The notes below the pieces were generated by a model. That model was given only the letters and a program-made list of their open reading frames with translations. It was not told where the DNA came from and did not search any database. A DNA stretch of 64,000 nt from Salinibacterium sp. SWN167 (GTDB lineage Bacteria; Actinomycetota; Actinomycetes; Actinomycetales; Microbacteriaceae): positions 598,213 to 662,212 of the forward strand of contig NZ_JADYWU010000002.1 of the NCBI RefSeq assembly GCF_015864665.1, written 5' to 3'. A program made the translations under genes and the position numbers. Shown here piece after piece: positions 1 through 64,000 of the stretch (its first letter is position 1; each line of letters begins with the position of its first letter).

Positions 1-182
1 TCGAAGTCGACATGAACCAGTGCCAGCATTATGGCCAGTGCGTGTTTGAGGCTCCCGACAACTTCAAGCTCAACGATGATGACAAGCTCGAGTATGTGGC
101 TGAAGCGCCCGACTCGGAGCGCGACAACATTGAAGCCGCTGTTGATGTGTGCCCGATGCAGGCCATTCGAATCGTCGAATAG
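1..182 (+). CDS. ferredoxin, C-terminal part (cut by window start)
   Basis: The frame is open from base 3 to the TAG at 180-182 and encodes about 59 residues. It contains CQHYGQC near the start and CPMQAI near the end. In single-cluster [3Fe-4S]/[4Fe-4S] ferredoxins of actinobacteria these are the middle and last cluster cysteines, the final one followed by Pro; a first Cys-containing segment would lie before the window. The charged Asp/Glu-rich middle fits such small electron carriers. The stop codon overlaps the GTG of the next gene, a ferredoxin reductase, so the two are probably translationally coupled and work as an electron-transfer pair, typically for a P450 or similar oxygenase that may lie upstream outside the window. 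Confidence 0.85.
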   Translation, partial: EVDMNQCQHYGQCVFEAPDNFKLNDDDKLEYVAEAPDSERDNIEAAVDVCPMQAIRIVE

Positions 183-1408
183 TGCCTGAGGCTAACCCCG
201 CCGCACCGGTCGTTATTGTCGGTGCGGCGATGGGTGGGCTGCGCGCGGCGGAGTCCCTCCGTCGTTCGGGCTACACCGGTGCTATCCGCGTGGTTGGCGA
301 AGAACTTCACGCTCCCTATAACCGTCCGCCTCTCTCCAAAGAGGTGTTGGCTACTGATGTGACTCACGAGGCTGTCGCGTTTCCGTCGCGCGCTGAAATG
401 GGCGACGTTGAGTGGATGCTCGGAGTGCGCGCCACCGCGGTCGATCTTGATGCTCACACGCTGACGACGGATGACGGCAACGTGCAGGAGTGGCGTGCTC
501 TGGTTATCGCGACGGGTCTTCGCGCTCGCCGCTTGGATTTTGCCCCGATCGCTGGGCGTCACGTTGTTCGTTCGCTGGATGACGCGATGGCTCTGCGTGC
601 GGAACTCACACCGGGTGCCCGAGTCGTCGTTGTCGGCTCGGGTTTCTTGGGTTGCGAACTGAGCGCCACCGCTCGCAAGCTGGGCTGCGCGGTCACGATT
701 GTCACGCCGAGTGCTGAGCCCATGATGCGTCCTTTGGGTGACCTCGTCGCGAAGGAAATGCGTCGCCGTCTCACCGATGAGGGCGTAGAGATTTTCTCCG
801 GTGTGACTGTCGCGGCGATCAACGGCGAGACTTCGGTCGAGTCTGTTGAGCTGAGCGATGGCCGCGTTATTGAGGCCGATGTCGTGATCGAGTCTGTCGG
901 TTCGCACTGCAACATCGAGTGGCTTGAGGGAACGAACCTCGACGTCTCGGATGGGGTGCTCGCCGACAACGCGATGCGCGCTGTCACCACCGATGGAATC
1001 GCTCTTGATGACGTCTATGTGGTGGGCGATATCGCTCGCTTCCCGAACCCCATGTTCGACGACGTCGCGCGTCGCATCGAGCACTGGAACATCCCGACCG
1101 ACACCGGCAAGCGTGCGGGTGCCGTTCTCGCGGCGCACCTTGCCGATGATGGTTCATTCGCCGATGTGGTGGCTAAGCCTTTCGCTCCGATGCCGTCGTT
1201 CTGGTCGAACCAGTTCGAGATCAAGCTGCAGGCCTACGGTCTGTTGGGCTTGGTGTCGGATGACGACATCCGCGTGCTTGAGGGAGACCTCACCGAGCAG
1301 GCTGCCGTGGGCTACTACCGCGACGATCGTCTCGTCGGCGTACTCGGAATCGGCATGAAGGCCGCGCTGCTGCCGTATCGCAAGCAGATCGCGGAGGGCG
1401 GCGCGTAG
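182..1408 (+). CDS. FAD-dependent ferredoxin reductase (rhodocoxin/putidaredoxin reductase type)
   Basis: A 408-residue flavoprotein that would move electrons from NAD(P)H through FAD to the ferredoxin encoded just before it. The FAD-binding Rossmann motif GAAMGG lies at residues 14-19. The NAD(P)-binding motif VVVVGSGFLGCE lies around residue 150. NRPPLSKE near residue 50 and the VVGDIARF segment late in the protein are typical of the family (BenA4/CamA/ThcD-like). Length matches the usual 390-420. I chose the GTG at 182, which overlaps the ferredoxin stop. An ATG at 149 is in frame but lies inside the ferredoxin gene and would add 11 residues without family support. The physiological oxygenase partner is not visible. 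Confidence 0.88.
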   Translation: MPEANPAAPVVIVGAAMGGLRAAESLRRSGYTGAIRVVGEELHAPYNRPPLSKEVLATDVTHEAVAFPSRAEMGDVEWMLGVRATAVDLDAHTLTTDDGNVQEWRALVIATGLRARRLDFAPIAGRHVVRSLDDAMALRAELTPGARVVVVGSGFLGCELSATARKLGCAVTIVTPSAEPMMRPLGDLVAKEMRRRLTDEGVEIFSGVTVAAINGETSVESVELSDGRVIEADVVIESVGSHCNIEWLEGTNLDVSDGVLADNAMRAVTTDGIALDDVYVVGDIARFPNPMFDDVARRIEHWNIPTDTGKRAGAVLAAHLADDGSFADVVAKPFAPMPSFWSNQFEIKLQAYGLLGLVSDDDIRVLEGDLTEQAAVGYYRDDRLVGVLGIGMKAALLPYRKQIAEGGA

Positions 1409-1464
1409 TCGTTTTCATACCATCGCCTCTGGGCGCTGGGGGAGTGGGGTCGTAGGCTGGGGTT

Positions 1465-2277
1465 ATGACTTCCGCTTCGACGATTGCTGTTGCCCAGTTC
1501 GTTCCTGGCCATGATCGCGATGAGAACATCGCGCAGATCACGGAACTCGCTGAGCGTGCCGTCGAGCGCGGTGCGAGCTTTGTGATTTTTCCGGAGTACT
1601 CGTCGTATTTCACCGCCACGATGGGCGAAGACTGGGTCACCGCCGCAGAGCCGCTCGATGGCCCTTTCGTGCAAGCCTTGACGTCGCTCGCCCAGCGGTT
1701 GCGCATTCATGTCGCTGCGGGCATGTTGCAGTCGAGCGATGAAGATAACCGTTTCTGGAACACCCTGGTCGCGATCGCTCCCACCGGCGCCATCGTCGCG
1801 ACCTATAGCAAGCAGCACCTCTACGACGCGTTCGGTCAGCGTGAATCAGACTGGGTCATCCCCGGGTCGATTGCCGCGCCGCAGACGTTCGCTTGGGAGG
1901 GCTTCACCGTTGGTTTGCAGACTTGCTACGACATCCGTTTTCCGGAGGTCTCGCGCCGTTTGGTGGATGCCGGAGCGAACCTCATCGTTGTGCCCGCCGA
2001 GTGGGTGCGCGGACCGCTCAAGGAATACCACTGGCGCACGCTGCTCACGGCGCGGGCCATCGAGAACACGGTCTTTGTCGCCGCTGCCGATCATGCCCCG
2101 CCGATTGGTGTCGGCAACAGCATGGTCGTCGACCCCATGGGCGTCGAGCTTGTGACGATCGGTGAGCGCACGGATGTCGCTGTCGCCCACATCGAACTGG
2201 CTCGCCTCGACGAGGTGCGGGCTATCAACCCCGCGCTGTCGTTGCGCCGCTATGGCGTGCACCCGCTCGAGGGCTAG
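1465..2277 (+). CDS. carbon-nitrogen hydrolase (nitrilase superfamily)
   Basis: A 270-residue cytosolic amidase of the nitrilase superfamily. The catalytic triad is visible: Glu44 in FPEYSSYF, Lys116 in YSKQHLYDAF and Cys154 in QTCYDIRFPE. These motifs and the length best fit the Nit1/Nit2-like and omega-amidase or deaminated-glutathione amidase branches rather than true nitrilases. The substrate cannot be read from sequence. The ATG is preceded by a G-rich stretch (ggctgggg). The 3' end overlaps by four bases the convergent aminotransferase gene; omega-amidases often act on the 2-oxo-acid amides made by transaminases, so a functional link is possible but unproven. Confidence 0.88.
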   Translation: MTSASTIAVAQFVPGHDRDENIAQITELAERAVERGASFVIFPEYSSYFTATMGEDWVTAAEPLDGPFVQALTSLAQRLRIHVAAGMLQSSDEDNRFWNTLVAIAPTGAIVATYSKQHLYDAFGQRESDWVIPGSIAAPQTFAWEGFTVGLQTCYDIRFPEVSRRLVDAGANLIVVPAEWVRGPLKEYHWRTLLTARAIENTVFVAAADHAPPIGVGNSMVVDPMGVELVTIGERTDVAVAHIELARLDEVRAINPALSLRRYGVHPLEG

Positions 2278-3476
2278 TGCCGCAGCTTCATTCCTGAGAG
2301 CTGAGCTGCAGCCCGGTCAAGCACATCCGTTTGCTTGCAGTAAGCGAAGCGGATCAGAGTGTTGTAGTCGCCGTGGTTGGCGGGATGCACGAACGCGGTG
2401 ACGGGGATTCCGACGACTCCGGCGAGTTCAGGCAGCTGGCGGCAGAACTCGGCAGCGTCGGTGACTCCGAGGGGTGCGGCATCCGCAATGATGAAGTAGC
2501 CGGCTTGGGGCGTGCTGACGTCGAAGCCTGCGTTGCGGAGACCAGCGCCGAGAGTGTCGCGTTTGCGGGCGAGGCCGCTGGCGAGCTCGTCGAAGTAGCT
2601 ATCGGGGAGTCCAAGGCCTGCGGCGATGCCGTGCTGCAGCGGAGCACCGTTGACGTAGGTGAGGTATTGCTTCACCGCCATGATCGCTTGCAGGATCGGC
2701 TGGGGTGCGGTGATCCACCCGATTTTCCAGCCGGTGGTGTTGAACGTTTTGCCGCCGCTGGAGATGCTGATGGTGCGGTCGAACGCACCCGGCAGGCTTG
2801 CGACGGGGATGTGTTCGTGACCGAAGGTGATGTGTTCGTACACTTCGTCGGTCACGATGAGTGCGTCGTACTTGTGGGCGAGCTCCACGATCAGTTCGAG
2901 GGTTTCGCGGTCGAGCACAGCACCGGTGGGGTTGTGTGGGCTGTTCAGGATGATGAGGCGAGTGCGTCCGCTGAAGGCGGCGCGGATGTCGTCGTGGTTG
3001 GGCTGAAAGTCGGGGGAGCGCAGCGGCACCGTCACGTGGGTGGCGCGCGCGTAGTTGATCATGGCGCCGTAGGCGTCGTAGAACGGTTCGAGAGTGATGA
3101 CCTCGTCGCCCTCGTTGGTGAGGGCAAGGATCGTGGCGGCTAGCGCCTCGGTGGCGCCCGCTGTCGCAAGAACTTCAGTGTCAGGGTCCAGTTCAATTCC
3201 GTAGAAACGTTCCTGGTGTTCGGCGATCGCGTTGCGCAGCACCGGAAAGCCGTTCCCTGGTGGGTACTGGTTGGCGCCGTCGCTGATTGCTTTGCGGGCG
3301 GCATCCAACACTTCGGCCGGGCCGTCTTCGTCTGGAAAACCTTGACCCAGGTTGATGGCGCCGCTGGTGACGGCGAGGGCCGACATTTCGGCAAAAATTG
3401 TTTGGCTCAACTGCCCGTCGGCGCCGAGCAGCATGGCGCCATTGGCGGCGCGTTCCCAAGATCCGGTGACTGTCAT
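2274..3476 (-). CDS. class I/II PLP-dependent aminotransferase
   Basis: A 400-residue fold-type I aminotransferase. The PLP Schiff-base lysine is Lys243 in SSGGKTFNTTGWK. NLGQGFPDEDGP near residue 45, NSPHNPTGAVL in the middle and the DEVYEH segment (cofactor Asp/Tyr) are all present. The pattern is closest to the DapC/YbdL/kynurenine-aminotransferase group, so N-succinyldiaminopimelate, methionine or glutamine transamination are candidates. The ATG at 3474-3476 gives a normal family length; a second Met about 15 residues in is possible. It is convergent with and slightly overlaps the carbon-nitrogen hydrolase. Confidence 0.9.
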   Translation of the reverse strand: MTVTGSWERAANGAMLLGADGQLSQTIFAEMSALAVTSGAINLGQGFPDEDGPAEVLDAARKAISDGANQYPPGNGFPVLRNAIAEHQERFYGIELDPDTEVLATAGATEALAATILALTNEGDEVITLEPFYDAYGAMINYARATHVTVPLRSPDFQPNHDDIRAAFSGRTRLIILNSPHNPTGAVLDRETLELIVELAHKYDALIVTDEVYEHITFGHEHIPVASLPGAFDRTISISSGGKTFNTTGWKIGWITAPQPILQAIMAVKQYLTYVNGAPLQHGIAAGLGLPDSYFDELASGLARKRDTLGAGLRNAGFDVSTPQAGYFIIADAAPLGVTDAAEFCRQLPELAGVVGIPVTAFVHPANHGDYNTLIRFAYCKQTDVLDRAAAQLSGMKLRH

Positions 3477-3570
3477 TGTTCCGCAAGCCTAACCACTTGC
3501 GGGGGCTGTTTCTGCTTTTGGCTGTGGAAAGTCGAGTGCCCCGATCGTGGCGGATGCCTAGCGTCGATAT

Positions 3571-4119
3571 ATGCGGCTACCGAACCTCGTACGTGCGTCG
3601 GTTGGCGTGCTCCTCTTAGTACTGCTGAGTGGATGCACGCCCTCCGATGCCATCACCTCGCCCGACCCCACCGCGACCTTCGTTGCCCCCTACGCGACCG
3701 ACGAGGAGGCGCTCGCCGCGGCCGAAGCTGCCTATGCGGATTACGTGAGTGTCATCAACACGCATCTCAACGACAGCATTGTCGATGAAGATCTCCTGGC
3801 CACGGTAGCGACCGGGGCCGAACTCGCGAGTCTGATTGAGTCGCATACTCGACTTGCGGATGCAGGAACACGAAGCGTAGGGGAAGTGACGTTCGACCAG
3901 ACCAAACTCCAGCGCTACTCAACTGATGGATCGCTTCGCGAGATCCTTGTTGTGTACGTGTGCGAAGACTTGTCAGATGTTTATCTGGTGAATGAGGACG
4001 GTTCGCGCGTGACCGACGAAGCGTTTTCAACTGAACTTGCGCAGGTCACTTTCGACTACTCCGTCGCTTTGGGAGCGCTGCTCGTCTCGGATCGAGACCC
4101 GTGGGGCGATAGTTGCTGA
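3571..4119 (+). CDS. putative secreted lipoprotein
   Basis: A 182-residue protein with a short Arg-containing N-terminus, a Leu/Val-rich hydrophobic core and the lipobox LLSGC, giving a lipidated Cys22. The mature part starts with a Thr/Pro/Asp-rich linker (TPSDAITSPDP) and then a helical Ala/Glu-rich segment. I do not recognise a catalytic domain; the size and layout resemble small actinobacterial lipoproteins with an NTF2-like fold. The end overlaps the start of the next gene by seven bases, so both are probably made together and act at the outer face of the membrane. Confidence 0.65.
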   Translation: MRLPNLVRASVGVLLLVLLSGCTPSDAITSPDPTATFVAPYATDEEALAAAEAAYADYVSVINTHLNDSIVDEDLLATVATGAELASLIESHTRLADAGTRSVGEVTFDQTKLQRYSTDGSLREILVVYVCEDLSDVYLVNEDGSRVTDEAFSTELAQVTFDYSVALGALLVSDRDPWGDSC

Positions 4120-4928
4120 CCAAATTTGCGTTGCTTCCAGCAGCGTTCCTGCTCGTTGCTGGTGCACTGGCTGGCCCATGGCAAACGTCCGCCCCCGATT
4201 GCACGCTTGCTGGAAAGCTCTCGGGTGGCTGTCCACAGGCAGAAGTCGGTGAGAGCACGGTCGAGCTCGGGGCAACGCGAGAGGAACCTGCTTCGGGAGG
4301 CTCCGAGGGCGGAACGGGTGACGCCGAGGGGACGTATTACGAGGGCGCAGTCGAACCCATCGTGAACCTTCGCTGCGGCGAAGGGGTGCCGCTAGGTTGC
4401 AAAGTCATCGGCAATCCTCCGCCGAAAGCCACGGATGCCACCGGGCCGCTCAGCATCACCGACATCGCTGCTTTTCGCCCACAACCACCCACCGCAGGCA
4501 TGCAACCCAACCAGTGGATGATCGTCGGCCTCGACACCAACTTCTACGCCAACACATCCGCCCACACTGTTGACGGCACTCTCTTTGGCGACACCGCGCA
4601 AGTGCGCTTCACCCCCATCGCCTACGGCTGGGACTACGGCGACGGCACCACCGCCAGCCTCGGCACTCCCGGCAAGACGTGGGCCAAAAACAAGATCGCA
4701 GAATTCGATCCAACCCCCACCAGTCATGTGTTCGAAGAATCAGGCAACTACACGATCACGCTCGCCGTCACCTACGCGGCCGAATACCGCGTTGCTGGCA
4801 GCAGCTGGCAAAACGTCGTCGGCACCCTCACCATCGTCGCACCGCCCCTGACGGCAACTGCGGGGCACGCCACCACAGTCCTCGTCGACCAAGATTGCAT
4901 CGCCAATCCCACTGGCATCGGCTGCTAA
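4113..4928 (+). CDS. secreted PKD-domain protein
   Basis: A 271-residue protein with an N-terminal hydrophobic signal segment (FALLPAAFLLVAGALAG), then a low-complexity Gly/Glu-rich linker, then a PKD-like Ig fold. In that fold YGWDYGDGTTA, a spacer and FEESGNYTITLAVTY are the diagnostic W-D-x-G-D-G and H-x-Y-x-x-x-G-x-Y-like positions. PKD domains usually mediate protein or carbohydrate contacts on extracellular proteins. The most likely start is the TTG at 4113, which overlaps the TGA of the upstream lipoprotein gene; no ATG occurs before the signal core. Similar lipoprotein/PKD gene pairs occur in Microbacteriaceae, but I cannot assign a function. Confidence 0.7.
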   Translation: MLTKFALLPAAFLLVAGALAGPWQTSAPDCTLAGKLSGGCPQAEVGESTVELGATREEPASGGSEGGTGDAEGTYYEGAVEPIVNLRCGEGVPLGCKVIGNPPPKATDATGPLSITDIAAFRPQPPTAGMQPNQWMIVGLDTNFYANTSAHTVDGTLFGDTAQVRFTPIAYGWDYGDGTTASLGTPGKTWAKNKIAEFDPTPTSHVFEESGNYTITLAVTYAAEYRVAGSSWQNVVGTLTIVAPPLTATAGHATTVLVDQDCIANPTGIGC

Positions 4929-5091
4929 CCCTCTCGAGCACCAACCCAACGCAGAACAAAAACGCCACGAAACCGGCCTACCAACTCGGCGGCTAGGCCA
5001 ACTCATTTCAACCGCGCAGCCCACCCACAGCAGACCTAAATAGAATGCACAGGTTAGCGATGGAAGCTTGCATCGCTGAAAGGAGCACACC

Positions 5092-6771
5092 ATGACTCAG
5101 GTCCCCGAAGAACCCACCCCCGATGTAACACCCGAAGATGTAACACCCGAACAAAACAGCACCCCAGCCAGCACCCCCGAGACAGCACCTCAGGGTGAAG
5201 CGTCTCCCGTCGCAGCTAACACTGCGGAAACGGCCGCAGCAGCGAACACCGCGGAAACTCCCGCCGGCGTCGACAGCACGCCCGCCCAGACTTCCTCCGC
5301 CGAAGCCGCACCCAGTGCCGCCCCGGTGGAAACCCCGCCCGTTGCAGGCACCGCGATCGCCGCAAACGCTGCGGCTCCAAGCGCACCTGCTGAGCCCGCC
5401 ACATCATCGGCGCCCACAGTGCCCACCATGCAGGCGGATGCAGCCGCAGCCGCAGCCGCAGCCCCAGCCGCAGCGGTAGCGGCAGACGCCCACTCCGGCG
5501 CAAGCTTCGGCCCCGCAGCAGTTCCAGCGGCAGCAGCCGCGGAATCCGCCGCACCCAAAAAGAAGCCCCGCATGACTCTCGGCCTCGTCGCCGGATTCGC
5601 CATCGTCGCGCTCCTCGGCGGTGCATCCGGTGCAGGCGTCACGCTGTGGGCTTTGGGAAATCAAGCCACGTCAGCCGTCAGCGGCACCGCGAGCCCCGCA
5701 TCCATCACCGTCAACGACCCCGGTAATGCAACGCTCGTCACCTCGGTGGTTGCCAAGTCAGCGCCGGCGATCGTCACGATCAACGTAACCGGCCAGAACG
5801 CTGGCGGAAGCGGATCCGGCGTGATCATCAGCGAAGACGGCAACGTCATCACCAACGCTCACGTTGTGACCCTTGACGGCGAAGTTGCTGACCCCACCGT
5901 AACGGTCACCACAAGCGACGGACGCCTCCTTTCGGCAACGGTCGTCGGCTTCGACGCCATCTCTGACATCGCGGTTATTCACATCGATGATGTCAGCGAC
6001 ATGCCTTTCATCACGATCGCCGACTCGAGTGAACTCAACGTTGGCGACAGCACCGTAGCGATCGGTGCACCGCTCGGACTCTCCGGCACCGTCACCAGCG
6101 GAATCGTGAGCGCGCTCAACCGCAGCATCACGATTGCCTCCTCGGCGCTGCCCGAAGACCCTGAAACGAGCCCTGAAGCCCCCGGCGACAGCGGCGACCA
6201 AGACCTCTGGAACTTCGACCTCTACGGCGAAAACGGTCAAGGCAACGGCCAAAGCTCTGCCACTCAAGCCAGCGTTGCTCTCGCCGTCATCCAAACTGAC
6301 GCCGCTATCAACCCCGGCAACTCCGGTGGTGCACTGTTGAACTCCGATGGAGAACTCATCGGCATCAACGTGGCCATCGCATCCTCCGGCGGTAACGAAG
6401 GCAGCATCGGTGTTGGCTTCGCGATCCCGTCCAACACGGCTAGCCGCGTCGCTAACGAGATCCTCGAAACCGGAACGGCAACGCACGGCCTCCTCGGAGC
6501 ATCCGTCGCTGACGTCACCGACGACCCCGCCCAGAGCGACGCTGAAGTAGTCGGCGCGAGCATCGTCGGCATCTCTGACGGTGGAGCAGCAGCGGATGCC
6601 GGACTCCAGGTCGGCGACATCGTCACCGGCTTCGACGGACTGCCCATCACCAATAAGACCGACCTCACCGCCCAGGTGCGAGCATACGCGGCCGGTGAAA
6701 GCGTTCCCTTGACCTACGTCCGTGACGGTAAGGGATACTCCGTCGACGTCACTCTCGGTGCTCTCCAGTAA
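5092..6771 (+). CDS. HtrA/DegP-like trypsin-type serine protease with PDZ domain
   Basis: A 559-residue membrane-anchored protease. Residues 1-155 form a Pro/Ala/Thr-rich cytoplasmic region with a tandem PEDVT repeat (15-bp DNA repeat at 5122-5151). One transmembrane helix lies at about 163-187. The trypsin-like domain follows, with His257 (TNAHVV), Asp292 (SDIAVI) and Ser411 (NPGNSGGALL), all intact. A PDZ domain covers about 465-555 (DAGLQVGDIVTGFDG). HtrA proteases degrade or refold damaged exported proteins and take part in envelope-stress responses. The start is secure: AAAGGAG lies six bases before the ATG. A strong hairpin follows the stop. Confidence 0.95.
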   Translation: MTQVPEEPTPDVTPEDVTPEQNSTPASTPETAPQGEASPVAANTAETAAAANTAETPAGVDSTPAQTSSAEAAPSAAPVETPPVAGTAIAANAAAPSAPAEPATSSAPTVPTMQADAAAAAAAAPAAAVAADAHSGASFGPAAVPAAAAAESAAPKKKPRMTLGLVAGFAIVALLGGASGAGVTLWALGNQATSAVSGTASPASITVNDPGNATLVTSVVAKSAPAIVTINVTGQNAGGSGSGVIISEDGNVITNAHVVTLDGEVADPTVTVTTSDGRLLSATVVGFDAISDIAVIHIDDVSDMPFITIADSSELNVGDSTVAIGAPLGLSGTVTSGIVSALNRSITIASSALPEDPETSPEAPGDSGDQDLWNFDLYGENGQGNGQSSATQASVALAVIQTDAAINPGNSGGALLNSDGELIGINVAIASSGGNEGSIGVGFAIPSNTASRVANEILETGTATHGLLGASVADVTDDPAQSDAEVVGASIVGISDGGAAADAGLQVGDIVTGFDGLPITNKTDLTAQVRAYAAGESVPLTYVRDGKGYSVDVTLGALQ

Positions 6772-6783
6772 CACCGAACAACC

Positions 6784-6831
6784 ACGTATGCGGCGTGCAC
6801 AGGCTTTCAAGCCTGCGTGCGCCGCATACGT
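6784..6831 (+). terminator. hairpin terminator after the HtrA gene
   Basis: A long inverted repeat: ACGTATGCGGCG at 6784-6795 pairs perfectly with CGCCGCATACGT at 6820-6831, and an inner stem CAGGCTT/AAGCCTG closes on a small loop. It starts 12 bases after the stop. No U-run follows, which is common for actinobacterial terminators. Confidence 0.75.
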
Positions 6832-6901
6832 GTATAACCACCGCAATTCGCGCCCTTCGCGATAAGCTCTATCGACAACTCGGCCCGACGTATTGGAACC
6901 C

Positions 6902-7930
6902 ATGGCAAAGAAGGCTCAAGCCCTCACTGGTGTGTCGTACGTGATGCCCGTGCTCAACGAAGTTGAACATATCGAGGCTGCCGTCGACAGCCTCACCGCG
7001 CAAGATTACGAGGGACCCTTCGAGATCGTGCTCGCGCTTGGGCCGAGCGTGGACGGTACCAATGCTGTCATCGACGAAATGGCGCGGGTTGATCCGCGCA
7101 TCCGTCACATCACCAACGAACTTGGTTCTACTCCGGGCGGGCTCAACGCCGCCATCCGCGCCTCGACCTATCCGATTGTGGTTCGGGTCGATGCGCACTC
7201 TGTGTTGCCCACCAACTACACCCGGGTCGCGGTCGATACCCTTGAGCGCACCGGTGCCGACAACGTTGGCGGCATCATGAAAGCTCAAGGCCGCACGCCT
7301 TTCGAACGGGCCGTCGCTCACGCCTACGGTTCACCTGAAGGCCTCGGCGGCACCCAACACCACACGGGCGGCAAAGAAGGCCCCGCGGATACCGCCTACC
7401 TTGGCGTTTTCCAGCGTGAACGCCTCGTCGAGGTCGGCCTCTTCGATGAAGACATCAAGCGTGGCCAGGACTGGGAGCTGAACCGTCGTCTGCGCGCGAC
7501 TGGCGGAACAGTCTGGTTCACTCCTGAACTCGAAGTTGTCTACCGGCCGCGGTCGAACCTGCGCACGCTCATCCGTCAGTTCGTGGCCACCGGTATCTGG
7601 CGCGGTGAGCTCGCTCGCCGTTTCGGCACGGCAAACTCGCTGCGATACTTCGTGCCACCGTTGGCGGTGCTCGGCACCGTCGTCGGCCTTATCCTCGGAA
7701 TCGTTGCGAGCATTACGGGCACCGGTTGGTTGGCCGTCGCGTACGCTGCGCCAGCCGTCTATGTGCTGTTCGTTATCGCCGCAGCTGCTGTTGCTGGGGC
7801 GAAAGACGGGTTAAGATCAGGTCTTTGGTATCTGATCGTGCTTCCCTGTATCCACTTTGGCTGGGGCAGCGGCTTCATTCTCGGATTCCTGAAACTCACC
7901 AAGAACATCACTGCGCATACGGGAAGGTAA
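6902..7930 (+). CDS. GT2 family glycosyltransferase, membrane-associated
   Basis: A 342-residue family-2 glycosyltransferase. The N-terminal GT-A half has SYVMPVLNEVEHIEAA at the nucleotide-binding end, PGGLNAAI and VVRVDAHS (the DxD-equivalent). A later GQDWELNRRLRATG segment is the ED/QxxRW-like acceptor region. The C-terminal 100 residues contain two or three hydrophobic helices, so it likely works at the inner membrane face on a lipid-linked acceptor. ExoA-like succinoglycan glucosyltransferases share this layout. I prefer the ATG at 6902 over an in-frame TTG three codons earlier. It begins a three-gene run (spacing 4 bp, then a 4-bp overlap) with a CDP-alcohol phosphatidyltransferase and another GT2. 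Confidence 0.85.
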   Translation: MAKKAQALTGVSYVMPVLNEVEHIEAAVDSLTAQDYEGPFEIVLALGPSVDGTNAVIDEMARVDPRIRHITNELGSTPGGLNAAIRASTYPIVVRVDAHSVLPTNYTRVAVDTLERTGADNVGGIMKAQGRTPFERAVAHAYGSPEGLGGTQHHTGGKEGPADTAYLGVFQRERLVEVGLFDEDIKRGQDWELNRRLRATGGTVWFTPELEVVYRPRSNLRTLIRQFVATGIWRGELARRFGTANSLRYFVPPLAVLGTVVGLILGIVASITGTGWLAVAYAAPAVYVLFVIAAAAVAGAKDGLRSGLWYLIVLPCIHFGWGSGFILGFLKLTKNITAHTGR

Positions 7931-7934
7931 GACC

Positions 7935-8753
7935 GTGTCTCCTCACACATCACCGCAGCCCGCTACGCGCCCCGAAAGCATCGCCCAATTGCGCGAAGTG
8001 ACGCAACCCCCAGAGGTGCGCCTGCGAGCAAACGCGGAACACTGGACTGCATCGCTCTACCTGCGCGATATTTCCCCGTACCTCACGTGGATGCTCCTCA
8101 AAACGTCTATCAGCGCCAACGGCGTCACCGGGCTCATGATCCTCACCGGTTGGCTCACGGCCGCCGCGTTGCTCATCCCCGGCATGACGGGTGCTGCTCT
8201 CGCCCTCATCCTGGGGCAACTACAGATGCTCGTTGACTGCAGCGATGGTGAAGTTGCTCGCTGGCGCAATACACGTTCGCCAGCAGGGGTGTTCCTCGAC
8301 AAGGTTGGGCACTACAGCACAGAAGCGCTCATTCCGATTGCCTTGGGCCTTCGCGCCGCCGGCTGGCCCCTCGATTTTCCGGCCGATTTCGCGTGGACCA
8401 CTGCCGGTTTCGCCCTTGCCCTCATCATTGTGCTCAACAAGGCGCTCAACGACATGGTGCACGTTGCCCGAGCCAATGCCGGCCTCGACAAGCTCAGCGA
8501 CCGCAAGGGTGAGGCGGTGCCGAGCCATAGCGTCGTGGCGAAACTTCGTCGCCTTGCTCGCTTCGTTCCGTTCCACCGCTTGTACCACTCGGTTGAGCTC
8601 ACAATGATCGCGTTCGCAACGGCCATCATTGCGCTCTTCGTACCTGCATTGGCCGCAGAGCGCACCGTGCTGCTCATTCTGCTGCCGCTCGCACTTCTCG
8701 CGCTCGGCGGTCATTTTGTGGCCATCATGGCGTCCAAACGCGTTCGCTCATGA
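7935..8753 (+). CDS. CDP-alcohol phosphatidyltransferase family protein with altered motif
   Basis: A 272-residue integral membrane protein with five or six predicted helices and the family signature DCSDGEVAR, i.e. Asp101, Asp104, Gly105, Ala108 and Arg109. This continues to Gly118 and Asp122. The fourth conserved position, normally the catalytic Asp, reads His126 (LDKVGHY). Classical members transfer a phospho-alcohol from a CDP-alcohol, with four Asp binding two metals and activating the acceptor. The context, between two glycosyltransferases, suggests a role in making a phosphodiester-linked glycopolymer or glycolipid rather than a major phospholipid. The start is GTG at 7935, four bases after the previous stop. 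The His substitution may define a subfamily or reduce classic activity. Confidence 0.85.
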   Translation: MSPHTSPQPATRPESIAQLREVTQPPEVRLRANAEHWTASLYLRDISPYLTWMLLKTSISANGVTGLMILTGWLTAAALLIPGMTGAALALILGQLQMLVDCSDGEVARWRNTRSPAGVFLDKVGHYSTEALIPIALGLRAAGWPLDFPADFAWTTAGFALALIIVLNKALNDMVHVARANAGLDKLSDRKGEAVPSHSVVAKLRRLARFVPFHRLYHSVELTMIAFATAIIALFVPALAAERTVLLILLPLALLALGGHFVAIMASKRVRS

Positions 8754-9616
8754 CTCACCGCATCGGCGTCGTTTCTCTAACTCAAGGAAAGCGCCCCGAC
8801 GACCTCGCGCGCGGCCTTGCCTCGCTGCAGGCGCAGAAGGGCGTTGAACTCGACATCATCGTGGTGGGCAACGGCTGGAACCCAACGGGGCTTCCGGATG
8901 CCGTACGCGGCCTTCACCTCGACGCCAACCTGGGCATTCCCGCGGGCCGCAATCGCGGTGTCGAGCACGTGCAGGGTGACTGGATTTTCTTCCTCGACGA
9001 CGATGCAAGCATCCCGTCACCGACGTTCCTCAGCGACGCTGTCGAGATCATGCAGGCTGACCCGAGCATTGGGTTGCTGCAGCCGCGCGTAGAGGATGCT
9101 GAGGGCAAAGAGAACCCGCGACGCTGGATTCCGCGCATTCGCAAGGGTGACCCGCGGCATCCGAGTGATGTGTTTTCCGTCTGGGAGGGCGCCGTGTTGA
9201 TGCCGCGTCCACTCTTCGACGAGATCGGTGGGTGGGGCGATCCCTACTTCTATGCCCACGAAGGCATAGAGCTCGCCTGGCGAGTGTGGGGTGCCGGCAA
9301 ACGCGCTTGGTACGCCGGAAACTTGGTGGCGAATCATCCGGCAATCGATCCGGCGCGCCACAGCTACTACTACCGCCTCAATGCCCGCAACCGGGTCTGG
9401 TTGGCCAAGCGCAACCTGCCGGTGCTGTTGGTGCCAATCTATGTTGCCAGCTGGACCGCAATTCAGGTCCTGCGTGCAGCGAAGAACCCGGTGGGCATGC
9501 GTGCCTGGTGGGGTGGCTGGTTTGCTGGTTGGCGAGAGAACCCCGGCGGCCGCCGAAGCATAAGCTGGGCGACCGTGGCGCGGATGGCGCGTGCCGGACG
9601 CCCTCCAGTGATCTAA
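8750..9616 (+). CDS. GT2 family glycosyltransferase (rhamnosyltransferase-like)
   Basis: A 288-residue soluble or peripheral GT-A glycosyltransferase. IGVVSLTQGKR at the N-terminus, DIIVVGNGWNP, NLGIPAGRNRGVEH and FFLDDDASIPS (metal/NDP-sugar DxD region) are typical of WbbL/rhamnosyltransferase-like GT2 enzymes. The C-terminal part holds GGWGDPYFYAHEGIELAWRVW, the acceptor/catalytic segment of this group. Its ATG overlaps the TGA of the upstream phosphatidyltransferase gene. It is the last gene of the run and is followed by a bidirectional terminator. Donor sugar and acceptor cannot be deduced. Confidence 0.88.
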   Translation: MTHRIGVVSLTQGKRPDDLARGLASLQAQKGVELDIIVVGNGWNPTGLPDAVRGLHLDANLGIPAGRNRGVEHVQGDWIFFLDDDASIPSPTFLSDAVEIMQADPSIGLLQPRVEDAEGKENPRRWIPRIRKGDPRHPSDVFSVWEGAVLMPRPLFDEIGGWGDPYFYAHEGIELAWRVWGAGKRAWYAGNLVANHPAIDPARHSYYYRLNARNRVWLAKRNLPVLLVPIYVASWTAIQVLRAAKNPVGMRAWWGGWFAGWRENPGGRRSISWATVARMARAGRPPVI

Positions 9617-9639
9617 CCCAACCCGCTCGCGTTAACGCA

Positions 9640-9673
9640 CGAACGGCGTCCTGCTTTCGCAGAACGCCGTTCG
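9640..9673. terminator. bidirectional hairpin terminator
   Basis: CGAACGGCGT at 9640-9649 and ACGCCGTTCG at 9664-9673 form a perfect ten-base stem around a small loop that itself contains CTG/CAG. It lies between the convergent GT2 and DEAD-box helicase genes and can serve both. Confidence 0.8.
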
Positions 9674-9684
9674 TCGGTGTGGAT

Positions 9685-11619
9685 TTAGTACTTGGTACGA
9701 GGCTTGCGCGTCGGACGGTCTTCGTAGCGGTTGCCACTGTCGCGCGATGTGTTGTCGCGACCGGCGTCGTTCCGGGGTGCAGAATCGCGGTTGTTGTAGC
9801 CGCGTGATTCCTCACGTTCGCGGTTGGCGCGAGCGCCACCCTCGAATGAGCGATCGCGGCTGGGGTACTTGCCGTCTCCGCCTCGCGCGCCGCCGCCGTT
9901 TGCCTTGCGGTCGGGAGCGATCTCGATCAGCTTGCCGCTGATGCGGGTGTCGCGCAGTCGTTCCAACACATCTTTCGACATGTCGGCGGGCAACTCGACG
10001 AGCGAGAAGTCCGGACGAATCTGAATGTGACCGAAGTCGTCGCGGCTGAGACCACCCTCGTTGGCGAGAGCGCCAACGATCTGGCGGGGCTCAACGCGCT
10101 GACGCTTGCCGACCTCAATGCGGTAGGCAGCCATCGGCTTGGTCGAACGGGGGCGACGCTCGGGGCGGTCGCCACGATCTCCGCCGCGTTCTCCGCCACG
10201 CTCGGGGCGATCGGTGCGTGCCTTGCGGTCATCACGTTCGATGAAGCGCTGGGCGCGTTCCTCTTCTGCCGACAGCAACAGGGGAGTCTCGCCCTGGGCT
10301 ACAACGGCAAGAGCGGCTGCAACATCCGCTTCAGGAATATCGTGGTGTTCAACGTAGTGAGCGATGATGTCGCGGAAGGCTGAAATGCGCGGCTGCTGGT
10401 TAAGCGCTTCAGTGATGGCGTCGTCAAAGCGTGTGAGTCGCGTGGAGTTGACGTCTTCAACCGAAGGAAGCTGCATCTGAGTGAGCGGCTGGCGCGTGGC
10501 CTTCTCGATGGCGGTCAGCAGTCGACGCTCGCGAGGAGTGACGAAGCTGATAGCCGAACCGCTGCGACCGGCGCGGCCCGTGCGACCAATGCGGTGCACG
10601 TACGACTCGGTGTCGACGGGGATGTCGAAGTTCACGACGTGGCTGATGCGGTCAACGTCGAGTCCACGAGCTGCAACGTCGGTGGCTACGAGGATGTCGA
10701 GCTTGCCGGACTTGAGTTGGTTGACGGTGCGCTCGCGCTGAGCCTGAGCCACGTCACCGCTGATGGCGGCGGCCGAGTAACCACGGGCGCGCAGCTTCTC
10801 AGCCAAGTTTTCGGTTTCGCTCTTGGTGCGAACGAAGACGATCATTCCCTCGAAGTTTTCGACCTCGAGGATGCGGGTGAGCGCATCGACCTTTTGCGGG
10901 TACGAGACGACGAGGTATCGCTGGCTCGTGTTTGCCGAGGTGGTGGTCTGCGACTTGACCGTAATTTCTTCGGCGTTGTTCAGGTACTTCTTGGAGATGC
11001 GGCGGATCTGTGCCGGCATCGTCGCGGAGAAGAGTGCAACCTGCTTGTCGTCAGGGGTATCGGCGAGGATCGTCTCGACGTCTTCGGCGAAGCCCATCTT
11101 GAGCATTTCGTCGGCCTCATCGAGAACCAAGTACTTGAGCTCGGAGAGGTCGAGGGTGCCCTTGGCGAGGTGGTCCATGATGCGGCCGGGGGTACCGACT
11201 ACAACGTGAACGCCGCGGCGCAGGGCCGACAGCTGAACGCCGTAGGCCTGCCCGCCGTAAACGGGGAGCACGTGCACGCCACGCATGTGGGTGGCGTACT
11301 TCTCGAACGCCTCACACACCTGCAACGCGAGCTCGCGGGTGGGGGAGAGCACGAGCGCTTGTGGCTTGCTCTGGGATACATCGAGGCGCGAGAGAATCGG
11401 CAGCGCGAAGGCTGCGGTCTTTCCCGTGCCGGTCTGGGCCAGGCCGACTACGTCGCGCCCTTCCAGAAGAGTAGGAATAGTGGCTGCTTGGATAGCCGAA
11501 GGCGTCTCGTAGCCAATGTCACGAACCGCTTTCAATACCGCATCGCTGAGAGCGAGGTCGGAGAAAGTGATCGCGGTCTCGGTGGTATCAGACGGTGCGG
11601 TTGAATCAGAATCGGTCAT
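9685..11619 (-). CDS. deaD: DEAD-box ATP-dependent RNA helicase (DeaD/CsdA type)
   Basis: A 644-residue RNA helicase. In order it has the Q-motif (ETPSAIQ), motif I AQTGTGKT, Ia PTRELALQ, Ib TPGRI, II DEAD, III SAT and VI HRIGRTGRAGR, so the two RecA domains are complete. A dimerisation-like linker follows, then a DbpA-type RNA-binding domain (KPMAAYRIEVGKRQRVEPRQ ... IRPDFSLVELP) and a Arg/Gly/Asn-rich disordered tail. Such enzymes unwind structured RNA in ribosome assembly and mRNA decay, especially in the cold. It is transcribed alone, between envelope-polymer genes, with the shared terminator at its 3' end. Confidence 0.95.
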   Translation of the reverse strand: MTDSDSTAPSDTTETAITFSDLALSDAVLKAVRDIGYETPSAIQAATIPTLLEGRDVVGLAQTGTGKTAAFALPILSRLDVSQSKPQALVLSPTRELALQVCEAFEKYATHMRGVHVLPVYGGQAYGVQLSALRRGVHVVVGTPGRIMDHLAKGTLDLSELKYLVLDEADEMLKMGFAEDVETILADTPDDKQVALFSATMPAQIRRISKKYLNNAEEITVKSQTTTSANTSQRYLVVSYPQKVDALTRILEVENFEGMIVFVRTKSETENLAEKLRARGYSAAAISGDVAQAQRERTVNQLKSGKLDILVATDVAARGLDVDRISHVVNFDIPVDTESYVHRIGRTGRAGRSGSAISFVTPRERRLLTAIEKATRQPLTQMQLPSVEDVNSTRLTRFDDAITEALNQQPRISAFRDIIAHYVEHHDIPEADVAAALAVVAQGETPLLLSAEEERAQRFIERDDRKARTDRPERGGERGGDRGDRPERRPRSTKPMAAYRIEVGKRQRVEPRQIVGALANEGGLSRDDFGHIQIRPDFSLVELPADMSKDVLERLRDTRISGKLIEIAPDRKANGGGARGGDGKYPSRDRSFEGGARANREREESRGYNNRDSAPRNDAGRDNTSRDSGNRYEDRPTRKPRTKY

Positions 11620-11810
11620 TCTATCAATCGTACCTCTATAATCCCCAAAATCCTGCGGTTCTCAGCGGTCTCGCCGGGTAGGAGCCTCCGAGGGGAGGGC
11701 AGGTACTATCGAAACAGCGGTCCAACCACCTGCCGTTGGATCAGCATCGGCTCGATAACGGTGCGGCAGGTGAGGCGTTGTATCGACCCTCCGATGATTT
11801 GATTGTGACC

Positions 11811-13106
11811 ATGGCGCTACTGAAAGACTTCATAACAGCACGCAAGGTGGCGCGCTCAATGTTGCGCTCTCGCCGTAATCGGCGTCGTGTGGCGAACCTC
11901 ATGGACGAGCATCCGCTGCCCGTTCCTGGTTCAGTGAGCATCGCGGTCTACTTCGCTGATACCAAGGTCAATCTTTACCAAATGCGGCAGTGGTATGCCC
12001 CGCTAGCCGAGCTCTCGAAGAGTTTTCCGGTAGCGATCATTTCGCGGTCACCGAGTTCAGTGCTGGCGTTGTGGGATGAAGCGCCGGTTCCCACCGCGTA
12101 TTTGCGTCGAGTTTCTGAGCTTGAGCAGTTTGTGGCCGAGCAACCGTTGAAGATCATCTTCTACGTCAACCAGAACGCCAAAAACTTCCAGATGTTCCGC
12201 TACGGCCACATGTGGCACGTTTTCATCAACCACGGTGAGAGCGACAAGATGTACATGACGACAAACCAGTTCAAAGCCTACGATTTCAGCCTTGTGGCTG
12301 GAGATGCCGCACTCGATCGTTTGAGCTACAAGCTCTGGGATTTCGACGTCACCAAGAAGGCAATCCCGATTGGGCGCCCCCAGGCCGACCATTTCGCCGG
12401 AGAGCTGCCCTACACGCCAGACGACCGCACCGTCGTGCTCTACGCCCCGACGTGGGAGGGCGATCGCGACGCTGCCGCTTACGGTTCCGTAGCTAGTCAT
12501 GGAGTTGCCTTGACGAACGCAGTTCTCGCGAGCGACAAGCACCGCCTGATTTATCGCCCGCACCCCCGTAGTGGTGTTGTAGACCCTGAATACAAGCGCG
12601 CCAATATCGCGATCATCGCTGCGATTGCCGAGGCTAACGAGACTGACCCATCGGTGCAGCACATTTACGATGACGGCAAAGAAATGGGGTGGCAGCTGGT
12701 TGCAGCGGATGTCGCCATCACTGACGTCTCGGCGATGGTCTATGACCGGCTCGCCACCGGCAAACCGCTCATCGTCACGCGTCCGCTCTCCGAGCAGGCT
12801 GACATCGATGAGGGCGGCTACCTCGGAGCATGCGAGTGGTTACTCGCCGACCAGTCCGGTGACATCCTCTCGATCGCCGAGCGCGTGCAGTTCGACACTG
12901 AGGCGAAGGAACGCCTCGGCTATTGGGCTGAGCGTCACTTCGGTGACACCACTCCTGGTGCCGCGACTGCCCGCTTCCACGAGGCCGTTGAGTCGCTGGT
13001 GGCGCTGTGGCACCGGCACGCCCAGTTGCACATTGGCGATCGACCGTCGAGCGAAGCAGATCCTTTTGAGGATGACGACGACGACGAGTCTCCGTCCGTT
13101 GAATAG
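11811..13106 (+). CDS. CDP-glycerol glycerophosphotransferase family protein (TagF/TagB-like)
   Basis: About 431 residues. The C-terminal domain matches the CDP-glycerol:poly(glycerophosphate) glycerophosphotransferase family. Visible marks are HVFINHGESDK in the middle (the conserved H-x-x-H-G region), VVLYAPTWEG, IYRPHPRSG and the AITDVSAMVYD segment (D-x-S-S-x-x-x-D-like, here DVSAMVYD), which bind CDP-glycerol in TagF. It should transfer polyol phosphate from a CDP-activated donor onto a lipid-linked acceptor at the membrane. The N-terminus is basic (RSRRNRRR), suiting membrane binding. The start is uncertain: I use ATG 11811; a longer frame from 11736 is possible but has no clear Shine-Dalgarno. 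It ends with an Asp/Glu-rich tail. Confidence 0.85.
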   Translation: MALLKDFITARKVARSMLRSRRNRRRVANLMDEHPLPVPGSVSIAVYFADTKVNLYQMRQWYAPLAELSKSFPVAIISRSPSSVLALWDEAPVPTAYLRRVSELEQFVAEQPLKIIFYVNQNAKNFQMFRYGHMWHVFINHGESDKMYMTTNQFKAYDFSLVAGDAALDRLSYKLWDFDVTKKAIPIGRPQADHFAGELPYTPDDRTVVLYAPTWEGDRDAAAYGSVASHGVALTNAVLASDKHRLIYRPHPRSGVVDPEYKRANIAIIAAIAEANETDPSVQHIYDDGKEMGWQLVAADVAITDVSAMVYDRLATGKPLIVTRPLSEQADIDEGGYLGACEWLLADQSGDILSIAERVQFDTEAKERLGYWAERHFGDTTPGAATARFHEAVESLVALWHRHAQLHIGDRPSSEADPFEDDDDDESPSVE

Positions 13107-13111
13107 CTGAT

Positions 13112-13954
13112 CTAGGGCTGGTCGTCGCTCTCGAGCTCAACCCATCCTTGGCGTTTGCGTCGCTGTGGCAGTTGCGGCAACTTGGGTAGCGTCGGTAGCT
13201 TCTTACGTTCGCCGCGCACCTTCGGCGTCTTGGCTGCCTTAGGGAGCGCAATCACGGGCTCAAGCCACGACGGCAGCGTTGCCGGTGCCGGCCCAAAGCC
13301 TTGGCGCGCTGAGCGAATAATCTGGCGGCCCAGAATGTTGTTCCCGCCACCGCCGATCACCGCTCCAATGCCGAAGGGCATGAGGCGACCCACGATGTTG
13401 GTTCCTTGGGCGGCTGCATACCGTTTGAGGAAGGTGTGCTTGATTCGGTCCGCTATCGGTCCCATGAGCGTGGTCGGCAGGCCTTTGGCAAGGGTTTCGC
13501 CCCAATAGGCGGAGCGTGCAACGCCGGTGCCGCTGGCTTGAGCGGCCAGTTGTTTCACGAGGTCGCTGCCGGCGGTGCCGAGCACCATTGTCATGACGAG
13601 CGCGCGTGCGCGGTCGGGGTCATCGACGACGATGCCGTGCACTTCAGTGACCGATTGAGCAAAGAGCGCGCTGGCCTCAAGAAACCCGGCGGTCTCAACA
13701 CTCGAGAGCGCGAGCGAGGTTCCGGTGCCGACGGCGGGGATGGCGGCACTCGCCCCGACGAGGGCGCCACCGGTGGTGACGGCGGCTAGGTAGCGGCGCT
13801 CCAGAACGGCAATAATCTCATCCGGAGTCGCGTGTAGTTTGCTGCGACGGATGCTGCGGATGTGGGCCAATACGACGGGACGCTGCACGGTGAGCACCCG
13901 GTCGATTCCGCGCACCACCATGGGGTGGGAGGTGCTCACTTCGCTCTTAGCCAT
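13112..13954 (-). CDS. conserved hypothetical protein with Gly/Ala-rich hydrophobic segments
   Basis: A 280-residue protein of unknown function. Residues about 55-90 form a hydrophobic Ala/Gly-rich stretch (GGALVGASAAIPAVGTGTS) and another lies around 195-215 (GIGAVIGGGGNN). The C-terminus is Pro/Lys/Arg-rich (PKVRGERKKLPTLPKLPQLP). The pattern suggests a membrane-associated protein with re-entrant or amphipathic helices, vaguely EcsC-like, but I cannot assign it. It is convergent with the TagF-like gene (five bases between stops) and is separated by 76 bp from the downstream ABC exporter genes on the same strand, so it may not belong to the polymer pathway. Confidence 0.6.
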   Translation of the reverse strand: MAKSEVSTSHPMVVRGIDRVLTVQRPVVLAHIRSIRRSKLHATPDEIIAVLERRYLAAVTTGGALVGASAAIPAVGTGTSLALSSVETAGFLEASALFAQSVTEVHGIVVDDPDRARALVMTMVLGTAGSDLVKQLAAQASGTGVARSAYWGETLAKGLPTTLMGPIADRIKHTFLKRYAAAQGTNIVGRLMPFGIGAVIGGGGNNILGRQIIRSARQGFGPAPATLPSWLEPVIALPKAAKTPKVRGERKKLPTLPKLPQLPQRRKRQGWVELESDDQP

Positions 13955-14030
13955 ACTTTTAACCGTACCTGAGGAACTCTGGCGGCACCCCGGGAGCTGG
14001 GCAGCCGTTGAGCAACCGTGACGTTGACGC

Positions 14031-14783
14031 CTAGTTGGCTAATGAGGAGCCGTAGTCCTCGTTGTAGCGCGCGAGCACATCGTCGATGGGGCCGTCGAGC
14101 ACGAGCTCACCTTTGTCGAGGTAGAGGCCTCGCGTGCAGAAGTGGCGAAGGTCACGCTCGTTGTGGGAGACGAAGAAGAGCGTGCGGCCACCCTTCAAGA
14201 GTTCCTCGATGCGGCGGTAACACTTCTCGCGAAAGGCCTTGTCGCCAACGGCGAGAACTTCGTCCACCAAAATGATGGGTTCCTCGAGGCGTGAGATCAC
14301 GGCGAAGGCAATGCGCACGCGCATCCCGCTCGAAAGATGCTTGTAGGGAGTATCGACAAAACGTTCGATTTCGGCGAACTCGATGATCTCCTCGAAGCGT
14401 TCGTTGATCTCGCGCTTGGTCATGCCGTGCAGGCCCGCCGTGAGGTACACGTTCTCGCGAACGCTCAAGTCGTCCACGAATCCACCTGTGATCTCGATGA
14501 GCGGGGCGACGCCTTCTCCAACATGCACGGTGCCTTCGTCAGCCAGCATTACCTCGGCCACGAGTTTGAGCAGCGTGGACTTGCCTTGACCGTTGCGGCC
14601 AACAACACCGATGGCCTCACCGGCGGTGACGTCGAAACTGACGTTACGAAGAGCCCAAAACTCGTCGGCGCGGGCACGACGCTTGCGCCCAGCAAAGAGG
14701 TCTTTGAAGCTGCGGCGTGAGCGCCGGTTGAGACGAAAGCGGATGCCGGCGTCGTCAACCCGAATTACGTGGTTGTCGCTCAT
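14031..14783 (-). CDS. polysaccharide/teichoic acid export ABC transporter ATPase (Wzt/TagH-like)
   Basis: A 250-residue ATPase. Walker A GRNGQGKST is at 62-70, followed by a Q-loop-like ITGGFVDDLSVREN, the signature LSSGMRVRIAFA, Walker B PIILVDEVLAVGD and the H-loop in FFVSHNERDLR. The N-terminal extension before the ATPase fold and the VDEVLAVGD sequence are hallmarks of the ABC-2 polysaccharide/polyol-phosphate exporters. It lacks the C-terminal carbohydrate-binding domain of long Wzt proteins. Its start overlaps the permease stop by one base. The complex should flip a lipid-linked polymer across the membrane. Confidence 0.92.
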   Translation of the reverse strand: MSDNHVIRVDDAGIRFRLNRRSRRSFKDLFAGRKRRARADEFWALRNVSFDVTAGEAIGVVGRNGQGKSTLLKLVAEVMLADEGTVHVGEGVAPLIEITGGFVDDLSVRENVYLTAGLHGMTKREINERFEEIIEFAEIERFVDTPYKHLSSGMRVRIAFAVISRLEEPIILVDEVLAVGDKAFREKCYRRIEELLKGGRTLFFVSHNERDLRHFCTRGLYLDKGELVLDGPIDDVLARYNEDYGSSLAN

Positions 14784-15622
14784 TAGATCTCCTTCAGTAC
14801 GGCACGCTCGGTGCGCGTGAAGACAAGGATTCCGACCGCAACAAGGATCAGGCTCATGAGCGTTCCGATGATGACGGCGTACCAGTCGAGTTGCTCAGGG
14901 AAGAACGCTGCCCGATAGAGCGAAAAGATTCCCGCAAGCGGGTTGAAGGCGGCGAGGCCATCGAGGCCCAGCTTTTCCAAATCGGGGATGCCGTAAATGA
15001 TGGGGGAGGCATAGAACAGAAAGCGCAGCGCGAGCTTGGTTGCTCGCTCAAGGTCGCGGAAGAACACCACCAGTGGCGCAACGATCAGGCCAATGCCGAT
15101 CGTGAGCACCGCCTGAAGTAGCACGCCAAGCGCGAAGTACACTGCTTCCCAGTGCAGCACTGCGCCGGTCGCGATAGCGAAGAATGCGAGTACTGGAAGG
15201 CTCGCTATGAACTCAATCCCCTTGGAGAGCACGAGCCGGGCAACCCAGATAGTGCGAGGGATTTTGGTGGATCGGATGAGTTTTGCCTCACGCAGGTACG
15301 CACGCGTGGCATCCGAGACGGCGCCGTTGAACCACATCCAGGGCAAGAGCGCACAGAGGAGGAACACGATGTAGGGCTGCTCGCCCACAGCCTTGTCAAA
15401 GACTTGGGTGAAAACGAACCAGTAAATGCCCGCCATGACCAGAGGGTCGAGAACGGACCACACATAGCCGAGGGCCGAGGTGGAATACCGCACGCGAAGG
15501 TCGCGCATTGTGAGCAACCAGAGAGTACGGCGATATCGGGTGAGAGGAGACCATGTAGGTCGCTCCAGTGCTGTGTTCGCCACGCCCCAATAGTAAACGG
15601 GCAATTCGACAATCAGCCGCAC
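14783..15622 (-). CDS. polysaccharide/teichoic acid export ABC transporter permease (Wzm/TagG-like)
   Basis: A 279-residue ABC-2 type permease with six predicted membrane helices. RTLWLLTMRDLRVRYSTSALG before helix 1 and YVWSVLDPLVMAGIYWFVF are the typical N-terminal coupling and first helix of TagG/Wzm proteins. The conserved LPWMWF and FFRDLERATKLALRFLFYASPIIY segments are present. The GTG at 15622 is used; a second GTG 13 codons downstream has a G-rich sequence before it and is an alternative. It is directly followed by the ATPase gene, and a hairpin separates it from the nucleotidyltransferase gene upstream. Confidence 0.92.
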   Translation of the reverse strand: MRLIVELPVYYWGVANTALERPTWSPLTRYRRTLWLLTMRDLRVRYSTSALGYVWSVLDPLVMAGIYWFVFTQVFDKAVGEQPYIVFLLCALLPWMWFNGAVSDATRAYLREAKLIRSTKIPRTIWVARLVLSKGIEFIASLPVLAFFAIATGAVLHWEAVYFALGVLLQAVLTIGIGLIVAPLVVFFRDLERATKLALRFLFYASPIIYGIPDLEKLGLDGLAAFNPLAGIFSLYRAAFFPEQLDWYAVIIGTLMSLILVAVGILVFTRTERAVLKEI

Positions 15623-15665
15623 TCATTCGCAGCAGCGTGAGCGATTCTTCACTTTAAGCAGCAAT

Positions 15666-15694
15666 GCCCGCCTCGCACTGAGTGCGAAGCGGGC
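15666..15694 (-). terminator. hairpin terminator after the nucleotidyltransferase gene
   Basis: GCCCGC.TCGCACT (15666-15679) pairs with AGTGCGA.GCGGGC (15681-15694) with one mismatch and a tight loop. It lies 35 bases past the nucleotidyltransferase stop and 44 bases before the permease start, so it may terminate the first gene or attenuate reading into the exporter. Confidence 0.65.
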
Positions 15695-15728
15695 AAATCT
15701 GGGGGGCTCAATCGAGCCACCTGTCTAG

Positions 15729-16421
15729 TTAGACGAAGAGGTTGGCACGCTCGAGGTCTTCAGCGAAGTCCACCTCGATGGCGTACAGGTCAGAAATGTC
15801 GACAGGTTCGATGAGCAAGCGATCCTCTTCGATAGCAAGCTCAATGCCGCGCTCGAAGTAGTCCTGGTCGCCAACCTTCTTGAGGTGACGTACCAGCGTT
15901 GCTTTGGCGTCGCGCGAAATGTAGTTGATGCCAACGGCCTCGCCCAGTCCGCCCTTGACGGTCTTGGAGAGTTCCTTGATGTAGCCCTCAGCGTCGGTCG
16001 TGTACTTGACTTCTTCGTCAGAGACCTTCGCGGTGTTGACGCTAACGAACGACTGGTCGCGAGCAACCATGGCGGCGGCACGCTCAAGAGCGGTCGGGTC
16101 GAAGACAACGTCGCCGTTCATCCAGAGAACTCCACCAGGAGCGGATGCCTGCAGCGCACGCATGAGGCTCTTCGAAGTGTTGGTCTGGTCGTACTGCTCG
16201 TTGTAGACGAACGATGCCTCAGGGAATGCTTCGATGATGTGCTCAAGCTTGTAGCCAACAACGATCGTGACCTTGGCGTTGTTGCCGAAAGCGTGACGAA
16301 TGTTGTCGAACTGCTGCTGCATGATGGTGCGGCCATCGCTGAGCTCAGTAAGCGGCTTCGGCAACGAGCGGCCCAAACGGCTGCCCATTCCGGCAGCTAA
16401 AATTACGACCTGTGTAGTCAT
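15729..16421 (-). CDS. nucleotidyltransferase, LicC-like sugar-phosphate/phosphoalcohol cytidylyltransferase
   Basis: A 230-residue NTP transferase. VVILAAGMGSRLGRSLPKPL at residues 4-23 is the nucleotide-binding loop with its Lys, VLWMNGDVVFDP is the metal-binding Asp region, and DLYAIEVDFAEDLERA at the end resembles the last helix of phosphocholine cytidylyltransferases and sugar-1-phosphate nucleotidyltransferases. It would make the activated donor (CDP-alcohol or NDP-sugar) used by the locus, which contains two CDP-alcohol-using families. The ATG at 16419-16421 is preceded by GGAG at good spacing; an upstream in-frame ATG would add 12 residues without support. Confidence 0.85.
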   Translation of the reverse strand: MTTQVVILAAGMGSRLGRSLPKPLTELSDGRTIMQQQFDNIRHAFGNNAKVTIVVGYKLEHIIEAFPEASFVYNEQYDQTNTSKSLMRALQASAPGGVLWMNGDVVFDPTALERAAAMVARDQSFVSVNTAKVSDEEVKYTTDAEGYIKELSKTVKGGLGEAVGINYISRDAKATLVRHLKKVGDQDYFERGIELAIEEDRLLIEPVDISDLYAIEVDFAEDLERANLFV

Positions 16422-16622
16422 GGTGGTCTCCTCAGTAGTTCTGGGGCTCGGGTTCAAGGTTCATGATTTACCTACTGTTAACCCGAGATTGGAAAAAACG
16501 ACACACCGTTGTGCGATAGTCAGGCTAACTGTGTCGGCCGAGAACTCCATAGATTTTGGAGGGTTGTTGCCTATTTGTGATGCAGGCTCATTCTCTGCGC
16601 ATCTGATTGGTAGGTTTGGACA

Positions 16623-19076
16623 GTGGAAAACGCCCAAACACCCGACGAGGGCACGAAGTCTGTTGAAACGCCGGTAACGAAGCCCGCGAGCAGCACCCGG
16701 AAGCCGGCAACGGCCCGTGGTTCTCAAGCAAAATCGTCTACCGCCAAGCCAGCAACTCCTGCTACTCGTAAACCTGCCGCCAAGAAGCCCGCTGCTCGCA
16801 AGACGCCTGCCCGCACTACAAGTGCTGCCACAAACGTTGATGCGTCTACCGGTCAGTCGCCGGTCGCACCGAAACCGTCGCCGACGACCGTAAAGAGTGC
16901 CGCAGGCAAGTCGACTTCCGATAAGCCGACACCGGCCGCACCGAAACGTGCTGCTGCGAAGCCGAGTGCCGCGAAGACCACTGCGTCGAAAACCAGTGCT
17001 GCGAAGTCGAGTGCCGCTAAGGCTCCCGCGACGAAGAGCCAAGCGACTCGAAGCTCGACGGCGCCGAAGCCGACCGCGCCAAAACCCACCGCACCCAAGC
17101 CAACTGCGCCGATGCCCGCTGCGTCGGAGACGATTGCGCCCGAGACGACTGCGCCCGACTCTGATGCTGTCGAAGTGGTCAACGTCGAGGCGCTCGTTGA
17201 CGATCTTGTGATCGCCGAGACCGTCGAAGCCACGCCCGAGGCGGAAAAAGCTGTCGATGCCGTGTCGACCGATGAATCCGATACTGCTGAGGCTGCAGTC
17301 GCTGGTATTGGCGCTGTTGAGGCTGTTGCGGACGCCGCTATCGACGGCGACGCTGCTGAGAATGACGCCGCTGCGGGCGCTGCTGTAATCGGAGCCGATG
17401 CTGTAATCGACACCGCTGATGCTGATGCTGATGCTGATGCTGATGCTGATGCAGATGCGGATGCGGACGCCGAACCTGCCGCAGCAGTTTCTGCAGAGAA
17501 GCCGGATGCCGTACTTGCCGGGCTCGCACGCCTGCGTGCCCTTGCCTCACAGTTCGCTGCGCCCGCGGCAGAAGCAGCAGAGAAAAAGGCTCTGGCAGAG
17601 AAGGCTGCTGCCGAAAAGGCTGCGGCTGAGAAAGCCGAAGAAGACGAACGCGAAGCGGAACGTGCAGAGGTTGAGCGTGCTGAGTCTGAGCGCCTAGAAG
17701 CCGAGCGCGCGGAAGCCGAAAAGGCTGAAGCCGAAAACGCGGAAGCCGAGAAGGCTGAAGCGGGGCGTCTGGAAGCGGAGCAGATCGCTGCTGACAAGGC
17801 GGAAGTCGAGGAAGCCGAAGCGGTCACGACCGCGCTTGACGAGACTGACGCTGCGGCGAGCGACGCTGAGACGGACGACGCTGAGACGGACGACGCTGAG
17901 ACGGACGACGCTGAGACGGACGACGCTGAGGACGCTGAAGCAGGGAAGTCCGTTGAGGCTGATGTCGAGCCTGAGGCCCAAATCACGGACGCGAATCGCG
18001 CTGACGCTGACGCTGAGCAAGCCAAAGCCAAAGCCGAAGCCGAAGCCAAAGCCGAAGACGAAGACGAAGCCGAAGTCGACGCTGACTCCGACACCGATGA
18101 GACGGCAACCACGAGCGCCACGGGCGCCAACGCAGAACCTGAGTCCGAAACCGCGGTGGCGGCACCGATGGCTCCCGCGCCGGAACGCGCGGCAGCCGCC
18201 GAGGCGGAACCCACCGACGAAAGCACAACAGAGTCTGAGCTAGAACCTGTGGCTGCGAGCGACGCCCTGGTTGCGGTCGACGCCACTGTGGGTCACGGGC
18301 TCGAGGCGACATCCACGGACGTCGTTTTGGAAGTCAGCGGATTGTCGAAGGGCTTCGGTGACACCGTCGCTGTCGATGACATTCGCTTGAGCGTGCGCGC
18401 GGGAGTGTTCTACGGAATTGTTGGCCCCAACGGCGCCGGTAAAACCACAACGCTCTCTATGATCACCGGACTGCTGCGCCCCGACTCGGGAAGCGCCACC
18501 GTCAACGGAGTCGACGTCTGGGCATCACCAGAAGTCGCCAAACGCTCCATCGGTGTACTGCCCGACCGCTTGCGCATCTTCGACCGCCTCACGGGGTCGC
18601 AACTGCTCTACTACTCGGGAGTGCTGCGCGGACTCGACGCCACCGAAGTGCGCAAGCGTTCCGCTGACCTCGCCACAGCCTTCGGCCTTGATGACGTCAT
18701 GGGCCGCCTCGTAAGCGACTACTCGTCCGGGATGCTCAAGAAAGTCGCTCTCGCCGCAGCAATGATTCACTCGCCGCGCCTGCTCGTGCTCGACGAACCC
18801 TTCGAATCGGTTGACCCTGTTTCGGCGGCAACGGTCACCCGCATCCTCAAGCAGTACGTCGATGCCGGCGGCACCGTACTGCTCTCCAGCCACCGCATGG
18901 AACTCGTTCAACGCGTTTGCAGCCATGTTGCCGTCATCGTCGAAGGACGACTGCTCGCCGACGGCACCATCGACGAAGTGCGCAATGGAATGTCGCTCGA
19001 AGACCGCTTCGTGCAGTTGACCGGCAAGAATTCCAGTGGGGGAGGGCTCGAGTGGTTGAGCAGTTTCTCCGACTGA
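16623..19076 (+). CDS. ABC transporter ATPase with a ~560-residue low-complexity N-terminal extension
   Basis: An 817-residue protein in two parts. Residues 1-150 are Lys/Ala/Pro/Thr-rich and basic, like histone-H1 or HupB tails, with KPTAP tandem repeats. Residues 150-560 are Ala/Glu/Asp-rich and acidic, with (AD)n, repeats of AETDD and a charged AEAEKAEAE-type region likely to form a long helix or stay disordered. Residues about 567-800 form a normal ATPase: Walker A GPNGAGKTT at 601-609, signature YSSGMLKKVALA, Walker B LLVLDEP and SSHRMEL. The start is GTG 16623. The downstream permease overlaps it, so together they form an ABC-2-like exporter of unknown substrate. The extension is extraordinary for this family; most relatives are 250-320 residues. 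Confidence 0.88.
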   Translation: MENAQTPDEGTKSVETPVTKPASSTRKPATARGSQAKSSTAKPATPATRKPAAKKPAARKTPARTTSAATNVDASTGQSPVAPKPSPTTVKSAAGKSTSDKPTPAAPKRAAAKPSAAKTTASKTSAAKSSAAKAPATKSQATRSSTAPKPTAPKPTAPKPTAPMPAASETIAPETTAPDSDAVEVVNVEALVDDLVIAETVEATPEAEKAVDAVSTDESDTAEAAVAGIGAVEAVADAAIDGDAAENDAAAGAAVIGADAVIDTADADADADADADADADADAEPAAAVSAEKPDAVLAGLARLRALASQFAAPAAEAAEKKALAEKAAAEKAAAEKAEEDEREAERAEVERAESERLEAERAEAEKAEAENAEAEKAEAGRLEAEQIAADKAEVEEAEAVTTALDETDAAASDAETDDAETDDAETDDAETDDAEDAEAGKSVEADVEPEAQITDANRADADAEQAKAKAEAEAKAEDEDEAEVDADSDTDETATTSATGANAEPESETAVAAPMAPAPERAAAAEAEPTDESTTESELEPVAASDALVAVDATVGHGLEATSTDVVLEVSGLSKGFGDTVAVDDIRLSVRAGVFYGIVGPNGAGKTTTLSMITGLLRPDSGSATVNGVDVWASPEVAKRSIGVLPDRLRIFDRLTGSQLLYYSGVLRGLDATEVRKRSADLATAFGLDDVMGRLVSDYSSGMLKKVALAAAMIHSPRLLVLDEPFESVDPVSAATVTRILKQYVDAGGTVLLSSHRMELVQRVCSHVAVIVEGRLLADGTIDEVRNGMSLEDRFVQLTGKNSSGGGLEWLSSFSD
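17415..17470 (+). repeat. hexanucleotide tandem repeat coding (Asp-Ala)n
   Basis: About eight near-perfect copies of gctgat, drifting to gcggat at the end, encode an alternating Ala-Asp run inside the ABC ATPase extension. Such perfect hexamers can change length by slippage without shifting the frame. Confidence 0.9.
17868..17935 (+). repeat. 15-bp tandem repeat coding AETDD units
   Basis: Four consecutive copies of a 15-bp unit containing gctgagacggacgac encode AETDD repeats in the acidic extension. The copies are identical, which points to recent expansion. Confidence 0.9.
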
Positions 19077-20623
19077 GACTAACCATCCTGGCGAACGCGT
19101 TTCGCCGAGGACCGCTCGTAGCATCCGCAATGGGGTTGGTGCTGATCTACAGCGCCGTCCTGTTCGTAATGGCCATCCTCGCCGTTGCCGACCTGCGCAA
19201 CACCACCCCCGAAGTTGCGGGCGCCACACTCGTCGTGTTCGGCTCCGCAGCGCTGCTCGGCTTTCTCGTGATGCCCCTCGGGTGGAATGCGGATGACGCA
19301 CTCGACCCGCGCAGATTCTCCTACCTGCCCGTCACTCGCATCCGCCTCGCGCTGCTGCTGTTGCTCGCCGGAGCCGCAAGCATCCCCACGGTGATGCTTG
19401 CCGGGCTCGCCGTCGCTCAAGTAATCGCGTGGTCGGCGCATCCAGCATCCGCCCTTATCGCTGTGCTCTCCGGAATCATCGTTCTCGTCACGGCCATCGT
19501 CGGAGCCCGCCTAGCCAGCCTCATCGCGGCCCGCTACTTGAGCACCAGACGCTTGCGCGAAGGGTTCGGCATCGTCGCGATCGCGCTCGTGGTTGCCTCG
19601 CTGCCGATCGCCGTCATGCTCGCTCTCGCCGACTACCAATCCCAAGTCCTGCCGGCCATCCGCCGCGTTGCCGCAGTAATGGAATGGACACCCCTCGGTG
19701 TTGCCTTCAGCGCGCCGGCTTCCGCAGCAGCGGGAGACAGCAGCGACGTTCTGGGCAAGCTCGCCATTGCGGTCGGCTTTTTGATCGTTCTCGCTGCCTG
19801 CTGGTACTTCCTGCTGGGCTACGTTCTCTCTCGCCCTGAGCGCAGTGCCGTCGCAACATATCGTTCGGGCCTCGGCTGGTTCCGTCTCATGCCCTCGACC
19901 CCATTGGGCGCCATCGCGGCACGAAGCCTCAGCTACTGGGCTCGGGATGCACGCTACTTCGTTGCACTCGCCGCCATCCCCATCATTCCTATCGGCATGG
20001 TTGCCGCTCTTCTCGTCGGCGGCATCGGAGCCGACGTGATCGCGTGGATTCCCGTGCCCGTCATGTGCCTCTTCCTCGGCTGGAGTGCCCACAACGACGT
20101 CGCTCACGACAACACCGCACTCTGGACCCACGTCTCGGCCCACACGCGTGGCTCCGACGACCGCTGGGGGCGCATCGTTCCCAACCTGCTCGTGGGCATC
20201 CCGCTCGCCGTCGTCGGCAGTATCCTCACGGTACTTATCGTTGGTAATGGTGAAGCACTACCCGGCCTCATCGGGCTCAGCCTCTGCCTACTCTTTGCGG
20301 GTCTTGGCGTTTCCAGCGTCAGCTCAGCCGCCTTCCCTTATGCGGCGCCACTTCCAGGGCACGGTGCGTTCATCCAACCTCAAGCGCTCGTCTCGAACGC
20401 CGCCACGGTGCAATCGTTCACGTTCGCATTCACGGTGCTATTCGGCCTGCCGGTCTTGGGAGTCGTATTCTTCAACCCCTTCACCGATCTGCAACCACAG
20501 TGGGCAGCCTTCATCGTCGGCTTGGCCGTCGGTCTTGTCGTGCTCGTCATCGGCGTCTACTGGGGCGGACGAATCATGGTGCGCCGCGGCCCCGAACTGC
20601 TCGCACTCTCCTCACAGAACTGA
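19052..20623 (+). CDS. ABC transporter permease, multi-spanning membrane protein
   Basis: A 523-residue membrane protein with about ten to twelve hydrophobic segments, for example MGLVLIYSAVLFVMAILAV, TLVVFGSAALLGFLVMPL and VGLAVGLVVLVIGVYW. A large exporter-type permease, no soluble domain seen. The chosen start is GTG 19052, preceded by GGGGGAGGG and overlapping the ATPase gene by 25 bases; the frame is open further upstream, but only antisense to sense within the ATPase gene. The tight overlap makes it the partner of the unusual ATPase. The substrate is unknown. Confidence 0.82.
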   Translation: MVEQFLRLRLTILANAFRRGPLVASAMGLVLIYSAVLFVMAILAVADLRNTTPEVAGATLVVFGSAALLGFLVMPLGWNADDALDPRRFSYLPVTRIRLALLLLLAGAASIPTVMLAGLAVAQVIAWSAHPASALIAVLSGIIVLVTAIVGARLASLIAARYLSTRRLREGFGIVAIALVVASLPIAVMLALADYQSQVLPAIRRVAAVMEWTPLGVAFSAPASAAAGDSSDVLGKLAIAVGFLIVLAACWYFLLGYVLSRPERSAVATYRSGLGWFRLMPSTPLGAIAARSLSYWARDARYFVALAAIPIIPIGMVAALLVGGIGADVIAWIPVPVMCLFLGWSAHNDVAHDNTALWTHVSAHTRGSDDRWGRIVPNLLVGIPLAVVGSILTVLIVGNGEALPGLIGLSLCLLFAGLGVSSVSSAAFPYAAPLPGHGAFIQPQALVSNAATVQSFTFAFTVLFGLPVLGVVFFNPFTDLQPQWAAFIVGLAVGLVVLVIGVYWGGRIMVRRGPELLALSSQN

Positions 20624-20694
20624 TCCAGCACATCCCAAGCCACCTTTGCGGAAGCAAAGACACCGGCTTGCAGCGACGGAAGTAGAATCGACTC

Positions 20695-20955
20695 ATGGCT
20701 GACACCGATATCACTGGCGGCGGAACCGACACTCTCGACCGCGAACTCGAAGAACTGCTCAACCAAGAGCAGGTCGAAGAGGGCGACCACGAGCGCTTCT
20801 CTCACTACGCACCCAAAAACAAGATCATGGAATCGGCGCTCTCGGGCAAGCCGATTCGTGCGCTGTGTGGAAAGCTCTGGACTCCGGGTCGCGACCCCGA
20901 AAAGTTCCCCATCTGCCCAACCTGCAAAGAGGTCTACGAAAAGATGAAGGGCTAA
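20695..20955 (+). CDS. DUF3039 domain protein
   Basis: An 86-residue protein matching the actinobacterial DUF3039 family. The N-terminal half is acidic and the C-terminal half carries ALCGKLWTPGRDPEKFPICPTCKEVYEKM. Its Cys-x(n)-Cys-x-x-Cys arrangement looks like a small zinc site, but the function is unknown. The family is widespread in high-GC actinobacteria and often sits beside pncB or murI, as here. It is preceded by a purine-rich stretch (ggaagtagaatcgactc) before the ATG. Confidence 0.88.
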   Translation: MADTDITGGGTDTLDRELEELLNQEQVEEGDHERFSHYAPKNKIMESALSGKPIRALCGKLWTPGRDPEKFPICPTCKEVYEKMKG

Positions 20956-21042
20956 CGCTCCCGCTTTTCTTCGCGATCGAGCGCCAATTGCTCAGCGCTC
21001 AGCGCTCAGATCTCAGGACTAACCGATCGCCGGCGGCCGCAA

Positions 21043-22335
21043 TTAGCGGTAAATCGTGGGAACTACAGGTTCGCCGCGCGACAAGCGGAACGCGGTCTGC
21101 GGCAACTCCGCCATCGCCGTTTCACAGTGATCGCGCGCGGCAAGCGTGCCGCCATCGCCGATCCACTGCTGATCGGCTGTGCCGCCCGTCATGAGCGCAA
21201 CGTTGAGATCTCGGCCCTCAACATCCGGTCGGCCTTCAGACTCTTGATAAATCAGTTCCATGGCTGCGACGCCATTGTCGAGCGCGCGCACCGCCGCCTT
21301 GTGGCCGCCAATGGTGGCTTTCGCCGCCGACTTCTTGGCGACAGAAATCCACTCGCCCGCATCGTTCTGATGGGCTACCAACTTGTACACCATCCCTGCG
21401 GCGGGGAAACCTGAACCGGTGACCACGGAGGTGCCGACACCGAATGAATCGACCGGGGCGGCACGCAGCGCAGCAATCGCGTGCTCGTCGAGGTCGTTGG
21501 TGACCGTGATGCGGGTTTTCGTTGCCCCGAGTGAATCCAACTGGGCTCGAACGGCCGCGACCTGAATCGCAAGGTCACCAGAGTCGATGCGCACAGCGCC
21601 CAACCCGGTGCCGGCGACCTTCACGGCCAGCTCGACCGCATTCTCGACATCGTAGGTGTCAACAAGCAGCGTGGTCGAGGGGCCAAGCGCGTCAACCTGT
21701 GCCTGGAATGCTTCTTCTTCAGAATCGTGCAGCAGCGTGAACGAGTGCGCTGCGGTTCCCATCGTGGGCACACCCCAGCTTCGGCCCGCTTCCAGATTGC
21801 TCGTGGCGCTGAATCCCGCAATGTAGGCGGCGCGAGCGGATGCCACGGCAGAGCGTTCGCCGGTGCGGCGTGATCCCATCTCCGCAATGGGTCGCCCGTC
21901 GGCGGCAGACACCATGCGCGCAGCAGCGGACGCGACAGCGGAGTCGTAATTCAACACGCTCAGCGCGAGTGTCTCCAGCAGCACAGCTTCGGCGAAGGAG
22001 CCCTCAACGGTGAGCACGGGGGAGCCGGGGAAGTACGCGTCGCCCTCGCGGTACCCACTGATACCGCCAGTGAAGCGATAGTTGGCGAGCCAGTCGATGG
22101 TCGTGGGGCTCACGATGGCATTGCGCGCTAGGAACCCGAGCTCGTCGTCGCCAAAGCGGAATTCTTCGATGAGTTCGAGCAGGCGTCCGGTTCCCGCAAC
22201 AACGCCATAGCGGCGGCTGTCGGGAAGGCGGCGGGCAAACACTTCGAACACGCACTGGCGTTCGTGGCGGCCACTGCCGATCGCGGCGTCGAGCATCGTC
22301 AGCTCGTATTGGTCTGTTAGCAGAGCGGTACTCAC
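21043..22335 (-). CDS. pncB: nicotinate phosphoribosyltransferase
   Basis: A 430-residue enzyme that converts nicotinate and PRPP to nicotinate mononucleotide in NAD salvage. [11 protein letters not shown] at the N-terminus, [28 protein letters not shown] in the middle (family phosphoribosyl/active-site region), LLVDTYDV and the VRIDSGDLA segment are characteristic. The start is a GTG at 22333-22335. It is transcribed divergently from murI with about 70 bp between them. Confidence 0.93.
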
Positions 22336-22407
22336 CCGACCAGCGTACGCGACAGACCATCACCGTTGTCGGGGAGGGTTCGAGCATCCACCACTACGAT
22401 TGAAGAC

Positions 22408-23244
22408 GTGACTGATGCACCTATTGGCGTTTTCGACTCCGGAGTCGGTGGCCTCACCGTAGCCCGAGCGATTATCGACCAGTTGCCGCACGAATCGATT
22501 CTGTATGTGGGCGACACTCTGCACTCGCCCTATGGCCCGAAGCCGATTGCCGATGTGCGCCGCTATTCCCTCGAAATCATGGATCGCCTCGTCGACGATG
22601 GCGTGAAGTTGCTCGTGATCGCCTGCAACACGGCCTCGGCTGCGATGCTGCGGGATGCCCGTGAGCGCTACACCGAGGCGCGCGGCATCGAAGTGGTCGA
22701 AGTGATCCAGCCTGCCACGAGGGCGGCAGTGCGTCAGACCCGCAATGGTCGCGTCGGAGTGATTGGCACCGAGGGCACCATCAAGTCGCGTGCTTACGAA
22801 GATGCGTTCGCTGCGGCATCCGGCATCGAATTGTTCACGCAGTCCTGCCCCCGTTTTGTGGAGTTCGTGGAAGCCGGCATCACAACCGGGCCCGAAGTTC
22901 TTGCTGTCGCCGAAGAATATTTGGCGCCGCTGAAGGCCGCCGAAATCGACACGCTCGTGCTCGGCTGCACCCACTACCCGCACATTTCTGCCGCGATTCA
23001 GTACGTGATGGGGCGGGATGTCACGCTCGTCTCGAGTGCAGAAGAAACTGCCTACGACGTCTACAACACTCTGGTTGCGCATAATCTGCTGCGCGATTCC
23101 ACGGAACCCGCGCGCCACGCCTTCGAGGCGACCGGCCCAGACAAGCAGGGCTTCACTAGTCTGGCTTCCCGCTTCATGGGGCCGAACATCGTGCGCGTCG
23201 AGACCTTCGAAACCGGCGCGATTAACTTGCCGCAGCTCCCGTAG
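22408..23244 (+). CDS. murI: glutamate racemase
   Basis: A 278-residue cofactor-independent racemase supplying D-glutamate for peptidoglycan. The two catalytic cysteines are intact: Cys73 in IACNTASA and Cys187 in [19 protein letters not shown] at residues 6-17 and YGPKPI are also diagnostic. I use the GTG at 22408; the frame continues upstream, but the family N-terminus begins at APIGVFDSG. It is followed by rph and rdgB, the usual actinobacterial order murI-rph-rdgB, so a common transcript is likely. Confidence 0.95.
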
Positions 23245-23273
23245 CGAGCGCCCCCTCACGAACACCAGATTTC

Positions 23274-23305
23274 ACCGATAGACCGATAGACCGATAGACC
23301 GATAG
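23274..23305 (+). repeat. four tandem copies of an octamer upstream of rph
   Basis: accgatag is repeated four times without interruption, ending 11 bases before the rph ATG. The last copy runs into gagagtagagac, which carries the likely ribosome-binding site. Confidence 0.97.
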
Positions 23306-23316
23306 AGAGTAGAGAC

Positions 23317-24069
23317 ATGACCCGTCACGATGGCCGCGAAAACAACGAACTGCGCGAAGTAACAATTGAGCGCGGATGGAGCGACCAGGCTGAGGGTTCG
23401 GCGCTTATTTCCTTCGGTAAGACCAAGGTGCTGTGCACGGCATCCTTCACCAATGGTGTTCCGCGCTGGATGGCGGGCAAGGGCAAAGGCTGGGTTACTG
23501 CCGAGTACTCGATGCTTCCGCGCAGCACGAACAGCCGTATGGACCGCGAAGCAGTCAAGGGCAAGGTCGGCGGACGAACCCACGAAATCTCGCGCCTGAT
23601 TGGTCGCAGCCTGCGCGCTGTTGTCGACATGAAGGCCCTCGGCGAAAACACGATCGTGATCGACTGTGACGTGCTTCAGGCCGATGGCGGAACCCGCACG
23701 GCAGCGATCACTGGTGCCTACATTGCGCTTGCTGACGCCATCGAGTGGGGCCGTGAGAAGAAGTTCATCGGAAAGAACTCGAAGGCACTCTTCGATTCGC
23801 TCGCTGCCGTGAGCGTCGGAATCATCGATGGCGAGCCCATGCTCGACCTCGCCTATGTTGAAGACGTGCGCGCCGAGACCGACATGAACGTCGTTGTTAC
23901 CGGTCGCGGATTGTTCGTTGAGGTTCAGGGCACCGCCGAAGGCGCACCCTTCGACCGCCGCGAACTTGACTCGCTGCTCGACCTTGCTCTCGCGGGTGGC
24001 ACAGAGCTCACGGCGATCCAAGCCGCAACCCTCGGCCGCACCACCGCCACCACCCACACCGGCGCGTAG
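23317..24069 (+). CDS. rph: ribonuclease PH
   Basis: A 250-residue phosphorolytic 3'-5' exoribonuclease that trims tRNA 3' ends. [11 protein letters not shown] at the N-terminus, [32 protein letters not shown] and [15 protein letters not shown] are family signatures. The last includes the phosphate and catalytic Asp region. It acts as a hexamer in the cytosol. The ATG follows GAGAGTAGAGAC. It lies 72 bp after murI, separated by the octamer repeat, and two bases before rdgB. Confidence 0.96.
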
Positions 24070-24071
24070 CA

Positions 24072-24701
24072 ATGCGGATCGTTCTCGCCACCCACAACGC
24101 CCACAAAGTTGCTGAGCTGCGGCGCATCTTGGGGCCAGCACTCGACGGCCTCGAACTCGTCGCCTACGACGGGCCCGAACCGGTTGAAGACGGCGACACG
24201 TTCCAGGCCAACGCGCTGATCAAAGCGCGGGCCGCCGCTGCCCACACTGGGCTGCCGGCGTTGGCCGACGATTCCGGAGTCTGTGTTGACGCGCTGGGTG
24301 GTGCCCCCGGCATCCACTCGGCTCGGTATGCGGGAACGCGCAACGACGTCGACAACCTTGAACTGCTGTTGGCAAACATGGTCGGCAGGGATGACCGCGC
24401 CGCCCAGTTTGCCTGTGCGGCAGCGTTTGTGGTTCCCACCGGTGTTGCTGGCACAGCCGTCGCTGCTGGTGCCTCCGAAGCCGAATCTCATGAGTTCGTG
24501 GAGCTTGCACTCTGGCCGGGCACCGTGGCAACCGAGCGGAGCGGAACTGAGGGCTTCGGCTACGACCCGATTTTCTGTCCGGATGGGCAGCCGGGAACAT
24601 CCGCAGACCTTACTTCTGACCAGAAGGATGCGCTCAGTCACCGCGCCCAAGCATTCGCCGCGATCATGCCAATCGTTCGCCGTCAACTGCTGGGCGACTA
24701 G
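24072..24701 (+). CDS. rdgB: non-canonical purine NTP pyrophosphatase (RdgB/HAM1)
   Basis: A 209-residue enzyme that hydrolyses dITP, XTP and related NTPs to monophosphates, keeping damaged purines out of nucleic acids. RIVLATHNAHKVAEL at the N-terminus is the substrate-binding SxNxxK-like loop. LADDSGVCVDALGGAPGIHSARYAG holds the metal-binding Asp pair. GFGYDPIF near the C-terminus is also family-typical. The ATG at 24072 follows the rph stop by two bases. Confidence 0.96.
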   Translation: MRIVLATHNAHKVAELRRILGPALDGLELVAYDGPEPVEDGDTFQANALIKARAAAAHTGLPALADDSGVCVDALGGAPGIHSARYAGTRNDVDNLELLLANMVGRDDRAAQFACAAAFVVPTGVAGTAVAAGASEAESHEFVELALWPGTVATERSGTEGFGYDPIFCPDGQPGTSADLTSDQKDALSHRAQAFAAIMPIVRRQLLGD

Positions 24702-24775
24702 TAGCAGCCTGCCGATCAGCGGCGAGTATTTGCACCGCGGTCTCGGTGTGGAGCGCAACAACGTAGGGTTGAGGC

Positions 24776-25321
24776 GTGTCTGAACATGATGATCCCCACG
24801 CAGTAGATCTTGAACTCCCCATCGCAGCCCGCATTACGGCCGCGAGCGAACGCCATGGCGAAGCCGTCATTGTCGAACGTGCCGTCTCTCTCATTGAGGG
24901 CAACAACGAGGGCAAAGAGTTCCTGCTGATTGTTGGCGGTGAGCATGCTCAGGGCATCCTCGACGGCGCTCCGGTGCTCTACTGGCCTGAGCTGTGGGGA
25001 ACGCGCGCGCTACTGCACGCCTGGAATGACAGTGCTGCGGATGCCGTACGCGCTGCTCTCAGTAACCAAGCGTGGCGGGTGCGTGAGATGGCAACGCGTG
25101 TTGTTGCTACTCGACGACTCGACGCTCGCGAGCAGCTTCTGGCGCTCCTGACAGACGACACTGCCCGCGTTCGCGCGTCGGCAGCTCGCGCCCTCGGAAC
25201 GGTCGGTTCGCTCGATGTCGTCGAGGCGATCTCCGAGCTCGTGAAAGACGAAGACATTGAGGTCCGCCGCGCTGCTCAGCAGGCCGTGACCGCCATCCGC
25301 AAGCGTTCGCCTCAGGAATAG
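24776..25321 (+). CDS. HEAT-repeat protein
   Basis: A 181-residue soluble helical protein. The C-terminal half contains at least three HEAT-like repeats: WRVREMATRVVATRR, ARVRASAARALGTVG and IEVRRAAQQAVTAIR, each with the DxxVRxxAxxAL pattern. The N-terminal 90 residues are helical, with no motif I recognise. HEAT repeats serve as protein-protein scaffolds; no partner is obvious. The start is a GTG at 24776, and the 3' end converges on the DedA gene. Confidence 0.8.
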   Translation: MSEHDDPHAVDLELPIAARITAASERHGEAVIVERAVSLIEGNNEGKEFLLIVGGEHAQGILDGAPVLYWPELWGTRALLHAWNDSAADAVRAALSNQAWRVREMATRVVATRRLDAREQLLALLTDDTARVRASAARALGTVGSLDVVEAISELVKDEDIEVRRAAQQAVTAIRKRSPQE

Positions 25322-25332
25322 CGACTGCTGGC

Positions 25333-26070
25333 CTAGTCGTCGAAGTCTTGGTTGAAGTCTTTGGGGTGCAGGGCTAGCTTTTCTGCTTCGGCATCGTCGA
25401 GAGCCTCGGCGCGGCCCGTTTCGCGCGCCTTTTTCGCTTTGTAGGACGAGCGGAAGTAGTGGTACGCCGTCGGTAGCACCGTGAGGGTCACAGCGGCGAG
25501 CAGGATCAGGTCGATGTACTCGACGATGAAATCGCTGAGCCACGGAATGTAGCCGAGCAAGTAGCCGCCGAAGGTGAGCCCGGAGCCCCAGATGAGAGCG
25601 CCGATCGCGTTGTAGAGCGAGTACTTGCGGTAGTCCATGTGGCCAACGCCCGCCGCGACCGGTGCGAAGGTGCGCACGATCGGCACGAAGCGCGCCATGA
25701 TGACGGCGAGGCCGCCGAAGCGGGTGAAGAAAGCGTTGGTGCGTTTGACGTTTTCGACGCTAAAGAGACCTGTTTCTTTTCGTTCAAAGATCTTGGGGCC
25801 CACTTTGTGCCCAATGAGATAACCGACCTCACCGCCGAGGAAGGCGGCAAGGCTCACCGCCAAACAGACCCACCAGATGTCGTATTCGATGACGCCGGCA
25901 AAGGTGAGAACACCGGTGATGAGAAGCAGCGTGTCGCCAGGAAGAAAGAATCCAACGAGCAGCCCGGTCTCGGCGAAGACAATGAATGCCACGCCCAGCA
26001 GCGCGAATGCCCCAAACCCGGTAATCAGGTTTTGGGGATCGAGCCAAGGGATGATGGCGGTGCCTACCAA
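25333..26070 (-). CDS. DedA/VTT family membrane protein
   Basis: About 245 residues with four to six membrane segments. The VTT/SNARE-assoc core is visible: FAETGLLVGFFLPGDTLL, FLGGEVGYLIGHKVGPKIF, FARFVPIVRTFAPVAAGVG (here RFGGLAVIMARFVPIVRTFAPV) and the conserved F-x-R-x-x-P-x-x-R. DedA proteins affect lipid-carrier (undecaprenyl or phospholipid) flipping and membrane potential. I place the start at TTG 26070, with GGAG eight bases upstream. A much longer frame to 26277 runs across the HxlR promoter and gene start and adds non-conserved sequence. The C-terminal tail is charged. Confidence 0.85.
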   Translation of the reverse strand: MVGTAIIPWLDPQNLITGFGAFALLGVAFIVFAETGLLVGFFLPGDTLLLITGVLTFAGVIEYDIWWVCLAVSLAAFLGGEVGYLIGHKVGPKIFERKETGLFSVENVKRTNAFFTRFGGLAVIMARFVPIVRTFAPVAAGVGHMDYRKYSLYNAIGALIWGSGLTFGGYLLGYIPWLSDFIVEYIDLILLAAVTLTVLPTAYHYFRSSYKAKKARETGRAEALDDAEAEKLALHPKDFNQDFDD

Positions 26071-26238
26071 GGGGTTTTCTCCAGAATCGTCGGCTAGGTG
26101 CGCGTAGTCGGCGACGTTAGCGATGTACGTCACAGAGTAACGCGTGCTGGAGAGGGTTCGCTGTGGGGGATACCCCCGCTTCTGCGGAAACCCGCGAGCT
26201 GCTGCTATCCTTAAGAAAGCAACTATCGAAGGGTCGCC

Positions 26239-26628
26239 ATGAGTCTCGAACACAGCACCGATCACGATCATCTCCACGTGGGCAATGTTTTTTCGGCCAC
26301 GTGTCCGTGCCGTGATTTGTTGGATGTCGTCGCCAGCAAGTGGTCAGCCCTCGTGATCGGGGCCCTGTTAGGCGGACGGATGCGCTTTGGCGAGCTTCAG
26401 CGACACCTCGACGGAATTTCGCCGAAGGTGCTCACGAGCACGCTGCGCAAACTCGAAGATTACGGAATCGTTGAGCGCGAAGTGTTCGCGGAGGTTCCTC
26501 TTCGCGTGGAATACACCCTGACCCCACTCGGCCAGGATGCAGGAGTGCCGCTCGAAGCCTTGCGGGTCTGGGCCGAGTCACAACTCGAGCACGCCCAGCG
26601 CACTGAGGCAGCACGCGCACTCGTCTAG
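26239..26628 (+). CDS. HxlR-family transcriptional regulator
   Basis: A 129-residue winged-helix regulator. The conserved Cys region CPCRDLLDVVASKWS, the GGRMRFGELQRHLDGISPKVLTSTLRKLEDYGIV helix-turn-helix and the EYTLTPLG wing are diagnostic. HxlR proteins often sense electrophiles or redox stress through the N-terminal cysteine and control adjacent oxidoreductases. The next gene, 93 bp downstream on the same strand, encodes a quinone oxidoreductase, so it is the likely target. The ATG follows GAAGGGTCGCC. Confidence 0.9.
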   Translation: MSLEHSTDHDHLHVGNVFSATCPCRDLLDVVASKWSALVIGALLGGRMRFGELQRHLDGISPKVLTSTLRKLEDYGIVEREVFAEVPLRVEYTLTPLGQDAGVPLEALRVWAESQLEHAQRTEAARALV

Positions 26629-26721
26629 ACACTTACCTCGGGGTAACTTGCCTCCCTTGCGGGTCACCACTATGAGCGGTTTAGCGTGGTGGCACACGCC
26701 AGCGATCACGCAAAGGACCCC

Positions 26722-27753
26722 ATGAACACGTCCGCTTTCTCCCCCTTCAGCATCGGCTCAGTAGCCCCAGCCGTCATCACTCGCACCGGCGGACCGATTG
26801 AGAGCGAGGGAAGCCTGGTCGACTCAGAGCTGACCGTTGACGCACCAACCGGCCACGACATCCTCGTGGAAGTTGCTGCAGTTTCGGTCAACCCCGTTGA
26901 TGTCAAAGTGCGGGCTGGCGGAGAAGTAGCCGATCGTGTGCTCGGATGGGATGCCTCCGGTGTTGTTTCCGCTGTCGGACCCGACGTGACACTGTTCCAG
27001 CCGGGCGATGAGGTTTGGTACGCGGGAGACATCACTCGCCCCGGAACCTATTCGCGGATGCACCTGGTCGATGAGCGCATCGTCGGCCGCAAGCCGTCGA
27101 GCCTGAGCCACGCTGAAGCGGCAGCAATGCCACTGACGACCATCACCGCCTACGAGGCGCTCTTTCACAAGCTCAAGCTCACGCGCGCCAGCACGGGCAC
27201 TTTGCTCGTTCTGGGAGCCGCTGGGGGAGTGGGGTCGATCCTCATTCAACTCGCCAAGGAATTGACCGGCGTGCGCGTAATCGCAACAGCATCGCGCGAC
27301 GAAACCCGGGCATGGGTGACCGAGATGGGGGCGGATGCCGTCGTCGACCACCGCGGCGACCTCGCAGCGAACGTTGCTGCGGTTGCCCCCGAGGGCGTGG
27401 ACTGGGTGTTCACCTCGCAGACCGGCACGAACCTGCCCGCGATCGTCGAGCTCATCAAGCCGTTCGGCGAGATCGTCGCCATCGATGACGAGGCTGGTCT
27501 CGACTTGCTCTCGCTCAAGGGCAAGGCCCTCAGCTGGCACTGGGAACTCATGTTCACCCGCTCCGCTCAGCACACCGCCGACATGGTGCTGCAGCACGAG
27601 TTGCTCACTGAGGTTGCAGCTCTGATGGATGCCGGACGCATCCGCACTACGCTCACGCGCACCTTCAGCCCGCTCAACGCGGAACAGCTGCGGGCCGCCC
27701 ATGCGCTCGTCGAGACCGGCGGAGCCATCGGCAAGACGGTAGTCGCTGTTTGA
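26722..27753 (+). CDS. zinc-binding-type alcohol dehydrogenase / NADPH:quinone oxidoreductase
   Basis: A 343-residue MDR-superfamily enzyme of the quinone reductase (zinc-independent) type. HDILVEVAAVSVNPVDVKVRAG in the N-terminal GroES-like domain and LLVLGAAGGVGSILIQLAKEL (NADPH Rossmann) are clear, and no structural-zinc Cys cluster is seen. It probably reduces quinones or enals. AAAGGA lies before the chosen ATG at 26722. Its position after an HxlR gene suggests inducible detoxification. Confidence 0.9.
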   Translation: MNTSAFSPFSIGSVAPAVITRTGGPIESEGSLVDSELTVDAPTGHDILVEVAAVSVNPVDVKVRAGGEVADRVLGWDASGVVSAVGPDVTLFQPGDEVWYAGDITRPGTYSRMHLVDERIVGRKPSSLSHAEAAAMPLTTITAYEALFHKLKLTRASTGTLLVLGAAGGVGSILIQLAKELTGVRVIATASRDETRAWVTEMGADAVVDHRGDLAANVAAVAPEGVDWVFTSQTGTNLPAIVELIKPFGEIVAIDDEAGLDLLSLKGKALSWHWELMFTRSAQHTADMVLQHELLTEVAALMDAGRIRTTLTRTFSPLNAEQLRAAHALVETGGAIGKTVVAV

Positions 27754-27779
27754 GTGAGCACTACACGGAGTGCTCTATT

Positions 27780-27864
27780 TGGTGCGGAAGGCGGGACTTG
27801 AACCCGCACGCTCGAAAGCACAGGAACCTAAATCCTGCGTGTATACCAATTTCACCACTCCCGC
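27780..27864 (-). tRNA. tRNA-Leu (anticodon UAG)
   Basis: An 85-nt tRNA on the minus strand. The acceptor GCGGGAG pairs with CTTCCGC (one G-T), the anticodon stem CAGGA/TCCTG encloses TTTAGGT, giving anticodon TAG (codon CUA), and GGTTCAAGTCC is the T-arm. A long variable arm fits a class II leucine tRNA. The 3' CCA is encoded. Confidence 0.95.
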
Positions 27865-28086
27865 TGGCCGGATAATCTTATCGCGACTCGGACGACTGTG
27901 TTTGCGCCTATGGGATTGCTTCAACTTTGCTGTGCACGGCCCCGTCGGCCCCGCCATCCTCGTGTTAATGGAGGTGGAGGGTGTAATTTATGAAGTGTCT
28001 TCCCTATGGAGACGACGTCCGCGATTGCGCCTTCCAAGAGCCCTGTGAGCCACAGCTAGCGCATCGCACGAAGCAAGGAGAGCGAC

Positions 28087-29073
28087 ATTACCGTTCACGA
28101 GCTCCAATCGAGCCTGTTCACCCTCGACTCGGCCACTGCCGAAGCGATCCGTACCGCTGCCGAGCGCATTACTGCGCACCCTAATGAGAACCCGGATGAC
28201 TTCGGTCGCCAGGCTCTCGCTGCAGCGTTCAGTTTGCCTGAAGAGGTCCGTGCGGCTGTTTTGAATTTTGCTGAAGTCGGTTCTGAAGCCGGCATCATGG
28301 TTGTGCGTGGTCTGTACGTCGACGAAGACCTCACGGACACCCCGCTCGACAACAAGAGCGGCCTGGGCGCCGGCACCATCTTCGCTAAGGAAATGGGCAT
28401 GCTTGCTCACCTCCTCGGCAGCATGGTTGCCTACGAGGCTGAGGGCAATGGTCACCTTATCCAAGACATGGTCCCCAACCCGAAGCTTGCTGTAACTCAG
28501 CAGTCGCAGGGCTCGAAGGTGGAGCTCGAAGCTCACACCGAGCAGTGCTTCTCTGACTTCAAGCCTGACTACGTGATCCTCGGTGCCCTTCGCGGTGACG
28601 AGAACGCGAAGACGTATGCGTTCTCGGGTCGCAAGCTTGTTGCGCAGATGACTCCTGAAGAGGTTGCCAAGCTGCGCCAGCCACTGTGGGCAACCACGAT
28701 CGACGAGTCGTTCCAGCCATACATTCCTCGCCCGGATGCCGTTCGTGGCCCGTTCCCAATCATCACCGGTCCAGAGGACGACCCGTACATCCTCGTTGAC
28801 CAAGACCTCATGCACGGCATCACCGCTGAAGCTCAGCGTCTGCTCGGCAAGGTCGTCGAGACCTACATTGAGCACCGCGACGCTCACGTGCTGCAGCCGG
28901 GCGACCTGTTGATGCTCGACAACCTGCGCGCCATGCACGGTCGTTCGATGTACGCCCCGCGCTTCGATGGCAAAGACCGCTTCATTGCGCGTGGCTTCGT
29001 CGTGCGCGACCGCCGCAAGCTCTGGCCACAGCTGCTCGAAGACCGCCGCACCCTCGCTGCGGTTCACAGCTAA
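28087..29073 (+). CDS. Fe(II)/2-oxoglutarate-dependent dioxygenase, clavaminate synthase-like; probable ATT start
   Basis: About 328 residues if read from ATT 28087. The metal ligands are His150 and Glu152 (AHTEQC, the H-x-E variant) and His284 (AMHGRSMYAPRF), with the 2OG-binding Arg in the following FIARGF region. H-x-E is typical of the clavaminate synthase, asparagine and arginine hydroxylase group (CAS/AsnO/VioC), so an amino-acid or peptide substrate is likely. The ATT is preceded by AAGGAG with a six-base spacer. The nearest ATG/GTG/TTG is TTG 28234, which would remove about 49 residues that continue smoothly in frame. A stop lies at 28057 in this frame. It stands alone between the tRNA-Leu and a membrane-protein gene. 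Confidence 0.8.
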   Translation: MTVHELQSSLFTLDSATAEAIRTAAERITAHPNENPDDFGRQALAAAFSLPEEVRAAVLNFAEVGSEAGIMVVRGLYVDEDLTDTPLDNKSGLGAGTIFAKEMGMLAHLLGSMVAYEAEGNGHLIQDMVPNPKLAVTQQSQGSKVELEAHTEQCFSDFKPDYVILGALRGDENAKTYAFSGRKLVAQMTPEEVAKLRQPLWATTIDESFQPYIPRPDAVRGPFPIITGPEDDPYILVDQDLMHGITAEAQRLLGKVVETYIEHRDAHVLQPGDLLMLDNLRAMHGRSMYAPRFDGKDRFIARGFVVRDRRKLWPQLLEDRRTLAAVHS

Positions 29074-29092
29074 GACGCTCAGCGAAAGCTAG

Positions 29093-29938
29093 CTAGTTCG
29101 TAACGACGCGGGTCGTCTGCTCCGGCAGGCGGCCCGCGTTTGTGCGTTTCGGGGTGATGGCGAGGAAGAGCGCGGCGACGATGCAGAGTTGGCCGAAGAT
29201 GCCCAGAAGCATGCCGGGGCTTGACGCATCCCCACCTCCGATCGCAAAGGTGTCGGCCAGCCCCATTCCCATGGAGAAGCCAGCGAACCACTGGAAGAAG
29301 ATCGCGGCGCTCAGGAGCGCGAGGCTCGCAGCGAGCATCCCGCGCAGAGTAACAATGTTGGCAAATATTCGTGACGTCGTGATGGCGGTGAACACCACTG
29401 CCGCGAGGGGCCAGAAGATGGCCCAAATCCACGAAAAGACGTCGGCTTGGAGTTCCCCCGCGGCATCCATGGCTGCATAAATTTCATCAAGTGAGAGTTC
29501 CGGAACTTTCGCGAGCGGGTTCCACACGTAAATATTTACGATGCCGATAGCAACGATGGTAATCATCGCCACAACCGTAGCTACGCCGATCAACAGTCGG
29601 GTTCGGAAGTCCAGCGTGGTGTTTCCGAGCACCTCATGAGTGGTTGTCTCGTCGACGTGGGCTGCTGTTTCGTGCGGTGGCTCAGCGGGCTGGGCAGTGG
29701 CGGCTCGCGCACGAATAGAAAACCACGTCATGACGATCCCGAAGATGAGCAGCGCGATCGCGAATGCGCCGACCGCTGCACCGATCACGGTAACCGCGAC
29801 CGGGAAATCGAGCACGGCGGGAGCCCCGAGGCCGTAAAAGCCCCAGAGAAGCTGATTAGCGCCCAGAAGTCCAGCGCTGAGATAGGCGGCGGCAGCCCAC
29901 CGCGCGAAACGTGACGAGGGCGACGAAAACGAAGTCAT
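29093..29938 (-). CDS. hypothetical multi-spanning membrane protein
   Basis: A 281-residue protein with about seven hydrophobic segments (YLSAGLLGANQLLWGFYGLG, VTVIGAAVGAFAIALLIFGIV, LLIGVATVVAMITIVAIGIV and three near the C-terminus). A charged loop at about 80-110 is rich in Ala/Glu/Thr/His (HETAAHVDETTTHEV). I recognise no transporter or enzyme family. It converges on the dioxygenase gene with 19 bp between stops. A helix-rich design with one cytoplasmic or external loop could be a small-molecule or sensor protein; no function is claimed. Confidence 0.55.
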   Translation of the reverse strand: MTSFSSPSSRFARWAAAAYLSAGLLGANQLLWGFYGLGAPAVLDFPVAVTVIGAAVGAFAIALLIFGIVMTWFSIRARAATAQPAEPPHETAAHVDETTTHEVLGNTTLDFRTRLLIGVATVVAMITIVAIGIVNIYVWNPLAKVPELSLDEIYAAMDAAGELQADVFSWIWAIFWPLAAVVFTAITTSRIFANIVTLRGMLAASLALLSAAIFFQWFAGFSMGMGLADTFAIGGGDASSPGMLLGIFGQLCIVAALFLAITPKRTNAGRLPEQTTRVVTN

Positions 29939-30029
29939 GCCGACACTCTAAGCCAGCGGCATCCGAAATCAAGGATTATTCAGCCGAGGGGTGAGCCGGG
30001 CAATATGCCCACCCTCTCGGCTGAAGTTC

Positions 30030-30986
30030 TTAGCGCTTGTGGCGTCCGCGGAGGCGGGCGAAGAGGCCCTGAGGTGCCGGTTTTGGTGCCGGAGTGTCAG
30101 TTTCGTCTTCGCTGGCACCGGGCAGGATGCGCAGGATGTTCATGAGGCTCAGCGCTGCCAGGAGCGAGTGTGCCTCATGGGGCAGAGTTTCAGCAATTGC
30201 TGAAAGTTCTTTAGCCGAGAGCGGTGCGTGGCTCAGGATTGAGGTCATGCGCAGCTGGTCGGCATCGTGCGGAAGATTCGTGATGTTCGGCCAGCGACGC
30301 AGGCGGTAGCGCGCGCCATCGGTGAGCCACGGCGCGGGGGTGTGAGCGTAGCCGGTGGTGCCGATCATCCACAACAGCGGGTTGAGGTCGAAACCGGCAC
30401 CCGTTGGCATGATCACTTCTTCACGAATGTGACTACGCACGTTGATGCTCACGGGATGTGTCGGGAAGTCGGTGATTTCAGCTTTCCACCAGTAGGCGCG
30501 CTCGTTCACATCGATCACGAGCATCGGGAAGCTGGATGAGGTGATTGACAAAACAGTCGGCTGCGCGCTGCTGGACGCAATCTTGATTGCTTCCGCAACC
30601 TGCGCCCACTCAGAAGCGAGAATTGACTGGTCGAAGTCATCTTCGGCTGTTTCTCCGACGAACCCGACGGTGGGGTCGCCGGCGATTGCGGAGTCAACTG
30701 CTTGCTCGGGCAGTGGCGCCTCAAGCTGACGGAGCGTGCTGGCCAACGTCGGCTCAGGTGTCGTTTCGCGCGTGATCGGCGTCGTTGCGGTGGCGGGCTG
30801 AACGGAATCTTCGCGCTCGTCGTCGGTGGGGTCGGCAAAGTCGACATCGACCAGCTGGTGCACCAGCGGTGCGCGTGCTCCAGAGATCTGGTCAGTCCAC
30901 GTGTGGTTGTCCCACCAGCGCAGCTGGGGGAGGCCAAGCGGGTCGGGGTACCAGCCGGCGGGGATGTTGGTTGTGTATGTAGTCAT
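30030..30986 (-). CDS. DUF2510 protein with C-terminal wHTH-like segment, possible conservon-like partner
   Basis: A 318-residue protein. Residues about 9-31 are a DUF2510 domain (IPAGWYPDPLGLPQLRWWDN, WTDQI). A Pro/Thr/Glu-rich linker follows, then a predicted alpha/beta region (VLSITSSSFPMLVIDVNERAYWW) and a C-terminal helical part (LSAKELSAIAETLPHEAHSLLAALSLMNILRILPG) whose spacing resembles the winged helix of DUF742/CvnC proteins. The last residues are basic. The ATG at 30984-30986 is preceded by AGGAGG at seven bases. It lies downstream of the roadblock and GTPase genes on the same strand, so it may be the third component of that signalling module. Confidence 0.65.
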   Translation of the reverse strand: MTTYTTNIPAGWYPDPLGLPQLRWWDNHTWTDQISGARAPLVHQLVDVDFADPTDDEREDSVQPATATTPITRETTPEPTLASTLRQLEAPLPEQAVDSAIAGDPTVGFVGETAEDDFDQSILASEWAQVAEAIKIASSSAQPTVLSITSSSFPMLVIDVNERAYWWKAEITDFPTHPVSINVRSHIREEVIMPTGAGFDLNPLLWMIGTTGYAHTPAPWLTDGARYRLRRWPNITNLPHDADQLRMTSILSHAPLSAKELSAIAETLPHEAHSLLAALSLMNILRILPGASEDETDTPAPKPAPQGLFARLRGRHKR

Positions 30987-31049
30987 CTTCACGCCTCCTG
31001 CGTGAATTGGTGTGCGGTGCCGAGGGTGCATCGCGGTCGTGCTTGGGGT

Positions 31050-31227
31050 AAAAATCCTCGAGTCAGAATGTGATCTGCGGGTTAGACGAGTGATCGCATT
31101 CTGTTCGTAGTTCCTGGTCCTACTGCGGGTGTTTCGGGTAGTGCTTGCTCAGGTACTGCGTGTGCGGGTTGTGCGAGTAGTTCGGGTTCTGCAGGTAGTT
31201 CGGGGCCTTCGGGTTTTCGGTTTGTTC
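31050..31227 (-). repeat. repetitive leader/intergenic segment with open Pro-rich frames
   Basis: Between the roadblock stop and the DUF2510 start lies a low-complexity stretch rich in units resembling aacccgaactac. On the minus strand, two frames stay open for 35-45 codons. One continues straight through the roadblock TAA (EQTENPKAPNYL ... YPKHPQ) and another, shifted, reads KPEGPELPAEPELLAQPAHA. Neither has a start codon. It may be an old C-terminal extension of the roadblock gene or a simple-sequence spacer. I cannot decide. Confidence 0.45.
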
Positions 31228-31629
31228 TTAGTTCGCCATCAATAAGGTGTTGAGCCTTCGCGCGGTTCGGCGCGCGGCGGTCAACGATATGCCGATGGTT
31301 TCTTTGTCGGTGAAGAGGGCTGCGAGTACCAGCGGGTGGTCGTCGACTCGCACTTGCACGACGTGGCCATGAGCGGCCGCGACGATCACAAACTCGTTAT
31401 CTCCGAGTTGCAATTCTCTAGCGACAGCATCGGCGAGGGCCTGAGTGGAACTGGCCATGCTCGCGAATCGATCGCTGTCAAATTCTTTACCGGCTACCGA
31501 AACAACGCTGAATCCGTCTTCTGTTAGAAGGGATGCGTAGCGAAGTGACGGTGCTAGATCACGAAGTCCGCCTAAGGCAAGTTCGCCTCGGACGATGTAC
31601 TTGGAGTCGAGGTGGGGAGCGAGAGTCAT
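31228..31629 (-). CDS. roadblock/LC7 domain protein
   Basis: A 133-residue protein of the roadblock/LC7 fold. The central FVIVAAAHGHVVQVRVDDHPLVLAALF and the helix/strand order fit, and the N-terminus VRGELALGGLRDLAP starts the fold. In actinobacteria such proteins act as small-GTPase regulators (CvnB/MglB-like). Its ATG overlaps the TGA of the upstream GTPase gene by four bases, which supports coupled expression with that GTPase. It would be cytosolic or at the membrane with the GTPase. Confidence 0.85.
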   Translation of the reverse strand: MTLAPHLDSKYIVRGELALGGLRDLAPSLRYASLLTEDGFSVVSVAGKEFDSDRFASMASSTQALADAVARELQLGDNEFVIVAAAHGHVVQVRVDDHPLVLAALFTDKETIGISLTAARRTARRLNTLLMAN

Positions 31630-32216
31630 CGTGCCCTCCGTCCACCGGAACCGACGCCGACACCGATACTGTCGGCGACGGCTTGCTTGAGCTCGATGTT
31701 GGCGATGAGCGTCATGAGGAGCGTCATCATCTCTTCCTGAGAGCGAGCATCCACGGTTAGTACCGGGATCATCACGTCAGGCATTTCATCGGCAAGAGCG
31801 TTGGCGTATTCCTCGATCAGCGCGCGGGGCACGAGGTCGGCCCGCGTGAGACCGATCACAATTCCGCCGCGCTCGTAGAGGGCGAAGAATTCTTTGACGT
31901 ATTCGATCGCGGTCTCGACAGGGTTGTCGGCATCCGCATTCACCAGCAGCAGTACGCCCTCGGCGCGTTCGGCGAGAATCGTCCACATGAAGTCGAATCG
32001 ACGTTGACCGGGAACGCCATACAAGCGAACTTTCTCGGCCTCGTTGATGCCGATTTCGCCGTAGTCGAGAGCCACCGTGGTGGTGGGCTTGTCGGCAACG
32101 GTTCGGTCGCTATTTGCGGCCTCCGTGCTGACGACATCGATCTCGCTGAGGGCGCGAATAGCGGAGGTCTTGCCGGCGCCCATTGGCCCGGCAAACAGGA
32201 TTACGTGCTCTGCCAT
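31626..32216 (-). CDS. small GTPase of the CvnD/MglA type
   Basis: A 196-residue P-loop GTPase. Walker A GPMGAGKT is at 10-17. A switch-I Thr lies in KPTTTVALDYGEI. Switch II is VPGQRRFDFMWTIL, i.e. PGQ rather than DxxGQ. LTRADLVP is the G4-like motif (TRAD for NKxD). This matches the conservon GTPases of actinobacteria and, more broadly, MglA/Arf-like proteins. The ATG at 32214-32216 follows GGGAGGG. The C-terminal tail is Gly/Arg-rich (GSGGRRAR). It overlaps the roadblock gene downstream. No histidine-kinase-like CvnA gene is nearby. Confidence 0.88.
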   Translation of the reverse strand: MAEHVILFAGPMGAGKTSAIRALSEIDVVSTEAANSDRTVADKPTTTVALDYGEIGINEAEKVRLYGVPGQRRFDFMWTILAERAEGVLLLVNADADNPVETAIEYVKEFFALYERGGIVIGLTRADLVPRALIEEYANALADEMPDVMIPVLTVDARSQEEMMTLLMTLIANIELKQAVADSIGVGVGSGGRRAR

Positions 32217-32434
32217 CTGATCCCTCCCCCAGGAGTTCGTTCTGCGGTTCTTTCTCACTGAAGCATGCAAGCCCCCGAAGCGGGGTAGTAGACCCCCGTT
32301 TGGGTGTCGTTAACAATTGCCCCCATAAATGCTGACCAGAACGTTCTGTCTGTCCCCTCAAGACGTGCCGTGTTTTCTGGGAAGTCAGACAATTATCTAG
32401 ACCAATTCGGTACTGGTCTCGACGGCCCCGGGGG

Positions 32435-33307
32435 TCAGCGAGAGGGGATGGAGGCGGGTGCGCGAGCGGGAATTTGTGCCCCGACAATTGCCGCAAGAGC
32501 CAGCCCAAACCCGAGCAATTGGAGTGCGCTAAAACGTTCGCCAAGGAGAAGCGCGCCGAGCGCAGCCGCTGTGAGGGGGGAGAGCAAACCGAGCACAGCG
32601 AGTGATGAAATCGGCACGATTCGAACTCCCCGAAACCAGAGCGTGTATGCGACGATGCCGCCGGCGATTCCTAGCCACGCATAGCCAGCGACAGCGGGCC
32701 CGCTGAGCGTCGCCGGAATGCCCTCTGCCAGCAATGTGATGGGGAGGAGAAAGAGCCCGCCAGCGGTGAGAAGCCAGCCGGCATAGCTGAGCGCCGACAC
32801 CTCGGGCGGTTTTCCCCAGTGCTTCGAGAGAAGCACTCCGAGCGCCATGGATGCCGTGCCGCCGAGTCCGGCGATGAGGCCGAGGGTGTCGAGTTGGGCG
32901 CTCGCCCGCAACACAACGAGGGCAACGCCGAGCGCGCCAATGATGCCCCAGATCACGAGTCGCCAGGGAGCGCTTTGGCGAAAGACGGCGACGATGAGCA
33001 CGGCGACGATGAGGGGTTGCGCGGCACCCAGGGTGGCGGCGACTCCGCCGGGGAGGCGGTAAGCGGCGATGAACAGTAGGGGGAAGAAGGCGCCGATATT
33101 GAGAACGCCGAGCACGAGGGATTTCCACCACCAGGCGCCGCGGGGCAGCTGGCGGGCGATGGCGATGGCGATCAGGCCGGCAGGCAGAGCGCGCACGAGG
33201 GAGGCGAAGAGGGGGTGCCCGGTCGGCAGCAGCTCGGTGGTGACGATGTAGGTCGTGCCCCACGCGATGGGGGCAATGGCGGTGATGAGGGTGTCGCGCA
33301 GCCGCAT
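32435..33307 (-). CDS. EamA/DMT-family transporter
   Basis: A 290-residue permease with ten hydrophobic helices and an EamA duplication. Family marks include APIAWGTTYIVTTELLP at the first helix, GGVAATLGAAQPLIVA, and in the second half SSLAVLGLLSPLTAAALGALLLGERFSALQ. DMT proteins commonly export amino acids, purines or drugs. AAGGAG lies before the ATG at 33305-33307. It is divergent from a marR gene that probably controls it. Confidence 0.9.
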   Translation of the reverse strand: MRLRDTLITAIAPIAWGTTYIVTTELLPTGHPLFASLVRALPAGLIAIAIARQLPRGAWWWKSLVLGVLNIGAFFPLLFIAAYRLPGGVAATLGAAQPLIVAVLIVAVFRQSAPWRLVIWGIIGALGVALVVLRASAQLDTLGLIAGLGGTASMALGVLLSKHWGKPPEVSALSYAGWLLTAGGLFLLPITLLAEGIPATLSGPAVAGYAWLGIAGGIVAYTLWFRGVRIVPISSLAVLGLLSPLTAAALGALLLGERFSALQLLGFGLALAAIVGAQIPARAPASIPSR

Positions 33308-33321
33308 GCGAACTCCTTAGC

Positions 33322-33388
33322 GTTGAATAGTTGAACATTAAAGAATCTAGCCGGGTTATGCTGGATTCGTCAAACAATTCAACGTTGA
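33322..33388. promoter_or_regulatory. divergent eamA/marR promoter region with GTTGAA operator half-sites
   Basis: Two direct GTTGAA copies (33322-33327 and 33330-33335) and a perfect TCAACGTTGA palindrome (33379-33388) lie between the genes. A minus-strand promoter TTGACG-18 bp-TAGATT (33368-33373, 33344-33349) sits inside this array. The spacing suits repression of both genes by MarR; that is inference. Confidence 0.6.
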
Positions 33389-33404
33389 GAGATCCTGAGG
33401 CACC

Positions 33405-33914
33405 ATGACAGACAGCGTCGATCGCATCCTCGCCCAATGGGCCGCGGTGCGCCCCGACCTCAACGTCTCGGCCATGGGCGTGCTCGGGCGACTGTCCCGC
33501 CTCACGCGACTCCTCGAGCGCGCGCAAAGCGATGTCTTCGAGACGCACGGTCTGCAACCAGGGGAGTTCGACATCCTTGCGACCCTGCTGCGAACGGATG
33601 CCGGACCACGCGGCCTCACCGCGGGTGCGCTTTCGGCCAGCGCCATGGTCACCTCGGGAGCGATCACCAATCGGCTTGATCGACTCGTCGCCAAAGGGCT
33701 CATCTCGCGCGATATCGATCCCGACAACCGTCGCACCATCCGCGTTGCGCTCACCGAGCAAGGAACGCGCACCATCGAAGCAGCGCTCGCCGACCACCTT
33801 GAGAACGAAGAACGCCTATTGGAATCGCTCAGCGCAAGGGAGCGATCCCAGTTTGAAAGCCTGTTACGTGGGCTGCTGACCGTGCACGAAGGCGAGCCGA
33901 ATCATACCGCGTAG
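33405..33914 (+). CDS. MarR-family transcriptional regulator
   Basis: A 169-residue winged-helix regulator. The recognition region [40 protein letters not shown] and the wing [19 protein letters not shown] are clear, with dimerisation helices at both ends. It likely represses itself and the divergent EamA exporter. Its 3' end overlaps the convergent xylB gene by 13 bases. The ligand is unknown. Confidence 0.9.
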
Positions 33915-35320
33915 CGGGCGTACTGCTCCCGAATAACCGGGTGGAAGTCGGATGTCGGCTCCGCCACAGTAGCGATAGCCCAATCGGGGCGTGTGCCGTC
34001 GAGCACCCACGCCGCTTGGGCTGCGGCACCCAGCGCGACATACTCTGCGGGCTCGGGAACCACGACCGGTACCGCAAACACCTGGGACGCGATGGTCGAC
34101 ACGGCAGGGTTCTGGGCGGCGCCACCGATGAGGAGGATGCGCTCGGCGGAAACTCCTTGGCGGCCGAGAGCGTCGAGGCCATCCGCGAGCCCACACAGTA
34201 GTCCCTCGATGGCGGCGCGCGCGAGTGACGGCCGGGTCGTGGAGGCCAGTGTCATTCCGAAGAGGGTTGCGGTGGCATCCGGAAGGTTGGGGGTTCGTTC
34301 GCCTTCGAAGTAGGGCTGCAGCACGAGTCCGCTAGCGCCGGGGGCCGCTTCGAGCGCGAGAATGCCGAGCTCATCGTGGGTGACGCCCAGCAGCGTGGCG
34401 GTGCTGTCGAGCACGCGGGCGGCATTCATGGTGGCGACGAGGGGCAGGAAGATGCCGCTCGCATCGGCGAAGCCCGCCACGGTGCCGGTGGCGTCAGGAA
34501 CCTGAATTTCGGTAACAGCGAAGACGGTCCCGCTGGTGCCGATCGAGACGACGACATCGCCGGCTCGGGCGCCGAGGCCCAGCGCAGCTCCGGCGTTATC
34601 ACCAGCGCCGCACGCCACCGAGATCGCCGCGCTCGCCGTCACCGAGGCGGCAAGGGTAGAGACAGCAACCGTTCCCGCAGATTCGCCGGGCGCGACAATG
34701 CGGGGGAGTGTGATCGCCGAGGCATCACGACCCAGCGCCGCACTCAGAACGTCGAGGTCGTACTCATTGGTCACCGAGTTGAAGTAGCCGGTGCCGCTCG
34801 CGTCCGAGCGGTCGGTGGTCAGCTCGCTCAGCGCAGGATTCTCGGGGCCGAAGCCGCGCAAACGCCACGTCAGCCAATCGTGCGGCAAGCACACGGCGGC
34901 AACCAGCGCAGCGTTCTCGGGCTCAACGTCGCGCAGCCAGCGCAGCTTCGTTGAGGTGAACGAGGCGACCGGCTTCGAGCCAGTGCGCTCCGCGAGGTCA
35001 GGAAACTCTGCGCTGAGGGCGTCGGCCGCGGCCGCAGAGCGGGTGTCATTCCACAGCAGGGCTGGGCGAATGACCCGGCCGGCGGCATCCAACACGACCA
35101 TGCCGTGTTGTTGGCCGCCGACCGAGATCGCGGAGACGTCATCCAATCCGCCTGCCTCGGTGATGGCCTCGTTGAGGGCCACCCACCAGGCGTTCGGATC
35201 AACCTCGGTGCCGGTCGGATGGGAGGCGCGGCCGGTGCGCACGAGCGCACCGGTTGCGGCATCCACAATCACGATCTTGCAGGACTGGGTTGAGGAGTCG
35301 ATTCCCGCGACGAGGGTCAT
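33902..35320 (-). CDS. xylB: xylulokinase
   Basis: A 472-residue FGGY-family sugar kinase phosphorylating D-xylulose. The first ATP-binding-fold segment [18 protein letters not shown], the [13 protein letters not shown] region (xylulokinase-type QQHG), the [14 protein letters not shown] stretch and the C-terminal [12 protein letters not shown] are all family-typical. The ATG immediately follows the xylA stop (TAA-ATG), so the two are one transcript. It ends in the overlap with marR. Confidence 0.93.
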
Positions 35321-36511
35321 TTAGCGGGCGCCCATGAGGTGCTCGCCAGCAAGCTGCTGGAGGCGAACGAAGCCGAAGCCCTTGCCGTTGAAGTAGGCCT
35401 CGTGATCGAAGTCTTCGTAGGAGGCACGGTCAGCCAGCAGGTCGTCATAGCTTTCATTCTCGCCGAGAGTGTTCTCAGAGAGTTCGAGGACGCGCGCTTC
35501 GACGAGAGCTTCTTGCACCTCAGGGTCGGCGCGGAAGGCAGCAGCGCGCTCCTTGAGCAGCAGGTAGTTGCGCATGTTGGCGGCAGCAGAAACCCACACG
35601 CCGTTTTCGTCTTCGGTGCGGCTGGGCTTGTAGTCGAAGTGACGCGGGCCCGTGTAGGTCTGGCCTCCATCGGGGCCACCGTTTTCCAGCAGGTCGACGA
35701 GCGAGAACGCATTGTGCAGGTCACCGTGACCGAAGACGAGGTCTTGGTCGTACTTGATTCCACGCTGGCCGTTGAGGTCAATGTGGAACAGCTTGTCCTG
35801 GTACAGCGCCTGGGCAATGCCCGAGGTGAAGTTGAGCCCGGCCATCTGTTCGTGACCTGTCTCGGGGTTTACACCGAACAGCTCGGGGCGTTCGAGGGTC
35901 TCGATAAATGCCATGGCGTGACCGACGGTTGGCAGCAAGATGTCACCACGGGGCTCGTTGGGCTTGGGCTCAATAGCGAAGCGGATGTCGTAGCCCTTTT
36001 CGGTGACATAGTCACCAAACAGGTTGAGCGATTCGCGGTAGCGCTCGAGTGCTGCGCGCACATTTTTGGCGGAGTCGTACTCGGCACCTTCACGGCCGCC
36101 CCACATGACGAAGGTCTTGGCGCCAAGCTCTACGCCGAGTTCGAGCTGACGCATTGCTTTGCGCATGGCGAAGCGACGAACGCTGCGGTCGTTCGACGTG
36201 AATCCACCGTCCTTGAAGACGGGGGCGCTGAAGAGGTTGGTGGTGACCATCGGCACGATGAGGCCGGTGTCGCTGAGTACTTGCTTCAGGCGGTCGATCT
36301 GTTTCTGGCGTTCGGCATCCGTCGATCCGAAGGCGAAGAGGTCGTCGTCGTGGAACGTGATGCCGTAGGCGCCAAGCTCGGCGAGCTTTTCAACGCCGTG
36401 AACGATGTCGAGGGGGGCGCGGGTTGCTCCGCCGAACGGGTCAACTCCCTCCCAGCCGATTGTCCACAGGCCGAAGGAAAATTTGTCGGCGGGGGTGGGT
36501 TGTAAAGACAT
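35321..36511 (-). CDS. xylA: xylose isomerase
   Basis: A 396-residue group I (actinobacterial-type) xylose isomerase converting D-xylose to D-xylulose in the cytosol. The catalytic His segment GITFHDDDL, the metal ligands in [41 protein letters not shown] and the [14 protein letters not shown] segment are all intact. GGAGAACCACA precedes the ATG at 36509-36511. A longer frame upstream crosses the promoter and is not used. Divergent to xylFGH. Confidence 0.96.
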
Positions 36512-36554
36512 TGTGGTTCTCCGTTGGCAGCAGTGGCAATAAGTAATTGAGAAC

Positions 36555-36583
36555 AACATACTCTGGCAACTGACACACGTCAA
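36555..36583 (-). promoter_or_regulatory. probable xylAB promoter
   Basis: On the minus strand TTGACG (36578-36583) and TATGTT (36555-36560) are separated by 17 bp, 44 bases before the xylA ATG. Confidence 0.6.
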
Positions 36584-36615
36584 TCTCGAACCGTGGGTCA
36601 AATTCCTTATATTTA

Positions 36616-36872
36616 TTGACTTTCAGTATCGATTTGGCGAAAGTTTTCGAAAGTTGTTGCATTCAACGTATAAAGCAATATAAGTTCGCTCTATCAACAA
36701 AACGGGGCGCTTACCGCTGCCCCTCGCGATACAACGAAGTAGCGCTCCACGGCGCTGGTAATCCGGCCCGTGCTCTTCGTCTCTCTCGTGAGGACCGCAG
36801 CCAAGCCCCGGCCGGTCATACCCCCGTGCGGCTGGCTTTTGCCCGGCAATCACATTTGAAAGGGACAACACG
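36616..36872 (+). promoter_or_regulatory. xylF control region: tandem CGAAAGTT operator, promoter and leader
   Basis: Two identical CGAAAGTT boxes (36638-36645 and 36648-36655) are spaced one helical turn apart. A promoter TTGCAT-16 bp-TATAAG (36657-36662, 36679-36684) follows directly. The tandem boxes resemble the CGAAA-N-TTTC-type elements described in xylan/xylose promoters of actinomycetes. The leader to the xylF ATG is about 185 bases, with a GGGGC/GCCCC stem at 36704-36723 and no gene. Confidence 0.6.
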
Positions 36873-37976
36873 ATGTCAATGAAGAAGATAATCGCGGTCG
36901 CAGCAGCGACTGTGATGACTATCGGACTCGCCGCCTGCAGCAGCGACGCAGCAGGAACTGGCGGCGGCAGTGAAGGCAGTGTCGGAATCTCGATGCCCAC
37001 CCGCAGCCTAGAACGCTGGATCAACGACGGCGAAGGCCTCAAGGCTCAGCTCGAAGATGCCGGCTACTCAGCAGACTTGCAGTACGCAGACGACAAGGCC
37101 GACACCCAGATCAGTCAAATCCAGAACCAGATTGCATCCGGCGTCGACGTTCTGGTTATCGCAGCAATCGACGGAGAGCTTCTTGCACCGGTGCTCGCCG
37201 ACGCGAAGGCTCAAGACATCGCGGTTATTTCTTACGACCGTCTGATCAACGGCACTCCCGACGTCGACTACTACGCCACGTTCGACAACTACAAGGTTGG
37301 TCAGCTTCAGGGTGAGTTCATCGAAGAACAACTCGGACTTGCCGATGGTGCCGGCCCGTTCAACCTCGAGCCGTTCGCCGGCAGCCCCGACGATAACAAC
37401 GCCAAGTTCTTCTTCTCCGGCGCCTGGGATGTCCTTCTTCCTTATGTAGAGAATGGCCAGTTGGTTGTTCCCTCGGGTAAGGCTCCGGCGAGCAACGATG
37501 ACTGGGCAAGCATCGGAATCCTCGGCTGGAAGTCTGACTCGGCTCAGTCCGAACTCGACAACCGCCTCGGATCGTTCTACACCGGTGGCGAGAAGATCGA
37601 CGTCGTTCTTTCTCCCAACGACAGCCTTGCGCAGGGTATTGCCGCTTCGCTTCGCAGCGCTGGTTACACCGCCGGAACCGACTGGCCTCTCTTGACCGGT
37701 CAGGATGCCGACAAGGCGAGCGTCGTCAACATCCTCGCTGGCGAACAGTCGATGACGGTCTGGAAGGACACCCGCGAGCTGGGCAACGTCGTCTTCGGCT
37801 TCATTGAGGCGATCATGGCCGGTGAAGAGCCCGAGATCAACGACACCGAGACGTACGACAACGGTGAAAAGGTTGTCCCCGCGTTCCTCATTGCGCCCGA
37901 GGTTGTTGTGAAAGATGACGTGCAGTCGAAGCTCATCGACTCCGGCTTCATCCAGGCCTCAGACGTAGGTCTCTAG
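36873..37976 (+). CDS. xylF: xylose ABC transporter substrate-binding lipoprotein
   Basis: A 367-residue periplasmic-binding-type lipoprotein. The signal peptide ends with the lipobox LAAC, giving Cys22. The mature part shows the sugar-binding type 1 fold (ADDKADTQISQIQNQIASGVDVLVIAAIDG, then the VISYDRLI hinge). It captures D-xylose outside the membrane and delivers it to XylGH. GAAAGGG lies before the ATG at 36873. It is upstream of a strong stem-loop that precedes xylG. Confidence 0.92.
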   Translation: MSMKKIIAVAAATVMTIGLAACSSDAAGTGGGSEGSVGISMPTRSLERWINDGEGLKAQLEDAGYSADLQYADDKADTQISQIQNQIASGVDVLVIAAIDGELLAPVLADAKAQDIAVISYDRLINGTPDVDYYATFDNYKVGQLQGEFIEEQLGLADGAGPFNLEPFAGSPDDNNAKFFFSGAWDVLLPYVENGQLVVPSGKAPASNDDWASIGILGWKSDSAQSELDNRLGSFYTGGEKIDVVLSPNDSLAQGIAASLRSAGYTAGTDWPLLTGQDADKASVVNILAGEQSMTVWKDTRELGNVVFGFIEAIMAGEEPEINDTETYDNGEKVVPAFLIAPEVVVKDDVQSKLIDSGFIQASDVGL

Positions 37977-38007
37977 CCCCGGCTAGATCCCAGTAATACG
38001 ATTCGAC

Positions 38008-38039
38008 TTCGGGGGACGGCACAGTAGCCGCCCCCCGAA
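38008..38039 (+). terminator. strong stem-loop between xylF and xylG
   Basis: TTCGGGGG and CGGC pair with GCCG and CCCCCGAA around a six-base loop (one internal mismatch). It lies 32 bases after the xylF stop. In binding-protein operons such hairpins often stabilise or partly terminate the first message, giving more binding protein than transporter. Confidence 0.75.
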
Positions 38040-38063
38040 AGTCACTGCGAGCGGAGCACACTC

Positions 38064-39593
38064 ATGACTGCCATCCTCAGCATGAACCAGATCACCAAAG
38101 ACTTTAGCGGCGGCGTTCGCGCCCTCGACGGCGTAAGCCTCGAGGTGGAACGCGGCCACGTCCACGCTATTTGCGGCGAAAACGGCGCCGGCAAATCGAC
38201 CCTCATGAAGGTGCTGAGCGGGGTCTATCCCGTCGGCAGCTATGGCGGCAGCATTAACTTCGAAAATCACGAGACTGCCTACAAGTCGATAAACGACTCT
38301 GAGGCCGATGGCATCGTGATTATTCACCAGGAGCTCGCGTTGAGCCCCTACCTCTCTATTGCCGAGAACATCTTCCTCGGAAACGAGATCGCCACGCGCG
38401 GTGTCGTCGACTGGCCCAAGACCAATCGCGAGGCCACCATGTTGCTCGCGCGCGTCGGCCTCGACGAACTGCCCAGCACTCCCGTGCTCGAACTCGGTGT
38501 CGGCAAGCAACAGCTTGTAGAGATCGCCAAGGCTCTCTCTAAGCAAGTGAAGTTGTTGATTCTGGATGAGCCAACCGCGGCCCTCAACGATGAAGACTCG
38601 GCACACTTGCTCGACCTCATCAATAGCCTTCGCGGCCAGGGCATCACGTGCATCATCATCTCGCACAAGCTCAAAGAGATTCGCCGGATTGCGGATACCG
38701 TCACCATCATCCGCGATGGCCAGACCATCGAGACCTTCGAGATGAAGGAAGCGGATGCCACTGAAGCACGCATCATCCGCGCGATGGTCGGTCGCGACCT
38801 CGACAGCATGTTCCCGCCGCACACGCCAGACATTGGCGATGAGCTGTTCCGGGTAGAGAACTGGACAGTGCATCATCCGGTCGACACCACGCGCAAGGTC
38901 GTCGATGATGCCTCGTTCTCAGTGCGGGCGGGCGAGATTGTCGGTTTCGCCGGACTCATGGGTGCTGGCCGCACCGAGCTCGCGATGAGCATCTTCGGTC
39001 GCTCCTATGGCAGTCACATCAGCGGCACGGCCTTCAAAGAGGGCAAGGAAATTTCGGTCAAGAGCGTGAGCGAGGCGATCGGCCACGGCATCGCCTACGC
39101 CACCGAAGACCGTAAACACTTCGGCCTCAACCTGATCGGCAGCATCGCGGTCAATATCTCAGCGGCAGCGCTCTCGAAGCTCTCGCGCTTCGGCATCGTT
39201 GACCGCTTTGCGGAGAACAAGGTCGCCGAGGACTACCGCGGCCAAATGAACATCAAAACTCCGAACGTGTCGGTGCTCGCCGGCAACCTCTCGGGAGGCA
39301 ACCAGCAAAAGGTCGTCTTGAGCAAATGGATGTTCTCCGGCCCCGACATCCTGATTCTCGACGAACCCACCCGCGGCATCGATGTCGGTGCCAAATACGA
39401 AATCTACGGAATCATCAACGACCTCGCCCGCCAGGGCAAAGCGGTCGTCGTGATTTCCTCAGAACTACCGGAGCTTCTCGGACTCTGCGACCGCATTTAT
39501 GCGATCTCCGAAGGCACCATCACCGGCGAGATTGATCGCGCCGACGCTACCCAAGAACGACTCATGCACTTGATGACCGCGGGAAAGGACTAA
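38064..39593 (+). CDS. xylG: xylose ABC transporter ATPase (two ATPase domains)
   Basis: A 509-residue fused ATPase. The first domain has Walker [10 protein letters not shown], signature-like [15 protein letters not shown] and Walker [13 protein letters not shown]. The second has the degenerate Walker [10 protein letters not shown], normal in sugar importers, then [14 protein letters not shown] and [11 protein letters not shown]. It powers uptake of xylose from XylF through XylH. The ATG at 38064 follows GGAGCACACTC. Confidence 0.95.
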
Positions 39594-39597
39594 CCCG

Positions 39598-40797
39598 ATG
39601 AGCACCACCACCCCCACTCGTAAACCGCCCAAGATGCGGGTCGACCTGCGTCAGTACGGCATCCTCGCCGCGCTCGCAGTCATCGTCATCCTGTTCCAAG
39701 TCTTGACGGATGGCCGGCTCCTGCTGCCCGGAAACCTCAACAACCTCATCCAGCAGAACGCCTACGTGCTGATTCTCGCCGTGGGCATGGTCATCGTGAT
39801 TATTGCGGGACACATCGACCTCTCGGTCGGTTCCGTCGTGGCGATGGTCGGTGCCGTTGCTGCGATCTCAATGAGCCAGTGGGGGATGCCCTGGTGGGCC
39901 GCCGTCATCATCTCGCTTTTGCTCGGCGCAGCGGTCGGAGCGTGGCAGGGGTTCTGGGTTGCCTTCGTGGGTATCCCGGCCTTCATCGTCACGCTCGCGG
40001 GCATGCTGTTGTTCCGCGGTCTTACGCTCGTGTTCCTCACGGGCGGCACGATCAACGCGCTTCCCGGTGAGTTCAACGCGATCGGCGGCGGGTGGCTGCC
40101 CGAGTTGTTCGGCACGATTGGTGAAGGTCGCGGCAGTCGCGACATCCTCACAATTGTCTTGGGTGTTCTGGCGGTAGCAATGCTGATCACTCAGCAGGTG
40201 CGCAGCCGCGCCAAGCAACGCAGTCTTGAACTTCCCGTGGAGCGCAGCGTTTCGTTCTGGATCAAGAACGGTGTCGCTGCGGTAGTCATTCTCGCTCTGA
40301 CGTTCCAGCTTTCTGCGTACCGCGGAACCCCGATCATCCTGATCATTCTGGCCGTGCTGATTCTGCTGTTCACGTTCGTGTTGAACCAGACCGTCTTCGG
40401 CCGCCACGTGTACGCGATCGGTGGCAACCTTTTCGCCGCACAGATGAGTGGGGTGAAGACCTCGTGGATCAACTTCTTCGTCTTCGTGAACATGGGTGTG
40501 CTCGCAGGCCTCGCCGGTGTCGTCACGACGGCGCGCGCTGGTGGTGCCGTGGCATCCGCCGGTCAGAGCTTTGAACTCGATGCCATTGCTGCCGTCTTCA
40601 TCGGTGGCGCGGCTGTCACCGGTGGTGTCGGCACGGTGATCGGTGCTGTGATCGGTGCGCTCATCATGGGCGTGCTCAACATGGGCCTGTCGATCCTCTC
40701 GGTGGATGCTGCCTGGCAGCAAACCATCAAGGGGCTCGTGCTGCTTCTTGCCGTGGCGTTCGACGTCATGAGCAAGCGGCGCGCCGGACGTCGCTAG
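39598..40797 (+). CDS. xylH: xylose ABC transporter permease
   Basis: A 399-residue permease with about ten membrane helices. GHIDLSVGSVVAMVGAV is the hallmark of the RbsC/XylH family. AIGGNLFAAQMSGV is the EAA-like coupling segment. It forms the channel dimer driven by XylG. It starts four bases after the xylG stop and is followed by the ROK regulator gene. Confidence 0.95.
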   Translation: MSTTTPTRKPPKMRVDLRQYGILAALAVIVILFQVLTDGRLLLPGNLNNLIQQNAYVLILAVGMVIVIIAGHIDLSVGSVVAMVGAVAAISMSQWGMPWWAAVIISLLLGAAVGAWQGFWVAFVGIPAFIVTLAGMLLFRGLTLVFLTGGTINALPGEFNAIGGGWLPELFGTIGEGRGSRDILTIVLGVLAVAMLITQQVRSRAKQRSLELPVERSVSFWIKNGVAAVVILALTFQLSAYRGTPIILIILAVLILLFTFVLNQTVFGRHVYAIGGNLFAAQMSGVKTSWINFFVFVNMGVLAGLAGVVTTARAGGAVASAGQSFELDAIAAVFIGGAAVTGGVGTVIGAVIGALIMGVLNMGLSILSVDAAWQQTIKGLVLLLAVAFDVMSKRRAGRR

Positions 40798-40827
40798 TCT
40801 TAGCATCACCGTTTTATTGCCAATCGA

Positions 40828-42063
40828 GTGGAACCGCCCGTGAACCAGAACACCCCGCCATCGTCGCCGCTGCCGTCGTCGCTGACGTCGCCGACTGGCG
40901 CAGGCAGCACGGGTGGTCGCGGCGATCGCACTCGGCGGCACAATCTGTCGCGCGTGCTGACCCTGCTTCACCGTGGGGCTCAGCGCCGCTCGCAGCTGAC
41001 CGCACAGACGGGCCTTAACCGCTCAACGATCGCGGCGCTCGTAGCCGAGCTCACCGAACTGGGTTTGGCCTACGAAAGTGAGCCTGATCCCACTCGGCAA
41101 GTAGGTCGCCCGTCACCGATGGTGAACGCGGATGCTCGCACCGTTGCCATTGCGGTCAACCCCGAGATCGACGCCATCACCGTCGGGGTCGTGGGGCTCG
41201 ACGGTTCGCTCTTGAAGCGCATCCGCTATGAAACAGAGACGCCCCCGACAGTTTCCGAGTTCGTGAAGATCTCGAGCCTGATCATCGAGAGCGTGCGCGG
41301 CGAGTACGAATCGACGGGCCGCATCGTCGGTATCGGCATTGCCGCGCCCGGTCTCGTGCGCGTCGAAGACGGCCTCGTGCGCTGGGCGCCTCACCTCCAT
41401 TGGCGAGATGAACCAATCACGGAGCTGCTCGCCGAGGCGACCGGCTACCCCGTCTCTACCTCCAATGACGCGAGCGTGGGCGCGCTCGGCGAGCACATCT
41501 ACGGTGCTGGGCGCGACATCGATGACCTCATTTATCTCAACGGTGGTGCCAGTGGTATCGGTGGCGGCATCATCGCAGGCGGGCGGCCGCTGACCGGACG
41601 TGCCGGCTATGCGGGAGAGTTCGGCCACGTTCGCGTGGAAAACGGTGCGGCAGAGAAGGGTACGCGTGAAGAGGGCAGCCTCGAGACCGAAGTGAATCGT
41701 GCTGACCTGCTGCAGGCGCTCGGCCTCACCAACGTTGATTCCGAAACTCTGGATGCTGCACTGCGCGAATCCACGGATCCTGCGGTGAGCGAGCTGGTAC
41801 ATCGACAGTTGCTCTCCCTCGGCACCTCGCTGCGCAACGCAGTGAATGTGTTGAATCCTGAAGTGATTGTGCTGGGTGGTTTTTTGGCATCCATCTTCGC
41901 GTTCGATCCCGAATTCTTGATCGAGCGGGTGCGCAGCCAGTCTCTCGAAGCCTCCTTCGAGGGCGTGCAGATCGTGCCCGCTCAGCTCGGTGCAGACCTG
42001 CTCATGATCGGGGCGGCTGAGCTCGCTTTTGCGGCGTTGTTGGAAGACCCAGCGGCGCTCTAG
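40828..42063 (+). CDS. ROK-family transcriptional regulator (XylR-like)
   Basis: About 411 residues with an N-terminal winged helix (RVLTLLHRGAQRRSQLTAQTGLNRSTIAALVAELTELGL) and a C-terminal sugar-kinase-like ROK domain (VGIGIAAPGLVRVEDG, AGEFGHVRVENG). The usual ROK zinc motif, His then Cys-x-Cys-Gly-x-x-Gly-Cys, is missing: FGHVRVENGAAEKGTREEGSLETE has no cysteines. It is co-directional with xylFGH, 30 bp behind xylH, and is the likely sensor for the operon. GTG 40828 is used; GTG 40840 is an alternative. Confidence 0.88.
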   Translation: MEPPVNQNTPPSSPLPSSLTSPTGAGSTGGRGDRTRRHNLSRVLTLLHRGAQRRSQLTAQTGLNRSTIAALVAELTELGLAYESEPDPTRQVGRPSPMVNADARTVAIAVNPEIDAITVGVVGLDGSLLKRIRYETETPPTVSEFVKISSLIIESVRGEYESTGRIVGIGIAAPGLVRVEDGLVRWAPHLHWRDEPITELLAEATGYPVSTSNDASVGALGEHIYGAGRDIDDLIYLNGGASGIGGGIIAGGRPLTGRAGYAGEFGHVRVENGAAEKGTREEGSLETEVNRADLLQALGLTNVDSETLDAALRESTDPAVSELVHRQLLSLGTSLRNAVNVLNPEVIVLGGFLASIFAFDPEFLIERVRSQSLEASFEGVQIVPAQLGADLLMIGAAELAFAALLEDPAAL

Positions 42064-42106
42064 CCGCACGGTTGATTGACCGGCTAACTGCCTGTCGCCG
42101 TAACCT

Positions 42107-42138
42107 CGGGATAGTTTCGGCCAAACCGAAGCTCCCGG
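42107..42138 (+). promoter_or_regulatory. imperfect inverted repeat before the GH1 gene
   Basis: CGGGA.TAG.TTTCGG pairs approximately with CCGAA.GC.TCCCGG around CCAAA. It lies 44 bases after the ROK stop and 16 bases before the GH1 start. It may be a terminator for the xyl operon or an operator for the glycosidase. Confidence 0.5.
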
Positions 42139-42153
42139 TCTTAGGGTTGTGAG

Positions 42154-43563
42154 ATGAACTCCGATTACCGCGATTCTGGTCTCGTATTTCCGCCGAACTT
42201 CATCGTTGGTTCTGCGACGGCGGCCTATCAAATTGAGGGAGCGGCTCGCGATGGCGGCCGCACCGAATCCATCTGGGACACTTTCAGTCACACCCCGGGC
42301 AAGACCTGGAACGGCGACACCGGTGACGTTGCCGACGACCACTACTACCGGCTCGAATCCGACCTCGATCTCATGGCCGAGCTGGGTCTCGACGCCTACC
42401 GCTTCTCCATCTCGTGGCCGCGATTTCAGCCGGGTGGGCAGGGTCCGATCAACCCCGAGGGAGTGTCGTTCTACTCGCGTCTGGTCGACGGGCTGCTGAG
42501 CCGCGGCATCCGCCCCATCGCCACTCTGTATCACTGGGATTTGCCGCAAGAACTCGAGGACGAGGGCGGTTGGCCTGAGCGCGATACCGCTCTGTGGTTC
42601 GCCGAATACGCCGAGCTCGCGGCCACGGCCCTGGGCGATCGCGTGCACACGTGGACGACCCTCAACGAGCCGTGGTGTTCGGCATACTTGGGCTATGGCT
42701 CGGCATCTCATGCGCCCGGTCGCGCTCGGGATGTTGATGCACTCGCCGCCGTTCACCACCTCAATTTGGCTCACGGAATGGCCGTGCCGCGCATCCGTGC
42801 CGCTGCCACGAATTCGCCCGAGGTGTCGGCGACGCTGAACTTCCACGTGATTCGGGGCGAGGATGCCGAAGCCAAGCGTCGCATCGATGCGCTCGCCAAC
42901 CGCGCGTTCACGAGTCCGATGCTGCTCGGTCGCTACGACGATGACTTCATCGCCGACACGAGCGAGGTCACCGACTGGTCATTCGTTCACGCGGGCGATC
43001 TGGCGACCATCCACCAGCCCATCGATTTCTTGGGCGTCAACTATTACTCCACCGTCACGGTGAAGATGTGGGATGGCGTGAGCGAGCGCGTGATGAACGA
43101 CGGTCACAAAGACATGGGCGGCTCCGCGTGGCCGGGCAGCCGCACTGTCGAGTTCTTGCCGCAAGACGGCCCGTACACGGCCATGAACTGGAACATCGCG
43201 CCCGATGGCCTCGAAGAACTGCTGGTCGATTTGGGCGAGCGATTCCCCGCTCTGCCATTGATGATCACCGAGAACGGTGCCGCGTTCGACGACGAGGCCA
43301 CGGATGGTCGCGTGCATGATGCGGACCGGGTCGACTATCTCAACCGGCACTTCACGGCCGCGCACCGTGCGATGCAGCGCGGGGTGAACCTGCAGGGGTA
43401 CCTCGTGTGGTCGTTGCTCGACAACTTCGAGTGGGGCTACGGCTATTCGAAGCGCTTCGGCATCGTGCGGGTCGACTACGACACTCAAGAACGCATCGTG
43501 AAAGACAGCGGGCTATGGGTTTCTGAGGTTGCCAAGAACAAGGTGACGCCGCCGCTGAGCTAG
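42154..43563 (+). CDS. GH1 family beta-glucosidase/glycosidase
   Basis: A 469-residue cytosolic glycoside hydrolase of family 1. The acid/base motif TLNEPW and nucleophile motif MITENG are intact, as is FIVGSATAAYQIEGAARDGGR at the start and WSLLDNFEWGYGYSKRFG at the end. It probably splits beta-glucosides or beta-xylosides entering the cell. It follows the xylose operon and converges on sulP with a four-base overlap. Confidence 0.95.
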   Translation: MNSDYRDSGLVFPPNFIVGSATAAYQIEGAARDGGRTESIWDTFSHTPGKTWNGDTGDVADDHYYRLESDLDLMAELGLDAYRFSISWPRFQPGGQGPINPEGVSFYSRLVDGLLSRGIRPIATLYHWDLPQELEDEGGWPERDTALWFAEYAELAATALGDRVHTWTTLNEPWCSAYLGYGSASHAPGRARDVDALAAVHHLNLAHGMAVPRIRAAATNSPEVSATLNFHVIRGEDAEAKRRIDALANRAFTSPMLLGRYDDDFIADTSEVTDWSFVHAGDLATIHQPIDFLGVNYYSTVTVKMWDGVSERVMNDGHKDMGGSAWPGSRTVEFLPQDGPYTAMNWNIAPDGLEELLVDLGERFPALPLMITENGAAFDDEATDGRVHDADRVDYLNRHFTAAHRAMQRGVNLQGYLVWSLLDNFEWGYGYSKRFGIVRVDYDTQERIVKDSGLWVSEVAKNKVTPPLS

Positions 43564-45212
43564 ACGTCGCTCGCTGCCTCGTTCGCGACCATCGTGCGGC
43601 GAATGTGCGAGCGAGCGTGTTCGATCGCGGGCTCGAGTTCGGCGAACAGGTGGTTGGGGTGCCGCAGCGAGCGGATAACTCCGAGGCGTTTCAACACATC
43701 CAGATGTTCGGGGCGGATGCCCTTGATGATTACGGTCACGCCGCGTCGTTCGAGCGCGGTGATGAGCTCGGTGAGGGTGTGGGCGCCGGTGGCATCGATG
43801 AGGTGCAGTTGCGACAGCCGCACGATCACGACTTCGAGACCTTCGTGTTCGTTGATGCGGTCGATGAGGCGCTCGGCTGCTCCGAAGAAGAGTGAGCCAT
43901 CGATGCGGAAGAGCGCGATGCGTTCGTCGCCGGGTTCGGGGGAGCCGGGGAGTTCTTCGCGGTGAACGCCGCTGGCTTTGCTCATCGTGCGCAGGGCGAA
44001 GAAGGCGGCGGCAGCGATGCCGATCCCTACGGCGATGATGAGGTCGAAGCTCACCGTGATGATGCCGGTGATGACGAACACGGCAGCTTCAGATTTGCCG
44101 GTGTGCAGCATCGTCTTGATCAGGGTGGGGGACATCATGCGGGCGGCGGTGGCCATGAGAACGCCCGAGAGCGCTGCCAGCGGGATGACCGCGACGACCT
44201 GTGCTGCGAGGTACACGACGGTGAGCAGTGCGAGAGCATGTACGACCGCCGAGACGCGGGTGCGACCGCCCGACCGCACGTTTACCGCGGTGCGGGCGAT
44301 GGCGCCGGTGGCCGGCATCCCGCCAAAGAAGCTGGAAGCGACGGATGCCAACCCCTGGCCGACAAGTTCGCGGTCGGCGTTGTAGGGGCCGGTGTCTGCC
44401 ATGCCGGCGGCGACGCGGGCAGAAAGCAGGGATTCGATCGCGGCGAGGGCGGCGACGGCGAAGGCCGGACCGATGAGTGTGGTCAGGTCGAAGTCGAATG
44501 ACGGCACGGTCGGTGAGGGCAAGGATGCGGGAAGCTCGCCGATGGTGGCCAGTGGGAGATCCAGTGCTTGGGCAACGATGGTGACAACCGCGATCGCGAT
44601 GAAGGATGCCGGAAGGCGCCCGCTGATGCGCGACAGTAACAACATGATGGCAATCACGGCGGCAACAACGGCAAGGGGGAGTAGCGCGGCGGGCCACTGG
44701 GCGGCAGTGACGAAGGCGATGGCGGCGAGCACGGCGTTGGTGGGGTGTTCGGTGCCTTCGGTGCCGAGCGCCGAGGGCACTTGCTGCAGGAAGATGATGA
44801 TGCCGATGCCGACGGTGAAGCCTTCGATCACGGGCCACGGAATGTAACTGACGGTGCGGCCGAGGCGTAGCACGCCGGCGACGACCACGATGATGCCTGC
44901 GAGCAGGGTGACGATGGCGACGGCTTCAACACCGTGGCTGACGACGATGGGGGCGAGCACCACGACCATGGCGCCGGTGGGGCCCGAAACCTGCACGTTC
45001 GAGCCACCGAAGACGGCAGCGACGATGCCGGCGACGATCGCGGTGATGAGTCCCGCTTCAGCGCCCACTCCTGAGCTCACGCCAAAAGCGAGGGCGAGGG
45101 GGAGGGCGACGATTCCGACGGTGATTCCCGCGATCAGATCGCCCCGCCAGCTGGTGCGCAGTAGGCGGTAGTCTTTCGCGCTCGGCAGGAGCTCTTTCCA
45201 GGAACGTTTCAT
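43560..45212 (-). CDS. SulP-family anion transporter with STAS domain
   Basis: A 550-residue permease with about ten to twelve helices. GDLIAGITVGIVALPLALAFGVSSG is the classic first SulP segment, followed by SGPTGAMVVVLAPIV. The C-terminal STAS domain has RIALFRIDGSLFFGAAERLIDRI and IDATGAHTLTELITALERRG. It likely carries sulfate, bicarbonate or another anion. It starts inside the arsR stop (ATGA), so the ArsR-type regulator is the first gene of the operon. Confidence 0.93.
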   Translation of the reverse strand: MKRSWKELLPSAKDYRLLRTSWRGDLIAGITVGIVALPLALAFGVSSGVGAEAGLITAIVAGIVAAVFGGSNVQVSGPTGAMVVVLAPIVVSHGVEAVAIVTLLAGIIVVVAGVLRLGRTVSYIPWPVIEGFTVGIGIIIFLQQVPSALGTEGTEHPTNAVLAAIAFVTAAQWPAALLPLAVVAAVIAIMLLLSRISGRLPASFIAIAVVTIVAQALDLPLATIGELPASLPSPTVPSFDFDLTTLIGPAFAVAALAAIESLLSARVAAGMADTGPYNADRELVGQGLASVASSFFGGMPATGAIARTAVNVRSGGRTRVSAVVHALALLTVVYLAAQVVAVIPLAALSGVLMATAARMMSPTLIKTMLHTGKSEAAVFVITGIITVSFDLIIAVGIGIAAAAFFALRTMSKASGVHREELPGSPEPGDERIALFRIDGSLFFGAAERLIDRINEHEGLEVVIVRLSQLHLIDATGAHTLTELITALERRGVTVIIKGIRPEHLDVLKRLGVIRSLRHPNHLFAELEPAIEHARSHIRRTMVANEAASDV

Positions 45213-45574
45213 CGGGCATCCGGAATCGTGGGTAGTCCGGCAACGAGATCGCGTTGGCTGTCGGTGTCGGCAAGGATTTCGCCGAGCAGCACGCGCGCGA
45301 CACGGAGGAGTTCAGAAATTTGGGGGTGAGCGAGGCGGTAGTAGACGACGCTGGCGCGACGTTCGGAGACGACGAGCCCGTAGCGGCGCAGCACGGCGAG
45401 GTGTTGCGAGAGGTGGGAGGCTTCGAGGCCGGTCGCGGTCAGCATCTCTGCGACAGAGGCTTCGTCGGCGGCCGACAAGATTTCGAGCACCCGGATGCGG
45501 TATGGATGCGCGAGCCCTTTGAAGAGGTTCGCCTTGATTTCGTAGAGCGGCCTGCGCTCATCGAGAACGGCCAT
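45209..45574 (-). CDS. ArsR-family regulator (sulP operon leader gene)
   Basis: A 121-residue winged-helix repressor. ANLFKGLAHPYRIRVLEILSAADEASVAEMLTATGLEASHLSQHLAVLRRYGLVVSERRASVVYY is the full HTH and wing. It belongs to the metal/redox ArsR family, but no metal-binding Cys motif is seen. It overlaps sulP by four bases and likely controls the operon through the palindrome at 45631. A decayed copy lies at 47.6-48.1 kb. Confidence 0.92.
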   Translation of the reverse strand: MAVLDERRPLYEIKANLFKGLAHPYRIRVLEILSAADEASVAEMLTATGLEASHLSQHLAVLRRYGLVVSERRASVVYYRLAHPQISELLRVARVLLGEILADTDSQRDLVAGLPTIPDAR

Positions 45575-45630
45575 TCATGTGCTCCTGATCGGTGCGGTTG
45601 CAGCGATGCACATTTGCCCGCTTGCTGAAT

Positions 45631-45646
45631 TGATGGAATCATCATA
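45631..45646 (-). promoter_or_regulatory. arsR-sulP promoter with palindrome
   Basis: TGATGGAATCATCA (45631-45644) is an inverted repeat; on the minus strand the -10-like TATGAT overlaps its edge (45641-45646). The same element is retained upstream of the decayed copy at 48133-48146. Confidence 0.65.
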
Positions 45647-45659
45647 TCAGCTGGCGACT

Positions 45660-46131
45660 AGGGACCGTTTAAGCTCCGCATGCTCGAGCGGGTGAGTCAC
45701 GGCGCGGTCGGGCGTCCGCTGCCACTTCATCCAATGGTGACCGAGTGTTCCTGCAGAAGCCTCGTGATAAGAGTGGTCCGTCGAGAGCCGGCTGCAATCA
45801 TCATGATCGGCGCGCAATCAGGCGCCAACTATTGTCGATGCTATGGCAGGCTTCCATCGCGCCCTCCCCGCAAAATCTTGAGGCTAAAGCGATGGCCTGA
45901 CTCGCTCCAGAGGGAACAACACTACCGAGCTGCGATGAGAGCCCGGGTCTATGATCGGGCTATGGAGCGCCGATGCGGAACCGGAATTGTATTGGGGGCC
46001 TTGAGGTGTTCACGCCCTTGGCCCAGGTGCTCACACCCGTGGCCTCGCGACTCTGCGAAGGGGAATGCTCCGTTGGGCGACGGCAAAGTGCTATCGCGCG
46101 ATGCCGCGCTTTAGCAGTGTGAGGAGGAGGA
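45660..46131 (+). other. intergenic stretch, no confident gene
   Basis: About 470 bases between arsR and the two-TM gene. It holds a short imperfect direct repeat (tgttcacgcccttggcc / tgctcacacccgtggcc, near 46008-46043). A 49-codon frame from ATG 45973 to 46122 overlaps the next ribosome-binding site, and a longer frame at 45680 has poor composition. I call none of them. Confidence 0.5.
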
Positions 46132-46632
46132 ATGATGGATCCATGGGCTAAAGACCGATTCTGGAAGGACCAGTTGCTTACTCGGGACGAGAAAGCGACG
46201 TATTACGGACTTCAGGGGAAAGGCAAAGGCCCGCTGCCCAAGAGAATTCAATACCGGGCGGAACTGCCTGCCTATATTCTCGCGGTGGCTTGCTTCGGAT
46301 TGACCGTTGGCGGGGGCTTCCTGATACAAGTGACACCCCTCGCGGATAGGCGCCCGATCGTTTTTCTCGTGATGGCGGTTTGTCTTTTGGGCGCGGTGGG
46401 TGTTCTGGTGGTCGCTGTGCGACGAAACGCAATCGCCCGGGAAAAATACAAGGAGACATGCTTTTCTGAGGCGGAGAACTACTTGGCTAGCAGAGGGTAT
46501 CGTTCTCGCCTCGGCGAGGCAGAGCGATTGTCCGCAGAGAGCAGCGATGATGTCGCCGAGCCAGCACGGCGATGGGGGAAAAGCCGCAAGGAGCGCCATG
46601 GATGGAACCCCCGTGATCATCGCTATCGCTGA
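46132..46632 (+). CDS. hypothetical two-TM membrane protein
   Basis: A 166-residue protein with two hydrophobic segments (LPAYILAVACFGLTVGGGFLI and IVFLVMAVCLLGAVGVLVVAV) and a charged C-terminal tail rich in Arg/Glu/Lys. No domain is recognised. The start is well supported: GAGGAGGAGG precedes ATG 46132, with a second ATG immediately after. It belongs to the accessory region between the two arsR copies, and no relation with neighbours is evident. Confidence 0.6.
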   Translation: MMDPWAKDRFWKDQLLTRDEKATYYGLQGKGKGPLPKRIQYRAELPAYILAVACFGLTVGGGFLIQVTPLADRRPIVFLVMAVCLLGAVGVLVVAVRRNAIAREKYKETCFSEAENYLASRGYRSRLGEAERLSAESSDDVAEPARRWGKSRKERHGWNPRDHRYR

Positions 46633-46802
46633 TAGGCCGACTGGGGTGTAACGTCAACTCTCAATAGGCTTGGAGCATCAGCGTTCTCTGTTCAGCGCCT
46701 TGGAACTCGACGGGGCTTGGTATCGATTCGTAAGATTGAGCAACCGTGCGCGTTTAAACGAGCTAGGGGCACTGATGGTGCAGTCCTCGGTAGACTCTCT
46801 GG

Positions 46803-47504
46803 GTGCCATTATTGACGAAGATCCATAAGGTAGCCTTCAAGACTTTTGAAGACCAAGTAGTGACTTATCAGACGATCGACCCAAGCTGGCGCCGCGGGCC
46901 GCTAAAGCTCTTGACGAACACTAGGGGTGGTGACACCGACAAGAACTTGACTCTTGAATTCAAGGTCAAAGGCTATGCCACTCGAAAAGCTTACACCGCG
47001 CGGCGTACTCGCGACGGCAAGGGGACTTGGCTTCTGTCCGACGCATCGGTGGAGTCCCAAAAGCTTGCTCCACTTGAGTTGCGGAGGAATGTGGATACTT
47101 CAGACCTCAAGGCTTGGCGAGCTCCGAAGAGAATAGACGGCCAGCTCTGGCTATTTCAAGGGTGGGCCTACTTCGCTGACGACCCAAATGGTCTCGTGGC
47201 CGAAGACGTGCGGGCTCTCATCAACGTCGAGGCGAACAAGCGGCGGCTTTTACTTGAGAAAGCGCATGCGCTTCAGGCTGTAAGCGACAACTATGACCGG
47301 CCTAAGCGCCGGGAGTCGATCTCACAGGTAGTGCGGGTCGAGGTGTGGCAGCGTGATGGTGGACACTGCGTCGAGTGCAACAGCCAAGCCAAGTTGGAGT
47401 TCGACCACATCATCCCTGTTGCGATGGGCGGTGGCAATACATCACGAAATCTCCAGCTGCTGTGCGAGACATGCAATCGTCGCAAGGGTGCGTCATTGGG
47501 CTAA
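46803..47504 (+). CDS. HNH endonuclease
   Basis: A 233-residue protein. The C-terminal HNH nuclease is clear: VWQRDGGHCVECNSQAK, FDHIIPVAMGGGNTSRNLQLLCETCNRRKG, with CxxC pairs binding zinc and the catalytic His in DHIIP. The N-terminal 150 residues have a beta-rich region without a name. Such free-standing HNH proteins occur in restriction, defence and mobile elements. The start is GTG 46803, without a strong Shine-Dalgarno. It lies directly in front of the decayed arsR copy in the accessory region. Confidence 0.85.
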   Translation: MPLLTKIHKVAFKTFEDQVVTYQTIDPSWRRGPLKLLTNTRGGDTDKNLTLEFKVKGYATRKAYTARRTRDGKGTWLLSDASVESQKLAPLELRRNVDTSDLKAWRAPKRIDGQLWLFQGWAYFADDPNGLVAEDVRALINVEANKRRLLLEKAHALQAVSDNYDRPKRRESISQVVRVEVWQRDGGHCVECNSQAKLEFDHIIPVAMGGGNTSRNLQLLCETCNRRKGASLG

Positions 47505-47635
47505 CTGCCTACTTGGGCTCTGAGAGATCGTTCGTCGAACTCGGCGATCGAGCGGACGCAGAGGGATAGCCATCGCCGACCGAACTGACATGACTCTAAC
47601 CAGCGCCCAGCCCTAAGGGTTTTCACGACATAGAT

Positions 47636-48076
47636 AGCCGCCAGCTCGTTAGAGGGGCGTCCGAAAGCCCTTGTCGCTGGGTAGGAGCGCCGGCCAAAAA
47701 CGTTTCGTCGGGCATCTTGAATCGCATGCAGGCTGTGCACGACCTCGACCTCGCTCTCACAGCCGGCGTCGGTGGGGATTTTGCTCAGGAGCACGCCAGC
47801 GATGCGCAGCAGTTCAGCGATCTGGGGGAGTGCGAGGCGGTGGTAGACGACGCTGGCACGGCGGTCAGAAACAACGAGGCCTTAGCGTCGTAGCGCTGAG
47901 ATGTGCTGCGAAAGGTGGGAAGCTTGGAGCCCGGTCTCGGCAACCACGTCGGCCACGGGTGCCTCGGCGGCGGCTGACAGCATCTCGAGCGCCCGGATGC
48001 GGTACGGATGCGCGAGTCCTATGGAGAGGTTCGCTTTGCTCTCGTAGAGCGGCCTGCGTTCATCGAGAACGACCAT
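47636..48076 (-). pseudogene. decayed second copy of arsR plus the start of sulP
   Basis: The minus strand aligns along its length with the intact arsR at 45209-45574. It reads MVVLDERRPLYESKANL, then the HTH, until TAA at 47882-47884 replaces the Tyr codon of LRRYG. Beyond it the frame continues as GLVVSDRRASVVYHRLALPQIAELLRIAGVLL. At the old arsR/sulP junction a single T-to-C change turns GATGA into GACGA, removing both the arsR stop and the sulP ATG. The next bases still resemble sulP (KRFWPALLPSDK) and end near 47636. Confidence 0.88.
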
Positions 48077-48132
48077 TGCTGTGCTCCTAATCGGTGTGGC
48101 TGCAGCGGCACACATTGGCTCGCTTGCTGAAT

Positions 48133-48146
48133 TGATAGAATCATCA
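48133..48146 (-). promoter_or_regulatory. relic of the arsR operator
   Basis: TGATAGAATCATCA matches the palindrome upstream of the intact arsR with one change, but the overlapping -10 has become TGTGAT. It may still bind the intact repressor. Confidence 0.55.
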
Positions 48147-48388
48147 CATTGAGAGCTTCGTGCGCCTATTAGCCCCGTCGAAGTTGCTCGGGGCGTTTAG
48201 GGCATAAATCGGAATCGTGCCCGCTCCCAATTGGGTAATTTGTTCGCGGTCAGGGGCACCGGGGGATGAGATACGCGGCCATTGACTTATGCCGATGAAA
48301 GATGTGGTTGCCGTCAGTGGTTCGTTTAGTCGATTGCAGGGTTCCTGCGGCTGGTGGTAGGTTCGCCCAATATTCGTACGAACAGAAA

Positions 48389-49093
48389 GTGAAACTTGTG
48401 AAACCTCGCTCGTTTTTTGCTGATCGTGTACTGCCACACCCAGGATTCTGGTCGCGTTCACGGGACGCAATCTGGATCAACGCCATCACTGGGGTTATGG
48501 TCACGATCGCGATTTCGGGAGCTGTGTTTACCCTCGAACAAGCCCGCGAAAATGAACGAGCGGAGCACGCCGAAGTTCTTAGCAACATCCAATTCGTGCG
48601 TGATGTTGTAATTTCGGGCTCGCCCGAAAAACCGTTCGGCGGCCTCAACCTGCGTGGAGCTCCGCTCGAGGGACTCGATCTGCAAGCAGCTGTGTTCAAC
48701 GCGGCTGACCTATCGAACGCCGAACTGGAATATGTGAACTTGACCGGGGTTTATTTGTACAAGACATCGCTGGAAGGGGCTCACCTGCAAGGTGCTCTTC
48801 TGACCGGCGCGAACCTCTCATTTACGAACTTCAGTGGCGCTGACTTGTCTGCGGCTGATCTTTCAGATGTCAGCCAAAACGGCTTTGGGATGAGCGGCCA
48901 AGGCTTGTGGAACGACACCAACCTTAGTTACACCACATTCACAAACGATTTGGGCACCGAAGAAGACCCGATTTCCGCAGACTTGACCGGGGCATTCTGG
49001 TACCGGATGGCAGATGGTTCAGGTGCACCAAGCGGGTTAGATGCTGCGACACTCGCGACTCTCGAAGTCCGGCCTCATCCCTCGATTCCTTGA
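48389..49093 (+). CDS. membrane-anchored pentapeptide-repeat protein
   Basis: About 234 residues. One transmembrane segment (INAITGVMVTIAISGAVFTL) precedes a coiled stretch and a right-handed beta-helix region built from A(D/N)LxX repeats: LNLRGAPLEGLDLQAA, FNAADLSNAELEYVNLTG, LQGALLTGANLSFTNFSGADLSAADLS. Such folds are structural and sometimes mimic DNA (Qnr/MfpA-like), but the function here is unknown. The start is uncertain: GTG 48389 or 48398 fit the composition; a longer frame begins at 48302. Confidence 0.75.
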   Translation: MKLVKPRSFFADRVLPHPGFWSRSRDAIWINAITGVMVTIAISGAVFTLEQARENERAEHAEVLSNIQFVRDVVISGSPEKPFGGLNLRGAPLEGLDLQAAVFNAADLSNAELEYVNLTGVYLYKTSLEGAHLQGALLTGANLSFTNFSGADLSAADLSDVSQNGFGMSGQGLWNDTNLSYTTFTNDLGTEEDPISADLTGAFWYRMADGSGAPSGLDAATLATLEVRPHPSIP

Positions 49094-49228
49094 AGCTGCG
49101 GCGTTGCCTTAGCAGCTTGGGCATCAGGGTTAGTGGGGCACCGAGTTCCGTCGGGTGAGGACGCACGGACCGGAGACAGGAGTTTTCTTCAGCAATCGTG
49201 TTCATTGCAAAGCGAAAAGCGTACTAAA

Positions 49229-50896
49229 TTATCGCGCTGCGAACCCCGCGCTCGCATACAACGCCATCACGTCCGGCCGCGTCGATTCAGGGACAGCTAG
49301 TACAAGCAATTGCCGCGCCCTCGTAAGTCCGACGTATCCGAGGCGAAGGTCACTGTCGATTTTGGCGATTGGGTCCGCGAGTGCAGAGGCCCAGCTTCGT
49401 GCTTGTTCGCGGTAACTGTTGCCGACCTCCGCCACCAGCATAACGGCGTCAATAGACATTCCTTTGGCTCCATGAATAGTGTCGACAAGGACCCCATCTT
49501 GGTCTTCTGCTTCAACCGACGATGCTTCGAACTCGCTCCAACTGGGTGGGGCCAGCAGCTGCTCGCCGGTCAGGCTCGTACCTGGCACCAGTAGCGCACT
49601 GGCTGCCTCATCAACTGCAGATACTGCTTTAGTTGCCCACTCAAGAAGAGTTCCTTCAAAGGGGGCGAATCCGGAGAGTAATCTTGCGGCGGAATTTCGG
49701 AGCTTGCTTTTGTCAAGCTCGAGTTGAGTCGGAGGTTTGTCGAAGGCACGCCGCAATAGCAACGACTCAAGCTCGCGGTAATGTTCTTGAGTCAAATTTG
49801 CTGCGGTAGCGGCGGAAATTAGTGGCGCAAAGTTTCGCGGGATTTGGGGGCGGCTCGCGCCTCGAATTTTTTCGCCAGTGATCCTTGAGTGCACCAAAAC
49901 AGATTTCGAACTCGCGTCGAGCCCGAAATCGTCAACAAACTTTTGCAGCAATTCAGGCAGCAGCGATACATCTTCTGTCCTGTATCTAATCAGAATGGGC
50001 GCTATGCCGAGATCCTTGTACGGCCCCGCTGCGATGTCAGGTTTGACTGCTCCTCGCACTTTCGCAGTCACGTTGCAGATTGCTTGAGACGAACGAAAGT
50101 TTTCCTTCAGTTGTCTCCGTTTAAGCTTGCAATGCTTCGCCAGCGCATCGCATTTGTCTGGGCTTGCCCCAGTGAACTCATAGATTGATTGGTCATAATC
50201 ACCAACTAAGACGAGGGACTTGAGTCCGGCGTCATGCAGCTCGCGCAAACAAGCCAGAGTCGACGCATTAGTGTCTTGTGCCTCGTCCACGATAATTTCG
50301 TCGAACCGGCTCGCTAGTGCCGCCGCGATTTCTTTATGATCTTGCAGTATCCAAAGGGCGATCTCGATCGTGTCGTCGTGGTTAATAAAGCCCAACTCTG
50401 CGGCTCGTACCCTTGCGTCTCTGGCTTTCGTTTCGTCACTAGGGCGCCGCGTACCCTTCCCGACGTAACGCAACGTCCTGTCCGCGTTGTACTTAAAGTC
50501 ATCGGACTTGAGCTTCTCCGGAAATAGCTTTTGAACGATTTCGTTATCGACCGTTAGCGGCCGATCTGCTCCTGTAACGAGGTGTCCGAATGGTCGAACT
50601 AGGTATCTAAAAAGGAACGAATGTAGGGTGCCGACAAACTGCTGGTCATCAAGCGCAATGCCGTAGCCGTGCACTGTGGCGCTCGCTATTTCCCGCGCGC
50701 CTACATTTGTGTATGAGAGCAGCGCCAGCCGCTTTCCCTTTCTCACCTTAGCGGCAACTCGAGCGGCAACGGATGTTGTTTTTCCCGCCCCAGGGCATGC
50801 CGAAAGAAATATATTCTTGCCGCCTAGAACAGCCCGCTTCTGCGATTTCGAAAGGCCATGAAACTCTGCTTTCGTTTCGGGAGAAGGTTTAGTCAT
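49229..50896 (-). CDS. gajB: Gabija GajB-like UvrD/REP-family helicase
   Basis: A 555-residue superfamily I helicase. Walker A SACPGAGKTTS is at 32-42, motif Ia LLSYTNVGAREI, motif II IVDEAQDTN, motif III LVLVGDYDQSIYEF and late motifs VDTIHGAKGMSIDAVML and YVGLTRARQLLVL. Its size and its coupling with a GajA-like gene, whose stop it overlaps by four bases, fit Gabija. In the known system GajB senses DNA termini and, with GajA, restricts phage. Codon use has more A/T-ending codons than flanking operons. Confidence 0.88.
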   Translation of the reverse strand: MTKPSPETKAEFHGLSKSQKRAVLGGKNIFLSACPGAGKTTSVAARVAAKVRKGKRLALLSYTNVGAREIASATVHGYGIALDDQQFVGTLHSFLFRYLVRPFGHLVTGADRPLTVDNEIVQKLFPEKLKSDDFKYNADRTLRYVGKGTRRPSDETKARDARVRAAELGFINHDDTIEIALWILQDHKEIAAALASRFDEIIVDEAQDTNASTLACLRELHDAGLKSLVLVGDYDQSIYEFTGASPDKCDALAKHCKLKRRQLKENFRSSQAICNVTAKVRGAVKPDIAAGPYKDLGIAPILIRYRTEDVSLLPELLQKFVDDFGLDASSKSVLVHSRITGEKIRGASRPQIPRNFAPLISAATAANLTQEHYRELESLLLRRAFDKPPTQLELDKSKLRNSAARLLSGFAPFEGTLLEWATKAVSAVDEAASALLVPGTSLTGEQLLAPPSWSEFEASSVEAEDQDGVLVDTIHGAKGMSIDAVMLVAEVGNSYREQARSWASALADPIAKIDSDLRLGYVGLTRARQLLVLAVPESTRPDVMALYASAGFAAR

Positions 50897-52602
50897 TCGA
50901 GGTCACCAGCAAAATTAATCGCATCCATTACGTAGGCGGGCACCACGATTTGTGCTTCTGACTCCTCAATTGAGTCGGCTAATGCTTGCGCGAACGGGCC
51001 CTTCACTTTCGACACAGCGTCTAGAAGACCATCAGCGAATTCTGATGCGTCGGCAAATTTTGCCGCTCTGAGTCGGTCCGCCACGCGCGGTCTGATGGCC
51101 TCGAGAGCGTCAATTAGAACTGACGGCTTTTCGAAGTTGACATAGGCGAGATCCCATTCGAAGGTTCTAGTGGCCAAGACAACTCTGATATTCCCGCCAT
51201 CGCGCCCCTTGAGCTTCGTCGCCGTTGCAGAGGGCAGGGCAAACTGATCGCTGCCATTTTCATCGAGTTCACTCGGAGTGGGGTCTGAATCTGACACCAC
51301 GGCGCACCTGAGAGGAATGCCGCCGTTCTCGAATACGGAAATAAAGGGGTCGAAAGCCAAGCCATCCACTGAGACAACTGTGATGCCAGTTTCGGCGAGG
51401 GAAATTCCTCTCGTTAGTGCTAAAGCCGGGAAAAGAATCAATTCGGCAATGCCCTCTACAAGGATCACTGAATCCGAGAACAACATCGTCGATTTGGTGA
51501 GATCCAAAAAACGACGCAGATGATTGGAGCTGCGCGCACTTAGTGGGGCATTGGCCAAGAAATGCGCTGTAGTGCTGGCTGGATGCGCCGCTCTGCGAAG
51601 AACTGTCAAGCGCTTGACCTCAGCCGCTGAGGCGAATTGAGGAGAGTGGGTTGTCGCAATAACTTGAGTAGTTGCGTCAGTTAATGATTGCAAATATTTC
51701 AACAGCAGACTCTGCAGTTGCGGGTGCAAATGAGATTCAGGCTCCTCAACTAGGAGCACATTGAGCGGGATCGCAGAGTCAGTCTCTAGCAGTGCCAGCA
51801 ACACCGACACATAGAGCAAATTGTTGTAGCCAAGGCCATTTTCGGACAGTCTGGATGTTGACGGGCTGCTGCCGGCTAGAGACTGAAGACTGGCGATGAT
51901 CCGCTCGAATCGAGCCTCGGTGAACTGTAATTCCGATGTGTGGGCATATGGGCCTGCCCCGGTCATTCCAGACAATCTTGCTTGGATTGACGTGGCCGTT
52001 GTAATGATTGCGTCTACTGCGGCTAAATCAATGTTAGCTGCCGTCATAATGTCCACGAGTTTTTTTCGATCGGCGTGCCCGATCGGCGCGTGGGCTGAAA
52101 CGAGGTTAGCCAGTTTATTGCTCGGCCCAGGGCGCAAGTCAGCGCTTGCATCTCGCAGAGCAGGCATATAGATGAATCGGATCGAGTCGCGTGCGATTGA
52201 CTCGACGTCGTTCAGGCCAAGGTCCCCTCCAGACCATCGTGTTAGAGGTCTGCCGTCTTGATTCATCCGAGATCTAAGGGTTAGTCGCCCATACCCAGAG
52301 CCGAGCGACGGTGCCAAGATAGAGATGAGTCGTCCCTGATGTTTCGCCGGTATATCGGCGAAAACTGCGCTTATCTCCAGGTCTTCGATCGGGTTTCCGT
52401 TTTTAACTCTCGTGAAATCCGAGGCGCTAATCCAGCGATTGCCTAGGCCCTCCGCAAACGGCTGAAGGAGTGAGCGTATCGCATCAATTATTGATGTCTT
52501 GCCCGAGTTGTTCGCTCCCGCCACCAGAGCCAGAGTCGGCGCAAACTCGATCGTGGTGTCAATGCCACGGAATCCAGCAATTGTCAGTGTCTCAATTCGC
52601 AT
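50893..52602 (-). CDS. gajA: Gabija GajA-like OLD-family ATPase/TOPRIM nuclease
   Basis: A 569-residue protein. The N-terminal ATPase starts MRIETLTIAGFRG, with Walker A GANNSGKTS at 29-37, the signature-like SENGLGYNNLLYVS and Walker B NVLLVEEPESHLHPQ. ATTHSPQF follows. The C-terminal TOPRIM half shows ILVEGIAELILFPAL and the acidic SDSDPTPSE. This is the GajA layout. In Gabija, nucleotide depletion releases GajA's DNA nicking. The ATG at 52600-52602 follows AAGGGGACGC; the upstream frame extension is not needed. Confidence 0.9.
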   Translation of the reverse strand: MRIETLTIAGFRGIDTTIEFAPTLALVAGANNSGKTSIIDAIRSLLQPFAEGLGNRWISASDFTRVKNGNPIEDLEISAVFADIPAKHQGRLISILAPSLGSGYGRLTLRSRMNQDGRPLTRWSGGDLGLNDVESIARDSIRFIYMPALRDASADLRPGPSNKLANLVSAHAPIGHADRKKLVDIMTAANIDLAAVDAIITTATSIQARLSGMTGAGPYAHTSELQFTEARFERIIASLQSLAGSSPSTSRLSENGLGYNNLLYVSVLLALLETDSAIPLNVLLVEEPESHLHPQLQSLLLKYLQSLTDATTQVIATTHSPQFASAAEVKRLTVLRRAAHPASTTAHFLANAPLSARSSNHLRRFLDLTKSTMLFSDSVILVEGIAELILFPALALTRGISLAETGITVVSVDGLAFDPFISVFENGGIPLRCAVVSDSDPTPSELDENGSDQFALPSATATKLKGRDGGNIRVVLATRTFEWDLAYVNFEKPSVLIDALEAIRPRVADRLRAAKFADASEFADGLLDAVSKVKGPFAQALADSIEESEAQIVVPAYVMDAINFAGDLE

Positions 52603-52750
52603 GCGTCCCCTTCGCTCTCGATCACAGCTAAGGCTGAGCCTAGCTGAAAGGATGTGAATCATACTCAATGCGGCGGGATTGCAGGGTGTTCGCGCGGCGG
52701 CCGAGCCGTAGTTGCTTGCTTAGTGAGGTAGCTACGTGTTGTTGGAGCAT

Positions 52751-52987
52751 ATGTTTCGTAAGCCTTCTTCTTGGCCGTTCGGTGGCAGACTTGTGGCAAA
52801 GCTCATGGCTCATGCGTCGTTGCTCGGCGCTACTCTGAACGACTCTTCCGGTCGATCGATTAGCTCAATAGTTCTTGGCCACCGCGTCACGCGTCAGCTT
52901 CTGAGTTTCCTACTGCGGCGATTCGGGCGACAGGCGAGCCCCTCACGCCTAGTGTCGAAAGCTGCGCCATTCAAAGCTCTATGCTGA
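52751..52987 (+). CDS. possible small hypothetical protein
   Basis: A 78-residue frame from ATG 52751 with basic composition (GRLVAKLMAHASLLGATLND). It ends five bases before the next small gene. No family is recognised, and the Shine-Dalgarno is weak (tgttgttggag). It is listed because of its spacing, not because of evidence of expression. Confidence 0.25.
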   Translation: MFRKPSSWPFGGRLVAKLMAHASLLGATLNDSSGRSISSIVLGHRVTRQLLSFLLRRFGRQASPSRLVSKAAPFKALC

Positions 52988-52991
52988 ACGG

Positions 52992-53162
52992 ATGAGTGAA
53001 TTAGACGAGCACCTCGCTCGAATGAGTGATATTTCCTCCCGAGCAAACAGTTTCAAGGTCAACGAAGCATCTGACCCGAAGGCATTTTCCAAGACAGTCG
53101 TTGAAGACTTGGGAATGCTCGCCGACGCAATTGGCGCGCTTATCAAGCGATCCCAAGTATGA
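52992..53162 (+). CDS. small hypothetical protein, 56 residues
   Basis: An ATG-initiated frame at 52992 that reads MSELDEHLARMSDISSRANS and continues with an acidic helical stretch (FSKTVVEDLGMLADAIGALIKRSQ). The amphipathic spacing fits a small helical hairpin. Codon use is in line with real genes. No family is known, and the ribosome-binding site is weak (gaacgg). It lies next to Gabija, on the opposite strand. Confidence 0.5.
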   Translation: MSELDEHLARMSDISSRANSFKVNEASDPKAFSKTVVEDLGMLADAIGALIKRSQV

Positions 53163-53581
53163 ACGCGGGAGCTAGTGCCCTCCAGTACTAGGAATTCATT
53201 GCTGAGCGCCTACCGAGGGAGCAGCCTATGATCGATGCTTTATCTCGACGACGTCATAGGGCGAATAGGCTAGCGCTTTCCTGCTGAAAAGAGCTTGGCA
53301 TCCTTCGCTTGGTGCAGCTTCAAAATCCCTGCCGTCACAACCCGCGCAGAGCTTCCAGCTCCTTTGCTGAGCTTTATCGTAATCCTGCCCCTCAAACGCT
53401 GGAAGCCAGATTGGTGACAAGCCCACCTCTGATTTGGAACACAGAGCCAAGAGCACAATAGGCCTTGCGCGAGAACGTACACAGTAAGTGTTGTGTGTTT
53501 TCAGCTCGAGCGCGGTGCTTGCAGCCGACCGGTGTGCGAGTCTCCGCCCGAACTCTCGCTGCCTGTAGGAGACTTGAGTTC
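53163..53581 (-). other. gap with a possible gene remnant on the minus strand
   Basis: About 420 bases without a secure gene. On the minus strand a frame (53226-53456) reads SEVGLSPIWLPAFEGQDYDKAQQ, then SWKLCAGCDGRDF and ends PYDVVEIKHRS. Its Cys-x-x-Cys and good composition suggest the tail of a decayed gene, but no start exists. I see nothing else. Confidence 0.4.
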
Positions 53582-54304
53582 ATGGATGAAGAATGGGCGC
53601 GAGGCGAGTTGCGCGCGTTCATCGATCTCACTCGTATTGGTTGGCCCAAGTCTGAGGGTATCATCGGGGATTTCCGTGAGCACGTGGGCCCCGAGGACCT
53701 GATAGTGGCGCAAGCTGCCGTGGTTGAGCAAATTCTCGGTCGCGTGCTGCCTCTCTGGCGCACTGACGTTCCAGCGGCAACAAGTCGGTTTCGCTGGAAG
53801 CAACACTGGGAGGCTGCCACTAGGGCGCTGTCCCAGCTTGAACGTGCCGAGGAGCTCCGCCAGAAGCTCGGGGACAATTCGCCAACGCTCAGCGCCTCAG
53901 CGCTGCATTCTTGGGCGTGGAGTGGCGCGCGGTCGCTTTGGCAGAGTGGTCACTACCGTGAAGCCGTCCAAGCTGCTGCTGTGAAGGTCAACGCCGAAAC
54001 CCAGAACAAACTTGGCCGCCGGGATATCGCCGAGGCTGCCCTCTTCCAACTCGCCTTGAGCAACGACCAACCCTCGGCTAACACCCCGCGCCTACGCCCC
54101 GCCGGCGACGACGGCGGCAAGACATCCCTCAGCGTTCGCCGAGGAATAGTCGCGCTCGCCGAGGGCGCTTACGGAGCGCTCCGAAATCCGATCGGGCACG
54201 ACGAGGGTGAGCTTAGCGAACAAAATGCGCTTGAGCAGCTCGCCGTGTTCAGCGTGCTCGCCCGCGCCATCGATTCAGCAAGCATTGAAAGAGCACGACA
54301 GTAA
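53582..54304 (+). CDS. TIGR02391 family protein (Ymh-like)
   Basis: A 240-residue protein. The C-terminal half matches the TIGR02391 family: ARSLWQSGHYREAVQAAAVKVNAETQNKLGRRD, then PRLRPAGDDGG and GAYGALRNPIGHDEG, the conserved RNPxxH. This domain is a HEPN-like helical fold found in mobile or defence-linked genes, with an unknown activity; a nuclease is possible because RNPxxH resembles the R-x4-6-H of HEPN RNases. The ATG at 53582 is preceded by GGAG. It lies beside Gabija. Confidence 0.85.
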   Translation: MDEEWARGELRAFIDLTRIGWPKSEGIIGDFREHVGPEDLIVAQAAVVEQILGRVLPLWRTDVPAATSRFRWKQHWEAATRALSQLERAEELRQKLGDNSPTLSASALHSWAWSGARSLWQSGHYREAVQAAAVKVNAETQNKLGRRDIAEAALFQLALSNDQPSANTPRLRPAGDDGGKTSLSVRRGIVALAEGAYGALRNPIGHDEGELSEQNALEQLAVFSVLARAIDSASIERARQ

Positions 54305-54338
54305 GGCGCATATAAGCGAGCCGGCGCAAAAACCATAG

Positions 54339-54587
54339 ATGAATCGCGCCCATACTGCAGTAATAGTGAAGGTAGCTGACGGAACTTGGCGCGAAATCAT
54401 GAGCGAGAGCCTCTCGCCTGCCGATCCGCCCGCCACTTCGCTGAGTGAGGTCGTCTCAGCGACTGGCGATGTGTCTATCTTTTTGCCGCAGAAACTGCTC
54501 GCGGTCCAGCGCGGGCAGCTCGCCCAGTCGCCAATCGAAGCGGAAGGCGCCTCAACATCGCGGGCTAGCCGAACTGCCGGTGGGTGA
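54339..54587 (+). CDS. hypothetical protein, 82 residues
   Basis: A small frame from ATG 54339 with composition like a real gene (VIVKVADGTWREIMSESLS) and a Ser/Ala-rich tail. No domain is known. It is followed directly by a 25-residue hydrophobic frame whose GTG abuts its TGA, which suggests a short operon. Confidence 0.45.
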   Translation: MNRAHTAVIVKVADGTWREIMSESLSPADPPATSLSEVVSATGDVSIFLPQKLLAVQRGQLAQSPIEAEGASTSRASRTAGG

Positions 54588-54665
54588 GTGGCTGTAGTGG
54601 CTCCACTAGCGTTGGGCCTCGGCATTGTCGGCGTCATCGTGGCTGTCGTCTATATGCGCGAGTAG
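54588..54665 (+). CDS. possible 25-residue single-TM peptide
   Basis: GTG 54588 begins a frame reading VAVVAPLALGLGIVGVIVAV and ending YMRE-stop, i.e. one transmembrane helix and almost nothing else. It starts on the base after the upstream TGA. Such peptides include small toxins, membrane anchors and chance frames; I cannot decide. Confidence 0.35.
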   Translation: MAVVAPLALGLGIVGVIVAVVYMRE

Positions 54666-54678
54666 CTAGTCGGTGAGC

Positions 54679-55296
54679 TCAAGCACCATTCTCGTCGCCT
54701 CGACCGAGTTGAGGTGAACGGATTAGCAGATGCTTTGACACTTGCGAGATGCGGGACCGCAGGTTTTCCAGCCACTCCACCACCTCCTCCACGTGAATCT
54801 CCCGGCCGAGGGAGTGAAGTACACGGCTTGTGTGGTCATAATTCATGTACCTCCAAGTGCCTTCGGGTGCGGTCGCGCCGTTTCCCCAAGCGACCATCGC
54901 GCCATCCGGGTCTGCGAGGTAAAGTTCTTCAAGCCTTTCGTCAACGTGCGTCAGATCGTTCCGTATAGTGTCGAGATCTGCGGGCTCGATGTTGGGCAGT
55001 CCCACAAGGTGACGCATGTCTTGGTCTCGGTGAGGGAACTCGCGGGAGACTGCCGACCTACGCCGGGATGAAGGCCAGAAAAAATCCCCAGCCACTGCCG
55101 CGGAGAACAGAAATGAAGAGGCCGTTTCAACAGAGTAGTCTCCGTCAAGGATCCGTCGCCCGGCTGTTATAGCCGCTTGCACGTGAGGCGTGAGCTGGGT
55201 GAACATTAGCCAGAGCAGCTGGCCTGGAGTCGAAATTCCGGGCCAATGAATGACCCACGAGTCGTAGGAGTCCGGCGACGGGTGCTGATCACTCAT
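54679..55296 (-). CDS. hypothetical protein
   Basis: A 205-residue soluble protein with several Trp/Tyr/His (SYDSWVIHWPGISTPGQLLWLMF, WRYMNYDHTSRVLHSLGREIHVEEVVEWLENLR). No domain is recognised. The helical content and Asp/Glu/Arg pattern are those of a real gene, and its codons look like those of the island genes. It faces the small genes on the plus strand. Confidence 0.6.
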   Translation of the reverse strand: MSDQHPSPDSYDSWVIHWPGISTPGQLLWLMFTQLTPHVQAAITAGRRILDGDYSVETASSFLFSAAVAGDFFWPSSRRRSAVSREFPHRDQDMRHLVGLPNIEPADLDTIRNDLTHVDERLEELYLADPDGAMVAWGNGATAPEGTWRYMNYDHTSRVLHSLGREIHVEEVVEWLENLRSRISQVSKHLLIRSPQLGRGDENGA

Positions 55297-55435
55297 TTAC
55301 ATGTCCAAAGCATAGGCTGAATATTCATCCGGATGAAATATTTCTCGTGTATCTCACGTTAGCTCGTGTTCCGCATCTTGCTCGTCTCTACCGCGGCTGC
55401 GATTTTCGCTGCCACCCTTGTGTCGCAGGCGGGGG

Positions 55436-57040
55436 CTAGCGCCGAGCGATCTGCAGCGCCGCCGCCACAGCCCGCGCCTGCTCGAGCGCCGTGGCGACGG
55501 GTGCCACGACATCCCGCTGCACGACCTCGTCGACCGCGGTGAGAAGGCGGCGGCGGGTGCGGCGCCGGCGACCGCCCGCAGCGATAGCGCTGAGCGCCGC
55601 CGACAATAAGCCCAGCACGATGCCGACGAGTACCGCCGCAATCAGCAGCAGCGTCGGTATCGCCCATCCGGTAAGTGGACCTTCCTCCACAGCGGGGAGC
55701 GGGAACGCCGGCAGTCCAAACGTCGGCAGCAGCGCGGTACCCACCAACCAAAGCGCTCCGCCCAGACCGGCGATCGTCGCGATCCACTGCACGATGCCCA
55801 CGAGCACCCACCACCACGAACCTTTCGCGGGCAAAGGAGTGCGGGCAATAGCAAGATCGAGAGTGGCCGGCAGAGCGTCGAGGGCGTGCTCCGCAGTGGT
55901 GCGCGCGGCGGCTCGCCACGGGGCAGAAACTCCCGCCCCAGCGTCGTCGGTGAACGTACGAACGGCCATTGACATCCGGGCCTGCGCGCCAGCGCTCAAG
56001 AGCGGCATGCTCGTCCGGTGAACATCGGGGTCATCGCCACGACGCTTTGGGCCAAGACCCAAGCGAGTGAGCGGGTCAGCGCGCAAGCGACCTATCCACG
56101 ACACGAGCGGCCACCCGGTGGCCTGCCCGGAACGCTTGCGATATGAACGAGCAACAGCGGATGCCACGATGTCGACGCCCGCAGCCGTCCCGACCTCATC
56201 GCGCAGCCGGGCGGCGCTCTTCGGGTTGACCTTCTGCGGCGAACCCGGATCGTCGATGCGGGCGGCAAGGGTCTGCACGTCAGCGCTGAGCCGCGCATCC
56301 CGCACCGCCTTCGACGCCGCAAGATCACCGATCGCCTTACGCAAAGCGTCGATACCCTCGCCCGTGCGGGCACTCACCGGCAGCACTCGGGCGCGGGGAA
56401 TGCCATCACGTTCAACGATCGCCTGGAGCGACGTCACCACGGCGGCACGATCATCCGCACTCAACAGATCGACCTGATTGAGCACGACCAGAGTCACAGC
56501 GGCGTGCTTGGCGTGCGGCGCGATGAACTGCGCGTGCAACACATCGTCGGCATACTTTTGCGGGTCCACGACCCAGATCAGAGCATCCACTTGACCAGCG
56601 AGTCGTTCGGCGACAGCACGATTGCTGGCTTCCACGGAATCGACATCGGGCAGATCAACGAGCACGAGTTTGCTCGCACGAGCGTCGAAAGGCGTCGACC
56701 GGTCGACCCGTTCGCGAACCTCAAGCCAGTCGAGCAGTTCGCTCGCGCCGGCCGCCTCCCACGTCACCGCAAGAGCTTCGGAAGTGGTGGGGCGGCGCAC
56801 GTGCGCGACCGCCACCTCGTCACCCACGAGGGCATTCACGAGACTCGACTTGCCTGACCCGGTAGCGCCGAAGACGCCAACGACCGTGTGCTCGGGGGAG
56901 CGAGAGCGGCGCGCCTCGGTCTGCGCGAGCAGCGCGCGAGCATCGCCGAGTACGTCGGCGGGAATACGTCCGGCGCCCGCCTCAGCGACGGTGCGCAGCG
57001 CGACAATTCGCTCGTCGAGGCTGGGCTTGGCGGCGCTCAC
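55436..57040 (-). CDS. membrane-anchored dynamin/Era-like GTPase
   Basis: A 534-residue GTPase. P-loop GATGSGKSS is at 58-66, G3-like VDLPDVDSVE, G4 LNQVDLL and a membrane pair near the C-terminus (WWWVLVGIVQWIATIAGLGGALWLV, WAIPTLLLIAAVLVGIVLGLLS). It ends with a basic Arg-rich stretch. It is paired with the following, larger dynamin-like gene, whose stop it overlaps by four bases. Streptomyces DynA/DynB and mycobacterial IniA/IniC show the same two-protein logic in membrane remodelling. Confidence 0.85.
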   Translation of the reverse strand: MSAAKPSLDERIVALRTVAEAGAGRIPADVLGDARALLAQTEARRSRSPEHTVVGVFGATGSGKSSLVNALVGDEVAVAHVRRPTTSEALAVTWEAAGASELLDWLEVRERVDRSTPFDARASKLVLVDLPDVDSVEASNRAVAERLAGQVDALIWVVDPQKYADDVLHAQFIAPHAKHAAVTLVVLNQVDLLSADDRAAVVTSLQAIVERDGIPRARVLPVSARTGEGIDALRKAIGDLAASKAVRDARLSADVQTLAARIDDPGSPQKVNPKSAARLRDEVGTAAGVDIVASAVARSYRKRSGQATGWPLVSWIGRLRADPLTRLGLGPKRRGDDPDVHRTSMPLLSAGAQARMSMAVRTFTDDAGAGVSAPWRAAARTTAEHALDALPATLDLAIARTPLPAKGSWWWVLVGIVQWIATIAGLGGALWLVGTALLPTFGLPAFPLPAVEEGPLTGWAIPTLLLIAAVLVGIVLGLLSAALSAIAAGGRRRRTRRRLLTAVDEVVQRDVVAPVATALEQARAVAAALQIARR

Positions 57041-58797
57041 GAGGTGCCCTTCGCAGCACGCGCAACGTCATCGAGCAGCGCCTGCGATTCGCGCCGCAGC
57101 GAATCGGGAGTTGCACCGAACCGAAGCGGCTCCAACGCGACACTCAAGCGCGCGACTTCCGCGTCGAACAGAACGCGAACGCGCGCGTGCAGATCCTCGC
57201 GGGCTTCGCTCGCCAACTGACGCACGGCATCCTCACCAAAGATCGTCTCAAGCAGCTTCTGGCCGAGCACCGCTGACCCACCCGCAATCGCAATCTCGCC
57301 ACCGGTGAGCCCACCGGTCGAAGCGAACACGACCACCATGAGGGCCACCGTCACGACGTTCAAACCGAGCGACAGAATGCGAGCCCGGATGCGCTTATCG
57401 CCCGCATTGTCGTGAATGAGCTGCATTAGCGCGCCCTGCCATTCGCGAATCATCGCGGTCGTGGCGTGAGGCAGTTCGGGGCTTTCGCTGCCCAGTTCCG
57501 GATGCCGTTCAGCGATGGTCTTGCCGGCCACGCTGCGTTCCAGCCCGGCCCACGCTGCCGCGGCAGCGCGCCCCGCCTGATCAACGATCACGGTCTGCAG
57601 TCCCGTTTCGATCTGGGTTTCGACTTCAACCACGGGGTTGGGTTTGCCCGTGATCCACGCTGTCGCGCGGTCGCGTGCCGCGGAGAACCACGAGTCAACT
57701 TTTCTGAAGAAGTCGGAGGTGCCGACGAAGTCTTGCCAGCGGGCCAGCACTTCGCCGCGCATCAGGGCGCCGTTCTGCGTGGCGGCGTCCACCGCGTCGA
57801 GCGCGGCGTCGTACTGCGCAGCGGCGGCGACGTGCGCGGCGTCGAGCCAGTCGAGTTGCTGCTGCCGAGCATCCGCAATCACCACCACTTGGCGGTCGAG
57901 CTCGCTAATGGCGCCGCTGAGCGTGCGGGCGGCGATGCGGGAACGTTCGGCGCGGTCGCCCGCGATGGAGCTCAGCCATTCGCGCGGACGTTCGACGGCG
58001 CTGGCGGGCAGCATGCCCAGGTCGTCAAGACGCTGTTCGTCGATGGAGAAAACGGGAGCGTCGCTAAGGCCGCGCTCCGCCAGCATCGACTGAAGGTCGG
58101 GAAGGATCTCGTCGAGAGCGCCGGGTGGCACCCGGTTGAGCACGATGCCGACGGTAATGGAGCGGGCGGCTGCGCTTTCGAGGAGGCGCCACGGCACGGC
58201 ATCCGCATAGCGATTCGCGGTCGTGACGAACAGCCACAGGTCGGCGGCGGCAAGCAGTTGGGTGGCAAGCGCCCGGTTTTCGTCGGCGACCGAGTCAATA
58301 TCTGGGGCATCAATGATCGCGAGCGAACGAGGAACGCTCTCGTGCTCGAGAAGCATGAGTTCACCGATGCGTGATTCTTCAGGCGTATCGCCGGCGCTTG
58401 ACGCGGGCGTTCCGGGGGCGCTGATGCGGCCTCGCACGCGGGCAAGTCCGGGAAGAATGCGGTCGCTCGCGAACCATCCCGCATCGACGGGAGCGTGCAC
58501 CAGAATCGGCTGCCGGGTCGTGGGGCGGATGACGCCGGCCCGAGTCGTCGCAACGCCCAGAAGCGCGTTCACGATTGTCGACTTGCCCGAGCCAGTGGAA
58601 CCACCCACGACCGCTAGCAGGGGCGCATCGAGGTCTGCTAACCGAGGGCGGATGTAGTCGTCGATCTGTCGCACTGCGGCTGCGGCAGCCTCGCGCTGCG
58701 TTACGACGCCATCAAGATCAAGGGTCAGCCCGGCATCCGCCAGTGAGGCCCGCAGGCGCTCAAGCGAGAGGATCGCGGGCGCACTGTTATCGGTCAC
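57037..58797 (-). CDS. dynamin-family GTPase
   Basis: A 586-residue GTPase. P-loop GSTGSGKST is at 66-74, G3 IDAPDIDSV and the helical remainder with an internal hydrophobic pair (NVVTVALMVVVFASTGGLTGGEIAIAGGSAVLGQKLLETIF), a membrane-binding paddle. Such proteins self-assemble on membranes. The gene overlaps the downstream GTPase gene by four bases, so the two are co-translated and probably form a heteromeric membrane-remodelling system. Its start is ATG at 58795-58797. Confidence 0.87.
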   Translation of the reverse strand: MTDNSAPAILSLERLRASLADAGLTLDLDGVVTQREAAAAAVRQIDDYIRPRLADLDAPLLAVVGGSTGSGKSTIVNALLGVATTRAGVIRPTTRQPILVHAPVDAGWFASDRILPGLARVRGRISAPGTPASSAGDTPEESRIGELMLLEHESVPRSLAIIDAPDIDSVADENRALATQLLAAADLWLFVTTANRYADAVPWRLLESAAARSITVGIVLNRVPPGALDEILPDLQSMLAERGLSDAPVFSIDEQRLDDLGMLPASAVERPREWLSSIAGDRAERSRIAARTLSGAISELDRQVVVIADARQQQLDWLDAAHVAAAAQYDAALDAVDAATQNGALMRGEVLARWQDFVGTSDFFRKVDSWFSAARDRATAWITGKPNPVVEVETQIETGLQTVIVDQAGRAAAAAWAGLERSVAGKTIAERHPELGSESPELPHATTAMIREWQGALMQLIHDNAGDKRIRARILSLGLNVVTVALMVVVFASTGGLTGGEIAIAGGSAVLGQKLLETIFGEDAVRQLASEAREDLHARVRVLFDAEVARLSVALEPLRFGATPDSLRRESQALLDDVARAAKGTS

Positions 58798-58923
58798 CGC
58801 TTAAGCATGCCGGGTGCGCGGCCAGTTCGCTAACTTTTGTTGTACACAGCGGCGGCGTTCTCAGACTCCGTGGCGTGCCGGTGTCGCGCGGAGGTGCCCA
58901 CCGTTGGGGCCACCGCGCCATCG

Positions 58924-60459
58924 TTATCCTTGGCGGGCGCTGGTGCGTCGACGGAGCGCGATGAGAGCGAGGCCGGACAACAGCAGCAACGCCGTGGCGC
59001 CCAGGGCAGGTGTCGGATCGATTCCGGTGGCCGCGAGTTCTGCAGTTGCGGTAACCGTGGTGGCCGCTACTACGGCGGCCCAGGTCGCGACAAGCGTGAT
59101 GGGAGCGGTGACGGGAGAGCCGAAGTTGTAGCTGGTGCCGTTGACGGTCCAGCCGGAGAAGGTGTATCCGTCGCGGGTGGGCGCGGTGGGGGCGGTGACA
59201 GTGTCGCCAGCGACGATCGCTGCAGCGGGGGCGCTGATGCCGCCGGCCGCATCGAAGCTGACGAGGTAATTGAACCCGATGGCGATGCTTCCGCCTTCAC
59301 CGACTAAGGAAGTTGCAGCCGAGTAGCCGACCCCGGTCGGAGTGACCGTGTTGGTTATCAGGGATGCTCTAGGGCCTCCGCCATCGAGTGAGGCACCAGT
59401 ATTCGGGGTGCCGTGAATATCCAGGGTGCCCGGGTTCCCGTCGTCGCCGCCGCCGATGCCAGCGGCGTTGCTTCCTCCGGTTGCGGTCGTGGTGCCGCCG
59501 GTGATGGTGGTCGTTTCGGCGCCAGAGCTAAACGGGCCGCCCCCGATGCCAGCACCGCGCTCGCCGCCGTTTGCGGCGACGGTGCCTCCGTTGATCATGG
59601 TGATGCCGCCACCGGCGCCATCGCCTCCGCCGATACCGGCGCCGGCGGAGCCGCCGTTTGCGGCGACGCTGCCTCCGTTGATCGTGGTGATGCCGCCGTT
59701 AGCGAATTCGCCTCCGCCGATGCCGGCGCTGCCATAGCCGCCGTTTGCGGTGGTGGTGCCGCCGTTGGTGGTGGTGGTGCCGCCGCTGCCGTAGTAGCCT
59801 CCGCCGATGCCGGCGCTGCCATAGCCGCCGGTTGCGGTTGTGGTGCCGCCGTTGATGGTGGTGGTGCCGCCGCTGCCGTAGAGGCCTCCGCCGATGCCGG
59901 CTCCGAAGTAGCCGCCGGTTGCGGTGATGGTGCCTCCGTTGATGGTGGTGGTGCCGCCGCTGCCCAAGGAGACACCACCGATGCCTGCTCCGGATAAGCC
60001 GCCGGTTGCGGTGATGGTGCCGGCGTTAATGATGATGGTTCCGGCATCGCTGGCATCGACGAGGGCGCAGGCTGCGGCACGGCCTCCGATCCCGGAAGCG
60101 CTGTCTCCGCCGGTCACGTTGAGGGTGCCTCCGCCGGTGGCATTGATGATGAGTGTGGAGGTGCTCGGCACGCCGATTGCGGCCAGAGGGCCACTTGGGC
60201 TGGTGATGTTGAGCGTGTACCCATTCAGGTCGAGGGTGATTGCCTCACCATCGTCGATCGCAAGCGAGTCTCCGCCGTCAGAGTCGATATCGGCGTCGAG
60301 CACGACGGTGTCGCCGTCGACTGCGAACGCAGTCTTGAGTGCACTCCAGCTGTCTACGGTGACGCTCGCAGCGGTCGCGGGCACCGCGACGGCGAGAGCC
60401 AAGGGGATGGCCAGCGCGGTTGCGAGCGCAGCGGTTTTCAGAAATGGGCGTGCGAGCAT
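58924..60459 (-). CDS. sorted surface protein with Gly/Thr-rich repeats (LAATG)
   Basis: A 511-residue surface protein. A signal peptide (MLARPFLKTAALATALAIP) leads to a beta-helix-like N-terminal domain with many Ile/Asn/Gly/Thr-rich repeats of about 27 residues (INGGTTTATGGYGSAGIGGG). An InlB-type B repeat follows (LVSFDAAGGISAPAAAI, GYTFSGWTVNGTSYNF). LAATGIDPTP, a hydrophobic helix and RRRTS form a class-E sortase signal. GGAG lies before the ATG at 60457-60459; a longer start is possible. Confidence 0.85.
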   Translation of the reverse strand: MLARPFLKTAALATALAIPLALAVAVPATAASVTVDSWSALKTAFAVDGDTVVLDADIDSDGGDSLAIDDGEAITLDLNGYTLNITSPSGPLAAIGVPSTSTLIINATGGGTLNVTGGDSASGIGGRAAACALVDASDAGTIIINAGTITATGGLSGAGIGGVSLGSGGTTTINGGTITATGGYFGAGIGGGLYGSGGTTTINGGTTTATGGYGSAGIGGGYYGSGGTTTTNGGTTTANGGYGSAGIGGGEFANGGITTINGGSVAANGGSAGAGIGGGDGAGGGITMINGGTVAANGGERGAGIGGGPFSSGAETTTITGGTTTATGGSNAAGIGGGDDGNPGTLDIHGTPNTGASLDGGGPRASLITNTVTPTGVGYSAATSLVGEGGSIAIGFNYLVSFDAAGGISAPAAAIVAGDTVTAPTAPTRDGYTFSGWTVNGTSYNFGSPVTAPITLVATWAAVVAATTVTATAELAATGIDPTPALGATALLLLSGLALIALRRRTSARQG

Positions 60460-60729
60460 GAGTGATCTCCGGGTGATCGTTCGGAACATCGTTCATCCCG
60501 CAATGGTTATCTAGAAGCTAGCAGGTCGATGCTCACCTCTGGGCACTCGAGTGACCCCACTTATGGTGTGTGGTTTCGCGTCGCCGCAGGGTGGTAATTA
60601 GGAACCGAGCATGCCGGGGCGGCGCCACTCCGCCAAACCCTCTCACTGTGCGTGCCGCTGTCGAGCGTCTCCGGAACAGCAGGAGTCCCGGAGACGCCCT
60701 TCGAGAGCGCTAGTCTGCGGTGCCGACTG

Positions 60730-62070
60730 TTAGCCGCAGCTACCCGTTTTTACCCAACTCGTTGCGGAGACCTGCGAGAGACTCGTGATCGTCGCGTCGC
60801 CCTGACCGAGGTAGCTCAGCGATCCCTTCGCGTAGTAAGGGTTGTACGGGTTGAACCCGTACGCGAACGCGCGCCCTGCGGCGGCATGCTGCGCGTTGGT
60901 GGCAGTGAAGCAGGTCACAGGATCTGGCGTTGGCGTCGGCGTTGGTGTCGGGGTGGAAGTGGCCGTCGGCGTCGGCGTGGGCGTCGGAGTCGGGTCAGGT
61001 CCGGGAGTGCCGGTCCGGTCAACACGACGATTGTTGTCGAAGAAGAACCCGGTCACATACGCCGGGTAGTCAACGCTGTTCGCATTGATATACGTTCCTC
61101 CGGTTCCCGCTCCTGCTGGCCAGTTGTGGCCGAGGTTCGAGTTCTGAATTACCGATACCCGCGGCCCCGTGGCATCCGAGTAAAGAGTGCCCGAGCCGGC
61201 AGTGTTGTTGCCGGCCAAGCCGCTCAAGCTAAACGTTGACGTGCTGGATGCCCCGTAAATGCCCGCCATGATTTGGCCGTTGAGGGTGTTGTATCCCGTC
61301 GACACGGTGCTGTCGTTGCTGCCATAAATGACCGAGGTGAGCTGGGTCGAGAACGCCGCAGAGTTAGCGCTGCCGAAGCTGGTGCAGGTGTTCGTTCCCT
61401 GCGATTTCGACACCGCGACACTCGAAATCTGGCCAGAAGTGGTGCCCACCGTGGGGCCGGCATTGATGCCCATTCCCGCAAAGATGTCGGGGGCGAGGCA
61501 TCCCATCACCATGGTTTCTCCACCGCCAGATGACAACCCGGAGATATAAACCTGATCGGCGTCGATACCCAGACTGGCGCGCGCGGTTAGGGTCGTGGCG
61601 AGGTTCAGCAGGTTGTCGTCGTGCCGGGCCGGATTGCTGCGGGAGTGATTGGAGTCGTAGTAATCCCAGCATCCGAAGACGACGCCACCGTTCGGGGCAT
61701 CGGGGAGCGCGACGACCATTCCATAGTCTTCGGCAGCCGCTACCCAGTTGGCGTTCGCTTGAAAGTCGCTAGCCTTCTGGGCGCAGCCGTGAAGGCTGAT
61801 CATGAGCGCACGCCCGGCAGGGAGTTCGGCGGCAGTGGATGGTGTGTAGATGCGAGTGCTCATCCCTGCAACCGTTTCGGTAGCCCAGGTTCCCGGAACG
61901 GCGGCCGAACCGCCGGGATCCGACGAGTTGCTGCACCCGGGCAGCATCTCGAAACCGGGCGGGCACGTGATCGCGTGGGCCGCGAGGGGCGCTCCTGCCA
62001 ACGTGGCGCTGACCAGGGCGAGAGAGGCGAGTACTGCCGGGATGGTGAGCCGGCGTTTAACAGTGGACAT
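60730..62070 (-). CDS. secreted PHB-depolymerase-like/feruloyl-type esterase with C-terminal domain
   Basis: A 446-residue secreted alpha/beta hydrolase. The signal peptide covers about 1-33. The catalytic Ser180 lies in GLSSGGG; a candidate Asp lies in YGSNDSTVS and the His in NLGHNWPAG. A Thr-Pro linker (TPTPTPTATSTPTP) precedes a small C-terminal domain (HAAAGRAFAYGFNPYN ... SLSYLGQGD), probably a binding module. GGAGG lies before the ATG at 62068-62070. A near-copy of the last domain occurs at 62621. Confidence 0.88.
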   Translation of the reverse strand: MSTVKRRLTIPAVLASLALVSATLAGAPLAAHAITCPPGFEMLPGCSNSSDPGGSAAVPGTWATETVAGMSTRIYTPSTAAELPAGRALMISLHGCAQKASDFQANANWVAAAEDYGMVVALPDAPNGGVVFGCWDYYDSNHSRSNPARHDDNLLNLATTLTARASLGIDADQVYISGLSSGGGETMVMGCLAPDIFAGMGINAGPTVGTTSGQISSVAVSKSQGTNTCTSFGSANSAAFSTQLTSVIYGSNDSTVSTGYNTLNGQIMAGIYGASSTSTFSLSGLAGNNTAGSGTLYSDATGPRVSVIQNSNLGHNWPAGAGTGGTYINANSVDYPAYVTGFFFDNNRRVDRTGTPGPDPTPTPTPTPTATSTPTPTPTPTPDPVTCFTATNAQHAAAGRAFAYGFNPYNPYYAKGSLSYLGQGDATITSLSQVSATSWVKTGSCG

Positions 62071-62321
62071 TCGGAATACCTCCGCACGTCGCAATCCGGT
62101 CTTCGCTCCGAGCGTCATTGCGCGGATGTCCCGAACGGACTGCGCGCCGCGAGAATATCGCGACGCTAACGGCTGCCACGGTGACGTGTCAGTCCGTCTA
62201 GATCAACCTACTCTGAAACCTGAATCATGTCTCATGTTTTCCACAGGTACTGCGATGACGCTGGGGGCGGCTCCTAGAATCGTCGTGGCCTGCGCCGCCG
62301 CAGTCCTCCCCGACGAGAAGG

Positions 62322-62624
62322 ATGTTTGTGTTCCCCACCGCATTCCCGGCCCCGATCATTCCTGCCGCCGACTCCGTACCCGCTCTGCGCTGGGGCATCA
62401 TGGCTCCCGGTGGAATCGCCGCGACCTTCGCCGCCGCGGTGCAGTCGCACACCGAACAGAAACTTGTGGCTGTGGCATCCCGCAGCCTCGACCGTGCCCA
62501 AGACTTTGCGAAGACCTGGGGCATCGAGAAAGCGTACGGCGACTATGCCGAGCTACTGGCTAACCCCGACGTCGACGTGATCTCTGGCTGCCACGTTCGG
62601 GTTGCTGAGTTGTCAAACGGCTAG
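62322..62624 (+). pseudogene. truncated Gfo/Idh/MocA-family oxidoreductase
   Basis: A 100-residue frame. The N-terminal NAD-binding part is intact (RWGIMAPGGIAATFAAAVQ, KLVAVASRSLDRAQDFAKTWGIEKAYGDYAELLANPDVDVI), but after DVDVI the usual YxATPHxxH is replaced by SGCHVRVAELSNG and a stop. A normal member has 330-380 residues. The breakpoint lies where the duplicated esterase domain begins, so recombination likely removed the rest. Confidence 0.85.
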
Positions 62625-62793
62625 CCGCAGTTCGCCGTCTTGGCCCAACTCGTTGCGGAGACCTGCGAGAGACTCGTGATCGTCGCGTCGCCCTGACCGA
62701 GGTAGCTCAGTGATCCCTTCGCGTAGTAAGAGTTGTAGGGGGTAAACCCATACGCGAACGCGCGCCCGGCGGCGGCGTGGGCGTCGGAGATCG
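62621..62793 (-). pseudogene. orphan copy of the esterase C-terminal domain
   Basis: The minus strand encodes ISDAHAAAGRAFAYGFTPYN ... SYLGQGDATITSLSQ and ends TANCG-stop, nearly identical to the C-terminus of the esterase at 60730. It has no signal peptide or start and lies out of frame behind the LAATG protein. A recombined leftover. Confidence 0.85.
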
Positions 62794-64000
62794 TTACCGC
62801 TGAGGAGCGTTGCCGCGGCGATGGAATGCAACGAGAGCGATTCCCATCAGCAGCAGTAGCGCTGCGGCGCCCAAACTGGGCATTAGGTCGATGCCGGTCG
62901 CTGCGAGCTCTCCGGTGACCGCGGCCACTTCGGTCCAGGTTGCGGTGAGTGTGATTGGTTCGGTCACGGGGGTGGTGAAGTTGTAGGTGGTGCCGTTGGA
63001 GGTCCAGCCGGTGAAGGTGTAGCCGTCGCGGGTGGGGTCTGTCGGTGCGGTGATCGTGCTGCTGTCTGTGATGGTCTCGGCGGCGGTGCTGGTGCCGCCG
63101 TCGGCGTCGAAAGTGACGAGGTGGGTGACGGCGGCCACTTCGGCCCAGGTTGCAGTAAGCGTGATTGGTTCGGTCACGGGGGTGGTGAAGTTGTAGGTGG
63201 TGCCGTTGGAGGTCCAGCCGGTGAAGGTGTAGCCGTCGCGGGTGGGGTCTGTCGGTGCGGCGATGGTGGTGCCGTCTGTGATGGTCTCGGCGGCGGTGCT
63301 GGTGCCGCCGTCGGCGTCGAAAGTGACGAGGTGGGTGACGGCGGCCACTTCGGCCCAGGTTGCGGTGAGTGTGATTGGTTTGGTCACGGGGGTGGTGAAG
63401 TTGTAGGTGGTGCCGTTGGCGGTCCATCCGCTGAAGGTGTAGCCGTCGCGGGTGGGGTCTGTCGGTGCGGTGATCGTGCTGCCGTCGGGGATTGCCTCAG
63501 CGGGGGTGCTGGTGCCGCCGTCGGCGTCGAAGGTGACGAGGTAATTGAACCCAATGATGATGTTTCCGCCGTTGCCGATGAGGGAAGTGGCCGCAGAGTA
63601 GCCGACACCGGCCGGCGTTACCGTGTTGACGATCGGGGACGCTGATGAGCCGCCACCGTCGAGTGCGGCACCAGCATTCGGGGTGCCCCGAACGTCTAGA
63701 GTGCCCGGCGCGCCAGCGTCGTAGCCGCCGCCAATTCCGGCTCCGCCGTCTTGCCCGCCGGTCGCGGTGATGGAGCCGCCCGTAATGGTGGTGGTGCCGC
63801 CGGTTCCGTTGTTGCCGCCGCCGATGCCTGCGCCGCCTGCGCTGCCGGTTGCGGTGGTGGTGCCGCTTTTGATGGTGGTGGTGCCGCCGGTTCCGTTGTT
63901 GCCGCCGCCGATGCCTGCGCCGCCGGCGCCGCCGGTTGCGAGGATTGTGCCGCTGTTAACGATGACGGAGCCGCCATCGTTGCCATCGTTGCCGCCGATG
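62794..64000 (-). CDS. sorted surface protein with InlB-like repeats (N-terminus beyond window)
   Basis: At least 400 residues, truncated at the window end. The visible part starts in Gly/Thr/Ile-rich beta-helix-like repeats (GTTTIKSGTTTATGSAGGAG), then a GFNYLVTFDADGG segment. Three InlB B-type repeats of 70 residues follow, each with LVTFDADGGTST, GYTFTGWTSNGTTYNF and PITLTATW. GELAATGIDLMPSLG, a hydrophobic helix and HRRGNAPQR form a sortase signal. It is a paralogue of the protein at 58924-60459, with two extra repeats. Confidence 0.88.
   Translation of the reverse strand, partial: IGGNDGNDGGSVIVNSGTILATGGAGGAGIGGGNNGTGGTTTIKSGTTTATGSAGGAGIGGGNNGTGGTTTITGGSITATGGQDGGAGIGGGYDAGAPGTLDVRGTPNAGAALDGGGSSASPIVNTVTPAGVGYSAATSLIGNGGNIIIGFNYLVTFDADGGTSTPAEAIPDGSTITAPTDPTRDGYTFSGWTANGTTYNFTTPVTKPITLTATWAEVAAVTHLVTFDADGGTSTAAETITDGTTIAAPTDPTRDGYTFTGWTSNGTTYNFTTPVTEPITLTATWAEVAAVTHLVTFDADGGTSTAAETITDSSTITAPTDPTRDGYTFTGWTSNGTTYNFTTPVTEPITLTATWTEVAAVTGELAATGIDLMPSLGAAALLLLMGIALVAFHRRGNAPQR
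62927..63546 (-). repeat. three 210-bp near-identical tandem repeats
   Basis: The segments beginning with acttcggcccaggttgc (63131, 63341) and the similar one near 62926 recur every 210 bp, with only a few differences between the first two copies. They encode the InlB-like domains. The third copy toward 63546 is more diverged. Confidence 0.92.

Follow-up and report, generated by a model that had tools for sequence, protein, structure and literature searches.

In Microbacteriaceae, the ATPase of an ABC exporter encoded by two genes typically bears a long charged extension that may serve as an electrostatic tether

Salinibacterium sp. SWN167 belongs to the Microbacteriaceae and has a genome of about 3.0 Mb, from which a window of 64,000 nucleotides was analysed. 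At positions 16623..19076 (+) the window contains an open reading frame of 817 aa, identified by its ABC_tran match and its orthologs at the same locus as an ABC ATPase gene with an N-terminal extension. The ATPase domain occupies approximately residues 564-817 (18312..19073, +), within which the Pfam model ABC_tran (PF00005) covers residues 585-727 (E 5.5e-26, 92.2 bits against a cut-off of 25). Walker A (GPNGAGKTT), signature (YSSGM), Walker B (LLVLDEP) and H-loop (SSH) are all present and were found to be invariant or almost so across 36 orthologs. By domain and motifs, the 817-aa protein is an ABC transporter ATPase. The first-pass annotation had described a canonical ABC ATPase behind about 560 residues, and open reading frame, coordinates and composition bear this out: about 563 residues precede the domain, and the ABC_tran match lies in the C-terminal part. 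An antisense open reading frame of 477 aa (16853-18286, -), very rich in Ala and Ser, probably arises as a side effect of the repeats on the sense strand and was not considered a gene.

The start of a partner permease gene (19052..20623, +, 523 aa) overlaps the end of the ATPase gene. The permease is 99% identical to that of Salinibacterium sp. NG253, the closest named relative, and returned no significant family in Pfam and NCBIfam profile searches. Its structural model is mostly helical (pLDDT 72.7), and the top PDB fold match is the Rv1217c-Rv1218c pump of M. tuberculosis (PDB 8k1m, 8k1n, 8k1o), which shares the two-gene architecture; the rank-1 match to 8k1n_C is full-length (prob 0.99) but weak (E 0.077, TM 0.39), and no sequence match to the permease was found. 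For the ATPase domain, Rv1218c gives a match with E 1.3e-34, and as the alignments begin at residue 2 or 8 of the Rv1218c chains listed (289-311 aa), these chains are without such a tail. The best NCBIfam model for the ATPase domain is that of the DrrA-type drug-exporter ATPases (TIGR01188, E 4.9e-61), which spans the ATPase and not the tail; with 206.7 bits against a cut-off of 312.45, the domain falls outside this subfamily. A gene for a DUF3039 protein (20695..20955, +; PF11238, E 4.8e-30) is a conserved neighbour, located downstream of the exporter in 122 of 123 ortholog loci. This linkage may be a clue; no paper on the function of DUF3039 was found in the open literature searched.

Upstream of the GTG at 16623 lies an extended -10 element, TTGGTAGGTT (16607..16616, +). 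Counted from this codon, its TA falls at -12/-11 and its T at -7, a placement that would imply a leaderless mRNA. The pattern TTGnTA(G/C)GTT occurs at fixed spacing from an in-frame G/ATG in 115 of 128 ortholog loci, in a few of them one base further off; of the 13 loci without the element, five run off the end of a contig and L071 stems from another family. Chance matches are very rare, TTGnTA being found at that distance from only 104 of the 21,623 GTGs in ortholog-locus DNA. In M. tuberculosis, the TANNNT -10 element is positioned 7-12 bp upstream of the transcription start site (TSS), and roughly one in four of the genes for which a primary TSS is known have no leader (PMC3898074). The placement of TTGGTAGGTT agrees with this position. 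Given the fixed promoter spacing and the M. tuberculosis -10 geometry, the mRNA most likely begins, without a leader, at an inferred transcription start at GTG 16623, and the long form would be the product. A sigma-70 consensus scan of the region found no promoter, because this extended -10 element is not accompanied by a canonical -35. On the strength of this genome comparison, translation of the tail from the far upstream start at 16623 can be regarded as shown, and a start near residue 560, a reservation attached to the first-pass annotation, is ruled out by promoter spacing and conservation.

Of the 296 Microbacteriaceae genomes of good quality, 226 have a permease ortholog, and of the 76 genera searched, 59 do; several genera without a permease match have small genomes of 0.9-1.8 Mb. 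Tail lengths were determined for the ATPase beside the permease in a sample with approximately one genome for each genus, to which 80 named loci were added. All 115 orthologs with a placeable start, from many genera, bear some tail, the length of which ranges from 32 to 719 aa with a median of 257 aa and is at least 100 aa in 106 of them. In the genera sampled across the family, the extension is typical of the locus and not an oddity of the strain, so that its earlier description as unusual has to be given up. The recurrence of the same-locus tail in independent genomes also rules out an assembly fusion, as well as the earlier concern that relatives might lack the extension. A paralogous ATPase-permease pair in the same genomes (ATPase 61% identical in the SWN167 genome) has only a few residues before the domain, and pairs from other families have about 0-50, with a few of their starts ambiguous. 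In one relative (G009:C1:2050928-2052470) the match to the permease of this paralogous pair is divided between two open frames, and this copy looks broken. In a midpoint-rooted tree of the permeases, a single clade (99/98) unites all copies with a tail, and the paralogs group with other families; the grouping is limited by the midpoint root, by a long-branch row (G056) beside the clade and by one clade member (G035) without a tail measurement. Read most simply, the tree implies a single gain of the tail, on the stem of the family-specific exporter copy.

Within the Salinibacterium protein, the predicted order of a basic followed by an acidic part was confirmed, as residues 1-159 carry a net charge of +24 and the remaining extension one of -98, and none of 1000 shuffles was as extreme. 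The basic segment (residues 1-165, starting VENAQTPDEG; 16623..17117, +) consists of 14% K, 23% A and 14% P. The HC2 profile (PF07382) covers residues 23-177 with 22.2 bits, under its gathering cut-off of 40 and thus short of HC2 membership; of the earlier term histone H1-like, only the Lys/Ala/Pro-rich composition holds, and the term is a compositional label only. Two tandem repeats were found in the coding sequence: a hexanucleotide repeat, (GCTGAT)n, encoding (AD)n (17415..17464, +; 95% matches), which differs in L039-L043, and a 15-bp repeat encoding AETDD (17861..17930, +), with 4.7 copies and units that are 100% identical. In a sister species (G010/L039; permease 99% identical), the AETDD array has fewer copies and is 15 codons shorter, in frame. 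As the copy number differs between sister species, the repeats are recent and variable in length, in line with the first-pass annotation. A search for similar tails elsewhere in the same genome, the sensitivity of which is limited by low-complexity handling, gave none at E<=1e-4. Elsewhere in the window, a cluster of short repeats at 5122-5489, including (GCAGCC)n, suggests another Ala/Pro-rich segment, and long tandem repeats of 87 bp and 210 bp at 59536-60043 and 62914-64000 possibly belong to a repetitive surface protein.

The extension further contains a conserved hydrophobic motif and a predicted long helix, neither of which had been anticipated. The motif, EKPDAVLAGLARLRALASQFAAP (residues 292-314, 23 residues; 17496..17564, +), is predicted to form a short helix (residues 296-311 in the AlphaFold2 model), and the adjoining Ala/Glu/Lys/Arg-rich segment of about 98 residues (residues 315-412; 17565..17858, +) was modelled as one long helix with pLDDT values mostly of 88-97. 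In the model, residues 1-295 are without helix or strand, and pLDDT stays under 50 throughout residues 1-262 and over the greater part of 264-294. The acidic linker (residues 413-563; 17859..18311, +) is mostly of low confidence, again largely below 50, with a helix at 459-478, and its last 17 or so residues (ALVAVDATVGHGLEATS) are better conserved; the ATPase fold was recovered. According to the model, the extension is not uniformly disordered: the earlier description fits the N-terminal half and the larger part of the acidic linker but not residues ~296-412. Long Ala/Glu/Lys helices readily come out of structure prediction, and the excess of i,i+4 opposite-charge pairs within residues 315-412, a mark of single alpha helices of the ER/K type, is not significant (13 versus 9.4 expected; 200 of 2000 shuffles as high), which is why this helix is treated as a prediction. 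In a comparison of six close relatives, the ATPase domain (dN/dS 0-0.04) and residues 293-330 (0-0.08) were more constrained than the basic segment (0.2-0.34) and the acidic part (0.23-1.0); only the ranking of segments is safe, as low-complexity alignments are uncertain. Judged by this ranking, the EKPDAVLAGLARLRALASQFAAP motif is as constrained as the ATPase domain.

Across the orthologs, 105 of 115 tails have a 50-aa patch with a net charge of at least +6 and 56 of 115 an acidic block (-10 or lower), counts that are not corrected for relatedness; the basic part is thus more widespread, and the acidic part elaborates on it. In 98 of 113 cases, K/(K+R) of the tail exceeds that of the ATPase domain (p=2.6e-15, not phylogenetically corrected). 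Mainly acidic tails in three genera (L068, L083, L086) retain a short RYPRKRPQRR-like R/K cluster some 40-60 residues from the start. A Pfam search of six divergent orthologs identified no known domain in the tails, and a hydrophobic motif common to all tails was looked for and rejected, the signal being weak outside the Salinibacterium clade. In some clades (L111:3763-4719; L115:3045-4067, -; L174:4093-5022; L185 from 3895) the tail is short and starts with an amphipathic motif similar to ESILAKFDxLIxKLExDAA, which may functionally replace the Lys/Ala/Pro segment.

The closest counterparts of the basic segment are found on proteins of other kinds. The KPAA tail of AlgP has been reported to bind DNA and to position and space polyP granules, and for that of PhaF a role in linking granules to the nucleoid is assumed (PMC9239181). 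These Pseudomonas proteins share with the exporter ATPase a disordered Lys/Ala/Pro tail on an unrelated domain and variation in repeat number (PMC9239181), and the basic segment resembles the KPAA tethers both in its Lys/Pro/Ala-rich composition and in its pLDDT below 50. However, the AlgP and PhaF tails are C-terminal and located on granule-associated or DNA-binding proteins, whereas the exporter tail is N-terminal on an ATPase, has fewer exact KPAA units and includes an acidic part. Histone H1-like lysine repeats also occur in actinobacterial TopA, Ku and HupB/HupS, and in TopA, Ku and HupB they contribute to the binding of DNA (PMC7398561); these proteins work directly on DNA, whereas the tailed ATPase belongs to a membrane complex. 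A search of the openly accessible literature found no papers on such an extension.

By analogy with these systems, we tentatively favour, at somewhat less than even confidence, the reading that the basic tail of this exporter ATPase binds a polyanion and positions or clusters the exporter rather than taking part in transport. ATPase and 523-aa permease would form a two-gene, Rv1218c/Rv1217c-like ABC exporter with two tails on its cytoplasmic face, as expected from ABC architecture. From N- to C-terminus, each tail would comprise the flexible basic Lys/Ala/Pro segment and, in this clade, the predicted hydrophobic helix, the predicted A/E/K-rich helix and the acidic linker. The basic segment may bind polyanions such as nucleoid DNA, RNA or polyphosphate non-specifically, as suggested by the KPAA tails of AlgP and PhaF, and helix and acidic linker may set its reach and, as spacer and counter-charge, keep it off the acidic part and the membrane. 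Tail length would be free to drift because selection would act on no more than charge, flexibility and some short motifs. The near-universal basic patch and the preference for Lys over Arg are compatible with a polyanion or nucleoid tether. Further points in its favour are the conserved leaderless promoter, the family-wide occurrence of the tail in a single clade next to tail-free paralogs and other families, the basic clusters retained in acidic tails, and dN/dS values below 1 in the basic segment and of 0-0.08 around the motif. Against a tether count the HC2 score below its cut-off, the poor conservation of the tail sequence between genera and the net negative charge of the whole tail in 49 of 115 cases, Salinibacterium sp. 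SWN167 among them. In addition, seven of 115 tails are without any 50-aa patch above +3, which indicates that a strong basic segment is not obligatory. Unlikely is the more far-reaching proposal of a family-wide class of ABC exporters whose ATPase tails would physically connect the cytoplasmic membrane with the nucleoid or with polyphosphate bodies and whose tail length would be tuned rapidly by repeat slippage.

A rival explanation is a tolerated, near-neutral low-complexity tail, an entropic bristle or solubility aid grown by slippage in a GC-rich genome after duplication, which would do little more than stay flexible and soluble. The 20-fold variation in length, the slippage-type repeats that are unequal between sister species, the dN/dS near 1 of the acidic half in the closest pair and the partly replaced composition in some clades are all in line with this. 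However, the presence of a tail in all 115 orthologs with a placed start, from many genera, the motif constraint equal to that of the ATPase core, the basic patch in 105 tails, the Lys-over-Arg preference exceeding that of the ATPase domain and the tail-free paralog in the same genomes speak against it, and this explanation is held to be somewhat less probable than a tether. A regulatory or binding arm was also considered, in which the conserved hydrophobic helix (residues 296-311) would dock on permease, membrane or another protein, the charged stretches would be linkers, and different short amphipathic or aromatic motifs would do the docking in other genera. The low dN/dS of the motif (0-0.08) and its predicted helix are consistent with such an arm, as are several short tails that largely consist of an ILAKFDxLIxKLE-like helix and the short hydrophobic clusters in other genera (24 of 109 tails at p<=0.05, 11 at p<=0.01, versus shuffles). 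However, these clusters are unalignable between clades, most tails have none above chance, the hydrophobic moment of the EKPDAVLAGLARLRALASQFAAP motif is modest, and docking is not readable from the model because its pTM is 0.41; we regard an arm of this kind as less probable than a tether but still a live alternative. That the extension is an artefact of a misplaced start or an assembly fusion is extremely improbable: GTG/TTG codons do occur internally and closer to the ATPase domain, but the promoter with its fixed spacing sits at the far upstream start, independent assemblies keep the frame open through the extension, and the dN/dS of the basic segment is below 1.

Bacterial proteins known to carry histone H1-like tails are associated with DNA or with granules, and here a fast-evolving tail of this kind is found throughout a family on the motor subunit of a membrane exporter. 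Proteins with such tails could be truncated by automatic start-site calls. If the tail binds DNA or polyphosphate, the exporter would make a transporter with an anchor in the cytoplasmic interior accessible to study, and the natural length variants and the tail-free paralog would serve as built-in controls. Regardless of binding, the locus offers a clear example of an expanded tail that was acquired, in the simplest reading, by one paralog and kept across the family.
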